DNA from: Phytoseiulus persimilis
Taxonomy: Eukaryota; Arthropoda; Arachnida; Mesostigmata; Phytoseiidae
DNA: 64,000 bases
Direction of reading: 5' to 3'
Assembly: GCA_037576195.1 (NCBI GenBank)
Contig: CM075101.1
Coordinates: 53,816,001-53,880,000, forward strand
Shown: piece by piece, positions 1-64,000 of the stretch
Layout: every line of letters begins with the position of its first letter
Numbering within the stretch: the stretch's first letter is position 1
Position numbers and translations under genes: made by a program
Notes under the pieces: generated by a model
What the model was told of the DNA's origin: nothing
Seen by the model: only the letters and a program-made list of their open reading frames with translations
Database searches by the model: none

Positions 1-1
1 C

Positions 2-2696
2 GTGGGCGACGGTGACCACTTATCCAACTCATCGAGAATCCATCGCCTCTCAAAGGCCTCCCCGACTTTTCCTTCGACGGTAGGTTCGCGCGGAGGATTC
101 TGTCATGAAACGCATAGACTGCATCGATTATGCCTGCACTCATTCCACTGGCACGGTGTTCCTCCTCTTTCAGTCGGAGGCGCCTCCACAGAACTCTGAA
201 AACGAGACCGTAATTCGAGATCTTTTCGAGCGTGACAATATTGCTGGAAATGCGGCTCCATCAGCGAAGCATCTCAAAACCTTGAAGGAGTTTTTCGGGC
301 TATCGTCTTTCAGGGAGGCGCAATGGAAGGTGATGCCGAGATTTCCGGTTCTTGCTCAGAATTCTACTGTGCTCCTCGGATCCGATCCGAATTCTGCCCA
401 GTTGAAACGAGCGCCTCCGATCGCACTTCTAACCGTTCTTTCCTCCCGCTTATAGATCATATGCTCCATTCTGACTGATCGGAAGGATAACATTGTAGTG
501 ATGGCCACAGGAAGCGGGAAATCACTTTGTTATCAATACCCCGCCGTTTACTTGAAGCAATTGGCCATAGTGATATCGCCCCTTATATCGTTGATGGAAG
601 ATCAAGTCGGTAAACTGGCAACGTTCGGCGTGTCGGCGGCTTTTCTAGGCTCCTCTCAGAAGGAATCAGCGAAGATCAGAGAACAGCTGTTCAATGGAAC
701 TCATAGGCTGCTTTATGTGACTCCGGAGTTCGTGAGCGAGAATATGTCGTTTCTGGAGGATCTCAATCAGTCTGTTGGTATATGTCTGATCGCAATCGAC
801 GAAGCACATTGCGTTTCTCAATGGGGCCACGATTTCCGGCCTGTGTATCGAACTCTTGGTCGGCTCCGTTCACGAGTCAGGACCGTACCGATCGTGGCAT
901 TGACGGCCACAGCAACCGCGAAAATAAGGGAAGATATTGAAGCATCATTGGTTTTGAGAGATGCTTGCATCACTGTGACTTCATTCGACAGACCGAATCT
1001 GTACCTGTCCGTTCGCCCGAAAACAACTCCGGATCGAGATCTGGCCTTGACAGTTAGCCCCGGGGAGGTGACGATCATCTACTGCCAAACACGGGACGAA
1101 ACTGAGCAGCTCTGCTTACTGCTACGCAAACAGAAGCTCTCGGCTCTCGCGTATCATGCCGGTATGTCCACGGGGAAACGAAAAGAGATCCACGAAGCTT
1201 TTATCAATGGAAGCAACCAGATCATTGTCGCGACGATAGCCTTCGGCATGGGAATAGACAAGGCCAATGTCAGAAAAGTTATCCATTATGGCTCCCCAGA
1301 AAATCTGGAAAGCTACTACCAAGCAATCGGTCGCGCTGGTAGAGACGGTGGAGGGTCGGTTTGCATCGCATTTTGGGAGAAGAATGACTTCCAGTTCTAT
1401 CGGAGGTGTCTGCAGGATGTCAATGACGATGGACATCTTCAACATAGGCACGATATGTTAACGAAGATGAAGAACTATCTTGAAAGCGGGGAATGCCGTC
1501 GAAGACTCCTGATCTCTCATTTTAGCGAAGACGAGGGCCGGCTCATCACGGTGAGGGCGAAGTGCTGTGACAACTGCGACGCGGAACTACGAAAAAACGC
1601 ATTCACAGATCGGAAAAAAGACGCGGGCCAACTCGATCTCAGTGAAAATTCTCGCCTGTTTTTGAATGCAGTGAGGAACCTCAAAAACTCGTATGGTTTG
1701 AGGATGATCGCAAAGTACCTCACAGGCAGCGAAGATGTTAAAATGAATGAATATCTGAAATCCGGACGTTATTATGGTTCGGGCAAAGGCTACACTCAGG
1801 AGTACTGGAGAGCCTTGGGGAATCTTTTGACAACCCAAGGTTTCTTGGAGGAAATCACGAAAAAGTCCCATGTCAGGAGATCTCATTTCACGAGCGTATA
1901 CACGATATTAGCAGTGACCGAGAAAGGAGAGGAATGGCTGAGGGATGGCAGAAAATTCATGATGATCCCATCGAAGGAGTTCAGAGCGGTCGAAGACAAG
2001 AGAAATGGAAGAGAGGCACCGGATATCGAACCTGCAGCCACTTTTTTGTTGGAGAAGCGAGTCGCTGACACCATGTCAGTGGTGTCAGATCCAAAACACA
2101 AACTCCTGTACGATGAGCTCGTTGCACTGCGGAATGAAATCGCGAATGATAACGAGCTCCCTGCCTGTAGCGTTTTTGATAACAAAACGTTGTCTCTCAT
2201 GGCAGAGAAATGCCCTCAGACCTTGGAAAACCTGAAACTTTTGCCTGCTATCTCGGCGCGCAGAGCAGATGCCTACGGGACGCAAATCGTGGAGAAAATT
2301 CGAGAATTTTGCAAGAAAAATGAGGTGGCTAGCTTCGATGCTACGAAGAAACTCCTAAACCTCCAAGATCTACCTGGAAAAGTTCCTCAAGACGCTGTCG
2401 AAACTTACATTCTGTTCATGCGCGAAGGAAGGAGCATATCCGAAATTTCTCAACGTTTGGCTGTACAAGAATCGGTCGTCCTAGGGCATTTGACAACTTG
2501 TATGTCTAGAGGAGTTTCTATTGATTTTGGAAGGCTCGGCTATGATCGAGATAAATGTTACCTTGTCAGAGAAGTCCTGGAGAAAACTGGTGCGAGTGCA
2601 ACCATAGGCAAAATAAAGAAGAATCTCGCCGTCGATATGGAATGGGGCGAGATATCTCTGTATCGTGCGTACCTGAATGGAGGCTTTCCCGTTTGA
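2..2696 (+). CDS. WRN: WRN-like RecQ DNA helicase, 5' partial
   Basis: Exons 2-79 (open at the left edge), 174-329 and 456-2696; all junctions are phase 0 with GT..AG borders and a strong pyrimidine tract before 174. About 824 residues are visible. The product is an ATP-dependent 3'-5' helicase acting on forks, recombination intermediates and G-quadruplexes in the nucleus. The sequence shows a Walker A loop (ATGSGKS, about residues 95-101), a DEAH box followed by a CVSQWGHDFRP stretch, the GRAGRDG motif VI, the RecQ-C zinc cysteines (CRRR...CCDNC), an HRDC domain (LYDELVALRNEIA...) and a C-terminal helix-turn-helix module (EISQRLAVQESVVLGHL). HRDC plus this module is the WRN layout. Any N-terminal exonuclease would lie left of the window. 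A 52-base intron (2665-2716) could replace the last residues and extend the protein to the TAA at 2938, which overlaps AATAAA at 2937. Confidence 0.9.
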
Positions 2697-3054
2697 GGAA
2701 GAATCTCCGACTTCAGGGAAGATGATCACTCCAGGACCGGAACGATCCAGCAGCGGAATAACTCCCCATTACGTGGGCTCCTCGAAGCTGGAGGATTTCA
2801 GTTCTGCGCGAGACCGTCGGTACGACGGGGTGAGCTTCCAGAAGAATCGAGGCACATCAAACAGATTGCTCACGAGGTTGACGGGTCAGCAGCGGAAGAA
2901 ACTCACCAAGGATGCCACTGGCTCTATACAAGTCGAATAAAAACCTCAAGGGAGAATGTTTCTCTCAGCGACCGTTTTATCATTTCATAACATAAGATCT
3001 AGAATTCTTCCTTCGCATGCTCGGAATAGAGCGTTATGGGAGGTACTCGCAGAA
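2697..3054. other. WRN 3' end and convergent spacer
   Basis: An open frame runs from 2677 to 2940 and is rich in Ser, Arg and Lys. It may be an alternative last exon of the helicase reached through the possible 52-base intron 2665-2716. AATAAA at 2937-2942 is a plausible poly(A) signal. The remainder up to the SDHD stop codon shows nothing further. Confidence 0.4.
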
Positions 3055-3777
3055 CTATAGCTTCCAGAACATACGAACAGCATTAGCCAGCCCGACATCC
3101 GTGAAGTTGAAGTACATCAAACCGCCAAGAGTTGCAAAGGTTAGAGCGTACACTGTCCCCATAGCGACCTGGAAGGTAGAGTCGATTTCAGAGTAGACTC
3201 GAGAGCACGAAAGTCTGATATTCCTTTCGGCATCGTCGATCACATATCAAACTGTCAAACCTTGGGGAGAACGTTGCCGACAACTCGTGCGCGCACATAA
3301 TCAACAGCAATTGCCTCCATTCCCCAATGTATGTGCGCGGTCAAGGTCAGGGACAGCAGGAAATCCGTCGCCGGGTTTGGCATGCAGAGAGCCAGAGGCG
3401 TAACTCCAACCAGGGCTGCGAATAAAGAGTCGGCTTGAGATCTCGGAAGTAGGCGGATGAGAAACATTTGTCTGAGAGGCTACTGATCTTCGAGCAACTA
3501 AGGAATACGCGAGATCCCAGTTTCATTATGAGTTCCGACAACTGCGTGACTCCAACACTGATCTGTCTTTAGTAGGATCCAGGTATGCGAACCAGGGTTC
3601 GCGATGGGATTCCAAGGAATACACACCGGCAGAAACGGCCCGCTCCGCTGTCCACAAGGGGGTGTAATTTTCAGTGCTGGATTCGCGTTTGGCTAATATC
3701 GCTCCACACTCTCGCGGCTTCAGCATAGACGTTCGGAGCAGAGCTGCCCTCGGCATGGCGCGGATGAGGAGACTCAT
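3055..3777 (-). CDS. SDHD: Succinate dehydrogenase cytochrome b small subunit (CybS), mitochondrial
   Basis: Three minus-strand exons, 3777-3627, 3415-3261 and 3168-3055, give 139 residues; splice phases agree (phase 1, then 0). The protein is the small membrane anchor of respiratory complex II, holding heme b and the ubiquinone site in the inner mitochondrial membrane. Visible hallmarks are WTAERAVSA at the first helix, LTAHIHWGMEAIAVDYV (heme/quinone region, like animal LTLHGHWG...TDYV), and the C-terminal signature YFNFTDVGLANAVRMFWKL, close to the vertebrate ending. The start at 3777 leaves an Arg-rich, mitochondrial-targeting-like N-terminus (MSLLIRAMPRAALLRTS). The open frame upstream to 4110 is probably read-through 5' UTR. 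It lies tail to tail with the helicase gene. Confidence 0.95.
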
Positions 3778-4312
3778 CTTCTGTGAGGGATGTGACACCG
3801 AATTTCGACACTGAAATTTCCACAGAGTGTTGTTTATTTCTCTTGTACGGTGACCTCCGAAGATGCTGTCGAGCAGGACACGGCGAGTTTGTAGTCGATG
3901 ACTGGGTTTTGCGAAGCCCGGCGAAGCGGTCGATACGTCACAAGAGGATTGGCTAGGATGACTTCGAACTTCACGCGTCCCAAATGGGGCTGATGGTCCA
4001 GTCGCTCGCAGATATGTCGGGGTACTCAGTCTACAATGAGTCGCTCGCAGGGGTGCGACTTCGATCCCTCTGAATTCGTTGGGTACACGCCGCGAAAACT
4101 CCACTAGCACGGCGGTCTCACTCAGTCATCAACATTATCTCCTCAGCCACAGCAGCAACCGACAGGACAGCGTGGGTAACATGAAGGGCGGAAACGAAGG
4201 GGAGGCGGAACAGATGTCCCCGAAATAACCGTTCTCAATTTATGAACGAAATTCGACGCTCTGTGGTGGCTGTGTTTTCTCTCTATTCAATCGGTTAGAT
4301 GTGCAACGCGAC

Positions 4313-4774
4313 TCACTGCCCATTCCCATACTGTACTGAGCGTACTAGTTCGGACACTTCGGTTTTCCGCCGTTCGGGGCGCGGAGGGGCGACATTCTTT
4401 GAATGTTCTCGGTCATTGAGCCCGTAGTGTGGATTCCACGTGGATGCAGCTGCCAATCCAGCATAAGAGTTCTTGATTCGCGAGACGGCCAAAATTGCGA
4501 GGTGTCCCATAGCGTGTCCGCTTCCCCTGCCAGTTATTAGAGTACGTCTCCTGACCCTATGTCATACCCGGGAATATGTGCCCAGAGCCCTGACTCTGCC
4601 GTCCCTGCTCCAAGCGATTATTCTGGTGGAGTGAGTTGAGCCCTCCCAGCAGTCCAGGAAGGTGCAATAGTCGTCGAGCGACAGCGGTCCACATAGGACT
4701 CGGACTAGGACATAGGACTCGACGTTTCCGAGGGCAAAGCGCTAACTGTGGATAGAGGGAAATCGCGGCACCGA
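4313..4774 (-). CDS. Unrecognised small gene, at least two exons
   Basis: Not recognised. A terminal exon (4526-4313) ends with Q-Y-G-N-G-Q-stop and contains GHAMGHLAILAVSRIKNSYAG and ASTWNPHYG. It joins in phase to an upstream exon from about 4759 to 4568 whose open frame reads ...DDYCTFLDCWEGSTHSTRI...ALGTYSR. The intron (4567-4527) would be only 41 bases, but has a GTATGA donor, a CTAAT branch-like sequence and an AG acceptor. The acceptor before 4759 (TATCCACAGTTAG) is plausible. A further coding-like stretch (EFLRIIIWDNRVRADPART) at about 4840-4960 may be another exon. The gene lies on the same strand between SDHD and RAB5IF, in a compact three-gene run. Function unknown; exon borders are tentative. 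Confidence 0.45.
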
Positions 4775-5032
4775 ATATTCTTCGGCACAGCATCCAAGAT
4801 TGACCGTAGCAGTGGTACGATTTGTCAATAGGTTTTATTCCTCTCTTCGGTTCAACATGACTATCTGGTCTGGAGATTTGGCCTGGAAGCTCTCGGCCCG
4901 ACCGTTCGTCCTTGCCGGGTCTGCTCGAACTCGATTATCCCAGATAATGATCCTGAGGAATTCCCTCCTTGTCTCGTGACGGGGCTGTCATCTTCGCCGA
5001 TGATACGCATCCATACTATCTTCCTTCAGCCA

Positions 5033-5734
5033 CTACAGTAGAGAGTCATTGGCGTGTACTCCTGTGTAGACGATAATCCAAGTCACGAGGAAACCAGCGA
5101 ATGTTGTCATGAACCCTTCTTTCGCGAATTCCCAGTTATCACCGAACTCCGACTCATCGACTTGTTGGAAGTATGACGCGTAGATGTACACGAATGCTGT
5201 ATTAACCATACAAAATCTGAAAAGGAACCGGCTCTCGAAACAGTCTGAAGGTATTCAATACATTTGATTGACTTCTGCACTCGGGGAGAAGCTTCACAGA
5301 ACAACTTACAGAGCAATGCCCAATATTCCTTTCAGTGGTAAGAAGCCCCATATGATTCCAATTATTATAGCGATCAGCTGACGCAGCCAATAAATTACGT
5401 CCAGGAACTCATCCTGCGGAAATGGAGATTCATCGCTTTAACAGTGCTGTCAGACAGTGCCCGTCAGCCAATCAGAGGTATTGTCAGTCAAAATAGGATT
5501 TGCGGATCCATTTCTTTGCACGTCGGTTCGATTGAATTCTATGAGTCCTCAGTGGTGATTAGCAAACACGGATCGGGGTGGCCCCTGGCTCTCCATCGAC
5601 GATGAATGAAGCTCCGTTCGCCTGGGCCTCTAGAAATTCACCTTGTCCGGCCACTCCGAACGCGATGTGAAAATCCTCTGATACAAAGGAGGTAGCTTTC
5701 CTTTCCTGAGAGCGCCGTTACGCTTCGCGTTCAT
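5033..5734 (-). CDS. RAB5IF: RAB5IF-like (Rab5-interacting factor / C20orf24) membrane protein
   Basis: Exons 5734-5642, 5413-5310 and 5216-5033 encode 126 residues, close to the human length of about 129; all phases agree. The family comprises small ER membrane proteins linked to Rab5, and more recently described as a partner in multipass membrane protein insertion. The sequence shows SEWPDK then DEFLDVIYWLRQLIAIIIG, the GFLPLKGILGIALFCMVNTAF hairpin, YFQQVDESEFGDNWEFAKEG and a final helix FAGFLVTWIIVYTG, matching the human order block by block. The start ATG at 5734 is followed by a short basic N-terminus. The divergent plus-strand open frame begins only about 34 bases away, so the two genes probably share a promoter. 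Confidence 0.9.
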
Positions 5735-5767
5735 AGTAGCATTCATTCTACAGAAAACACCTGAATA

Positions 5768-6199
5768 TTGAGAAGAACAGTTCTTGAGACAACGATTTCT
5801 TCAAATATTTACCGGCATCCCATTTCACCCAGTTCCAAGTCACTTAAAATAACGCGTCAGCTAGAGTATGATCAGGAGCTCATGCTTGAAATGCTCGAAA
5901 CTGCTGCAAAGCTGAAGCCAACGACAGGAATTTCGACTCACCTCCCCGCCCTCAAGAGAACAGAACGCACTATTTCAGAATCACAGCCAACTCCAGAATC
6001 TTCGATATTTCCTCGTCGCATGCCAGACGACGGAAGAACCCGGCTTAAAAGTCGGACGAGCTCCTCTCCTGAATCACGTGTCGGAGAGAGATCCTTCGGC
6101 CGCGCAACATCTGAACGTCCAGAGGCTGCTGTGATGCGGCTGACTCAATTTTTCATCCAGAGCTACGAAGTTGGCAGAATCACGGTGAGCGAACGCTGA
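5768..6199 (+). CDS. Hypothetical Ser-rich open frame, possible 5' exon of the MBIP gene
   Basis: A 143-codon open frame, Ser/Arg/Glu rich, with a helical segment (LEYDQELMLEMLETAAKLK) and a more hydrophobic end (MRLTQFFIQSYEVGRIT). A good donor (ACG|GTGAGC at 6185) is in phase 0, so it could be an upstream exon of the gene that follows. No acceptor in matching phase with a clear pyrimidine tract is visible before 6241; ATGGAG|ACT at 6301 would fit the frame but is weak. No family recognised. It could be a separate gene or an untranslated leader. Confidence 0.3.
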   Translation: MRRTVLETTISSNIYRHPISPSSKSLKITRQLEYDQELMLEMLETAAKLKPTTGISTHLPALKRTERTISESQPTPESSIFPRRMPDDGRTRLKSRTSSSPESRVGERSFGRATSERPEAAVMRLTQFFIQSYEVGRITVSER

Positions 6200-6240
6200 T
6201 AGATATGGATTGAACTTTCTCCCTTCTTGCCCTCGGTGGA

Positions 6241-7036
6241 ATGAAATTCGACGACTCCGGAGCCGTTCCCTCGGAATCGCGATCGCAAACTCCAATGGAG
6301 ACTACCCTGAAGCTGATTAGTGGTTTACTTGACGACCTCCGCGATGCTGGAATCCTGGAATATGTGTTCGTGAGTCCAAGGTCAGCTTCGCGAGTCAATG
6401 CTGAGGAAGTCGAGGCGGCGATTCAGGCATTCGCCTCAAATCTCAAATCCACGCTCGAAGAGAAGCCTCTAGGTGAGTACGGAAGATCGGAGATCAGTTC
6501 GCCATCTGTTCCGAGCGATCACTCGAAGTCTCTTCGAGATAATCTCTTTGCTGTTTCAGATAAAGGGAATATACAGATAAAGGCGGCTAGTCGAGAAATT
6601 TTGGAAAAGAGGATCGATGCCTTTCTTCAGCGTAAGAGCGAAGAGCGCCAAAAACTCACATATCGCGTTCAAGATGGTGAATGCTCGAGAACGTTACCCG
6701 CTAGGTATGTTCGATCATGACGTCAGTTACACCGAAGGGGTGCAATACTTCTGCTCTGCTCTCCACGATGATTCTTATGCTCCGGATCTCCTCCATCGCA
6801 GATACAGTAAAATCCGCGTCGAGTATGCTCATAACGAAGCGGGTCCATCTGCACACGGAGCGAAATCCATAATCGCTCCCGAGGATCGTGGGATTGAGAC
6901 CCGGGTTTCGACTGTCGAAAAGCATCTCGGCCTCGAAGCAGCTCATACGACAAACCTGCTTCTTAGGATGAAAAGCATCGAGGATCGCTTATTGTACCTG
7001 GAATCCGTTTCTCCCGAGTATCAAAGCTTGAAATGA
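6241..7036 (+). CDS. MBIP: MAP3K12-binding inhibitory protein 1-like (ATAC complex subunit)
   Basis: Exons 6241-6472, 6560-6704 and 6802-7036. Intron 6473-6559 has a GTGAGT donor and a TTTCAG acceptor; intron 6705-6801 runs from GTATGT to CGCAG; phases agree. The result is about 203 residues, shorter than the human protein (about 340). MBIP is a scaffold subunit of the ATAC histone acetyltransferase complex and inhibits the kinase MAP3K12. Supporting blocks are NIQIKAASREILEKRIDAF (human VQIKAGKAEIDRRISAF), ECSRTLPAR, and the C-terminal coiled coil IETRVSTVEKHLGLE...LLRMKSIEDRLLYLESVSPEYQ, which carries the family's ...LEGISPEY signature. The start may be 6241 or the in-frame ATG at 6295. AATAAA lies at about 7074. 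A coding-like patch at 7368-7530 (YKCIERRVDSMKEILTIRIA) resembles the family's last helix but cannot be joined in phase. Confidence 0.8.
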
Positions 7037-9435
7037 GCCATATGGGCAACACTGAGATCTGTTTCCCGCTTCAATAAATAGATTACGGGGCGTCTGATGA
7101 GTTGGGGTTTTCGATCTTCAAAGCCAGAATTTTTTTCATCAGCCAACAATATCAGGGAAAGCTCCTAGAACTCGACATTGCCTCCGCGCAGAGCCATGAG
7201 CACACATTTATAATGACGCGGCTCGCCGCTCATGGCAACGAATGCTCCCGGGCTATTCCATACTTATGGCGTACTCCCGCGGGGGGGGGGAAGCAACGGG
7301 AGATGTTCCATAACGTCAGTGAGAACTCCGCATTTCCTCCAGTTCACACTGTAATGGAAGGTTTTAGAGGCCTACAAATGCATCGAGCGTCGTGTCGACA
7401 GCATGAAAGAGATCCTCACAATCCGAATTGCGAATCCGGCCAGCCTGGACCTCTCGAATCCAACCCCGGATCCGAGACTGGCATGCGGATTCGCGCGGGG
7501 TCGGTCGACCGAATCACTTTGCTGAGAAGATTCAGGACAAGTTCCTGTGGGCTTTTTCCTGCAATATTTTCTTGGCCGAACCCAAGCCGAACTAACCTGC
7601 CATCTTCTCGCAGCCAACGGGAGCGAAGGGAGCAGACCAAACAACGTGTCTGGTATGGAATGCGCACCGTCTAGAATGGAGAATGCTCGAAAGTCATACT
7701 CCGAGGCAACGAGCCCTACCTGACGCGATCGGAACGGAGGACCAAGAGACGGAAGCCTCCTCGTAGAGCGAACACCACACAAAAAAAACCTTCCCGTTCA
7801 CAGATCACATTCCTTTGTTCTTTCATAGCATTAGGACTCCCTTCCTCCTTCTCAGATCCTTCGCTGTTCATTCGGGGTTAGGTCCTAGTCGGTGCACGAA
7901 TAGCGCGTAGAATAGCTGCTTTTAGTTAGAGAAGTCGGGGAACATCATCAGGAACTCCCGCCTATTTTAGCTTTCAGCTCAACGTAGTGAGGAAAGGAGA
8001 AGTATGCTACAGTACGAGAGCTTGCCGCCCTTGCAGTGCACCGCTGACATAGGGCTTCCTTCTGCTTCATGACAACAGTCCTCGGTTGGCTTGACTAAAA
8101 TGATTGTGGACTCTTGTCCGATGTTGAACACAAGACGACGGAGTGAAGCTGCCAAGTACGTCGCTCCGACGCAGTCTCGCCTGACAGTGACGTATCCGAG
8201 AACTAAGGGCACGAAAGTCTCTGGGTAGCTTGAGAGCGACAATGATGATGATTGGTGACTCTAGTGCCGGGACGGCCACACGCACGGTTTTTCCTCGTGA
8301 GACCTCCGTTCTTGGATGCTCCTGAGTGGAGTATCTGTATCACGTAATCCCAGTCTGATTGAAATGACCATTCACATCGACGATGAGACTGAGCCTGCTA
8401 GAAGTTTCCTACTCTGACGTTGTGGTTCACCTAGAATTCCGATCGCTCCACCGGCGACACCATTTTTTGTTTCCGAGGCGGGAAGGGATGAAAGGCATAT
8501 TTTTTCGATGTCGTAATTGAAAACGCCTCCATACAACGGGAGATGGAATGATGTCCAGGCTGAAGTCTCCGGCCTGTTGATGCTCTGACTTCGAAACAAG
8601 CTTTGTCGACCATAACTGAGATCGCTTTCCGGTAGCGAGCATTCTTCGTATCCAGGATCCTTCTCTCCGAACTGGCAAAGAATCCAGTTTCGGCCACTTG
8701 GTTTGGAAACTCTCCGATCTAGGGGCACTGATTCAAATACCTCGAGGAGTATTCATGAAGTCGGAAGGCAAGATTCTGATTCAGATGAGTTCACAGACTT
8801 GGCTGGTTCAGCTGGTTCAATCCGGATTGGTATCGTCGAATCCGAATCTTGCCCATCTCTGTTGATTACATACCTGATAGATCCCTTCCTCGCAGCGACT
8901 TCTTCTGGGAATCTGGTGTCACGTTCAAGTCAGAGTGTGCGAATGCGAGCGTGTCCGGTTCTAGACTCAGCGGTCATATAAACCCATAATTTCATGAGGA
9001 TATCAACAAGATCCTCCCACTAGCATATCGTGTGAAGCCGATATCTTTCCGTGGGTGTGGTGAGCGGTCAAAGGAGCCCTGGCTGTGGAAGAATCCCTAG
9101 GTGTCTACGCGTTCCGAGCGTCCTCCAGCGGTCTGCTCCTATGTCGCGATCACTTCTCTTCACAGTATCCCGGAATTTCGCGAAATCGCGGCTTTAGCGA
9201 GATAACTCCAATCCTCAGAGCCGCAGCAATCTCCAGTGAGCCCCGATACCGAGTCTTTACAGCTGTCTTCGCAGAGAACGTTTCCACGCAGAGATATATC
9301 GTTGAGAAATGCAGCGGTATCAGTGGAGTCTTCTGGTATGGAGCGATTGTACTCCGCCGTGACTCCGATACAAAACTGCGACCCTGACAATGAAGCTTCG
9401 AGGCTCCGTTTCGATCCATCATCAGAAGCTATGGC
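7037..9435. other. Long region without an assignable gene
   Basis: Contains a G run at about 7270-7280, and coding-like minus-strand patches at 8242-7979 (YPETFVPLVLGYVTVRRDC) and 8728-8372 that I cannot place in a family or connect by convincing splice sites. The patch at 7368-7530 (+) is described under MBIP. No RNA gene or transposon end was recognised. Confidence 0.3.
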
Positions 9436-9861
9436 TTACCGCAGGATATCTCCCATTTTCCCTCGGAGTGAGAATTCGTCGCTCTGGGCTCCTCGCAGGA
9501 ACGTGTGAAGGTGGGTGGATTCGTGGAGCTTGATTCGACGCTTGACCGTATTGCGCGACTTGAGAATCTCCTCCACCTCTTGAGTCGATCGCTCTCCGAG
9601 AAGTTTTTGAGAAGCCCGTACCATGCAGTTCTTCATGGAACCTCCCCCGATACCGCTAGGTTTCTTGATTTCAGCGATTTGGGAAGCTGTCAGATACGAT
9701 GCCCTCAGAAATGGCTCATCTCTTGCGGTCATATTCGACAGAGGTGTATTTTGGTGTTTCAGTTCGTCTCGGCGTCTCTGTTTGAATTCCAGTGGCTTCT
9801 CTACCGAGTCGACTCGGGATGCTTCTTGAGTTCCTGAGGCTCGACGCATCCGCTTGAACAT
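9436..9861 (-). pseudogene. hAT transposase fragment (ZBED5/SCAND3-like)
   Basis: The minus-strand frame contains EPFLRASYLTASQIAEIKKP, then KNCMVRASQKLLGERS and LKSRNTVKRRI. This matches the order found in domesticated and active hAT transposases of the ZBED5/SCAND3 group (ASY.ias.IA..kKP.., ...M...LGE...., .SnNTVkRRI), and parallels the better preserved copy at 19.3-20.9 kb. The frame then closes before the catalytic DDE part, which is not recognisable downstream. No inverted terminal repeats were found around it, so it is read as a decayed fragment. Confidence 0.55.
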
Positions 9862-10634
9862 GGAGTCAGCTGAAGCTTATTGGGATTGGGCTCACTGTCG
9901 ATGCGCTTTGAGATAACTATCATCGCACTTTCGCGGTCGGCCCTCTCTGAGTCTCATTCACGGTTGAGTTTTGAGGGGGGAGGGGGGGTTCACCTTCGTC
10001 AGACAGCTCTTGAGTTTCAAAAATCTGAACAGTTCTGAGAATCGTTGGAGCTCGTCGAGGCTCACCCTGGTTTTGTGAATGATCCCTGGTCTAACTGGTT
10101 TGGCAATTACAGGGCCCAGTTCCCGAACGCCACAACTCCGAAATTACCGATTCTGAGATTGTTGCAAAATATCGCACGCTTCGATCCATGGTCGAATATC
10201 GCCTCGTCTGAAAATTCTTCCAGCAAACGGAAATCGGTTCGAGATTCAAAACGGGCCATCTCGATGTCAGTCCCGAACGGCCCATCTCCATTCGAATACA
10301 AGAATGTGCCGATCAGTACAACATGAATGTGCAGTGGAGTGCCGAGTGGACCGCTCGGCAGGGGTCATGATCGCTGCGACCAACAACAGCTCGGAAGAGT
10401 CGCGAGAAGTCAGAGTGCTTCATTCTATGCAGGACTCAAAGATGCGTCTTTTGAAGATTCCTCGATCGGGATCTGACAGAAATACAGCTCAGGAAACCAC
10501 CAGAATGTTTCAGCTTGAAGATCAGCCCGCTATGTCAACCCATTTCGAGGGATCAGCTCGATTCCTCTCGTTCATGGAGGAGATTCCAGAAAACTGCGAG
10601 AGAAACACCGGGACAAAGGTTCGCAAACTCGGAG
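9862..10634. other. Intergenic, low-complexity tracts
   Basis: Holds a G-rich tract at about 9976-9988 and several short open frames on both strands without family resemblance. I see no supported gene. Confidence 0.3.
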
Positions 10635-10768
10635 AAGTATGGTCAGATTGGTCTCGGAATCATCCCTCCTTGTCTCGAAAAGTATGGTCAGAATTGTCCC
10701 GGAATAGCCCCCCAGATTCGGAGAAGTATGGCCAGATTCGTCTCGGAATCACCCCTCCGATCGATGCA
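10635..10768. repeat. Minisatellite, about three 45-base units
   Basis: Three imperfect tandem copies start at 10635, 10680 and 10724, each opening with AAGTATGG(T/C)CAGA and containing (T)CTCGGAAT or CCCGGAAT followed by CCCC/CCCT. Units are 44-45 bases. Because 45 is a multiple of three, the array is open in a plus frame across the units, but there is no other sign of coding. Confidence 0.75.
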
Positions 10769-11893
10769 TACCGACTGCCGGCGTCCGCTCGTCTCTGATT
10801 GGGTGTGAGTGATTCCCAAACGAAAGCCAGCCTCCGATTCCGATCCTACTAGCCCAGAATCAGGGATTTTCGGATTCGAAGCCGTGACCGAGATTTCGTG
10901 CCCTCACCTGGACTCGTGGACTCGGACTTGTGGATTTCTGCGACCCCTGACCGGGACCTGAGACGACGAAAGCTCTGCCAGATCTGGTTTCCGCCAGCAG
11001 AACCCTCAAACTAGATCGGGAAACCGAAACGAATTGCAACACAGCGGAACGTGCATGGTTGCAGTCTTCCCGACAATCATGCGAGCAATGGCGAGATCCC
11101 CTTTTTTGACCCTCCATAAGCGTTGATGGCAGATTGGAGTTGGCTCCAGTTTCTAAAAAAAATCGCCGCTGCAAGGAAATGTTCGCTCGTCATCAGAAAC
11201 TGGACCTCGTTGACGGCAAGTGAGCAGCAGGGAGCCGTGACGGAGGAATCCGCGCCAAGGGCGATTCGCGAGCACCTCGAGCGCTCCGAATGCTCACATG
11301 TTCCCATGAGGATTTGTAACGCCCTTGTCGAAGAGCGATTCCGATAGCTCGGTAATCTCATACACGTCGCAGTTAAGAGCTTCCTCGAGCTGCCCATCCT
11401 CCGTGGTGTGGGCGCGAATTTCGAAACTGATTCGGTTGCAGCTGAGCACTTGTGCTCCCCTCACTTAGTTATGATCCATGAACGCAGCCAATCACCGGAC
11501 TCGGACCGATATCGGCGATTTGTGTCGAAATCACCGTGGAAAATCTGGGTCGTTGGAAGAAATTCATAGGTCTGATCGGGTGAACAAACAGTTCATTCAC
11601 ATGTGTTGTCCTATACATGACGTCGTCCACTTATCTTCTCTTTATTTACAATTGAGTCCGGAAATCGTCGGTGAGCAGAATACGAACGTGATGAAAAGCC
11701 CGCATCATAGGACCAGCCCATTCCGACGAGCCTTGGGGTTCGAGACGCGCTCCGGCAGAGTCCCAATGATGGGAACCATGGAATATTCGTTGATTATGCG
11801 GATTCTCATTCGGATTCGGGCAATACTTGACGGCTCGAGGATTCCGATTCTCTGAGAGCTCAGATGCTCCAAACAAGATCCAGGCCAACAGCA
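10769..11893. other. Intergenic region downstream of KAT8
   Basis: Short overlapping open frames on both strands only; none recognised. The last few hundred bases before 11894 would carry the KAT8 3' UTR on the minus strand. Confidence 0.3.
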
Positions 11894-13964
<2,071 letters not shown>

Positions 13965-14165
13965 TTCGTCACGAACTCTCAGAATCCCGCGATTCGCGCT
14001 CAGATCGAACCCCTGCTACTTGACGCGGAGGAGGAAAGGCGCCATCGCTGCTTATGCCCTCGCCACGTACAGAAAGGGAAGTTGGTCTATGTTTGGGTTC
14101 TTGTGCACCGATTCAAACACACCGCAAACAAGAGCTCGCGGGCAGCAAATGCGAAATTGGTGGCG
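13965..14165. promoter_or_regulatory. Short divergent (bidirectional) promoter, KAT8 / CDAN1
   Basis: Only 201 bases separate the KAT8 start codon (minus, 13964) from the Codanin-1 start codon (plus, 14166), so both 5' UTRs and promoters must share this interval. No TATA box is evident. Assignment as a promoter is inferred from position alone. Confidence 0.6.
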
Positions 14166-17100
14166 ATGTCTGTTCAGCTACTCGAGCATTTCAAGAATGG
14201 AGACGCAAGTGTTGAAGAAATTCTACTCTTTTTGCGTAATAACGACAGCTCGGAGCTCCGTGCAAAATTCAGTGTGGCTGAGATCCCGACGACGGAATTT
14301 GTGGGCGAATTCTTATCTTTTCTGAGACAACAAAGTCGAACTGCGCTTGAGAGTGCACCGAACTCCGAAACATCTGTTCCTCAGACAGCGGTGAGTTCCT
14401 GCGGATCGAATTCTGCTCTACGAGGAAATCTTGGCGGGCATGTGGAGGAAGAAAGTCGAGGACTCGTGTGCAGTGAAGTTCTCTAGTTCGAACTGCTCAC
14501 CAACATAGTTATGGCAATAGAGTTGTGGGGTCGCGGCAGTTGATGCAGCTTCTGTGAGCCGCCAGTCCCGGGTGTTTCCTCGAAAAATCTTCAGCTTCCG
14601 AAACTGTTGCAGCCTCAGCAGGACCCGGCGTCGACGCCGGACCGTTCATCCAAGAACGCTAACTATGGCAGACAAAATCGAGCCAACTCGAACAAGATTT
14701 TACCTGCAGAGCTCACGAGCCAATCATCTAAAAATACCTTCGCGGTGACCAACGATGATTTTCCTCCGCTGGGGGAGGCCGTTACGCCGGTTAAGCGTGA
14801 GTTTCTGAGGTTGGCATGGAAAAATACAGCTTCGCAGGTGGAAAACGCGGGATATCTGTTTTGATGCACCCGGGGTCGAAATAGGGACCAACAATGTCTC
14901 TTGGTTCCATCAGATCGCTGAATGAGATGCGATATCGCTCATGTCTTTCCAGAACAGCATACCAGATCTAGAGGCGTCCCTCTGCAGTCAACCCCAGTCG
15001 CACCGAGAGGGAACCTTGAAGTGGCAGATGCACCGCTCGTTTTGGAAGGTATTTTCAACCGATCGCTTCCTAAAAGTGAAAAATCTGGACGGAAGAGAGC
15101 CTCTCTGACTTCATTCGTGACGCAAGCTCAACAAAAGTACCAGACCACTCAGCGATCGGAGAGTCCGAAGAAGAGAATTGCGCCCATACCGGTGAAAAGA
15201 TGGCAACAGACATCAGAAGCGGATTTCGTTTCTGCTCCGGCAAGTATCCAGCTCAATAATGTATGATTCGACTGATCTCAAAAGTGGACTTGCTGGCCGC
15301 CGTATCGACTCCAGTTAATAGTGAATGTTCTAATTCCTGAACCCTAATTCCAGGTGAGCCATTCCCCGAAAGAAGCCACGAAGCAACAGAGAGAAGTGGT
15401 GCGCAGCATGAACCAAGAGACGAGTGCGACCCATACGGAAGACCTCGATATTCCGCGAATCCGCGACGTTACACAAAAAGAAGCATTGGACCGGATCTCC
15501 CTGCTCTACGCTCGCTGCATCACTTGCAATTTGGTTCCGAACGTCTTCGCGGAGCTGTCTTTCATTTTGCAGCTGCTCGTTATCAAAATCAAGAAGCAAG
15601 CCTCTCGCCCGGATCTTCTACTCGGTACCGCGAGCAACTGCGGATATTTCTCCGCCCAAACTCTATCCAGCTGCAGCGATGTACTCGGTCTCCTGGAACC
15701 GTCGAGCTTGACGTTGATGAAGAACATTCCTCATGTGAAAGACATGTGCACACGTCTTCACGACACCTTGTCCGATATTTGTAGCCAGGAACGGAGCTTC
15801 TCGCTATTGCGGAGCAGCTTCCTCCAAGGAGTTTCGTTCGACGCGAGTGTGGACAGCTCAGAGAACTTCCCGAATGCCAAACTCTTCGGAGCGTTCCGAA
15901 GACAGCGAGACGCTTTCTACGACCTGCTCAAGGAGTGGCAACAGGTAATGATCATGCGGTCATAGGCTGCCGACCTCAATCATTCATTCCCACTCTGGCC
16001 TTGGGAATCCTATCCACCGAGCTCACCTTTCTCACACTCGCTCCTGTTTCCAAACTTTCCAGGTCACTTTCAGCCATCACAACAGGGAAATCGGTCTCAA
16101 TTCGAGAGTCGCATCGATTTTCGATCTGTCGATGGACCCCTGCAATTTGCTCCATCTTGCGAAGCTGTTCGTCCTCCAAATGGTTTCAACGTGTTGCGGT
16201 TGCTTGGAAACCGACGAATTGGGCAACACCTCGGAGAGTTCTCTCCGGGACTTGAGAAACCGAAGTCCGGAGAAGTTCTCGAAGCTACGAGGCCGCTTGG
16301 AAAAACCCGGCGCATCGACTGCCGTGTCGACAAGACATCAATTCACGGGACAACAGGCTTTCTTCTACAACTTCATCTTGGTGGCCAATAGAGCCCAGTT
16401 TCATGAACATCTGAAGAATGTTCTCGTGACCCACCTCATCGAAGAGGACAGGTTCGACATCTCTCCCGAAGACGCCGATACAAGCATCGACAGTCAGATC
16501 AGAGAAGAGCTCTACACATCCCTCTATCGACTGCGTCTCTACGGAGCCTTCCTGGGCCTGCTGGATTTTTTGCCGTACACCTCATCCGCCGAAACGAATC
16601 CGCAAGTTATTGATTCGCAGCGTACGGCTCGAGAGAACGTTCTCCCGCGGATCGACGTCGAGCGCTGTTTGCGCGACTCCCTCGAACAGAAACGCTTGCT
16701 TCCAACTTTATCATGGGTTTCCACTTACTTTTCCATGGCGGACACCGCTGTTGCAGGGCTCCCGGCCTACGAGAGCAGCCTGAAGCTGTTGAACTCGATA
16801 TTCCTGTCCAGCGTATCGAATCGACCTTTCTACTTACTCAACAGATTGCTAATCGGTTGGATCTTCCAAAATCTCCAAATTTCCATCAGTTTCAACTCGA
16901 TGAAAGTGCCAGTGGAAGCACAACCCGAAATCGAAGCATTCGTTGACGTTCAGCTGATTCATATGCTGTGTCCTTTCCTGGCGAACTTGAAACTCATCCT
17001 CGCGGAGTACTACTGTCTGCCGTCGATCGAGGCGAGGAAAATAGCCCCTGTTACTGCACCCGATGCAACATTCGAACCCTCTGGCATGATCGCGAAGCTA

Positions 17101-17991
17101 GAAGACGCATTCTTCTTCGCGCACCCCGCATCAGTGAAGAAAACCATCACTTTCGTGATCGAACGTGTTCCTGCGAACGTTGTGAAATCGATGAAGCCCG
17201 TCTTGGTGGAACAGTTCCGTGAAGAAGTGAGGAGAGAGATTGAGGACCTGAAGCGGAGCGGTGAAGAGCTCACCCCTCAGCTCAGTGATACGCTTTCTTT
17301 CAATTTGTGTCCCAGGTTTCAACTGAAAGCCGAAAATGTGATCATGCCCGCCTGCGACGAGCAAGCAGGCAAACTTCTCGAGGAACTTCTCAGACCTGAC
17401 TGCACCAAAGAAGGAATCCTCGTCGCGAAGAAGATCAGCGCCAGGCAGTATCACGTGCGAGTTCTTCAATGGATACGATGCCACATTTCGAAGGACTATA
17501 TCGACAAGGAGCTCAAAGATATCTCGAAGTCTGTCGATCATAAGCCTCAAGCCGTTGGGGATTGTTTCGAAGAACGGTCCCTCGAAAACCATCGCACCAG
17601 CGATTCCGTCAATTACATTATAGATTCGCTAGAGGAACTCCTCCGTAGGGCTTTGGCCGATGAGATACCTACATGGCCAGAGTGTTTGGACAAAACTAAA
17701 CGCACAATGCGGAACCGGAAGGAATGGAAGCCAGCCCCATGGGCCGCTGTTTGTCACATGCTCGTCGATCTCGGCTCAGTGTCCATTGCTAGGTACGTCA
17801 ACTTGGAAATCGTGGAGGCCGTCATCCGGATTCTCGACGAGGCGAACTACGTCGGCAACCACCACGTAGTCGACTCACCGAGGAACCGATACATAATCGA
17901 CAGATTCTGTCACAAAAACCGTGTTGAAGCGAAACTGCTACTCTCAGAGTACCAGAAGAGGCTCGATGTTTTAGAAAACAGTGTGCGTTAA
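14166..17991 (+). CDS. CDAN1: Codanin-1
   Basis: Exons 14166-14390, 14595-14796, 14953-15260, 15354-15944 and 16063-17991 (1084 residues; human about 1227). Phases agree at every junction, including C|AA at the second intron. Codanin-1 holds histone chaperone ASF1 in the cytoplasm and partners CDIN1; human mutations cause congenital dyserythropoietic anaemia I. Matching blocks: an N-terminal helix ending FVGEFLSFLRQQSR (human ..FVPFLLNFLREQS), a disordered basic region with NDDFPPLGEAVTPVKR (human LEEFPPVGS), LLYARCITCNLVPNVFAEL (human LVYSSCIAENLVPNLFLEL), FRRQRDAFYDLLKEWQ, FTGQQAFFYNFILVANRAQFHEHL, LYGAFLGLLDFLPY and LLNRLLIGWIFQNL. The start ATG at 14166 precedes the conserved N-terminal helix. 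The last exon alone holds about 640 codons. Confidence 0.93.
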
Positions 17992-19267
17992 CAAGAGTTG
18001 TTGTTAAATATGTACCTTTCCATTTATGCATGTTTCGACTTGATAAAGAAAAATCGTTAATTTATCGTGGCATCTCCTCGAATTGTTCTTCATTCGGCTG
18101 AGGGGTTCTCGAACACAGCTTAGTGCCAGCAGGCGATGCGTTCCGCAAGTTTCCGCCCCTCAGGAGCTGATCCTCCCGGCGCAGAGTTCGACGAATCATC
18201 TATAGGCCTGCTTTTCATAATCTTGAAAGCAATCAAGATCGATGATGAAGTCCAAGAGAACATTTCGTCGTCGCGCCGCAATGAGCTTTGGAATATCGCT
18301 TCATCCTCGTGGGTTTTCATGATTTTCAAGCCATATCTGTATTTCGCACATCACATCCGAGGCTGGAGAGTTGTGTAAATACACCGAACACTGCGCTGTG
18401 CTTCACTGCACGAAAACGACTTCTTATTTTCGTGTTGGTTCCACTCTTGTTGCGTCAGTTGAGTGGATATCTCTTCCAGTCAGTTTCTATGTTTTCTCCC
18501 AGGCATCCGTCGTGACTCTGAAAGGGGGTACCAGAGCACCCGCGGGCTGCATGGAGGATTTTTGGGGTGCACGGGAGATTCCCGATGGTCTTTGGGGAGG
18601 CGGCGTGCTGTGCCCGTCATCTTTCTTCAGGTTTCTGTCCAAACCTAGAATAAGACGACGTAAAACTCGAAGGAAACTCCTCGGAATCGCCGATATCACG
18701 CGAAGAGCTTCCTCATTTGATGATGGGGAGCGCCGCTGGACCTAATCGTCGATATCTGGACCTTATCGCTCCTGGATTGAAAGGTCTTCTGCGTCAATGG
18801 TCTACACAGCTCAATTCCTCGCGCTTCTAATCGGAAAGGTCTCTACCCTGCATTTGAGACGCCTCTGAATCTGTCGAGTTGGTAAAAAAAAGGGACTCCT
18901 GAGCTCCGGAAGAATGAAAAAGATAACGATGAAATCTTCCACTGGGTCGTTCACAGATATAGAGTCGGGGCTTCAAGCTGTCTTCTCGATTCCCGGCGGC
19001 GGAATCTACCGTTTAGTCTCCATTTCCCTCGAGAATGTTTACTACCAAACCTCACCATGTATTCGGTGGAGAATATAGGCCCAAGACCCACCGATAGAAT
19101 GAAGCCCAGAACAGCTCTTGATGTTGACGAAATTCGGCGGCCTCCGAAATTTGAAATTCCTGACGGCCGGTCAGAAGACGCACCGAGTAATTCCGCTAAT
19201 CGAGTAATCGAGTAATTCTTTCCGAGTAATTTCAGCGGATCCTACGTCCAACGAACTTGCTAATTCA
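17992..19267. other. Intergenic region
   Basis: A minus-strand open frame at 18329-18120 (FKIMKSRPIDDSSNSAPGGS...KLAERIACWH) is the only coding-like piece. It could be the last exon of a gene I cannot recognise, convergent with Codanin-1. G-rich sequence lies at about 18520-18605. The 5' end of the hAT pseudogene that follows could not be located here. Confidence 0.3.
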
Positions 19268-20939
19268 ATGATGAGTGCCGCGGAAAAGAAAGTACGTCAG
19301 CACAACACTGATCATCTGGGGTTCGGCTTCGTTGCAGCAGAGCAAGATGAACGCCTTCCATTTCGCCTGCTTTGCGAGCGGACTTTGTGCAACGACTCAA
19401 TGAAGCCGAGCCGACTACTAGTGCAGTTGAAGGGAAAACACCCCATCCAAGCTTCGAAAGATTTGGACCTCTTCGAAGGTTTGAAAAAGGAATTCTTCAG
19501 CCGCAAGGAGGTGCCGAGTTGGTTTGCCGTCCGAACGCAGCAAATCAGCCGAAATTTGCAAGCCAGCTATGGAATATCCCTCCTCATTGCGAAGTGCGGC
19601 AAGAATCACACCATCAAGCCGGAAATATCCTCCTTCCTGAGGAACGTTTCGACAACGGGCGATGAGGCTACGCAATTGATGCCACTCAGCAACGACACGT
19701 CGAGGAGAAGAGTTGATGACATGAACAACGACGTTGAAGAACAGCTCGTGGAAAAGCTGAGGAACACTGAATCCTCGCTTCAGTTAGACGAGTCAACAGT
19801 TCGTGACTCCGAAGCCCTCCTCTGATCGTACGTGCGATACTTCGAAAAAGGAGACTTGAGGCAGGAAATGCTCTTCTGCGAATCATTTAAGACTTCTGCA
19901 ACAGCTACCGACATCTACAAAACCTTGAAGACGTATTTTGAGCAACACGAAATCCCAATGGAGAGCATAATATCCTGTGTTGAAGACGGTGCTCCTTTCA
20001 TGATGGGCAAAAACAACGGGTCCTTGAAACTTTCAAAAAATGCGAATCCGCGCATGATCACCGTGCTTTGTGTCATTCATCGAGAGAACTTGGTCTCGAA
20101 GAAATTATCTCCCAAACTGTACCATGTTCTTCTTGCTGCCATTAGGTTTATCAATTCCATCAAGTGGAATGCGAAGCAAGAACGCTCATTGAAACAGTTC
20201 TGCGTTGACTCCGATTCGCAGTATGCTCGACTGTTGCTGCACACAGAGGTCCGTTGGTTGTCGAGAGGCAACTCTCTGAAACGTTTCATGGAATTATTCG
20301 ACGTCATGAATGAGTTCCAGGGTGAGACAGACGATTCGCGGATTCTACACTCCACTGACGGCAAAGCTTGCATCAGCTCTATGGCCGACATCTTTGAGAA
20401 ACTGAGCTTACTGATGCGAAAACAAAGATCCTCAGCTTTGTGAACCTCATTAAGGTATTCGTCAAGGACATGGCGAGCTGAAGTTTAAATCATTTCAAAT
20501 GGCTGAAAACCTGCAAAGTTAACGATAGCGTCAAAGAAGTGCTTGTTTGCAATCTCGCTTCAATGCGACGTGAACTCGAAGATAGGTTAGCCGGACTCAA
20601 GGAAATGCGGATCTCTCGTGGACGACACTGCTTTTCTTGGTGGATCTCTGCGGTGTCGAATCGAGCTTTCAGGGGGAGATCGCCCAATTTCGAGCAGATG
20701 ACGCCGTGAAACCACTTTCCAGAAAGTTGGGTGTCCTCATGTTGCTCAACGAGGAGCTCTCGAAGGAGTATCCAGATTCAAGAGCTCTCCCACGACGAAT
20801 GGCTACCCATTTTGCCTCGTCGTACCTGGTGGAAGCTGGTTTTAGCGCCGTCAGCGATCCCCTTACAAAGAAGAGGAATCGATTAGGAATTTGCACCCGA
20901 GGCACAACTCGATATTCAATAAATAACAATCATCGGTAG
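19268..20939 (+). pseudogene. hAT transposase pseudogene (ZBED5/SCAND3-like)
   Basis: The frame from 19268 reads like a hAT transposase of the ZBED5/SCAND3 group: a BED-like remnant (HNTDHLGFGFVAAEQDERLP...NDSMKPSRLL...KGKHP), ASYGISLLIAKCGKNHTIKP, PLSNDTSRRRVDDM, the catalytic-region SLQLDEST, then a TGA stop at 19823-19825 with the same frame continuing as SYVRYFEKGDLRQEMLFC. SIISCVEDGAPFMMGKNNG, VIHRENLVSKKL and EVRWLSRGNSLKRF follow. It is frameshifted near 20440 and resumes at 20637 with the hAT dimerisation end (ASSYLVEAGFSAVSDPLTKKRN). One stop and at least one frameshift mean it cannot make an intact protein. Confidence 0.85.
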
Positions 20940-21043
20940 TCGAATTGCCTGTGCTCTCATTGGAAACTCGTTGCGGGATGCGGGGGAATAGGGGGGGGGA
21001 TGATGCTCTTCCTCCCGTTCGTTTGGGGGTGCACGGCGAAGGA

Positions 21044-21068
21044 AAGGTTGAGAATCACTGCTCTAGAG
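21044..21068. repeat. Probable 3' terminal inverted repeat and target duplication of the hAT copy
   Basis: AGGTTGAGAATCACTG is the reverse complement of the CAGTG(A/G)TTCTCAACCT end typical of this hAT group. It is followed at once by CTCTAGAG, fitting the NTCTAGAN 8-base target preference. The matching 5' end was not found upstream, so it may be lost or altered. Confidence 0.5.
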
Positions 21069-21439
21069 CGTGAGGATTTGGCGGAAGACTAATCTGGAGT
21101 CGAGTAACTTGGATAGGACGGAATAATAGAACAGAATGGGGGTGTTGCGTGGCACTACATCGGGTGACACGAACGGAGACCGAATGGAGAGGAAGGGGGG
21201 AAGAGGTTCCAGGTGAGCATCATCCATGGAACTATCGATAGAATGGGCCAAGGTCGGCGACCTTGCGTCGCAAGGACGAGAATCCAGGAGAATAGGACGG
21301 GGGGCTTCGTCACCGATGAGATGAACAGCACGCTTTCGTGAAGAATCGAGGAGGGATAGGGATGAAGGAGCGTCGCTTCCCAGACACGCAAGGAGCTTTT
21401 GGAGAAGCACGGATTCGGGTTTCATAGAGCAATAGAGCA

Positions 21440-22470
21440 ATTGAGAGGGGAAAAACAGCGCTTTGCTAGGGAAGCAGCCTAGCTACTCAGAGCTCGACCA
21501 AGCTCTGGTGCGAGGTGATTGTGTCAAGGACATTTGGAAAAAAGGACACGCCCGATATTGAGGCAGCTGACTAAGGAGGCAGCGTGTTGTTGTCGAAAGA
21601 AATGTTGGGAGTTGTTGAACGGGTTTTCTTCGAGAAAAGAGTGGGAAGTGTCTTCGGTTTCGAAGTGGACCGAATTGGTTGAGCCCCGGTTCAGAATTGT
21701 TTGGAGATCCCAGTTGAGGGATTCAAGCTTGGAACTTTGAGAGGAGTTTCTTCGGGCGGGTTGGGGTACTTTCCCGGACATCAGCCAACGTAGAGCTCAG
21801 TATCGTCCGCAAAGCTATAGATAGGATTCGAGGAAGAGACGAGAAGATAATTATTGTGCATCAGAATCGGCCGTCACCTTCATGATGCAGTGACTGGAAA
21901 AACTTGAAACCGAGTTACAGATCCTCGGCTGGAGCTCGAAGGAGTTGAGCTTCCCGAGGAGAGCGGAATGTCGAACTCCATCAGATGGCTCGAGAATAAC
22001 AACAACAGGTAGGCTGTATAAAGCAAAAGATCATCATTGGAGCGACTCCTTCGGAAGCCATACTGAGAATCACCAATTAGGAGGATTGTTTGAGATGGGA
22101 GAGAAGCTGACCATTGATGCCTGTTTTCATCACCTCGGGTAGAATGGAGACCAGTGAAATGGGACGATAATCAGGGGGGCAGGTTTTTGCCACCCTTCTT
22201 GCGGATAGGTTGGACGGAAGCAGCCTTCCGGTAATCTGTGAGCATGCCGGGATTGCAAGCGAGACAGAATGCCTGGAGCTCGTAGAGTGAATGCCGTCTA
22301 TTCCTGTATGAATGACAGAAATGGATTGTGCCGCATGATATTCTCATTGGATGACTCCGAGCCGACACCTGTTGAATCGATGACTGAATACTGAGTTCGA
22401 GTGGTGCGGTTAGTCGAGATACCCCGAAAGCCTGTGATGATGTGCTTGAGCTCTTCATCGACCGCTTTGA
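21440..22470 (-). pseudogene. Non-LTR retrotransposon reverse-transcriptase relic
   Basis: The minus strand carries the RT landmarks in order: ...AASVQPIRKKGGKN (about 22210-22170), a frameshift, PDYRPISLVSILPEVMK (about 22178-22130), DSQYGFRRSRSNDDLLLYTA (about 22071-22012) and the catalytic YSFADDTELY (21819-21790). These are LINE-type (Jockey/CR1/R1-like) RT blocks. Frameshifts and stops lie between them, so the copy is dead. Its 5' ORF, 3' end and target duplications were not resolved. Confidence 0.75.
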
Positions 22471-25340
22471 GCATCACGTTTCAGGGGTTCTTGAACGCTG
22501 GACCGGTGATTTCCTGCTGAGGGGGTTTCGAACTGTCCGCTGTTCGGAGACTTTCACTCGAATCGATTTCCTTTGGGATTGGGCCCTCCGCAATATTTTG
22601 TGGCTCAGTTAGGACCAACAGTCACACCGTCTGACTGAGCTTTCGAGGTCGAAAACGAAAGGTTCACTCCGTGGGACCGAAGGTTTTCTCCAGGATCACG
22701 ACGATGTCATCGTACTCTCTCGATCCCTGACTGCTGACGACGAAAGACTTTGAAGTACGGCATACTCCTTTGGTCCCAGTGCTTCTAGCTTTTCCGAGTT
22801 GTACTCGTAGGTTCTCTAACGGTGTAGAGTTTTCGATAATCGTCTCCTTCTGGATGAACCAGTTTTTCGCTGACAAGTCTTCATCCCGCTCATATAAGAA
22901 CGAGCCGAGAAACTAAGCGTTTCTCGTGGCTGAGGATTCCATGGATGCTACGTTCCCTCCTTCACGTGGTTCTGTTTACACAGCTTAGGAGTTCGATAGC
23001 GCTGGCGACACTCTCGAGGATCTGTGAAATACTCTGCCCTTCTCTGCCCCATGATTCTGTCCGAAGTAGTCGACTGTGCAAATGCTGTGCGATGGGGAAC
23101 GACATTGACGAAACGGGTCGAAGGAGAATCAAATAGAGAGGGAATGAGGAGAAATGGTTTGAAGTGGACATCGCTCTATATGAGCCTTAGCGGAACTTCG
23201 TTATAGTCCGCTTTGGAGAACGACATTCCATGCTTCAGACTCTCCTTAGTTTGTTATCCCCCCTGGAATATGGAATGAAGCTCTGGTTTCCAGACGACGC
23301 GACGACACGCTGAGAGGCTCTTGAGTCAGTCACATCCGACATCCGAAAATCGTCGGTATTTCAAAGTTTGAGCTCAACAGCGCCAAGTGGGGGAAATTCG
23401 CACTCTCTGATGCCCTGTCCGTGCGAAAGGAGACCTTCCAGAGTGTTTGTCGGCTGCTCGGCGGAGCCCTCCTTGGAGCACTTCCGAAAGCTCGGTCCGT
23501 GGAAGGTATCCTGACGAGGAATTTGGCTTCGCTCAATTCGTGAGGTTCGAAACCGCTCACGATGGAAGCTCATCCGGATTCGATCCGCCTCATCTGTCTT
23601 CCGGCCCCCCGCGTTGTCTACGTGCTCCGAAACCTTGGTCTTGGACCTTGATCGAACCAGCACCGAATCGTTAATTCTCCCGAATCCTACGCGTTCCGCT
23701 CCGCTGCAATCCCCAACGTTTTCGAGCCGTCCGGTTCGTCGAGAAACTCAGCGCTCCGTCCGAACGGCCTCATGCTCACTCCGGGGAGGGCTGGTAGATG
23801 CTCAGTGTGGGAGCACTCGCTCTGTCCTATAGGTCTCGCGCGGCACCCACAGCGGGAGCTGCGGCAAACCTGGCAAAGTCTGTCGACTTGACCAAGATTT
23901 GTGAGCTCGGAGCCCGCTCCACCGCTCGACCCATCACCATCGAGACCTTAGGAGTGCTTGGCTGTTCCTCGGAGCCATTTATCCGGGATTCAGGGAAACG
24001 AGTTCGGGTTGTGTCTGGGGACAAGAGGATGGGGAAGTTCCTGCTGCAGGGAATCTCGGCCGGGGTGCAATAGTGCGGCAGTCAGCGGTTCGCTAACGGC
24101 CGCGGAGCTCCTCGCCGGAATCGACCGAGCCGTTTTCTGTTGGCCATACGAACACAGTCGATCTCATCGTATTGCTGAATGGAAGTAGTTCAGGTGTTAC
24201 TTACCGTTCGCGGGAACGAGTCTGACCCGAGTCCCTCAGAGGTTCTCTATCATGTTCAAATCAGGACTTTCGAGGTTAGTCCAGAAGTTCGATTCTTGCG
24301 GCTCTGGACTTGATAACCGTCGCTATGGGCCCGGAACCGTGTCGTTGATCGCCTCCAGCCACTCGGATGAGCGCATGGAGTCCACTCGGGATCGTTATTT
24401 TACAAGTATCGATAATTTCGAGTTCTTGCCAAATATCGCAGATTTCCGCGTCCGAGCCCCCTATCCGTCCCCTCGAATTATTTGTATCCCACTGACGTGT
24501 GTTCCGCGTGATGACATGTCCGAGTCGAGGTAGAGTTCGTCTCCATTCGTATCTGAGAGGAATTCACGAAAATCCCGTGACGATGTTACCGTGATGCGGA
24601 CCGTACATCGGTCTCTCATCAGAACTTTTTTCGGTTTCAATAAGCTCGTCAATGATTGCGGCTATGATCGGAACCGCTGGTTACATCTCGTTCGAATTCA
24701 CATGTATTATCTTATCGCGAACGATTGAAGCTCGGAGGATGCTTTCAGAAACGTCTACGTTTCGAATATACCAGAGGTTTCTTCGTACTTATAGAGCCCG
24801 AAGGATTATCTCAAGCCGTTTGGGAACCATAGGTTGCTCGTCGATCTAGAGGAAATGATCATAGATTCGGTCAACGTATATTACAACGAGTCATGATTTA
24901 TTGGATACAACATTCTCATGTCATGTAACACAGATACAATTGTAACTAGTGAGGAACGGCCTGTCACACTATTAAACCGAGATGGAGCACTCCGCTAGCT
25001 GAAGTTTTGAGCGCATCATTTTGACTCCTTCTCGTTATTGGAATCAACCACGCGGGTCGACCGCTTAAGCACTGAAGACAATCGTTTCCTCGTATGGGAG
25101 GAATATGATTATGGCGGTTGTTCGTCGAAAGTTGTCACGAACTCACAGATATCTCCGTAGAATGAGAATCTAGTGCACGCTTACCAAGTTGTGACAATCT
25201 CCACAACCGTTCACTACCCAACTGACAAGTTCCTCGTGAAGAGATACCACCGCTCATGATCACGATTTGCTACAACTTATGGCTGCAGCTGGATGCTTCC
25301 AGCTTCATGGACTTCTCAAAGACATGAATGTGAAATTTCG
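22471..25340. other. Gene-poor interval
   Basis: Contains only doubtful coding patches: minus 22876-22664 (ENLRVQLGKARSTGTKG...), minus 23560-23330 (HELSEAKFLVRIPSTDRAF...) and minus 24652-24461 (FREFLSDTNGDELYLDSDM). None matches a family I know. AT-richer sequence at about 24850-25260 probably includes the 3' UTR of the minus-strand gene that follows, with a TTTATT (AATAAA on minus) near 24895. Confidence 0.3.
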
Positions 25341-28300
25341 TCACCGTGCGCGGAAAACTCCGATGAGAGCGACCAGGAGCGCGGGCAGGATACACGGAAG
25401 TGATGCCGTTGATTTTCTCGAGGCGTTGATTTCATTCAATTCTTCCTCCACTGTAAATGAAAGAAGGGTGATCAAGAGGGGAGCGAAGATAACTGCAAAC
25501 GTCGAGATCCGATGATGACGTCCGACACCGATCGAGTTGAGACCGATCAACTCCTCGAAAAGATGACTCACGTGTTTTACATGGCTTGTAGAAAGTTCTT
25601 ATCAACTGCAGCCCAGTTCGGGTTTGTTTCCTGACGCTCCCGAGGCCAATGAGGTTTCCAAACTCGATCTGCCACCTTCGGAGAGAATCGAAGCAAAACG
25701 TGACTATCCATGTCAGATCGGTGTTTTCCAAAAACTCGATAGCTCATGGATTGGACCGTCTCACCTGTGAGCATCCGTCCCGAAAAAGTGGACAGTCATC
25801 TGGACGCATTGCCCAGAAAGAATTTCCCGCTCAGCCTGACGATCTGACTGAATGACCCAATCGGTAGCATTCAGGAGTTCTCGCATGTGATTCATGAACT
25901 GCCCGGTTGTGAATCCAGGGAACTTCCTGACAGTGACGTGTCGGATCAAATGGATGTCCAGCTTGAGATTTGCGCACCCGATCTTATTTGACGACCCCTC
26001 CTTTCCAAAGATAACCACCGATCTCCCGAGGACTGCGGAACAATGCACGTCACTTCGGGTCCGGAAGTAGATATATACTTGAATGACTTCGATGCATCGA
26101 CTTGGACAACGAATATGGAAAACTCACCAGAATAGTTGCCCACCAGCGGCAAGTTCGGATCCACAAATGTTGCCCTGCCAGATTGACCGATCACGAGATG
26201 GCCATGCTTCCCGGTGAGATCACCCATTTCGCAACGCAGAGGATTCGATGGAATGCAATCTGCTTTGTAACTGTCCGAAGACGCTATCGCCAGATAGGGG
26301 TTCCACCTGAGACGATGGGATGTGTCAATCGAGAAGCCAGGCTCCCGAACAACGTCAGACTCTGTATTGGGATGCGAGGAATATTGTCGTACCTGTAGCC
26401 GGCGGCGATACACCGCACGTTTTCGTTGGGTTCGACGGCATCGTGTCCCACTTGGTTGACGAAAATAGCCCAATCGTGACCCCGAGTGAGATTCCGATCG
26501 TACTTCCCGGGATATCTGAGATCGACTTCGATAAAAGTCTCAGAGGACGATCCATCCTTGTACTCCAACTGCCTCAGTCTCACATATCCTTGGACGTAGC
26601 CCTTGGGATCATCGAAATTGGCAATCGCAACCAATTCTCTCCCGTCCTCGCGACGTATCTCGGGCAGGATCGTCCCACACGCCCACCGTTGATTTCGTTC
26701 TTTGAGATGGACGACTACCGATCTTCCTATTATCGAGTTCTTGCCATACAGATTGAGGTTGTTGTCGAGGAGAGAGCTCTGTTCGACATTCTTGTTGTCG
26801 AGAGTGCCGTACTTCCCGGAGAGATCGCCTACTTCGTATTGATCGACCGAGCCGATTCCGGGCGGTGGAATGAAGCCCGTATCGAGTCCGTGAGGATTGA
26901 AGTGACCTCGAACCGAATCGTCGTTACAGGGGAAGGCTGAAACGAATTTGATTGATCACGGCGGTGTTGAACAGGCCTTTTCTAATCGCCTAGAGAATCT
27001 TCGCCCGTTCCATTCGCGCAGACCGGACCAGAAAAATAGAATCCACCCACAGAGCGTGATGACTCACATTTTTCCATGGGTACTGGCAGCTCGTGTACAT
27101 GATAACCGGAGGCGTACTTCTCCAGGCCGACAAGATCGATATGCACCTCACTCAGATCGAATTCCGATTCTTGCTTGAAAACAATGCTCCCCGATACGTT
27201 GGACGGTATTCCTGCGCCGTACGCCCAATGTCTCACAGCCGCTATTATTGGATGCGTTGGTGATATCGTTGTGCAAGCCAAGCGATCCCCTCTGTGCGGC
27301 GGAGCTTGGTCATCGTGAACGACGAGAGAACTGCAAGAGAATGCCGATTCGATGATCCAGAGCTGCGGAACAGGAAAATATTCGGAATTCCCCCAACCCG
27401 TACCAGAACTCGTCCTGGATTCCTCTCGCCGCCTGACTCACCGATGCAGTATGCTATGCGGCCCGCTCAGAGGGAGGTTCACATCAGTGTAGAAGAATTT
27501 ATTCATGATTGTCCCCTTCTTCGCTGTGATCGCGATACGACCCGACTTGCTGCTTAGGTCCCCGACAGAGCATCGGAACGCGTTTCCAGGGTGACAAACT
27601 TTCTCTCGTTGCTTGCGGACCCCAACCTCGAAGGGGTTGTAATCCTGGCCTGCGCTCTCACATCTAGAACGGCAGCCGCTCGTTAGGATTGAACGGAATG
27701 TTGGAGCCGACCGAAACACTGTCGATATAAGTGGGAACAACCTTTTGGTCCAGTTGTAGAAATCCTTTCCTGGAGGATCCAAGTGAATATCGAAACGATG
27801 TCCCTCTGTAGAGTTCTGAGTTCCATCCGCGTAAGCCAATTCAGCGAGAACAGTGGTTTCTGCCCAAGGATTGTTTATTTCTTGCCGGAAAACAACTTTG
27901 CCGACTATCGGGTAGAAGAAAGTTGCGACCGCTGTCGTGGTTTCGGTTGGATACGTTATCGAGGAGCAGATCCAACGAGTACCGTCCACCTGGAATTGTT
28001 GGAATTCATTTGTCGACTCGCTCGCTCAGTCATCAATACTAGACTCTCGGACACAGCTAATGATCAACCAAGTTCGGTGGACGGCCCGCGACTTTCCCAC
28101 CCTACTGGAGCTCCTGCTCACCTGATGAATGACTATGGAACGACCGATGACGCTGTTCGATCCGAAGAGTGGAAGGTTGAAATCGACATACATTGCTTCG
28201 TGTGAGTCTCCCATGGATCCCTGCATCAGGAACCCGTGTTTGCCTGACAGATCTCCAACTTGGTATTCGTCATTCGTTCCTGTAATCGTCGGAGCGGTTA

Positions 28301-31284
28301 AGAATGAATCTAGAATGTCAGAGGTATACGTAAGGCGCTCTGAAATCCCGATGGTTCCTCACCGAATCCGGGAAGAGGACTCTTGTTCCGGTCGACCGCG
28401 AACGGATTGAAGTTGTCGCCCACATTAGCTATTGAACATCTCTCCGCGCCAAGTGGTAGGGCCGCTGAATTGACAGGGAAATCGTGCACGTGGTAGGCCC
28501 CGCCTCGTCCGCGCAGACCTTAAAGTTGGCGGGAAATAACCTGAGTGGGAATCTGGGACGAATCGTCGAGCGGAATGCCTCTAGTCGAGGAATTGAGAGA
28601 ACGAAAATCGAAATAACGAAAGAGATGCGTGAATGATATTCAGAGCTCTCAGCTTCCGGATGATGAAGTGTTTGGCACCACCACGGGTTTTCCTCGAAAT
28701 CTTAAAGGATGAGCCATTGGTTCACTGAGCTTTCGGAGTACCTTGTAGTTGGATCTTGAGCACTGTGGGGTCCATTTTGTATCTCTGCTCCATTTGGATC
28801 GTGCCCCTCACGCCGTCGGAATCGAAGTACGTGAGAACTTTCCGTGAAGGTACGATGTTGAGCTTCGCGCACGCCATGATCCGGAAGGGATTGGCTTTCT
28901 CGTAAATCGCGAGGTACAGCGATCTGTAGCCGTCGAGATGATTCAGTGCCAAATTCGTGTCAACGTAGAACTTCTTGGAATATCTGGAAGGAAAAATCAG
29001 CTCATGCTCGTGTTTCGTTCCACTGGAACTACAGAAAATCGGATCATAATCATTTTCGACCTAGATGATGCAGCCCGCACAATTCCAATGATGATATCCG
29101 ATTCTAATGATGAAATTTGCTCATGGTCGCCGGATTCGGAGGTGACTAACGAGGAGAACAAAGAGGAACCATCATGGGGAGTGAATTATCGCCAATAATA
29201 TCCGAGCCTTATCTTTGCGAACGATTTATTGGAAGAACGTGACTCTGCTATTCCTGGAAAATCTCCAACTCAAACAGGCTCAATCCCATTGAGCGGGACG
29301 GGCGTTTCAGAAGTTCTATCGTTTTCTTCACTTGAAATCTTTTTACGGCTCACGGAGCGACGAAATTTACTATTTGAATCGGAGATACCGGCAACAAAAA
29401 AAAAAACAATATTTCGGCCGAATCTTCTCGTATTCGAGCTGAGATTAATTCTACTCGTAAACCTGTTTGGAAAAAACTCTCACATTATCATGGATAAGCC
29501 AGCGTGGGAACCAGCACCAGGCACGCCGGGACAGCACCAGTGAGTGCGTAGGCGGGCTTCTTGCCCCGTGAATAAGGTACCGACCGGGTCAATGAGATTT
29601 TCACGCTCTGTGTAGGATCGCCCGATCGGGCTCAGCAAGTGCCCAAGCCACAAATAGCGGAGACGAAAGAGCCGTATGGAACTTGCAACGGAACTCATGA
29701 CTGCCAGTGCCACAATGGGAATCAAAAGCATGAATTCGTTGAGCCCCACCCAACACGCCAATGCAATTCAATTCTCAGTTCTCCATCTGTGCGCCCATGA
29801 ATCTGCCGCCGTGAAGAATAGATTTGCGACGTTTCCGCGCGGGCTCGATTAGTCACGCGATTCGTTTCCTTCAAACCAAGTATCTGAGGTACGTTGGAGC
29901 AGATGCGACCTTGAAGAATCGAACTCACGCTTCGCTTGGGTCGACGACAATCGGAGGCAATCGGCGAGCCATTCGGCTGGGTTCTCTAGGCGAGAATCCG
30001 AGCGAAAACATCCGAGGGGCTCGGAAAACGGGAGATTTGACTCACCTTGAGTTTGTGGGGGCAACTGTTATCTCTCCGTGTTTGCGGATCATATCTCCTA
30101 GACGGCAACGACCGTGGTCTTTACCGTTGCACGCTTCTTCGGAGAACTGTTGGCCTTTATTGTCGGGATCGAACACGATCTGGAGAAAATCACATCGCTT
30201 CTCCGACCTCTTGGAAGCGTCGGCGTCGAGAATATCCGAGATCAAGATCCGCCAGTCATACCTGTTCCGAGTGAATGCAAACTGTTCGAAACACAGACTC
30301 CCTCACATGATAGCAAATTTCTGTCCGAAACCCCTGCTGAACCTACCTCCCAGCTGGCATGTAGTCGTCGCCGGTGTGGAAGAGGTTAGTGAAAATCGTC
30401 GTGATTCCCGGTTCCGATTGACGAAAAATCACTTGTCCTGGAGATGTCAAAAATTAAGAATATCATTGTGATTCGAAATGTCGGCTGAATGTTCCGAGCA
30501 GTGTGAAGACTAACCGGCAACTGGTATGTGGAAAGTGGCTTCTGCAGTCCGAATGTTCCCGTCGTCTTGCACGTTCCCGCAAGCCCGCTGATCTCCCTGG
30601 GTCGAATCGCTCGCCCTTAGAAGCAAGGCGCGGCCCCAAATTGAATTGGGACCATCGAGTTCGATTTCCGAATCGTAGAAGATGATTTCGGACATATTCC
30701 CGGGCGGTCCGATCTCGATAATCCCGTGCCGTCGACCGAGATCATGGCGCCTGTGGAATAATTTTTCGTCCATGATTCTCAGACAGGAATTTCGCAGCCA
30801 GCGATCTGGATGCTCGGGGGAACGCTGCGGAAACTTACGCGCCCGATGTCATTCTGATGGATCTACGTCATCGAAACGCCAAGCTTGTCATTTCGCTCCG
30901 AGCGGAACATTTACATCCCGACAAGATCGATTCAGGTTGAGTTTTATGGATCAGTGCCTCGCAGATTGAAGAAATTCAACACATCCGAGGAGCACTTCAA
31001 CAAACTTACGTTCTGCCAAGTTCACTCAAGGCACAGGGCTGCTTTTGATCGAAGAACACTGGGAACTCGTGAAGGAACCACGAATACCTCGCGCGTCGGG
31101 CGTCTTCCCCCGATGTCATCAGATGAATAGTGATCGTCACGTTCCGGATTGAAGGATTTTGTTGTTCGAATCGGACGTGCCCTTTCAGACCACCCATGTT
31201 GAGGGGCACGTACATTGAGATCTGAGCATCGCATACCGCGAGCAATGCCGGCAAAAGGAGCCATACTGTAAAAGAAGCGAGCAT
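25341..31284 (-). CDS. Secreted, GPI-anchored copper-only SOD-repeat protein (six SOD-like domains)
   Basis: Sixteen exons: 31284-31010, 30777-30515, 30437-30347, 30261-30046, 29985-29929, 28983-28742, 28518-28363, 28279-28122, 27989-27742, 27663-27442, 27330-27068, 26936-26393, 26306-26128, 26032-25765, 25675-25572, 25450-25341. Every phase matches; 1131 residues. Signal peptide (MLASFTVWLLLPALLAVCDA), six Cu/Zn-SOD-like repeats (about 30-175, 180-345, 355-495, 520-665, 685-820, 850-1000), a helical tail, then INASRKSTAS plus a hydrophobic end, a GPI signal. Repeat 5 keeps the copper ligands (YHVHE H720/H722, GHFNPHG H742, GRSVVVH H807), catalytic-type Arg 814 and C734/C817. Zinc ligands and electrostatic loop are missing throughout. 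This is the CSRP layout; it likely handles copper or superoxide at the cell surface. The 30777 acceptor is the weakest junction. Confidence 0.88.
28984..29928 (-). other. Large intron of the SOD-repeat gene with a possible alternative last exon
   Basis: At 945 bases this is the longest intron in the gene; flanking exons join in phase (GC|A). It holds a minus-strand open frame from 29761 to 29480 (MACWVGLNEFMLLIPIVALAV...) and, in another frame, a stretch ending at 29488 that reads KKPAYALTGAVPACLVLVP followed by a short tail and stop. This resembles a hydrophobic GPI-signal tail. An A-rich tract lies at 29395-29407. Whether either frame is used is unknown. Confidence 0.35.
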
Positions 31285-34200
31285 TATTCGATGAAAGGTA
31301 TTCCAGCCGAGGGGAGTTCTCCCGTCGCAAAATTCACCGAGCCCAACCCGAAACGTAAGATGAACTTCTCGGCAGTCCACGCCGCCCCGTTCAAGGAAAA
31401 TTCCACAGACTCAGAGAGTGTTCTCGGAATTCTTATGCATCCGCATCGTGCTCATTTCTGATGCTGACACGGGGAGTTTACTCCGCCTACTGCTGAGGCA
31501 GGAGAGCTCCCGTGGCTTCCCAGAGAACTTCGAACGAATTGTCAAGGATTTTCAGACGAGTGACCAGGTAAATTTCGATTACAGGAAGAAATCCCGGATC
31601 TTTCAGCCTCCCGATGGACTCTTTCGCGTCACGTCGCATGCGTGCAACGTTCCCATTTCGGAGAATGCTGTCAATTATTTCCCAATCGCTATGATATGAT
31701 GAAGCGGTTGTTGTAAGAGCGAATAATTATTCTGGTGATTTAGAATTCGTAAACATTTCATCAGTTGGCCTTGTTCAAAGCACTCGCCGTACTTGTAACT
31801 AAAACTAAATGCGGTTGATGAACTAGCGGCAGCGTGTTAATCCCTCATTGTTTTTCAGTGTTGTTTACAGGCTGTAATGGTCGTCGTTGGTGCTGTTCCA
31901 AGTGTTAACTACGCCTCAATAATCCGCAGACGGCTTCATTGGAATTCTTGGCCGAAATCGCCGGACGGTGGCCGGAGTTCTGTGACGAAAAGCGGCGTAC
32001 AGGCAGGCGTTTCGTTCTACCTTGAAGCTTCCGTCCAACGCGTCAACTTGTCAGAAGGGATTTTCGGCCACACGAACAACAACGACTCGGCTCCACGTGT
32101 ACCTTCCACGGATCATAAAGATTGTTCCGAGGCTGTCACGGAAGAGCCAGGTTCGCGGCTCCTGCGGTTCAACTCCAGCCACCCGATGATCAGAGACCGG
32201 TGGAGCCAGTCCTTCAGGCGTAAAACTGCCCATCGGATTTACGGGCCCCCGACTGCGAATCGAATCGATCGTCTAAACCTTAGACGTTGCTCTCTTTCTG
32301 TTCAGGGCGCATCCTCAAAAAGCCAGATACGGCCGTTCCTGGATTTTTCACTGGTTTTCGAACAAAGGTGCATACCACGTGGGGAATGCCGAGCTTCAGC
32401 CCGCGCTTGCACAAAAGGAGACAATCGGATTCTGATTATTTTCGGCTCTAGAATGATATCTTGACAGTCTGGACGCTCCATTCAGATGAGTCACGACTGA
32501 CAATGGAGCTTTTCGGGAGAGACTTTCTTTCCAAGGGAGCTTAGAAAAATCATGAACAAGAAACTTCGGAAGGCCACAGCTCTCATTGGAGAAGTCTCTG
32601 CTTAGTCCGAACGCTACCGTTGATCGATCAGAGAAAGCTTGTTCGGAGCTGCTTTATCAAAACGATAAAGATGTAGGATGATGCGATGAAATGATCGCCC
32701 GAAAATGTATTCTTCTGCGCTGACTCTCACATCGATCGGGATAGTGAGTGGTCGGAGGCCCGACTCCGATTTCACGATAGTGCGCATACTTTTTCTAATC
32801 GCACCAATTCATTCCTCGAAGCCGAGTTGTCGGCATCGATCAAGCAATACCTTTCACTGCGCAATTACACCACGATGGGCCGCTTATCGACGCGACGGAG
32901 CATCGGTTACGGCCTCATGAAGTTACTCTTGTTCTGGTCATGCCGTAGTGCAAGCCGTTCACGAAGCGCAACAGCTTGAACGTTGGTCAGGCTTGCTTCC
33001 GTGGAACCGACGAAAACAGCGCTAACGAATATATCACAGATGTCGTGAGAGAAAAGGGAAACGGTTGAGTGTTCTTTTCCCGCTGACACCCGGGAATGCC
33101 CGTACCATCGTTCGAGAGGACGCCTCGAATAGTTTCTGGTCGTGCTCAAGTGTGAAGATCCCAGGAACCCATGTACAAGGCGGGAACATTTCCATACAAT
33201 GGCTGTTCGTTCACTCCTCGCATCCACAGCTCCACACAGCGTATCCGATAGGGCTTCGCTAAGTAGCGCCGTCAGAGCAGAGAGATGACCCTGGAGAAAT
33301 CTGCCTTCTTGTTTTGCTCTCTTAGTCATCAAGCAGCGAGACGCGGGATCGACCATAAACAGATCTCGGAATCCATCGCTGCGGAAAGAGAGCGAAAAGT
33401 CGTCGCTGGTTGTTCGACTGCGCGGAAAACTCTCGGAGCGAATACCATCCGCATCACAGATAGTTAATCTGGATCGGGCTCCGTCTGAGACGGCAGTGCG
33501 AGAATTCGTCGATTCCGATGTGGGGTACGGTTTTTCGTGAGGTGTCACCGCTCGGATCGAAGATAAGGGTTTCTTCCTGCTCTTGGCTTCGGTTCTTCCT
33601 CCCGACCGGGGAATATCTCAAAGCACTAGAGCAATATCGGAAACCACCAAGAAACTATGTGATAGGTTCGTCTCTGACAAGGAGTCTGAAATCGCGACCT
33701 TGCCTCCGTTCTTCAGCTGCACAAAAACATTTCTCCGACCGTCCACGGAACGAGGGTCTCGTAAGAAATTTCTCTCCCTTTTTTCAATGCTCGGCGTCTT
33801 GAAACTGAAATGAGTTTTCTCTTGTAAAGGAAGTTAACTCACAAGCACCAATGAGTCGTACAAGTTACCCAATAAAGAGCGTCCATGACAATTTTTCGTC
33901 TGGTACTAGAATCTCCCCGAGAACGCTCGACTATGGGGGATTCTGGAGCTCCTTGAGTTCCCACTCAGAGCTGCTGTACAGATTTTTTCTTCCGGAGGGA
34001 CGAGCGAGTTTCCGTCGAAAACGTATGTTCATCACAAGGAGCTAGACTATATTCAAAACCTGGTGGCTAACACGATAACATTGCAGAGCTCGATTGGAAC
34101 TAGAAATGAGTTCAGCGGCCAGCCATTATCAGAAAGAGATCCGAAGAAAGCTCTGTTGAAACAGGCTTAACTGTTCGCGTTCACGTAGCCGTTCTCAAAG

Positions 34201-34748
34201 ATGATGAGATTGTGCTGCTCCATTCCATCTGCAAACCGCTCTCCTCCGACATCAGCCAATATCGTCAAACGCGGATCGCAAACATCTTATCCATAGCTTG
34301 CTCTTACGTTCATCAGCGCCCAAGAACGTATCACACTCACGGATCTGTCTCCCGTTAGGATGTCATGATCAGTGAAGCATTGAGATCTTTATGTAAGGGC
34401 TCTCGGTATCATTGCAACTGTTTGTGTTTCATTCGCATCGGAGCCAGTACTGTGAACGCCGCTCATGGGAGTTGTCGAAGCCTGAAAGTTGCGTTAAGCC
34501 TGGTGACTCCTTATATTGCGATTCACCGTTAGACGAACAATGCTTGTCATCCAGGCGATGCGAAGGCGTGACACGTCTTCAATCCCTAATCGACTGCGGG
34601 TCGAGCACGCAGGTTGTAAACCGTGATTTTCAGCCAAAAAATCTCAATTTCAGATCATCGTATGAAACGTGTCGACGGAAAAACTATGTCGCCCGTGGAT
34701 GATGAATGATGTTGGAGATTCAAGACTAAGGCTTAGTTGGAATTGTCA
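31285..34748. other. Region without a recognised gene
   Basis: The SOD-repeat gene promoter should lie just right of 31284. Open frames at 31877-32464 (+) and 33548-32907 (-) are long by chance standards but show no domain. A plus-strand stretch at about 32800-32910 (EAELSASIKQYLSLRNYTTM) looks helical and may be an exon of an unknown gene. No repeats or RNA genes were seen. Confidence 0.25.
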
Positions 34749-35091
34749 TCATTGTCACCAACATTCGCCAAAAGCTGCATGGATGGTTTTTGTATGCAAT
34801 CAAAACTCAAAATTTTCGTTCTCGAGGTCTGGAAGTGACCACATTCCGTTCTTCGATGCGGTCGTCATTGAGGTTAACGAAGAAGTAATAACACAAAAAT
34901 GGAAGGTTATCCTTTATCATTTGTGGAAAAAAGTCAAATTCATCCCTGTTGCCGGAAAGCGAAAAATCCCGCGCGGGTCACGAAGCGCGTCCGCTCTATG
35001 GATTCAAGCTGACGAAGTGTGTCTGCCCATTCCCCGGAATGTTCTACTCGATCCGATACTTATCGGTTCATGCATCCATTGGGATTCTCCA

Positions 35092-35702
35092 TCAGAGATA
35101 CTCGAAATCTCGCTCTCGGGACGAGCACCGAATCGATAGGCTCCGATATTTTTTATTCCCCTGAAGGACAATGATTGCGATCAAGCGTTCCACATCATTA
35201 TATCCCGGAAAGCTGGCGCCGCAAACTAATGGTGGCTGGTTGAAGTCCGTGTTGGCAACGGTCGGAGAGCTGCGACCGTCGTTCAGGAACTCGAGAGTAT
35301 TATCCACATACCACGAGACTGCAGTCGTTATCATAGACACGTGTTCGGCAGATTACATGGTCCCGCCCTCCCGTGCGGGTCGATGAGAAAACTGTTACAC
35401 TCCCAATCTTTTTTCTGCGATGCTCCGGCTATTACTATCGGTCCTGGGAGGAAAATTTCGCAAATGATTCTCAACTGAAGATCTTCGAATATCGGAGTAC
35501 CGTATTCCCGCAAGCACCACGGCGTGTTGACATGGGTCCATATCCTGAGAAAAATTCGAAGGCACTGTTCATCTGTCGCCTGGCACCTGCCGGTGATACC
35601 AAATGAAGACATCAAAGCTCCGTTCGAATCGATTCGACATCGGTGCCATTGGGCTCGACACGATGATGTACCAATGCAGCCACGAATAATGCAACAAGCA
35701 TG
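35092..35702 (-). pseudogene. Possible diverged SOD-repeat relative (exon fragments)
   Basis: An ATG at 35702 opens a signal-peptide-like MLVALFVAALVHHRVEPNG. Downstream on the same strand a frame reads AVSWYVDNTLEFLNDGRSSP...FNQPPLVCGASFPGY (about 35330-35190). Its spacing recalls the last third of repeats in the 25-31 kb gene (FYVDTNLALNHLDGYRS...MACAKL). Copper ligands are not recognisable, and I could not join the pieces into one open frame, so this may be a decayed copy or a chance resemblance (a LamG-like fold is another reading). Confidence 0.25.
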
Positions 35703-37670
35703 GCCTGCGAGACAAGGCTGATCCGCCAACCTTTCCTACTACTAGGGGACGATTCAATCCGATATTTTTTTCCAGCCCCTGTACGGTTCGATCCTCACTT
35801 GCGTTTTCAAGAGTGATTCTCTCAATCAGCTCTCTCCACTGAGTGTATCTGTTGCCGGCAAATACTTTGGACACGGAGTAGTTCTTCCTCATAGCTCGCT
35901 TGCATGTGAATAAAATGATTGGTCAGAGCATGTCGTGAAAAAATCGAAAACCGACGCGATCGCGACTCGCGGCGATTCATCCGATCAGTGTTCATCGGGT
36001 GGTTTCTCTTCTGTCCGACCAGACGACCAGCCGTTCCGCGGCCCGACGAATATCAGGCCTAAGCGCTGGGCTTCCGTGGCCGCTGTTCGATAATTACGCG
36101 TCCGGTCACCGGAAGTGGTCATCGATTCGCTTTTCCTTTCAGTTAAGCTTGCAGCGGACGCACAATCGCTCGCAGAACCTGATTCTGGTCGCTTTTAACT
36201 CGAGCGGCGCGCGGGTCCGAGCGTTGTCCGGTTCACCCAAGTGAGCGAATTCATTCCAATGATGGTCCACAGTCGAACTATCAGGCTCGGGTGCGATTTG
36301 AATGAACGTGAAAAGTAGTTTCGGAGCACGGAATCGCGTGAAGATTCTCAAAAGACGATTCCCTATTGGGGGTAACTCGGTGGAAAATCGCAATTATTCC
36401 AGAAAGCCACGAGCATTTTCACTTTTGACCAAACCAGGGAGAACAGTGGGTCAGTTGCCATTCATCGGAGCGTTAGTCGGCGGGCCAGTCGGTAGACAAC
36501 AAGCTGACTCGTCGGCCGGCTGGCTGGATGTCGTTTTGCTTCCCTGTGTTTTCACAGAAACAGATGTGCCACCAACGAAACCCAACGATTCCGAGCCGAA
36601 GAGAGAAATTTCTCCTAGAAGACGTTCTCGCGGCAGTAAATTCCGTTCGGGCGATCGAAATTTGTTGAGGTACTGTGACAGTTTCCGCGAACGCGCTCAT
36701 CCGCATTCCAACTTAGAGCAGAGGAAATGTTCCAGCTAGGGTGACTTCGGATCCCACCCGATACCGTAGAAAATTGGGACAGCCAGAGAGAGCATGGTTC
36801 GACGAAAACAAACTCCGTCGGCTGGCACCCAGCTGCTTTTGTCCTAACTCTGTTGGGAGCCGTATTTACTCTTGCTCTCATGAGGAATTCTGGTAGAAAG
36901 GGCCCACGATGCTTTGCTGCAGCGGAACTGTCGGATGGCGAAGCATCCGATGATCCGATCGCCGATCGGCCGAGGGACGGACAAGCGTGCAAACGAACGG
37001 GCGAGCCGTCGACCTAAAAATCACCCACAAGCAGACACGAGCGTCAACTATGACCTCAAAATCCCGGACGATGGCGACTACAACGGACCGCTTGTCATTA
37101 ATCAGCTTTGTGTTGAGCTGAATGCCATCTGCGGATTGGCCCGGAAGATCCGCCAACGGTTCGCTCCGAAGACTTGCACGTGGAGTTGGATGTTCTCTGA
37201 TGCTACATGCGTACAAATCATCCAAACCTCTGCTCTCGAAGTGGAGCATTTAGATAGAACTTATCTAATAATAAAATAACAAGTTCGACCCGTGTGGCAC
37301 AGTTCCGCGAAGGGTCAACACCATCAAACGCAATGAGAAGTCGGACGCTCTAGTCAGCTCGTCGATTCTGGCAATCGCCAAATCTCACAACACGCCGTCA
37401 GAAGCGGTCGACCTAAACGAGTCTTGCTGGAATTTTCCGAAGCCAGGCCGTTTTCGGCCGCTCCTCATCCCACACCGCCCCTGTCCCATGTTCAGGCACG
37501 TGTCGACTCGAAAAACAGACTTCCGAGCACGAAGTCACACTTGGGAGTGTTTATAGAACACGGACTAGATCTCATCTTCGAGGGGCTCATAACTTTCGGA
37601 GCTCATTACGAAGCGATCCCAGAGATGCTCAGCGAGGGTTCCAGATCATGCAAAGATCGCGGATTCCGCC
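35703..37670. other. Region without a recognised gene
   Basis: Overlapping open frames on both strands between 36139 and 37280, including 36302-36739 (+) and 37249-36878 (-), show no domain and no splice-linked partners. No repeats recognised. Confidence 0.25.
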
Positions 37671-37677
37671 GTCCGAG

Positions 37678-40600
37678 CTACCGCCTACTGATAACCCGAA
37701 CGAGTAAGCACGAAGTGATATTCTGACAGGAAAGTCGTAGCGACGACGGTTCCTGTATCGTCCTGAACGTTACGCAGCTTCCACCCGTAGCTTCGTAATC
37801 GATATCATTGAGATTTGTGGAGCTCTGATCATGAACTCGGTCGTTCCCGTTAGCGCTCTTCTTCACCACTGGTGAGGTTCGGACCGCTAGCTCTCACTTT
37901 AGCTCGCATCAAAGTTGTTACGGAGATATGCTTGTCAACGGTACCACTCTAATCCTGAATAAAGGTTGAGTAGCATCGTGATGCCTTGCCGGTTGCCCAA
38001 CCTCCGCGGCGCCGCATGCATGGCTGGGTCTGATTGCAAGAGAGACGCGGAAAATCATCGAAGCAAGCGTCAGCAAAGCACCCAACAAAGCATTGTAGAA
38101 CCGACAGCGAGTGGGGAAACAGCGCAACAATCAGCTGACCGGGACCTTGGAGAAAAAATTGGATGTCCGCGAGGGACAGTGACATCTTGGAGTGGATCAC
38201 TCTTAGAGTCCGAGAAGCCGGCTCATGAGATCAGGAAGGACCAGTGGGTTGAGGGCATTGACTGGTGAACAAACTTTCGAGTTCCAATGAATGTGTCTTT
38301 CTACTAAGCACTAGGTTTTCTGGGATGAGGCAGCCTTTTCCGTTCTTGAATTCCACATCATCTGAAATCCGTGAGCCTATCATCGGTCGAGTTCCTACTG
38401 AAGCACTTCACGAATCTCCGAGTGACGAAATCAACAAACACTCCAGAAGAGATACTGCCGGAGGTGGTACAGAAGTGCGTTTTTCCTTAAGCAAACAGCG
38501 CACGCAACTAATGTCCCAGGCCGGCGCGTTTCGTTGTCTATTCTTGGGCCGCTGTCAGACGGACAGGCACCGAAAAGCTGCCAACCTTGAAACATTAAGT
38601 TTGCGTCAATAATTGGCCCCTCGAGCTCGATTCGCATTTGTATTGTCTCAAGAACGGTGGCTCATCTCCGCATGTTCTTCACTTTCGTTTCGGAATATTC
38701 TCAACGGCTCCAAATGACACGTTTCTGGGTGGCTATTGGCTCCATCATCATCCCCGTCATCGGCGACGTCGTCATCCGAATCATCATCAGTTTCAACGCA
38801 AAAATCTCCAATCGAAACAATCCTCCCAGAGAACGATGTCCATTGTCATTGACGGCCCCCAAAACACTCCACCCGGCGTCCATGCTTGGTGGTCATCTTT
38901 CTGGCTCCAAGACGATGAATTCCAAATCATAGTGGACGACTAATGGACCATCTATTCGACCACAAAGCCATCTCGATGACTTTGAAGAGAGATGCCAAAT
39001 CAGAGCACTCACCGCTGGACGCACGATCTGTGGCCAAAACAGCACCGGGCGATAGAATACTCCGCAAGGTGTTTGTTGGATTCAACACGTTGACCAACAC
39101 GCGCCAGGTCTTGTGTCAGCGACGATTCGCCGCATCCACCCATCTGACAGGGGCACCATTCAGCTCAGCGGATCCGCTAGTAGTGAGTGTGTGTGCATGC
39201 ATGTGAGATATCAATTGATATCAAAACGACTCGAGAATCCACACTCCGTTCCTAAAGCGCTGTAACCCGTGCTGATGAGTGCGGTGGAAACGTCGACAAC
39301 AGCGTCTCGAATGGAACGATCAGACAACGCTCATTCCAGAGTTTAACGATCCGTGTACACCCGAAATCAGTCCGTGGAAGTCTCCCGAAGTAATTTCGAG
39401 GATCATTTCCCCTCCACGGCGCTCCTATTTTTACGTTCCCTCCGCTCTAGCTTCATGACTTACTCCAACATGGAACCAGGCTGGGATACCCCGATGAATT
39501 CCGTGTGGGCTCGTTCAGAGTTCGCGGATCACCGTAGAGCTCACTCGAGCCGTTGTCAGTTTCCCAAGCAAATCTTTCTCTACCGATCCGGTTGTCACAT
39601 GAATCAGCAGCTCGGGGAGGACGACGACAACGTAACCGAATCGTAGACAACAGTCCTTGCGCGGTTTTCTATGCATATAGCCCGCAAGCTCCAAGTGTTT
39701 CTCCCTGAAACGTTTTCGCTCGGTTCCGTTCGAAGAAGCACACAATAACCACTTCATGTCGATATCGACAGACGAGAGGGAACGACACCCGCAAGCGGGC
39801 CGAGAAATCGGAGGTCGCACGGGTGGACAGCCGCATGTTCTCAACTCACCCATACAAAAATCGGCTGCGGTTCTGTGATGAAATTTCGATACTTCCATAT
39901 TCCGACATCATTGCATCTAGACGAGTTCATTGAACATTGTTCATCGAATGAACCCATAGTGACTGAGTTTAATGGCGGCGGCGCATCATTCGGACTTATC
40001 TCCGTTGACTCAATTCGTGGGTTCGTCCCAAAGGGATGCATCCCCCCAGCATCCGTGAGCGGCACAAACACAGGAGACTTCGTCGCATGGTGACCTTATC
40101 GAGATGTAATTTGAGACGAGTTCGTGAGCAATGAATGCACACATATTCGCGCATTCTCACCTAGTCTCTTCCCTAACTGCTGATCAGAGATCGCGGATGT
40201 CAGTTACATCTTTCCGCCTGATTCTTTCTGTGATTGATTCGTTATTTCACAATCATGGCAATTTTGGGGGTTCCTTCCCAGAACGCCCTTCGCGGATTCA
40301 TGGACGCCCATTTCTCGATGCTGATTTGGAGTTCGTTGTTGAAGCAAAGCACTTCTGAGTGCCGTCGTCTCACCTTGTTACCCTTTCTCGAAATGAATTC
40401 AAACTCACGTCCCCTACAATATCCAAGATTCCCTCCCCCTCATTCAAAACTTTGCGATGGTGTGTCACTCGCGATTCTCATCAATCAATGTGAATGGAAT
40501 GAGCGAAAGCGTTGCTTCGCTCGAGTGCGCCCCGCTGATTGACGTGGTCGCCTCCTAAATGGCTTTAACCTCATACTATGAACGTTTGCCCGCCGGAATA

Positions 40601-41180
40601 TCGTTTGTAGATTTTTTAGCAGCAGCTCCACAATCCCAATCATTGTCAGGCTGGTGTCACCAACACAACTTCAATCATCCACTGGACAAAATAAAGGACG
40701 GAGTCGATGGCAATCTTGGAATGTTCCGACGTTAAAAAGAGCGCAGACCCAGCGCTCCGTTGATGAAAGAGCGGAAGTTTTGATTGGAAAGCAGTTACAA
40801 AAATTTTCAGCCGAAAGTTTTTATAGATGCCCTTAAGTAATTCTTTGACGGGCGTTTTCTCACTCGTTGCGAGGGACAGATGACCGCCAGTTCATCAATG
40901 AGGAAACGTTCCCCTTAGCATCCCCGGCCTGGGCGATGCACCATGAAAAGAGAAGATTTTTCGAGGACAAGGCGATGCCACGATCGTTGATGTCGACGTT
41001 TGTCGGCTCCGGGGACCAGTCGCCCGGAAAAAAGTTCGTCTTATGCAGACAGAGGAGGAACACAGCTAGGGTTGGTGATGTCCGAGAAACTTGCAAGAGT
41101 TCAAGAGCGAGACTGAAACCCATAGTTCCGGACAGAGAGCGTCGCCCACCATGTCTCATCGAGTCCTCCCGTTTTCCCAT
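37678..41180 (-). other. Cluster of minus-strand exon-like patches, possibly diverged SOD-repeat type
   Basis: Patches: 41180-40860 (MGFSLALELLQVSR..., followed by a hydrophobic stretch), 40071-39841 (DAGGMHPFGTNP...SSRCNDVGIWKYRN; compare AGQDYNPFEVG...FRCSVGDLSSKSG in the intact gene), about 39610-39460 (LYGDPRTLNEPTRNSSGYPS), 38637-38431 (MRIELEGPIIDANLMFQGWQLFGACPS) and 38200-37918 (DIQFFLQGPGQLIVALFP). A donor (GTGAGT) follows the 39841 block. Similarities are weak and ligand histidines absent. Also here: an Asp-rich minus frame near 38790-38700. I cannot assemble a gene. Confidence 0.25.
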
Positions 41181-43926
41181 ACATCTGTGAACTTTGCGAT
41201 ACCTTGGAAGTTCTCAGCATATGTTATAAACTCACCCATAAAGGTCGTGTATTCTATTGGAACGTGCATGGTGAAGGTCTTCGAATGTCATACACTACAG
41301 CACCTCATGAGATGTGAGAGGTACGGAATTCAGTCCATCGTAACGAACCCGTCGCGATTCGACAGGGATCCGAACCCGAATGTCTGCCCTCGACTTGAGC
41401 AGCTGATTGCAGAACGCTCCGAGCTTCACCGAGGCATACACGAACACACTTTCACTTCAGAGGGTGCGATCGCATGGACTTCTTATGCACGATGTCGCGA
41501 ACGTCGCTCGTTGAGTTGCCGGATACTTCTAAACACAAGTCCATTGTGGACATCTTAAAACATCGTAGTCGAAGAGCCTGCCGAAGAAGTTCTCGCCACT
41601 TCTGAAGACTTCGCACGCATGCGCCACCGAACCACTCTCACCTCTCAGCTGAAGAACCGCGCTTGGATTTGAAAAACATTCGCAAGCGAAAATAATCTAT
41701 CAAATGTCTGAATGAGCTCGTCGGCTCCTTCTTCTGAAACTGACCTTGAGAAACTGAATCCGTTTCGAGTGGGGAATGACGGAAGAATATCGCAGGATGA
41801 ATGTCAGTAAATAGCATGAAGTGCTGTCATTTGGAGAGACAGCTAGCCAAGTCACGATCGGCGACCATAAGAAAGTCTGGATTGGATTGATCGATCAATG
41901 GCGCAGGCTCAAAATTCTGCGACGAATCAATGGACAGCGCCCAACTTGAAAACATCAGCAGCGTGTTTCACGTTTGGATAATGAGTGAGCTTCTTCGGTT
42001 CCTTCCGCTTATTGGATAACTTACGTTCCCGTCCCCGCCCGAAGAATCGCCGCCGCAAAGGCATCCGTGGAGCAGTTTAATCATCGATTCCGGGGAGCGG
42101 ACGGAAAAACAATCGCGATCCAAGGTTCGTATGGGAATCCCAGGAAGGAATCTGTTTTCAAGCCAAAAACCGCTCGATTCTCAAAGACCTTGCCAAGTTA
42201 TAACAATCGGATCGAAAAACGAGACAGATGAAGCTTAGTGGATTCAATCCCGAAGTCTTAACAGGCTACTGTCGGTATCCGATTGTCACTCTCGATATAG
42301 ACGTGGACGTGGACTCGCTCCAGAATTTCAGTTTCTGTCATATTCATTTCTTTTTCGGGAATAATGCATCCCAAAGGTAGGAGAAGCTTGCAAGAAGGGA
42401 GTTTGACTGCAGTTCCGGTAGCCGCGTGCCACTCTTCAATGCTCGTTCCGTCTCCCAATGTATCGTGGACGTCGGGGGAAGGGTGCGTGCCTCGCTTGGT
42501 TTGTGAGTTCTGTCTTGAACACGCTGGAACAGCCTCCCCCCTCCACATCGGACGAAGCCTGGCACCTGATTCTGAGCAATGTCGGAATGAATTTCCTGGC
42601 CAGCTATTATGGATGCCCGGGCGTTTTCGTCCCCAACCTGTTTCCGGGATCACAGAGTTTTCTCACAATTCGAGAGATGGAAAGCACATTCCTGGAGCAC
42701 GCTCTCCGGAGATGACTGACTCAAAATAGTGTAGCGCGATAACTGCCCTCTTGGGGTGAAAGTGCAGCAGCCAGAAGGCTGGTCGGCGCAGACCATACGG
42801 AAGGAGCAGAAGAAATGGGTACGTATTGTCGCAATCTTACCCGATCCGTGGCTCCGATGCAGAAAAAAAAAGAAGAGCTTAGTCGGCAGTGGCCACTCCT
42901 GGGAACGATCCATCGCGACAAGACTGCAAATTTTCTGTTATTGTTTGGCGGCCCCTGTTGAATGACAAGAGCTTAATAAATGTCGAATAAATCCCGCCGC
43001 GGCCTCCCGTGCGTACAGCTGGCGGCAAACTTCACTTCCTTATTTTGTTTGCTGTTGAAGGTCCGGAAATCTGAACTGGATGATACGAAGGAAAAAAGCT
43101 AGTTGAGACCATCACACGAGATCATGAGTGTCTCACTCTTTCAGAGGTGTGACGGTATCGAAAGTTGAATCGATCATTCATTTGGCTACTGGCTCGGAAT
43201 GTCCCCTTCAGACATCAAGGCCATTGAGCCATCCAGCTGCCAGTCAAAATGAAGTGTTCCCGACCGATTCTCACAATGGATCCCCTTCGCTCCTTGATGA
43301 TAATTTCTCGGGCGCCCCTTGTGAATATTCGTTCGCTCTTCCAGGAACGCTATAATCGAGATCGCGATTACATTCTTCTGAAGTCCAGGAGGCAAGGATG
43401 ACGCACATGAATTCAAGTTCGTTCCTTGGGAACGAGAGAAATCCACCCTTTTGTTCGATATAAAACCAAGGATTCTCATCCCACGGAGAGTACGAACCGT
43501 CACCGAATCGAGGAGGATGTATTTCGAGATAGCGCACGCGAGGAGAGCATCATTGGAGGTGGTGTGGGAGATCCCAACGGTGAGACTTTTCGTGAGAGCA
43601 ATTTCCGAAGGAGTTCATAGGAAGGAACGTATCTTTCCCACCTTGCTACTGACAGGAGGAACAACATGGAAAAAAATGATCAGCGATGCTTCTTTAGCGA
43701 TCGACATCTTCGCCGTGCACTGATCGAAGACGCCAAGCGCGCCCGATCGTTGGGAATAATGATACGAAAGATGCCCCTCGATTTCTCTACACGTTCCGGA
43801 AGCCATGAAACAGAATGTAGTGCGGCTTTGTAGCGGGCAGCTGTTCTGTTCGAGTCAACCAAGAAAAATTGGGCGGATCTGGAGTTCACCAGTACTGAGT
43901 CGTCGTCGGTGAACGCATCAACTCCC
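41181..43926. other. Region without a recognised gene
   Basis: Plus 42458-42715 contains a fairly protein-like stretch (AWHLILSNVGMNFLASYYGC...VPNLFPGSQSFLTIREM) with no family match. Minus patches at 43620-43190 are unassigned. Nothing else is supported. Confidence 0.25.
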
Positions 43927-44405
43927 TAACGAATGACAAACACTTCCTCTATATTTACCCCAGAACGGTTGCCGCCCACGATCGATCCTCTGGAGCAGCG
44001 CCTCTGAACGCTTATTCGATGTTCATCATATCGGTCCACACCATGGGCTATCAACTCAATGAGCAAGAACGTCCCCGGCGCCTCGATCACTGGAAACCAA
44101 GACCAGGAACCATTGTGGTGGAGTCGATCTTTCGTCAAACTTTCGGTTACAAAATCGGCAATTCCAAAGCGCCAAAGATCTCTGACATGGCGATTCCCGG
44201 CGATACCGACTCGAAATAATGAACGAATAATGATGGTTGATGGTGCCTTGAAACTGGTCACCGATCCCGATGAGCCTTTTTTGACAAGTTCCATCCGCGC
44301 GACGATCTGAAGAACCAGTAGCTGATGCGATTTCCAGAGCTTGGCTTGCAGCGCGAACAAGACGAGCACTGTTTCGTCTGGCTTAGCCCATGGATGGGAA
44401 ACCAC
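43926..44405 (-). other. Open frame with weak SOD-repeat resemblance
   Basis: A 159-codon minus frame contains HVRDLWRFGIADFVTESLTK, then DRLHHNGSWSWFPVIEAPG and later SRGSIVGGNRSGVNIEEVFVI. The order and spacing recall the second half of one repeat (VGDLSGKYG...LNLYGKNSIIG) followed by the first strand of the next (VSGSIVFKQESEFDLSEVHIDL) in the intact gene. No copper ligand is kept. It may be an exon of a diverged relative, or chance. Confidence 0.25.
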
Positions 44406-44548
44406 GGATTTCGAGTTTTCGCCTCTCTGTATGTTTCAGCGGAAGCCGCTTCAACATATTCGGGATCTTCGACAAGGATGTACAGGGTGGGCTACCCTCA
44501 GTCCTCCTCTGAACACCACACACGACTTCTCCGTCACCGTAACTACGG

Positions 44549-45195
44549 GTGAAGGGTCTCAAGATTAACCGAGCCGCGCGGCGTTCCAGGACGTCTTCTT
44601 TCACTGATGTTCATTTCAAGAACGCTGCGGATGCCGTGGGCAGAGGAATTGGCGCAAGGGAAGCCGCCAGAGCCCCCGCCGTCCCACGGTCAACAATGTC
44701 TAGGAAGATGTTGAGCGGCAAATTAGAGAATAACATGTGGTCCTGAGCCTGTATCCGGCGAGCTAGAGGACGTTATCGTCGAATGGGAGAAGAACGTTGC
44801 TCGTATAGCAATTCCCCCCCCCCCCCCCCCCCCCCCCCCCTGCTGTGTCAGCGGCGTCTCATCCCGACAGCAACACTGCTGGCTCGGAGATCCGTGCCGT
44901 CGTCTTACGTCGACCCTCTTACAGAGAGGTTTTGCTCCCTAGAGTTCGACTCAGAGTGGATGTAGGGTCCAGTGGTCCTCCACAGCTTCCAGGGCAACAT
45001 ATGTCTCCCGTGATAGACCGAGGTGTCAAGTTACCCGTCCAGCTGTCTCTGGACAAACATCAATCCCGCCGAAGTATGGAGGTCACCTCGTTTTGTGGAG
45101 TGAAGGGAATCATCTCGATGATCCCAATTTCGGATTCGACGCATGTACTGCAGCCGTCTGATTGTGGTCTGTCGAAGCCGCCCAAGGACTTTTGA
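44549..45195 (+). pseudogene. Tigger/pogo-type transposase relic
   Basis: A helix-turn-helix of the pipsqueak/CENP-B type (AADAVGRGIGAREAARAPAVPRSTMSRK read as two adjoining blocks, 44549-44746) is followed in another frame by the DDE-domain end: SLDKHQSRRSMEVTSFCGVK, GIISMIPISDSTHVLQPSDC and GLSKPPKDF (to 45195). This matches Tigger/pogo elements (LDGHxSHxS..., ...STHxLQPxDVGxF.PLK). A run of 27 C lies between the two parts, and most of the catalytic core is missing, so the copy is dead. Confidence 0.7.
44814..44840. repeat. Homopolymer run of 27 C
   Basis: Uninterrupted C tract inside the Tigger-type relic. Its true length in the genome is uncertain, since such runs are error-prone in sequencing. 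Confidence 0.9.
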
Positions 45196-48100
45196 TATGA
45201 ATCGGAAACTGGGAGGGGATTGAGATGAAGAGGCAGATTCGTGACAGCCGACGAGTTACTCCAAAAGGACCTTCCAACAACTCGAATCCAGTCCGGCTCG
45301 ATCGTTCGCTCGGTGAACTGCTCAATTGTGCTGTGGTGCTGATGCGGCACTCTCGCGTTTCCACCCTGCCCTCGGCGACGGACGGGCTCTCTCTGGTCGC
45401 GGGTCCTCAGACGGCTGCCCCGCCGCCACATTCGTCGGCCTCAGGAACAGCAGCATCATAGCCACAAGCTCCCGGCGAGCGAGCGAGCGAGCTGTTGGAG
45501 CCAACAGGGACCGGGATGGTGGAAGGCAAGGGCCCGAACGCATGGGAGCTTCGTACGATCGGATTTGGTCGATGGCTGCTGACGATGCTCGCCATCGATT
45601 CTCTAACGATCGTTCTTCCTCGATAGGACCGATACGCGATACATGGGAGAGTATACTTCAGCTTCCCAGATTCTTCCTCAGGTACACATTGCGGATTCCG
45701 AAGGGTTTCTCCGAGAACTTCAGAGCACCGAACTCGTCCCGCACATTCGAACCCCAATCTGTACACCCAATTCTTCAAGTGAGAATCCGAGAACAGGGAA
45801 GATCTCTCTAGCATCATGGCTGGTTGAAACCGCGTGGATGAGAGGCCGGGACCAAGCAAGTGTTCAAGGACTGGTACGCTCGCCGCACCTGTCGATCCTC
45901 GGCCCGTTTGCCGGATGCTCACGGTCCCTATGAAGGGTGGAAACGGCTTTCCTTGTCCGAACGCCAACTAAGCCCCTTTTGCGGATGACCACTTCTCCGT
46001 ATTTCGCTCATCCCAAATCCCATAGGTGTTTCCGTAGGTGTCGTACTCACGCCACGACGGAAGAGATCTCATTGAGTTGGGGTCAGCGTAAATTGCTCCG
46101 AAATCAATCATCGAGGTTCTTGGTGGAGTGAATGGCTTTGCCGCACTCCATAATTTGACCGAAAGAGAGTGTGATCAGCGATAGTCGGTATCAGAATGCG
46201 CGCAGAATCGATGAGGTACAATGGTGGTGATCGTGGGCCAGTCGAGGGACACCTTCCTGGAGAAAGTGGAGAGACAGGTCGAACTAGACCGCAGAGGTGA
46301 GAAAGGTACATCACTCTTGCTTCGAAAACTACCAGCGAGGGGTATCAGCGCAGCGGTTTGGTTGTAGTTGCTCTCCGGGCTGGGAATGATCGACATCAGC
46401 CTGAAACTTGCTTCTATAAACACCTCCAGTAATTTGACAACATCGGGAAGCCTCATTTTATCCATATATTATGCTGAAGACTTACCGATAACATCTAAAA
46501 TGATAATGACATGCATGACGCACCTCGGACTGAGATCGGAGTTCGAGACTTCAAAATCCGAAAACAGGCTGCAGCTCCCTCGGGAGACGGTAGAAGGTGA
46601 AATCAGGCATAGATTGATTGCTTTATTAGCCATTTCGTGTCCATATACATCTCGCTGTATGTCAGAAATCCCGTACGCGGGAGCGAGAACACTCTGCTGG
46701 TTAGAATTGTTCGTTGTTGATTTTGCAGGAGCGTGGGATGCGTTCTTCTGTTGTTCTCTCCCATCTTTCCAGACTCCGTTTGGTCCGCTCTACAATCCCT
46801 CTCGTTGAGTCTTCATGTAGGCCTAGTCTTTTGCAGATCTCCGCGCCATTCCGCTGTTCTCCCTTACTTTCCATTTTCTCGTGCTCTAGGGACTCTGTGT
46901 GATTCCCGCATAGCAAACATCAACCTCCTTGGAGTCTTATTCCGGAAAAGTTGATGTTCACTGATCTCTGATTCAATAAGCCGTGGACACATGAGTTGCC
47001 GGGAGGTCAGGTTCATGAACAATTTCTTCTCGACACGATGGGCTAGGCTCGATGCGGCTCCAAAACCTCGTTTCCCTCCAAAAACTTGCATCCTATGCCC
47101 TCGCTCTATCGTCCACAGTTCACGCTCCGGAGCGAATCTGAGCTCCCCGCCGACATTTGCTGTCCGATTCCCCGTCCGGGTTGGTTGCCGCCGATGACAT
47201 GCCCTCGCAGCGGAGAACACTGGATTCGGATCGAGGACAGTTATACTAGGGTTGCGACATGGTCAAAATGCGGAAAGTGATATTGTCAGAGTAACCTTGG
47301 CACTTCCTTCGAAAGCGTAACACGTAGCAGCGACAATGCTCGGACTCTTGGGTCGTTGTTTCCGGGGAATGTGGTGGAGACTTCAGATGTCGGAGATCGA
47401 TCCTCCGGAATCCCTCCCACCGATTTCCGTGGATTCTCCTCAACATTTACCGATCATGGAAAAAATCTCGGAACTTCATTGGTACCGAACGATAGATAGC
47501 CAGATCCCTTCAACGGTCAGGACCACTCGCTGAGCACTCGCTGGGACTGGCCCACTTCATTCTGGTCGTGAGCGTTCTCGGTTCTCACTTCGAGGGCGCA
47601 TGCTTCCTGGTGCAAAGACCTCATCGCAGAGAGTGGAATCGTCTTCCCTGTGTGGACTCGGTACATCAGAGATCTGACCTGAAGGTTGCCTATCGATTTT
47701 CTGCGACCATTTGATCGACCTCTTTCGGCAATCGTCTGAAGAGCCGCCGTAAGTCCGATTCGGACACTGGTGGAGCTCAGCCAATCTTAGCAAACGCATA
47801 TTCTCGACTCCATGCGCCAACGAATTGAGGCAGTTCTCCGCGAACCTCCACACCAATCCTCGGTATCCCCGAAAGATTCGAGTTGAGCGGAGAATTATCG
47901 GCTCCAAGAATCACGCTATCGAAATCCTCAGCAGGAACAGGCTCACAAGAGAATGGACCTGCAACGCTAATGCATGCACCACACGAGTCCACTCCAGTCG
48001 GAAATCCCCTTCGCTGGGAGGTCAAAGGTTGCCTCCGACTTGTATGAGAAAGTGAAGTTTTCACTTTTTCAAGCGATTTCCGAACGGTGAAAGCACCAGT

Positions 48101-49104
48101 GTTACTAAATCAAGCATCGGGTTCCCTTTCATCTGCATTCAGTGTTTGTGTGTCACCAGTTAACGAGAATAACCAGCGGCGAATGTATCTGAATTCACTC
48201 GAGTAAAATTACTTCGTTTGTTCACCGTCAGTCGCCAGCTTCCCGATGATTCACTCATCATTTCTTTTCAGCGGAAACGGCTCTCAAATAAGGCACGAAT
48301 GGTTGAACCCCGACTTGGTTGGGGTCAGCCAGCGTTCCCGGAAAATCATCGGCCGACATGTTAGATGGAAAGCAAAAGTTGAACTTGCGAAAGCACTCGT
48401 TTGGAACGGACACTTAGCTAATGCTATCGTCAAGCTGCTTCCATGCTGCAACCGATCTCGCTCTGTTGAGTGATGTGGTGGCTCTTCAGTCGAATGGCAA
48501 AGGGGTGCTCCCTAGGGTACGTTATCGCGTACCAACGGAGCAGGGGATACCGAGACTAAGTTGAGGCTTCATCCTCAATGTCAGTGGAGCAACGACTCCA
48601 GTTGTTGGAATGAAAAGTGAAAGACGAGGGAACGAACGAGAGAACCTCGTTGCGCTTCTGAGTTGGGTCGCGTTGTATGTCAAGCAGCTAGTAGTGGGAA
48701 GACGGCAATGTCGAGGATTCGGATTTCCGAGAGCAGGAAACTTCCCCCGATAGGCGGACAGTCGCGAGTGAAGCATTTCTCTTCATCGAAACGAAGACCT
48801 CCTACGGTGAAGAGAGCGGCGAGAGCCAAAGTGGAGAGGGCGTTCTCGTGGGAGCGAAATCTTCGCCGACCCGCGGAGTTTCAGAGCCATTCTACAGCAC
48901 TGAGCAAACTCATGGAACCTCCGCCTGAGGTCCCTTAAGAATTCAGGGTTCGGGAAGCAATTCAGGGCTCAGGAGGGAACTCGGGACGATTTCAGATTGT
49001 CAACCTTAGCTTCGCGCGAGGGGATTTACCTCTGGATCCATCATGTGCATTGCGCATAGATTGAAAATAGGGAAGAGGCAGATAAACAAAAGATGATGAG
49101 ATAA
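45196..49104. other. Region without a recognised gene
   Basis: Open frames overlap on both strands at 45326-45967 and at 46368-47220, without family resemblance. Minus patches at 48064-47777 (GIPRIGVEVRGELPQFVGAW) and about 47690-47560 (MYRVHTGKTIPLSAMRSL...HDQNEVGQSQR) recall the strand-1 and His-x-His parts of the SOD repeats only weakly. Nothing supported at 48100-49100. Confidence 0.25.
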
Positions 49105-49592
49105 CTATTGACCAGAGGGAAAAGCGGCAACCGGAGGGAGTTCAACGAGTTGCGAAGGGAACATGGGAAGGGGATTCCTCAAGGAATCGGCATCCAGTGG
49201 TCGTCTGTCCGAAGTGATCCTGCGGAAGCGCTCGTCAAGATCCGAAACGAAATCGACGGTTGAGAGCAAATGTTTGGTACAGACACTCGCTGACAGAACA
49301 TAACAGTATGACTCCCAGTTCACAGGATCCGGCAGGATGTTGTCCAAGTTATCCACTCTCTGTCGATTGCAACCTCTCCGAAGATCAAGAGACTCGGGAA
49401 GGAGGATTCGGGTTGCCTCTCACCTCACCTCTTCGTGTGTACTCTTAGGGATGCCATCATCGATGGTACTCTTGTCGGCAAACACCGCTGTGGCTCTTCG
49501 GGGAAACCGATGAAAAGCACCTTGACCATCTCGAGCGAATTGGTAGGAGTGTTCACTGTGAGTTCAAAGCTGCATCTGTCAATGCTGCTCAT
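49105..49592 (-). CDS. Unrecognised two-exon gene or 3' gene fragment
   Basis: Exons 49592-49429 and 49357-49105 join in phase (AG|A; donor AAGAG|GTGAGG) to give 138 residues. The protein contains MVKVLFIGFPEEPQRCLP and then VDNLDNILPDPVNWESYCYV, followed by STVDFVSDLDERFRRI and a Pro/Leu-rich end. The composition and clean splice make it coding-like. The frame stays open upstream of 49592 to about 49663 with an acceptor-like GATTTAG there, so an earlier exon is possible. No domain recognised. It lies directly downstream of WDR11 on the same strand. Confidence 0.5.
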
Positions 49593-49885
49593 AGAGTACG
49601 ACGACGCGGTGATCCAAACGATGCCAAGCGAGATCGTTGTCCCCGGGTTTCGAGTCGTTGACTAAATCTGCGTATCCTCTTCACGTAACAAGATATTGGG
49701 AGCGAAGAGAGGCGAGAATCAATACTTCGGAATAGCGTTTTTCGGGGGTCGTCGCGTAGGGGGCCGCAGAGCGAACAGGCTGGAGGGCCACCGCGCTATG
49801 AAGTTTCGCACGTCTCTCCGAAAAGGAATCCGTTTATTCAACGGAATTCATCAACATTCTTAAAATTCCTAGCTTGGAGGATCCG

Positions 49886-52800
49886 TCAGTTGGTTGTCTT
49901 GAGAACGGTGTCGTCGAGCAGGATTTCTATTTCTTTCTTCAAATCTTCCGCTTCCGGAATGTCCAAGGCTTTCAAGCAATACCTGAGCGCCGTCCCTGAA
50001 TCTCCGATGGCATGTAAGTATCGCGCATACGTCAAATACAATCCTGGAGGGCGGAATTCCTCTGGAAAACAAGAGAGTCATTCCGATTCCTTCATTGACC
50101 TCAGTCGACCGAATAGGAATGAGAAGCCCTCCACACTGATGTAAGTACGTACTTTTGTTCTTTTCCCACTGCAGCTCCAATCCAGCATCTGCAGCAGCTT
50201 CGGTGAGCAGTACGGCTCGCTCAATCATCTGGTTCGAAGCTAGCATCTCAACGCAGCGTACGATCTCACCGATGGAGAGCAGCGCTAGGGCCGAACGACA
50301 ACGTTGATTGGTTCCCCCGAGTTGCAAATGATCGGCCCACTTTTTCACCACTTCGCACACCTCTTCCGCGGCCAGAGAGCACTGAAGGAAAGATTTCCAT
50401 GTCATTGACAGCCTTCATCGTCCGAATCGGATCGCTCTGATCCAAGCTTGAATTCAAGTCAGCATCAGTGTGCGAGGAGTGGAGGAAGTCACTTACCTTC
50501 GCAAGCCAGATACTCTTATCCCACTGTCCGTTACTTTGCAAATACCTACACGCATCGAGAGCTTTGTGGATTACGCAGAGGAGTTGAACTCCCAGTTCGG
50601 TATCTCCGGAAGCTATCAGATTCGTTGCAACCAGCTTAACAACCGACTGCGACTTGTTCTCCTTCTTCAAACAAGCAATCAGACACGCGCTGTGGAAGAA
50701 ACTCCGAATCTGTAGCCAAGTTTCGATTTCGATTGGGACGCCATCGGATGGACGAGAACGTTTGATTAGATTGTTCACTCACCGCAGCGCATCGTGGGTG
50801 AAAAGCTCATTCGGAGGCTCAGTTTCAAGTAGCAACTGCACTGCTCGATCAGCGTCACCTAAGAGAAGGAATTCGTCGATGCAGAGCTGGGTGAGCTGGT
50901 AATTGCTACCGCGTTTGCTCTCATGCAGCAAGGCCCTTTCGAGTTGCTGCTGTCGGTACTCGTCTTGAGGAAGGAGAAGGTCGAACGAAGTCGGCAAACG
51001 GCGCAGGGGATCGACCCTGGATTTGAACATCGTCCAGAAGCGGATTGCTTCTTCATCGCCGAATAGTTGAGCTAGAATGAATGCTCTTCGGGCGGTTCGA
51101 GATTTACTAAGGTCTGCCAAAACATCAGCGTCAAGATCGGCCAACATTCCCCGAACTAGGACGGCGTCTTCGCGCAGCTTGAAATCTTTGGTAGCTTCAT
51201 AAACATCCAAACTGCTATTGTCTTCGCATAGATGCTGCAAGACAGATTTCAAATGGAATGTTGAGTTTGGACTCAGAATCGACGGTAGAAAAGGCATCTC
51301 TGAAATGGTAAGATATCCACTGTAGCAGGAAGTTGAAAACTCGGACTAATGCAGCGACTATTCCGTCCCACCACCCTTTCAAAGTGTACCTTCGAAGAAC
51401 AGTTCAGCGATCGGCGTGGAGCATTGCTTCAACTCCATGTCCATGACTGAGATGTTACCATTCTGCCAACCCAGGAGGGGACTGACGGAGTCGGCCCAGT
51501 CCACATGACAGATTTCGCCCTTGCTTATTCTGAGCGATGTGAGCCGCTTCATCTGGAAATTTGAAAAATCGTAAGCAAGTCGTTGGGGATTTCAACGAGA
51601 GATATTCCGCCGTTTGGTGTCTTGTGGGACCGTACCGTATGATCAGAAGTCGCTTCCCAAAGCTCGACCGCATCGAGGAAGAGAACTATCAATTTCATGT
51701 TCCCTCGCCCGGGCGCGAATGCCACCTTCTTAACAGTTCCTCTCTGACTCGGTGTCGTTTCGCTCTTCTTCGTGGTTATGTCCCACAAACTCAAGTTCCC
51801 ATCCAAGTCACCGAGTACCAGTTTGTCGGCCTTCCACGCGGTGCAGGTTATAGCCGATGACACCGGTACGAGAATCCGCATGTTACTCTTCAATACCGAG
51901 CCTTCCACGGTGAAGAAACACACCTACATGGGAGAGATGACTTTGATTGAAACCTCGCTCTTCGTGCTTTCTCTTTGAATGAACCGATCCATGAATTCCC
52001 GGGCTGAACGTACTTTACTCTGCGAATCCACCGCAAGAAAATGCTCTTTGACAAAACTGCGGGAGGATTTCTCGTCGCAAATGTCGTTGGTGGGTGGCTT
52101 CAGGAATATCGGGTCGATCTGTTTCGAGATTTCCTCGCCCTGTTCGCTGTGAATAACATCCGAGTTCGTTTCCAGCTCGTCGATCCGAGGGACTGGACCA
52201 GTCTTTGGAAAGAGGCCAGAGTCGCCGTGATCTCAACTCACCTGTGCTTCCTTTTCAGAGCCGACTTGGGACTCCATTCGAGGCAGGTTATATTCTTGAA
52301 GTTTTGCGAGACCGTAGACAACAATGTCAAGTTCGTGAGGTCCCATAGCTCGAAAGGTTGCTCTTTGAACGCTACAATGAAGTACTGTCTGCGGATAACG
52401 ACGAGAGACGGTGAGTTCGCAGAAGCCCTGATGGATGGGATCATGAATGTCTCAGGGGAAACCACTTACCCATGTTTGGACACAGCTAGAAGCTCGATTG
52501 GCTTCTCATCGGCTCTGTCGGTTCGGAGAGCTTTGACACGTCCCGACGTCACTTCGGTCAGGAATAATTCATTCTTGACATTGCTGTTCTGCTGGTTCGT
52601 TACCTGTAGAATTTCGAAAATGAGACGCTCGTTCAGCGTGACCGGCTGAGGGACACTCGTGTTCCCGCTCAACCAGACTTGCCTGAAGCGTGGCATTGGC
52701 GAAAGACAGGAAACTCGTCAAACTGGTCCATTCGATCCCCCTTACGGGAGTTGTGTGTACACAGATATTTCGTTCCACTTGGCCAGTTGCAACATTGATC

Positions 52801-55178
52801 ACTTGAATGTTTCCTGTGGCTACCGCACAAGCCAGCAGAGGACGATAAGTTCGCCAGTTCTTGAATGTGACTGGTGGGCACATCTTCATGCAATGAGGCA
52901 CCGTAGATAAAGCTTCAAAGTTGCTTGAAATTACCAAACGAGGTTTCTCCTGCGGGTTGAGAGCGATTGTTAACTTTTGCGGCCTCGATCGATGAGCGCG
53001 CTTGGAAACGACAGACGTTTGGTATTCGCGCTTCCACACTTTTACAGAAAACAACGAACCGTGGCAGAGTCAATTGCTCTGTCTCGCAACTGGTAGAACA
53101 GGGTTCTGCCGTCCATGAGAACAACAGCCGCCCTGCACTCAGTCACGGGTGAAATAGCGAACGCTACGATTTTGGAGTTCCTGTGTATCATTCTATAAGC
53201 TTCCGAGGTACAAACGAGCTCATACTGCACATCCTGATCGTGGCGAATTTCGTTTGAGGGGTAGGTGACATCAGAGCTCTTCCGGTTTTCTGAAATCCGC
53301 GCACGGGCGTAACTTCGAGTGTGACTCGAGCTCGTTCTAGAGTCGGAATCTCACCTGGATGCGTACTCGACACCCAGATGGACCGTGGCCCGACTATCCG
53401 TGCTTTACCTTGATTCTTATCACATAGTTTCCTCTGACGCACGGTTATCACTCCAGTTTCGTGAAGACACAGGAGTCGACCACTGTTGCGACACTCTCGC
53501 ACGGCGAAGAACCCGATATGATTGCGTTCTGTGTGTACAGTGCCTATGACCTGGAAGGTAGCGTGTGAGTTTCCTCGTGTTTCCTCCTACCATCGCCTGG
53601 AACGCGTTTGACGTGCTCACAGATTCTTGTGACTCGCTGACATGAGCATGTTATGCAGCGGAGCTCTCGCATCGTAAGAGGATTCCGTTGTGGGAGACCA
53701 ACCTGCTGTATACAAATGTCGACGATCACAATGTGCTTCTGATAAATGAAAAAAAGTTGATTTCTGAAGGCTGCTGAATGCATCATACTCAGACACTCCG
53801 TGCCGTCTCGTTCTTCTGTTTCGTGTTCGCGCGGATTGCCTTGAGTTCCACGGGCTGATCCACCCTGGAACATGGCCTGAACACCTGTGAGATGGAGGAA
53901 TCGGCAAAAATCAGTTGGTCCCTTAGCTCGGATGATCCTCGAGGAATAAAGACTCCTGAATCGGACAAGGTTCCCATGGTCGTTTATCTCACTCACCGCT
54001 GAGCAATCTGCTTTTACGGGGGTTCTCTGTCGGTGTTTGTGCCGCGCTTCCGGTTCCCGGTGGCGGAGGTATCGTGATTTCCAATTTCTTGAGCGGACTC
54101 TGCGGCGGTCTTGCTGGAGTGAGATCATCAAGGAGCCATATGTATTCGAGGGAAACGACTGCGGAAAAAAATATAATCCAGAGGTCACAAATGCAGGGGC
54201 GACGCGTCTATGAGCAGAAATCACTCCATTTTCTTAACAGGGTGAAAGTGATCGAGCAGATGAATATTACAAGCGATAGCAGCCTCGCTGAAAGGATCAA
54301 CGCTGAATGCAGTGAATTTCCCGTTCACATCCTTGCTGAAATCTTTCTTCCACACGAGTACTTCACGTTCGGTGTCCCAGAGCACGAGATACGATTGTTC
54401 GTACAGCACGAGCAGCAGAGGGTACGAAGCGTCGTTGAATGCCATCCAGTGCATGTCTATAGAATATCAATTCCGTTAGGGGAGCCGGAACACACGCTGA
54501 ACACCCAGTCCTTTTCTTCCGATCGTGGGGAACGCAGATAAGTAGGGAGTGAAGTTGCTAGGAGAACATGCAACTTGTTTCTACCGCGCTCACCGATAAC
54601 GGTTTTGTGACCGGGCTGAGCCAGCTCCGCCTTGATGTCTCCGGTGGCAACATTCCACACCGTTACGACACCACAGACATCAGCCGCAGCTAAACGGAGG
54701 TTATAGGGCCGCACCTAGAGGATCAAGGTGTCGAAATTTCAGTTGAAGTCCCACCAGCAGTCAACAACCGCCCGCGGATCCTGATCTTCTCGGTACTCAC
54801 GCGGTCGTGGTAGTGTAAATGACGCGACCAACGAATCCTCGTGACGTCATGTCTCTGCCCGCCATGCAACGTTTGCACCAAAGCTGTCCCGGCACACCCT
54901 ACCACGACGATGTTGTTCTGACTTCCATAAGCCAAGAGGCCATGCGAACTCCTGCAAGGAGGCAACCCATTAAACCGTCACCCTGGAGCCACATCGGCCT
55001 TGATCGGGCTCATCGCAGCCAGTGTCTCTGAGAATCGAGCGAACGGTTTCGTTCCCTCATTATTCCCAAGGAACGAGGTTCCTGAAGGGGAATCCTCTCG
55101 AGCACGATCTCGGCGGCTCAGGCGAAAACCCGCCGCCAGGCTGGTTCCACGAGAGAAACGAAACTCTCCAGAATGCAT
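49886..55178 (-). CDS. WDR11: WD repeat-containing protein 11
   Basis: Eighteen exons: 55178-54982, 54951-54801, 54714-54594, 54456-54271, 54158-53997, 53884-53703, 53550-53409, 53289-53060, 52949-52683, 52603-52470, 52388-52242, 52146-52014, 51923-51636, 51552-51390, 51299-50783, 50701-50497, 50381-50153, 50061-49886. All phases match; 1209 residues (human 1224). WDR11 forms a complex with FAM91A1 for golgin-mediated vesicle tethering at the trans-Golgi and affects ciliogenesis. Matches: GLLAYGSQNNIVVV, RLAAADVCGVVTVWNVATGD, VPVRGIEWTSLTSFLSFAN-type TTPVRGIEWTSLTSFLSFAN, TCTAWKADKLVLGDLDGNL and, in the C-terminal solenoid, LLLGDADRAVQLLLET, VVKLVATNLIASGD and LGVQLLCVIHKALDACRYLQ. The first residues are the least certain. 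Exon 9 ends in a GC donor (CAG|GCAAGT at 52682). AATAAA (minus) lies near 49835. Confidence 0.93.
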
Positions 55179-55723
55179 CGTTGAGTATCTCTTCTAAACG
55201 ATTCAATCCGTCAGGAATCCTTACCAATCGACGGCATCTTTGTTGTTCGCGTTGAGCACTCCTGAAATCAGTCTGGGACTAACTTTGACAACTGTTGGAG
55301 TTGGGTTCTCTTCGGTGACGTCTGACATGACATCTGACGATGTGTAGAATTCAAACAGATGCTTCCGAATCCCTCATGTTTCTTCTGTCAGATTCAATCA
55401 GCTGAGTGGCACTCCACTTTCTGAGCTGGTATTGTTATGATGATGGTAGTGCCACCCGGTGCTTGTAGTCGTAGCAGTTGTTTTGCGGAGGAACACTTGC
55501 TTCTGCTGCGGGAGCACAAAAATTCTGTCTTGCCTCCTCGGGACGATCAATGGCCCTTGCGGAGCGACCTCAACAGTTGAGTCTTCGACTGATGGGAGGC
55601 TCTTCCAGACAAAAGATTCTCTTTTTCGAAAGTCGTAATCCCGATCAAGATGTGGATTCCGCTGCCGATCCGTCACAGTTTTCGAATTTGCGCGCTCCGA
55701 GGAGCGGACGCCCTCTTGTCATC
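55179..55723 (-). other. WDR11 upstream region with an unassigned open frame
   Basis: Minus 55676-55398 is open for 92 codons (RKRESFVWKSLPSVEDSTVE..., then PLIVPRRQDRIFVLPQQKQV and a His-rich HYHHHNN end). It looks coding-like but has no family match. It lies between the WDR11 start and the left arm of the foldback element, so any continuation may have been split by the insertion. Confidence 0.3.
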
Positions 55724-56325
55724 GGGTATAGGAAATCTGTACCCAATCGAGTCGGATGGATGCATTTTTAAAGGGACCCCCGACCGCTGAGCTGGCGGCG
55801 CGTTCGCTGCTCCGTGTTTACATCCGCGAGATCGTGCTCACATCTGTGGCGGAGAATTGAGAACACGGAGAAGCAGGCGCAAAAAAACCTCTGAGAAAGC
55901 GACTGAACTGAGCAGAAATTATCGAACTCTGAGTTAATCGTGCTGACTGACATGAAGTATCGTAGTCACCAAGCACTGAACGACTAGCGGATGACGCGAA
56001 TGGAGACTACGAATGTCAGATCGAAGGGGATCCATGTACTCATATCAATACGATACGGCGTAATCATCAATACGTTTCGGATGAGCTGAGGAAGTGTGTG
56101 CAGAGAATATGAACCACAGTTCTCGGATCGCGAGGGTATGGGCGGGCCATGTGATACTCTAGAAGCAGTGGCGGATTCAACGGGTGGCGAAAGGGAAAAT
56201 GCTTCTGTCTACTAGTCGGGGCACCCCTCCTGAAAGGAGAGATGAGTTAGGGGACCTATGGTCTCGAAAGGCGACCTGGAACTCTATTGCCCGTGACCCA
56301 CGGTCCCTCCAATCTCCAGCTAGCT
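55724..56325 (+). repeat. Left inverted arm
   Basis: Pairs with 57263-57857 at about 97% by eye. It contains CAGTGGCGGATTCAA at about 56167, a sequence that recurs at about 56418 just inside the arm, followed by an A/G-rich tract with a G run. This suggests a nested smaller element end. Confidence 0.85.
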
Positions 56326-57262
56326 GAATATGTCTCACCGGTGCCTTCAAGCGGTCTGGAGACGGAAGAATTATAATGAAGGCCAAAAAGTGGAGCCTTT
56401 CAAATGAGCCTCCTGAACAGTGGCGGATTCAAGGGAAGAAGCCCAGTCAGCAATTTTTTCGAGAGGGGGGGGGGGCACCTCTGTGATGCTCGACGCATGA
56501 TATTGGAATGGAGAGTCAGCCATGAATATTCAGTGGATTTCACGCAAATTTCATTTCGAGAGCCGCGCTCCTGGGTTTAGCTATTGTATCTGAAGCCGTG
56601 CCTGGCTTTCTGCTCGGCAAATGTTTCAATCGCATTGTCCAAATTCAAGGAGTTGGCAACCTGTCGCTTCATATAGAGTATACGGAAATTGTTGAGCGTG
56701 GTATCCGCTGAGGTGGCCCCACGATATTCCCTCACAATTCTCAAAAAGCTCATGACGTGCTCCGCGCTCGCCGGCCCCACGGACAGGGTCTGGAATGGAC
56801 GGCACAAGCTGTCACAGGACCATTATGTTGTTGTTGAGCACAAAGTCCAGGTAGCTGAGCGGCATATCCTTCCAGAAATCACTGTGGTCGTGCTCGAGGT
56901 ACATCTCTTTGAAACTGATCAACTCATAGTTCAAATCTGTCGCGAAAAACTCGGGAGGGATACGTTCTCATCAACACTACCACGCTGCGTTGCGGCTAAC
57001 TCTATGTTACTCAACGTCTCGGGCACCAAGAGCCCGAACACGAAATCTATTTCTCGGGAACCCTTTTCGCGCACTTCCAGTGCTTGACTGTCTTTTTCAG
57101 CGACAAATTCTGCATGCCCCCCCCCTCCCTGGTAATACTCGAGTATGACACTCGACAGAAAACCCAGGTCTGGTTTTGCACCATAAACGCAAGTCTCGCT
57201 GGCTCCCTCGCAGAGTAGAGAACAGATTCAGGTGAAATAAATTTTCACTCCTTCCAATCAGC

Positions 57263-57857
57263 TGGAGACTGGAGGGACCGTGGCTCACGGGCAATAGAGT
57301 TTCAGGTCGCCTTTCGAGACCATAGGTCCCCTAACTCATCTCTCCTTCCAGGAGGGGTGCCCCGACTAGTAGACAGAAGCATTTTCCCTTTCGCCACCCG
57401 TTGAATCCGCCACTGCTTCTAGAGTATCACATGGCCCGCCCATACCCTCGCGATCCGAGAACTGTGGTTCATATTCTCTGCACACACTTCCTCAGCTCAT
57501 CCGAAACGTAACGATGATTACGCCGTATCGTATTGATATGAGTACATGGATCTCCTTGGATCTGACATTCGTAGTCTCCATTCGAGTCATCCGCTAGTCG
57601 TTCAGTGCTTGGTGACTACGATACTTCATGTCAGTCAGCACGATTAACTCAGAGTTCGATAATTTCTGCTCAGTTCAGTCGCTTTCTCAGAGGTTTTTTG
57701 CGCCTGCTTCTCCGTGTTCTCAATTCCCCGCCACAGATGTGAGCACGATCTCGCGGATGTAAACACGGAGCAGCGAACGCGCCGCCAGCTCAGCGGTCGG
57801 AGGTCCCTTTAAAAATGCATCCATCCGACTCGATTGGGTACAGATTTCCTATACCCC
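57263..57857 (-). repeat. Right inverted arm
   Basis: Reverse complement of the left arm, with a handful of substitutions (for example GACCCCC/GACCTCC near the outer end). The junction outside the right arm (CTTGTCATCTGC) and outside the left arm (CTTGTCATCGGG) share CTTGTCATC in the same orientation, a candidate 9-base target duplication or arm remnant. Confidence 0.8.
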
Positions 57858-60800
57858 TTGTCATCTGCTCCTGAAAATACCCTCCTGTTTGATAATGGAG
57901 TCATCTTTCCCGATCCCCAAGTCGCAGAAGCCTCGGATCAATTCTCAGAGCTTTGCTAGGGGAGAATCGAGCCGAGCTGAGGTCTGGATAATAAACTTGG
58001 ATTCTGCGACTGCTTCCGAATCCAAGCCACGAAGAAAGAGGAATTCGCACAAGCATTCATTTATTAGGTTGCCCCAATCCATTGTGGCGGTCTTCGGACT
58101 TGTGTGACTTCCGAGTCGAGACCTATTCTGGCAGAAAGGGTTAACGCCGGTGTTCGCTTTCGGGAGAGCGCCTCTGCTCGGGCGGATGGCACCGGAGACT
58201 CTGCGGTCAAACAACGGGTGGTTGTAGGGGATGAAAACACAAGTCGCTCCATGGGAGGCGGGAGGACGCAAACACTGCTGACAGATGTTTGCTGAGAAGA
58301 TGGGCGGAATCAGGGCACCGCTTCCATTCCCGACCCGACATTTCTCGACGTGATCCCAGCTTACGCAAATGTATTTCCGATTGTGGAATGCTCATCCTGA
58401 CAGTTCTGGTACATAATTGCAGCCTCATGAATCAGCGGTCTCGAATCCGCGCGACCTGAGGAGCCGCTGTCGCGAACAGAAACGCGAGCAGAAAGATGAG
58501 TTTGGGGAGCATCCACGCCCGCATCGCTCAGATCAGTCCGCGAGAATTCGCGGAAAGAGCCAGGTGAACGATGAGGGCTCTCCATCAGAAACCAAGAAAA
58601 AGTCTCGTTTAAATCATCCGCAGTTTTCCTTTGATCCCCACAGTTGTCACACACAGAAATCCCAGTTCGAAAGCAATCATTCAGAAACCGCTAATAATTC
58701 TCCAATGCATGATAATCTAAGCTCATTCCTCGAGTCCCTGCTCAGTGGATCCGTTCCATAGATCTCCATCTTTCCGAGGTTCTACACCATCTATTCTGTT
58801 TCGGTTTCAGGATCCTCGGAGCAGGACAAGGATTTCCGCCGCCATCCTTCGCTCGGACTTGAGTGGAAGCGGTACCAACGATTGATACGGCTCCTGGAAA
58901 ATCGAATGGATTGGTCAAGTGTGATTCAAGCCTCTCCGAATGAGTGCCGATAATCAATGGATCCTCTCGGAGAAACGTCTGGAGCCGACCTTGTTCGACG
59001 CTGGGATGGACTTCGGTCATTGCGGTCCGATTTTTGAATCACTTGGTCGTACCGTATTTTTCGGCAGAGAGGCGGGAGTTCGCGGGACTGTTTTCCGTCC
59101 GAGCATTTAGAACAATACCGCCTCAGGTATCGTCCCCTTGTTGATACCAGGGATCGGGTTAGGAGCCCTGATGTTTCGAGGCACCCTTCTCTGGATTCAG
59201 AGGATGAGTTGAGTAGAAGGCGGGCGAGATTCCATGATCCCGATTTGGTTCGCGCTCGAAAGCCAACGTGTCGCTCTCTACCTAGAGAATTTCTACAGAG
59301 CATGAAAAATCACCGGATGACGCACTGTGGTTCCACGAATTGTATGGCCTACTTCCAAGTCCCAAGACTAACTTGAACGAAGAAATCGGATCCGTTTCCC
59401 TGATGACGATCTTGCGCAGCAGCCAGCGGTTCACGCTGTGTCGAACTTAGGAATTTGCTTGCGACGGTCAACGAATCTATCGTGCACAGTTCGAGGATTG
59501 AGCGGTTTGATGCGTCACGGTATGCCGCCTCAAGACGAATTCTACTCCGCGTGGTCTGGTTGAGGGCCTCTCCGCCAATGAGCAGAAATCTTTTGGTGGT
59601 TTCCGCGGATGCGACGCCTTCGATGAGCGAGGACGAAGACAGCTCAGACATTTTCGCCGACGGAGCTCCTCGAGAATGTCTGACAGGCCGGAAGGTGCCC
59701 TCTCGGATCGGCCTGTCCATAGGCAAAGATCGGCTTCATGCCTGACAGAGGTTGCGATTGCCCAAGCAGATTCAGGGATTCTCCCCTCGAAAACCCGGAA
59801 TTTTCAGGCTGGAGCATTCATTCACGCCGAATCATCTCGGATCAGTCCCATCTCGAGCTCCCTGCCCCCCAAGCCCGGATTTTGCTCCCCGGAAGGAACA
59901 GGGAGACCTCAGAAAGGAAGAGGGGGAAACAATGGAGGACGATGACAGAGAGGCCCTTGATAAGGATGCAGACATCGGCGCTGATGAGGCATGTTCACAT
60001 CCGTGTCAGGAAGTTCCTCCCCGTAATTGCGAACAGCCCACTTGGAAGCTGTTTTCGGGTTCCTCAGGTCTATTGGAAACTAATCTCCTCATGGCTCCAG
60101 GATCCAGTCTGTGGTTTCACACTTGGACTGCCCTCATATTGAGAGCGTCGCGAGTCGCTACCGATGAGGGTGAGCGAAATCTCCCCGAACGTGGTCAGTC
60201 ACTCATCTTCCTAGGACCTACCCCCTCGACTCGAATGTTACGTACAGCGACACAACCGTGAGTACGAGCAGCGGACGCCGATCCTTAAACAACGACTTAA
60301 ACAAGGGCAAATATTTCTACTGACTGAGTGTTTCGTTTCCGGTTACTGGCCGTCGTCTCGGTTGACCGAAATCGGAGTTCAGATTTTCCTGATTGCGACC
60401 GACGCTCTGATTTCGGTTTGAAGATCTTGGTGCTGATCTTAAATGAATGATTGAATTTCTCATCAAGATGCTCTGATTCAGATGCCGATCGATTGAACGG
60501 GCAGGGAGCCAAGTCGAACACTGGTAGCATAATGAAAAAACTTCAAGGTCCATCGAAATGTCGGAGTTGTCGAGATCTGAGTATGACCGGCTGAGATAAT
60601 TGGTGGATTCCGTAGGGGCGTTCTTCTGTCCAGAGAAACGCGCGTGCTTGCGTCCCATCAGTGTCACGTCAGTGTCTCCCAGCGAGCAATCTAAAGGCGC
60701 CGCGTGACATGGTGAGACTCACAGCAAAACTTAGTTTGGATAGTTATGAGCTTCCGCCGAACAGTTCTTCCGATGATTTTGAAATTAAGCATGAAAGCCA

Positions 60801-61918
60801 CGTTATCCGTTGAACGCCAAACCGATGCGGAAACCCGGGTCGAGTTCGCGGGCTTCGTATTTCCTTCCGAGAGGAGAAAATGTGATAGATCTGAGCGGAG
60901 CTTGGTTCTCTCGCGTTTCCATGATTCGGGCGGTAGCTGCAAGATCGGATCTAGCTCGCTGCTTTGGCCGGGGCGAGCAGCAAGCTTCGGGCTTCGATGA
61001 ATTAGAACTCGATGTGTCTGGGAAGAAAGCGAGCCATACTCCGCGATGAACCCCGCGTTCGGCACGAATTGTGTCGGAAAATTCGCGACATGCATCTGTC
61101 CACGACAATCTTAGATGCCTCGAGGAAGATTCCACCGCAAACTCGTCTCCGTGGACGGGATCGTCAGAGAGCTTCGAATAGTTATTCATGGAGGAGATTC
61201 CCCAACATTCAACCATTGATGATAGGAGGATCACACGGCGGTGCAGAGGGAGAAGATTGGATTCCCCGATACACTATCTCAGCATACTCGCCGCTGGAAG
61301 GAATGTGCCATATATTGATGAGGATGAGCCAAAAGCCATTCGCACTTCTAGCTTCCATGCAAAATTATTCCACCGGGTCCACTCATCTTCAGTCGAAGCA
61401 CTGAATGCTTCGTGATATTTGGAGTGTCTCTTCCAAAAATTTAATGTCCTGAGTCGAGTTTCACCCCGGCTTTTGTCTCCGCCTCGAAGTTCGCCGCACT
61501 CTTGCGGCTCAATGCATAATCTCAAAGCCATCCTAGTCGAAGATTTTGGGGGAACTTGTGGGTGAACTGTTTAAACCATGATATTGCTGTATACTTCGTC
61601 ATCTCGACGAGAGACATCCCAACTCTCATCGTTGATTCGCGCCTGTTCCGTGCTTGAATCTCGCACCGCAATAGGCTTCCACACTTCAGCCTGGCAGTTG
61701 GTAGCCTAGTAGCCAGCCCGCGAATCAGCAGACCGCCTGGCGGCGGCCGGTCCCTTTAATAATGCGTTCATTTGTATGTTGTGGAGGCACCACAACATAC
61801 TGCACCCGGTACGCAGACCGACCGTTGCTCGAATAGTGTCTGAATCGAGGGTTTCAGTTTCGTGAGTGAGAGCATTCAGAGAAACGCCGAGAATCGGAAT
61901 CGAGGCCAGTTACCAGGA
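57858..61918. other. Long region with only doubtful coding patches
   Basis: Plus frames at 57889-58107, 58417-58761 (Ser/Lys-rich, ending MHDNLSSFLESLLSGSVP) and 59752-60261 (EEGETMEDDDREALDKDADI) could be exons of an unknown plus-strand gene. A plus frame at about 59110-59370 (YRLRYRPLVDTRDRVRSPDV) is also open. On the minus strand, 60667-60317 contains LCYQCSTWLPARSIDRHLNQ, which resembles a UBZ4/RAD18-type zinc finger lacking its last Cys. I cannot assemble any of these. The stretch just before 61919 is the SMNDC1 leader. Confidence 0.3.
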
Positions 61919-62647
61919 ATGGCGGACAAGGAAGAACTTCAGTCACAATTGGAAACATACAATGTGCAGCTCCAGCAAGTTGAAGCCGCACTGGCTTCGA
62001 ACCCAGACGATCCGGACCTCAAAAAACTTCGCGAAGACATTCTGGAAGTGTTGGCCCTGACGAGAAACCTATTAGGAGATCAACCGACCCGTGAGAACTC
62101 GGAGGATTCCGGTCAAGGAGTTTCCAGCGTTGGGAAGTGGCAAGTTGGAGACAAAGTGCTCGCCCCTTGGAATGAGGATGGAAATCACTATGAAGCCACA
62201 GTTACGTCGATATCCGGAGATGGTCTGGCGACCGTTAGTTTCGACGCATATACTGCGCACGAAACGTGCAATCTCAACGAGCTACGACCCCGCAGCACTC
62301 TGATGCCAAAAGGCAGCAAAAAAGCTCAATTGGCTGCACAAAAGGAGTACAAGAAACAGAAAAATCTCAAGAAGAAAGAGAGACTCAAGGAAATCGAACA
62401 GCAAAGAGAAGCGGACAAAAATAAATGGCAGAGCTTCAATAGCAAAGCTTTGCACAAGAAAAAAGGAGTAACGAAGAAGAGCATTTTCGCTACACCTGAA
62501 ACCGTGGACGGCCGGGTTGGTATCGGTACCTGTGGCATAGCTGATAAACCGATGACTGAGTACCAGCAAGTCGAAAAACACCAGGCTGTCAAGAAAACCA
62601 CGCTCCAACATCCTTACTCGTTGCCGGGACCCGCAGGACTGAATTAG
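61919..62647 (+). CDS. SMNDC1: Survival motor neuron domain-containing protein 1 (splicing factor SPF30)
   Basis: A single uninterrupted frame of 242 residues (human 238). SPF30 is a nuclear U2 snRNP-associated factor needed for assembly of the mature spliceosome; its Tudor domain binds symmetric dimethylarginine on Sm proteins. The sequence shows an N-terminal helical region (LETYNVQLQQVEAALASNPD), a Tudor domain (WQVGDKVLAPWNEDGNHYEA ... LATVSFDAY), a Lys/Glu-rich coiled region, and the diagnostic C-terminal KKSIFATPETVDGRVGIGTC followed by GIADKPMTEYQ. The ATG at 61919 was chosen because it aligns with the family start (M-x-x-K/D-x-E-L); the frame is open further up to a GTG at 61862. AATAAA at 62788. 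Confidence 0.95.
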   Translation: MADKEELQSQLETYNVQLQQVEAALASNPDDPDLKKLREDILEVLALTRNLLGDQPTRENSEDSGQGVSSVGKWQVGDKVLAPWNEDGNHYEATVTSISGDGLATVSFDAYTAHETCNLNELRPRSTLMPKGSKKAQLAAQKEYKKQKNLKKKERLKEIEQQREADKNKWQSFNSKALHKKKGVTKKSIFATPETVDGRVGIGTCGIADKPMTEYQQVEKHQAVKKTTLQHPYSLPGPAGLN

Positions 62648-62787
62648 TTCTCTTCCGGACGAGCTCGTGACGTCGTTGTATACAGAGACGCTGCACCTAC
62701 CAGATTGCGAAGCTTCTCGCGAAGCGGTGTGGCAGATGAGTATCTTGTCTTCATCAAGATAAGGGGGGAGGCGTCAACGTGATTATA

Positions 62788-62793
62788 AATAAA
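62788..62793 (+). terminator. Poly(A) signal of SMNDC1
   Basis: AATAAA, 141 bases after the stop codon, in an AT-rich context. Confidence 0.6.
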
Positions 62794-62836
62794 TTTTGTA
62801 CATATTGTTGATACAGCATGAACAAATGTCATGTCT

Positions 62837-63970
62837 TTATTGCGGTATCGTTGAGTTTAAAGGATTCCGGTTGATCTTCGACAGACTCTCTCCGGTTGCG
62901 GCGTTAACGATGCGAGTGAAATCCACGAGGCCTTCGCGTAAGTCTTCCGGGCGTCTGACTCTAGAAGGCTATCTTCTTGGAGACATATCTCAGGAGTTGT
63001 GTGAGAGCTTCATTCGCCAATCCCGTGGTCGAAAAATCACAGCGTTGGTTCGACTATCGGAACAGCTCGTCGGGAATGAGCGAGAAGGCTTTCTCGCTGG
63101 CTTCGGAATATCTATCTGATGGGGCACCCGAGTTAAACTCTCTGCAGTCAGGGGGGTGGGTGAATCTGAGTGTAATAAAGATTCATCTTATCAGTGGCTC
63201 CAAATGCAAGCTCTGGATCACTCCACCACAGCCTGACGGAAGAAAAATGGTACCGCTCCGGATCATATCCATCTGCACGCCTTTCGCTTTGCGGATGTTC
63301 CTAAAGACGGCCGAGGCGCCGCGACGTTTCTCGATATATTTGCAAGCCTCCAGAAGATCATATACATAGTGCCTACTACGCAGGAATGTATTTCCGAATC
63401 TGGCAGTATTGCCCTCGGGGAGCTCGAGACATTGGTACTGTGATATCTCCAGGTATTTTTGGGCTAGTCAAGAGCTTGTGTTTTGACTGATGAGTGAAAT
63501 TATGGTTTCTGATTTCGAGACAACACCGCGCAACCTAATCATACATGGGCATCACCAAATTGCAAATACCCATACGCTTCCAATATTCGGAACGATCGAG
63601 TTGATCTACAGTTAGAGAAGGCTGGCAAGAGTCTTGTCTCGCCGAAGGAACTATTGCCATGCTGCCGCATAGCTCTTCTGCCTGCTGCGAAGGTGATCAC
63701 TGGAGTGAAGGTAACTGACGGAATCTATAGGGACGATAGGTAACGGCGCCAACAAGGCTGTTCCGTAGGTGTGCAGTCATGGGGCGAAACTCAAGAGTCG
63801 TAGAGCTTGTTAAGTTTCCGTGAAGGAACAAACTTCCGTTGTTCCAGCACCGGCTTCATGTATCACACTGATGAGTCTCACGGAACCCAAGTCAGAGAAG
63901 ATGATTTCCGCTCCGGAATCGATGTCGACGATCCTTAGGTGAGCAGCAGGTTTATGGTAGCGTGAGACTG
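62837..63970 (-). CDS. Unidentified multi-exon gene, 3' part; runs off the right edge
   Basis: The terminal exon (about 62960-62837) reads RRPEDLREGLVDFTRIVNAA then TGESLSKINRNPLNSTIPQ-stop, clearly protein-like, after a CTTCTAG acceptor. Further minus-strand patches with plausible splice edges: about 63130-63060 (DRYSEASEKAFSLIPDELF), about 63369-63260 (YDLLEACKYIEKRRGASAVF), about 63440-63383 (YQCLELPEGNTARFGNTFL, after a GATATCACAG acceptor and before GTAGTA), about 63728-63550 (IPSVTFTPVITFAAGRRAM...) and about 63942-63825 (IVDIDSGAEIIFSDLGSVRL ISVIHEAGAGT). I cannot name the family or be sure of the joins. It is convergent with SMNDC1, whose 3' ends are about 190 bases apart. Confidence 0.45.
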
Positions 63971-64000
63971 ACTCCCCCGATCGGGAGATGATGCGATGAT

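Follow-up and report, generated by a model that had tools for sequence, protein, structure and literature searches.

The window, by which we mean the whole 64,000-nt stretch of DNA analysed here, has a GC content near 50% and very probably contains a real gene on its minus strand, at positions 31284–25341. A first-pass annotation of the same DNA had placed the gene between exactly these limits; its ATG is at 31284 and its stop codon at 25343–25341. We built a gene model from a three-frame reading of the minus strand and its splice signals. The model consists of 15 exons and 14 introns (Table 1): all 14 introns are of the GT-AG type, the junctions are in phase and no internal stop was found. 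The encoded protein is probably secreted, perhaps membrane-anchored, and contains six SOD-like domains. Its length is either 1103 or 1112 residues, as set by the choice of acceptor for exon 2, and residue numbers and all downstream analyses refer to the 1112-residue version (124 kDa).

Table 1. Reconstructed exons and SOD-like repeats of the gene, in window positions.
Feature	Position	Strand	Content	Remark
Exon 1	31010..31284	-	Leader 31284-31225 (probably signal peptide), first half of repeat 1	Residues 1-20, mean hydropathy 1.9; donor AAC/GTAAGT
Exon 2	30515..30777 (or from 30750)	-	Second half of repeat 1, start of repeat 2	Acceptor scores (see text)
Exon 3	30347..30437	-	Repeat 2	Reconstructed model
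Exon 4	30046..30261	-	Repeat 2, extra C-x7-C pair (residues 254/262)	
Exon 5	28742..28983	-	End of repeat 2, start of repeat 3	After 1062-nt intron
Exon 6	28363..28518	-	Repeat 3, HVH copper ligands	Weak acceptor CCAACTTTAAG/G
Exon 7	28122..28279	-	Repeat 3 (QVGDLSGKHG ... SIVIH)	
Exon 8	27742..27989	-	End of repeat 3, first half of repeat 4	
Exon 9	27442..27663	-	Repeat 4, extra C-x7-C pair (residues 573/581)	
Exon 10	27068..27330	-	End of repeat 4, first half of repeat 5 (YHVHELPV)	
Exon 11	26393..26936	-	Second half of repeat 5 (HFNP, EVGDL, VVVH, RWAC), first half of repeat 6	
Exon 12	26128..26306	-	Repeat 6, extra C-x7-C pair (residues 910/918)	
Exon 13	25765..26032	-	End of repeat 6, start of C-terminal region without family match	
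Exon 14	25572..25675	-	C-terminal region without family match, Cys 1074	
Exon 15	25341..25450	-	Polar linker, hydrophobic tail (GPI signal or short membrane anchor), stop	Acceptor TTTCATTTACAG
Repeat 1	30543..31224	-	Residues 21-170	Copper site lost, short zinc loop
Repeat 2	28839..30542	-	Residues 171-330	Copper site lost, no Pfam match
Repeat 3	27939..28838	-	Residues 331-484	H46, H48, H120 and Arg present, H63 replaced by Asn
Repeat 4	27252..27938	-	Residues 485-650	Copper site partial
Repeat 5	26641..27251	-	Residues 651-810	Full copper site, Glu/Asp signature, Arg
Repeat 6	25950..26640	-	Residues 811-980	Copper site lost

The exons join in phase from the hydrophobic leader to the hydrophobic tail, as the first-pass annotation had proposed, but the model needs 15 exons where 16 had been counted, and the 1131 residues given for the translation were not recovered. 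This length exceeds 1112 by 19 residues, which a phase-neutral candidate exon of 57 nt at 29985–29929 would supply; presumably it is the extra exon of that count. We rejected this candidate on the alignment since it would lengthen repeat 2 by 19 residues at a place where no other repeat carries an insertion, and 15 exons are therefore preferred. A 16th exon was also sought among in-phase candidates of at least 20 nt in intron 1 (a single one, of 24 nt) and intron 4 (39, of which 12 were listed); among those listed, none brings back a conserved piece of a repeat.

Splice sites were ranked by leave-one-out scoring. Thirteen of the 14 donors rank in the top 8% of GTs, with the donor of intron 5 at 12.8%. 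Acceptors are more uneven: six of the 14 rank in the top 5% and those of introns 1, 3, 5, 8, and 12 only in the top 35–70% of AGs. The best-ranked acceptor is that of exon 15 (top 0.3% of AGs in the window). Exon 2 has two possible starts, both in phase, and the choice touches nine residues of repeat 1 only. The start at 30777 (1112 residues) adds these nine residues to a short zinc loop and fits the spacing of the repeats better, whereas 30750 (1103 residues) is the better acceptor, scoring 3.6 (top 13% of AGs) against 0.9 (top 35%) with a matrix derived from the other 13 acceptors. When 30777 was itself part of the matrix, it scored 5.7 and 30750 scored 4.7. We used 30777 because the short zinc loop is thereby lengthened. 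The acceptor of exon 14, CTCTCCGAAG, joins in phase with the last acceptor and was picked partly for yielding the tail; a version of exon 14 starting from acceptor ATGGATAG was dropped as its frame led to no anchor.

The spliced protein matched the Pfam family Sod_Cu at an E-value of 1.4e-45 (155 bits, cut-off 28.9) in five stretches, with no other family above cut-off. When the repeats were scanned singly, Sod_Cu matched five of the six (R5, 1.4e-15; R3, 2.9e-10; R4, 5.2e-9; R6, 1.8e-5; R1, 0.0043), three of them above the Pfam cut-off of 28.9 bits, and repeat 2 alone gave no Pfam match. Four repeats are thus found at E < 0.001 and a fifth at 0.0043; the first-pass annotation would have been abandoned with fewer than four. 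Compared by hhalign to a profile of R3–R6, R1 and R2 scored 57.8 and 48.8, and the best of 60 shuffles each scored 19.3 and 18.6. Pairwise scores beat all 300 shuffles for 14 of the 15 repeat pairs, the score of R2–R3 being reached by 13 of the 300. The strand motif that had been described in six copies was drawn too strictly, as its "...GRS-VVH" string is degenerate in R1 (GRALLLR), R2 (YRSLYLA), and R6 (GRSVVIF). Six SOD-like domains fall inside the CSRP range of 4–12 tandem Cu-only-SOD-like domains.

As a control, seven ORFs in other frames of the same stretch (five on the opposite strand and two on the minus strand) gave no Pfam match at E-values up to 0.1. An eighth ORF (25949–26539) was also without a Pfam match at E-values up to 0.1; it contains exon 12 in frame and is therefore no control, and it indicates that a lone exon of repeat 6 escapes detection. 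An open frame of 209 codons runs antisense to exon 11 at 26311–26937 (+); it has no Pfam match and is probably a by-product of codon usage.

Searching the sequences of solved structures, we found that the top four matches were chains of the Cu-only SOD5 (6.1e-11 to 6.9e-10), ahead of Cu/Zn SODs. The SOD5 alignment is in two pieces, one on the first part of repeat 5, the other on the second part of repeat 3, and 3l9e, the one Cu/Zn SOD for which an alignment was shown, spans most of repeat 5. With a profile of the six repeats, SOD5 was found at 1.5e-12, behind a tandem SOD1 construct that scored twice. A model of exon 11 of moderate confidence (pLDDT 62.7) gave no Foldseek match at E ≤ 0.001.

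Metal ligands were identified by choosing columns by motif on repeat 5 and reading them off a MAFFT alignment of the six repeats; the columns are numbered as in human SOD1. In repeat 5 the histidines H46, H48, H63, and H120 are all in place, as are Arg143, the two cysteines, and the Glu/Asp pair of the Cu-only signature. Repeat 3 retains H46, H48, H120, the Asp and the Arg, with Asn at position 63 and Gln in place of the Glu. Repeat 4 presents H120, the Arg, the Asp, an Asp at position 63, and one His in the HVH region, where the alignment is ambiguous. A His in the H48 column is found in repeats 1 and 6, with none at 46, 63, or 120, and repeat 2 has none of the four copper histidines. A complete copper site is therefore present in one of the six repeats; many CSRPs, though not all, have repeats in which this site and the Glu/Asp signature are intact. 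The description of the gene as copper-only in the first-pass annotation fits repeat 5 by its ligands but not the other five repeats, whose copper sites are incomplete.

The zinc histidines are absent from all six repeats. From R1 to R6, the residues at the H80 position are R, R, Q, S, E, and E, and those at the H71 position (12 back from D83) are T, C, P, C, P, and C. The electrostatic loop VII is likewise lost throughout: the number of residues between the H120 and C146 positions is 11, 12, 8, 13, 9, and 10 in R1–R6 and 25 in a canonical SOD of the same genome. The six repeats, the Sod_Cu matches, and the loss of the zinc site and loop VII bear out the earlier assignment to the CSRP family.

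Both cysteines of the SOD disulfide are found in all six repeats, the bond itself being predicted. The protein contains 22 cysteines: one in the leader, one in the tail, two in each repeat, a pair in the C-terminal region, and an extra pair in repeats 2, 4, and 6 only. This extra pair has the form C-x7-C, and its second Cys stands four residues ahead of the Asp in GD(L/M). By an ungapped count from that Asp, the pair falls at or next to the SOD1 zinc ligands H71 and H80, a correspondence that an HMM alignment moves by one. This position suggests that the pairs of the even repeats may form a disulfide that replaces zinc.

The tree of the repeats presents the same odd/even division, with a support of 100/98 for the split, and AU tests gave p = 0.008 and 0.007 against R3+R4 and R5+R6. 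By pairwise scores, the closest partner is always of the same parity (R1–R3, R2–R4, R3–R5, and R4–R6). The split was recovered without the zinc loop (94/93, or 88/93 with LG+G4), from the segment preceding the first Cys (89/91), and without R1 and R2, which were flagged as long branches (99/96). It was not seen in the C-terminal half of the domain alone (64/55), where R6 joins R5. A label-shuffle control, which is weak with six rows, gave 51 and 40 of 500 shuffles as low. The simplest reading of the split suggests that the six repeats would be three successive copies of a two-domain unit. Intron positions are mostly unlike between repeats and a recent duplication is for that reason not supported; the first introns of R1 and R6 are both in phase 2, seven and five residues past the first cysteine, a resemblance that crosses the odd/even grouping.

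Beyond the leader, the most hydrophobic 18-mer of the protein is found at residues 1092–1109, with only RAR after it. GPI anchoring is plausible on this basis, and a very short membrane anchor would fit the hydrophobic C-terminus too. The sequence has ten N-glycosylation sequons. About 97 residues, two of them cysteines, separate repeat 6 from the tail (residues 981–1077; 25449–25949 of the window, minus strand). This region, scanned together with the tail, had no Pfam match; its one match among solved structures (E = 0.89) is unconvincing, and against the SOD profile it scored 13.4, with shuffles reaching up to 16.5. It may represent a membrane-proximal module of no recognised family.

We extended the search to the genome (181 Mb in 127 contigs, four of them large). 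No second CSRP locus was found with repeats 3, 4, and 5 and the first half of repeat 6: among the best candidates scored, the nine matches at E ≤ 0.1 all lie at the present locus. Sod_Cu yielded five matches, namely the present gene plus four pieces spread over three other sites (C2:44.67 Mb, C1:29.74 Mb, and C1:35.20 Mb). At locus L015, a single-exon Cu/Zn SOD-like frame (782–1378, plus strand) presents an N-terminal hydrophobic segment together with HVH, H-x-N-P, and zinc-loop His motifs, which suggests a signal-anchored or secreted SOD. Chitin_bind_4, presumably a marker of arthropod cuticle, matched 112 times in the genome, which supports an arthropod host. None of 14 control genomes gave a match, but these include at least four microbes and so tell little about animals other than arthropods.

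Outside the gene, 20 of the 159 ORFs of at least 100 residues in the window were scanned and gave no functional clue from the neighbourhood. A single open exon of 746 codons at 456–2693 (+) encodes a RecQ helicase with DEAD, Helicase_C, RecQ zinc-binding, RQC, HRDC, and HTH_40 domains, which we take to be WRN-like by domain order. A large exon at 15952–17988 (+) carries a Codanin-1 C-terminal domain. At 50269–53069 (-) and 61844–62644 (+), we found weak WDR11 matches below the Pfam cut-off and an SMN Tudor domain above it. A run of 27 C is located at 44814–44840.

By its predicted domains, the gene product belongs to the animal CSRP/Rsod family, which is already known and whose function is little understood. 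The first-pass annotation called such a protein poorly described, and this holds for function but not for the family, of which Drosophila Rsod (CG31028), honeybee Rsod, Bombyx SOD6, vertebrate SOD4 (Xenopus sod4), and oyster CSRP are named members. Rsod was annotated in insects in 2006, the honeybee protein having 1100 residues, 18 introns, and no known function (PMC1847502). A survey of 2022 reported Rsod across animals; the proteins have 2–6 SOD domains, frequently accompanied by a signal peptide or a membrane region (PMC9524095). CSRPs are described as GPI-anchored or secreted (Peterson and Culotta, PMC13017621), and SOD4 proteins as having a C-terminal transmembrane segment, frog sod4 being required for tail regeneration (Lyubetsky et al., PMC10416458). 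Like members of the CSRP/Rsod/SOD4/CUSR family, the present protein has a leader, tandem SOD-like domains (six in many members) without zinc site or electrostatic loop, an anchor-like C-terminus, about 1100 residues, and many introns. Among the literature matches listed, judged by title and start of abstract, no paper dealt with a chelicerate CSRP/Rsod, which is no proof of absence in print.

The present gene differs from described CSRPs in its one complete copper site. Oyster CSRP is reported to possess four (repeats 3–6), and the recombinant protein to have SOD activity, whereas the CSRPs of Bombyx and tardigrades are described as having no copper sites, and SOD function is not predicted for them (PMC13017621). 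In its predicted number of copper sites, the gene thus lies between these two groups. The additional C-x7-C pairs in repeats 2, 4, and 6 may be a further difference: neither these pairs nor the odd/even grouping is mentioned in the family descriptions with which the comparison was made. The fungal Cu-only SOD5 (of Candida albicans, according to PMC13017621), the top sequence match among solved structures, resembles repeat 5 in the Glu/Asp signature, HVH, H-F-N-P, and a short loop VII, but is a single-domain enzyme in fungi, whereas here there are six domains, five of them without a complete copper site. Cu/Zn SODs (SOD1/SOD3) share the SOD-like domain and, with repeat 5, the catalytic copper histidines, the disulfide cysteines, and the Arg; unlike them, all six repeats lack both zinc ligands, H71 and H80, as well as the electrostatic loop.

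Given the hydrophobic leader and tail and the six SOD-like domains in tandem, none of which keeps the zinc histidines or the electrostatic loop, our best reading is that of a family member of the ordinary type, a surface SOD with one copper site and a mostly inert scaffold. The protein would be displayed on the cell surface and loaded with copper from outside the cell, and superoxide would be dismutated at the single complete, open copper site of repeat 5. The other five repeats would serve mainly as folded scaffold or spacer, the even ones being stapled by the extra disulfide where zinc was lost. We give this account of an arthropod CSRP/Rsod protein, drawn from sequence features, about an even chance of being correct.

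It is possible, if somewhat less probable, that the protein is a CSRP without meaningful enzyme activity: an extracellular structural, metal-carrying, or immune-recognition array, comparable to oyster dominin and mussel pernin, in which the ligands of repeat 5 are a relic. Five of the six repeats lack a complete copper site, and the copper-less CSRPs known in Bombyx and tardigrades also have six repeats (PMC13017621). The mussel homologue pernin is reported to be without SOD activity and may be a carrier of divalent metals (PMC1847502). The copper-less state of the former and the inactivity of the latter imply that an arthropod member may not be an enzyme. The Sod_Cu matches at three other places of the genome, with their HVH, H-x-N-P, and zinc-loop histidine motifs, point in the same direction. 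However, repeat 5 retains all of its copper ligands together with the Arg and the Glu/Asp pair, and every other repeat has lost at least one of these. That this site is intact while the others are eroded suggests, from a single sequence, selection on the site of repeat 5.

Two further proposals assign a role to repeat 3. One is that CSRPs consist of three copies of a pair of domains, a "metal" domain at the odd positions and a "strut" domain at the even ones, where a disulfide stands for the lost zinc. In this arthropod lineage, copper catalysis would have shrunk to repeat 5, with repeat 3 as its three-histidine Cu(I) reservoir, short only of the bridging histidine and of the glutamate that orients it; we consider this unlikely. 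The other, which we find quite unlikely, is a copper-binding or relay protein in which repeat 3 would hold Cu(I) and pass it to repeat 5 or buffer it for repeat 5. Reduced SOD1 holds Cu(I) by its three remaining histidines. The ligands of repeat 3 (H, H, N, and H, with Q/D and Arg) are consistent with a relay. The bridging histidine of Cu-only SODs owes its orientation to the Glu (PMC13017621), so that the losses of H63 and of the Glu in repeat 3 may be functionally linked; simple decay would equally remove both residues, and a single sequence is at hand.

It is very unlikely that the exon chain is partly wrong, whether because it joins two transcripts, misses an exon, or belongs to a decaying gene: the degenerate repeat 1 with its short zinc loop, the two in-phase acceptors of exon 2, the weak acceptor of intron 5, the 1062 nt of intron 4 between exons 4 and 5, and the partly tail-guided acceptor of exon 14 raise this doubt, but the GT-AG introns all join in phase without an in-frame stop, every repeat is crossed by at least one junction and yet keeps its two cysteines and their spacing, exons 5 and 11 each tie the end of one repeat to the beginning of the next, and the length is close to that of honeybee Rsod.

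We return to a surface SOD with a single copper site as the preferred reading. In substance the first-pass annotation holds, its family name included. Two features of this CSRP/Rsod gene are worth keeping: its single complete copper site and the alternation of cysteines between odd and even repeats. The family is old among animals, and functional data on it are scarce. The arthropod CSRPs described in PMC13017621 are copper-less, unlike the present gene, and a member with exactly one complete copper site would offer a natural way to test whether a single site suffices for activity and what role the other repeats play. The odd/even pattern offers a concrete hypothesis on the origin of the array and on the zinc-free folding of the SOD domain. 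Finally, if the host is a mite, the gene would widen the distribution of CSRPs, which have been reported from aquatic species and winged insects only (PMC7730656).
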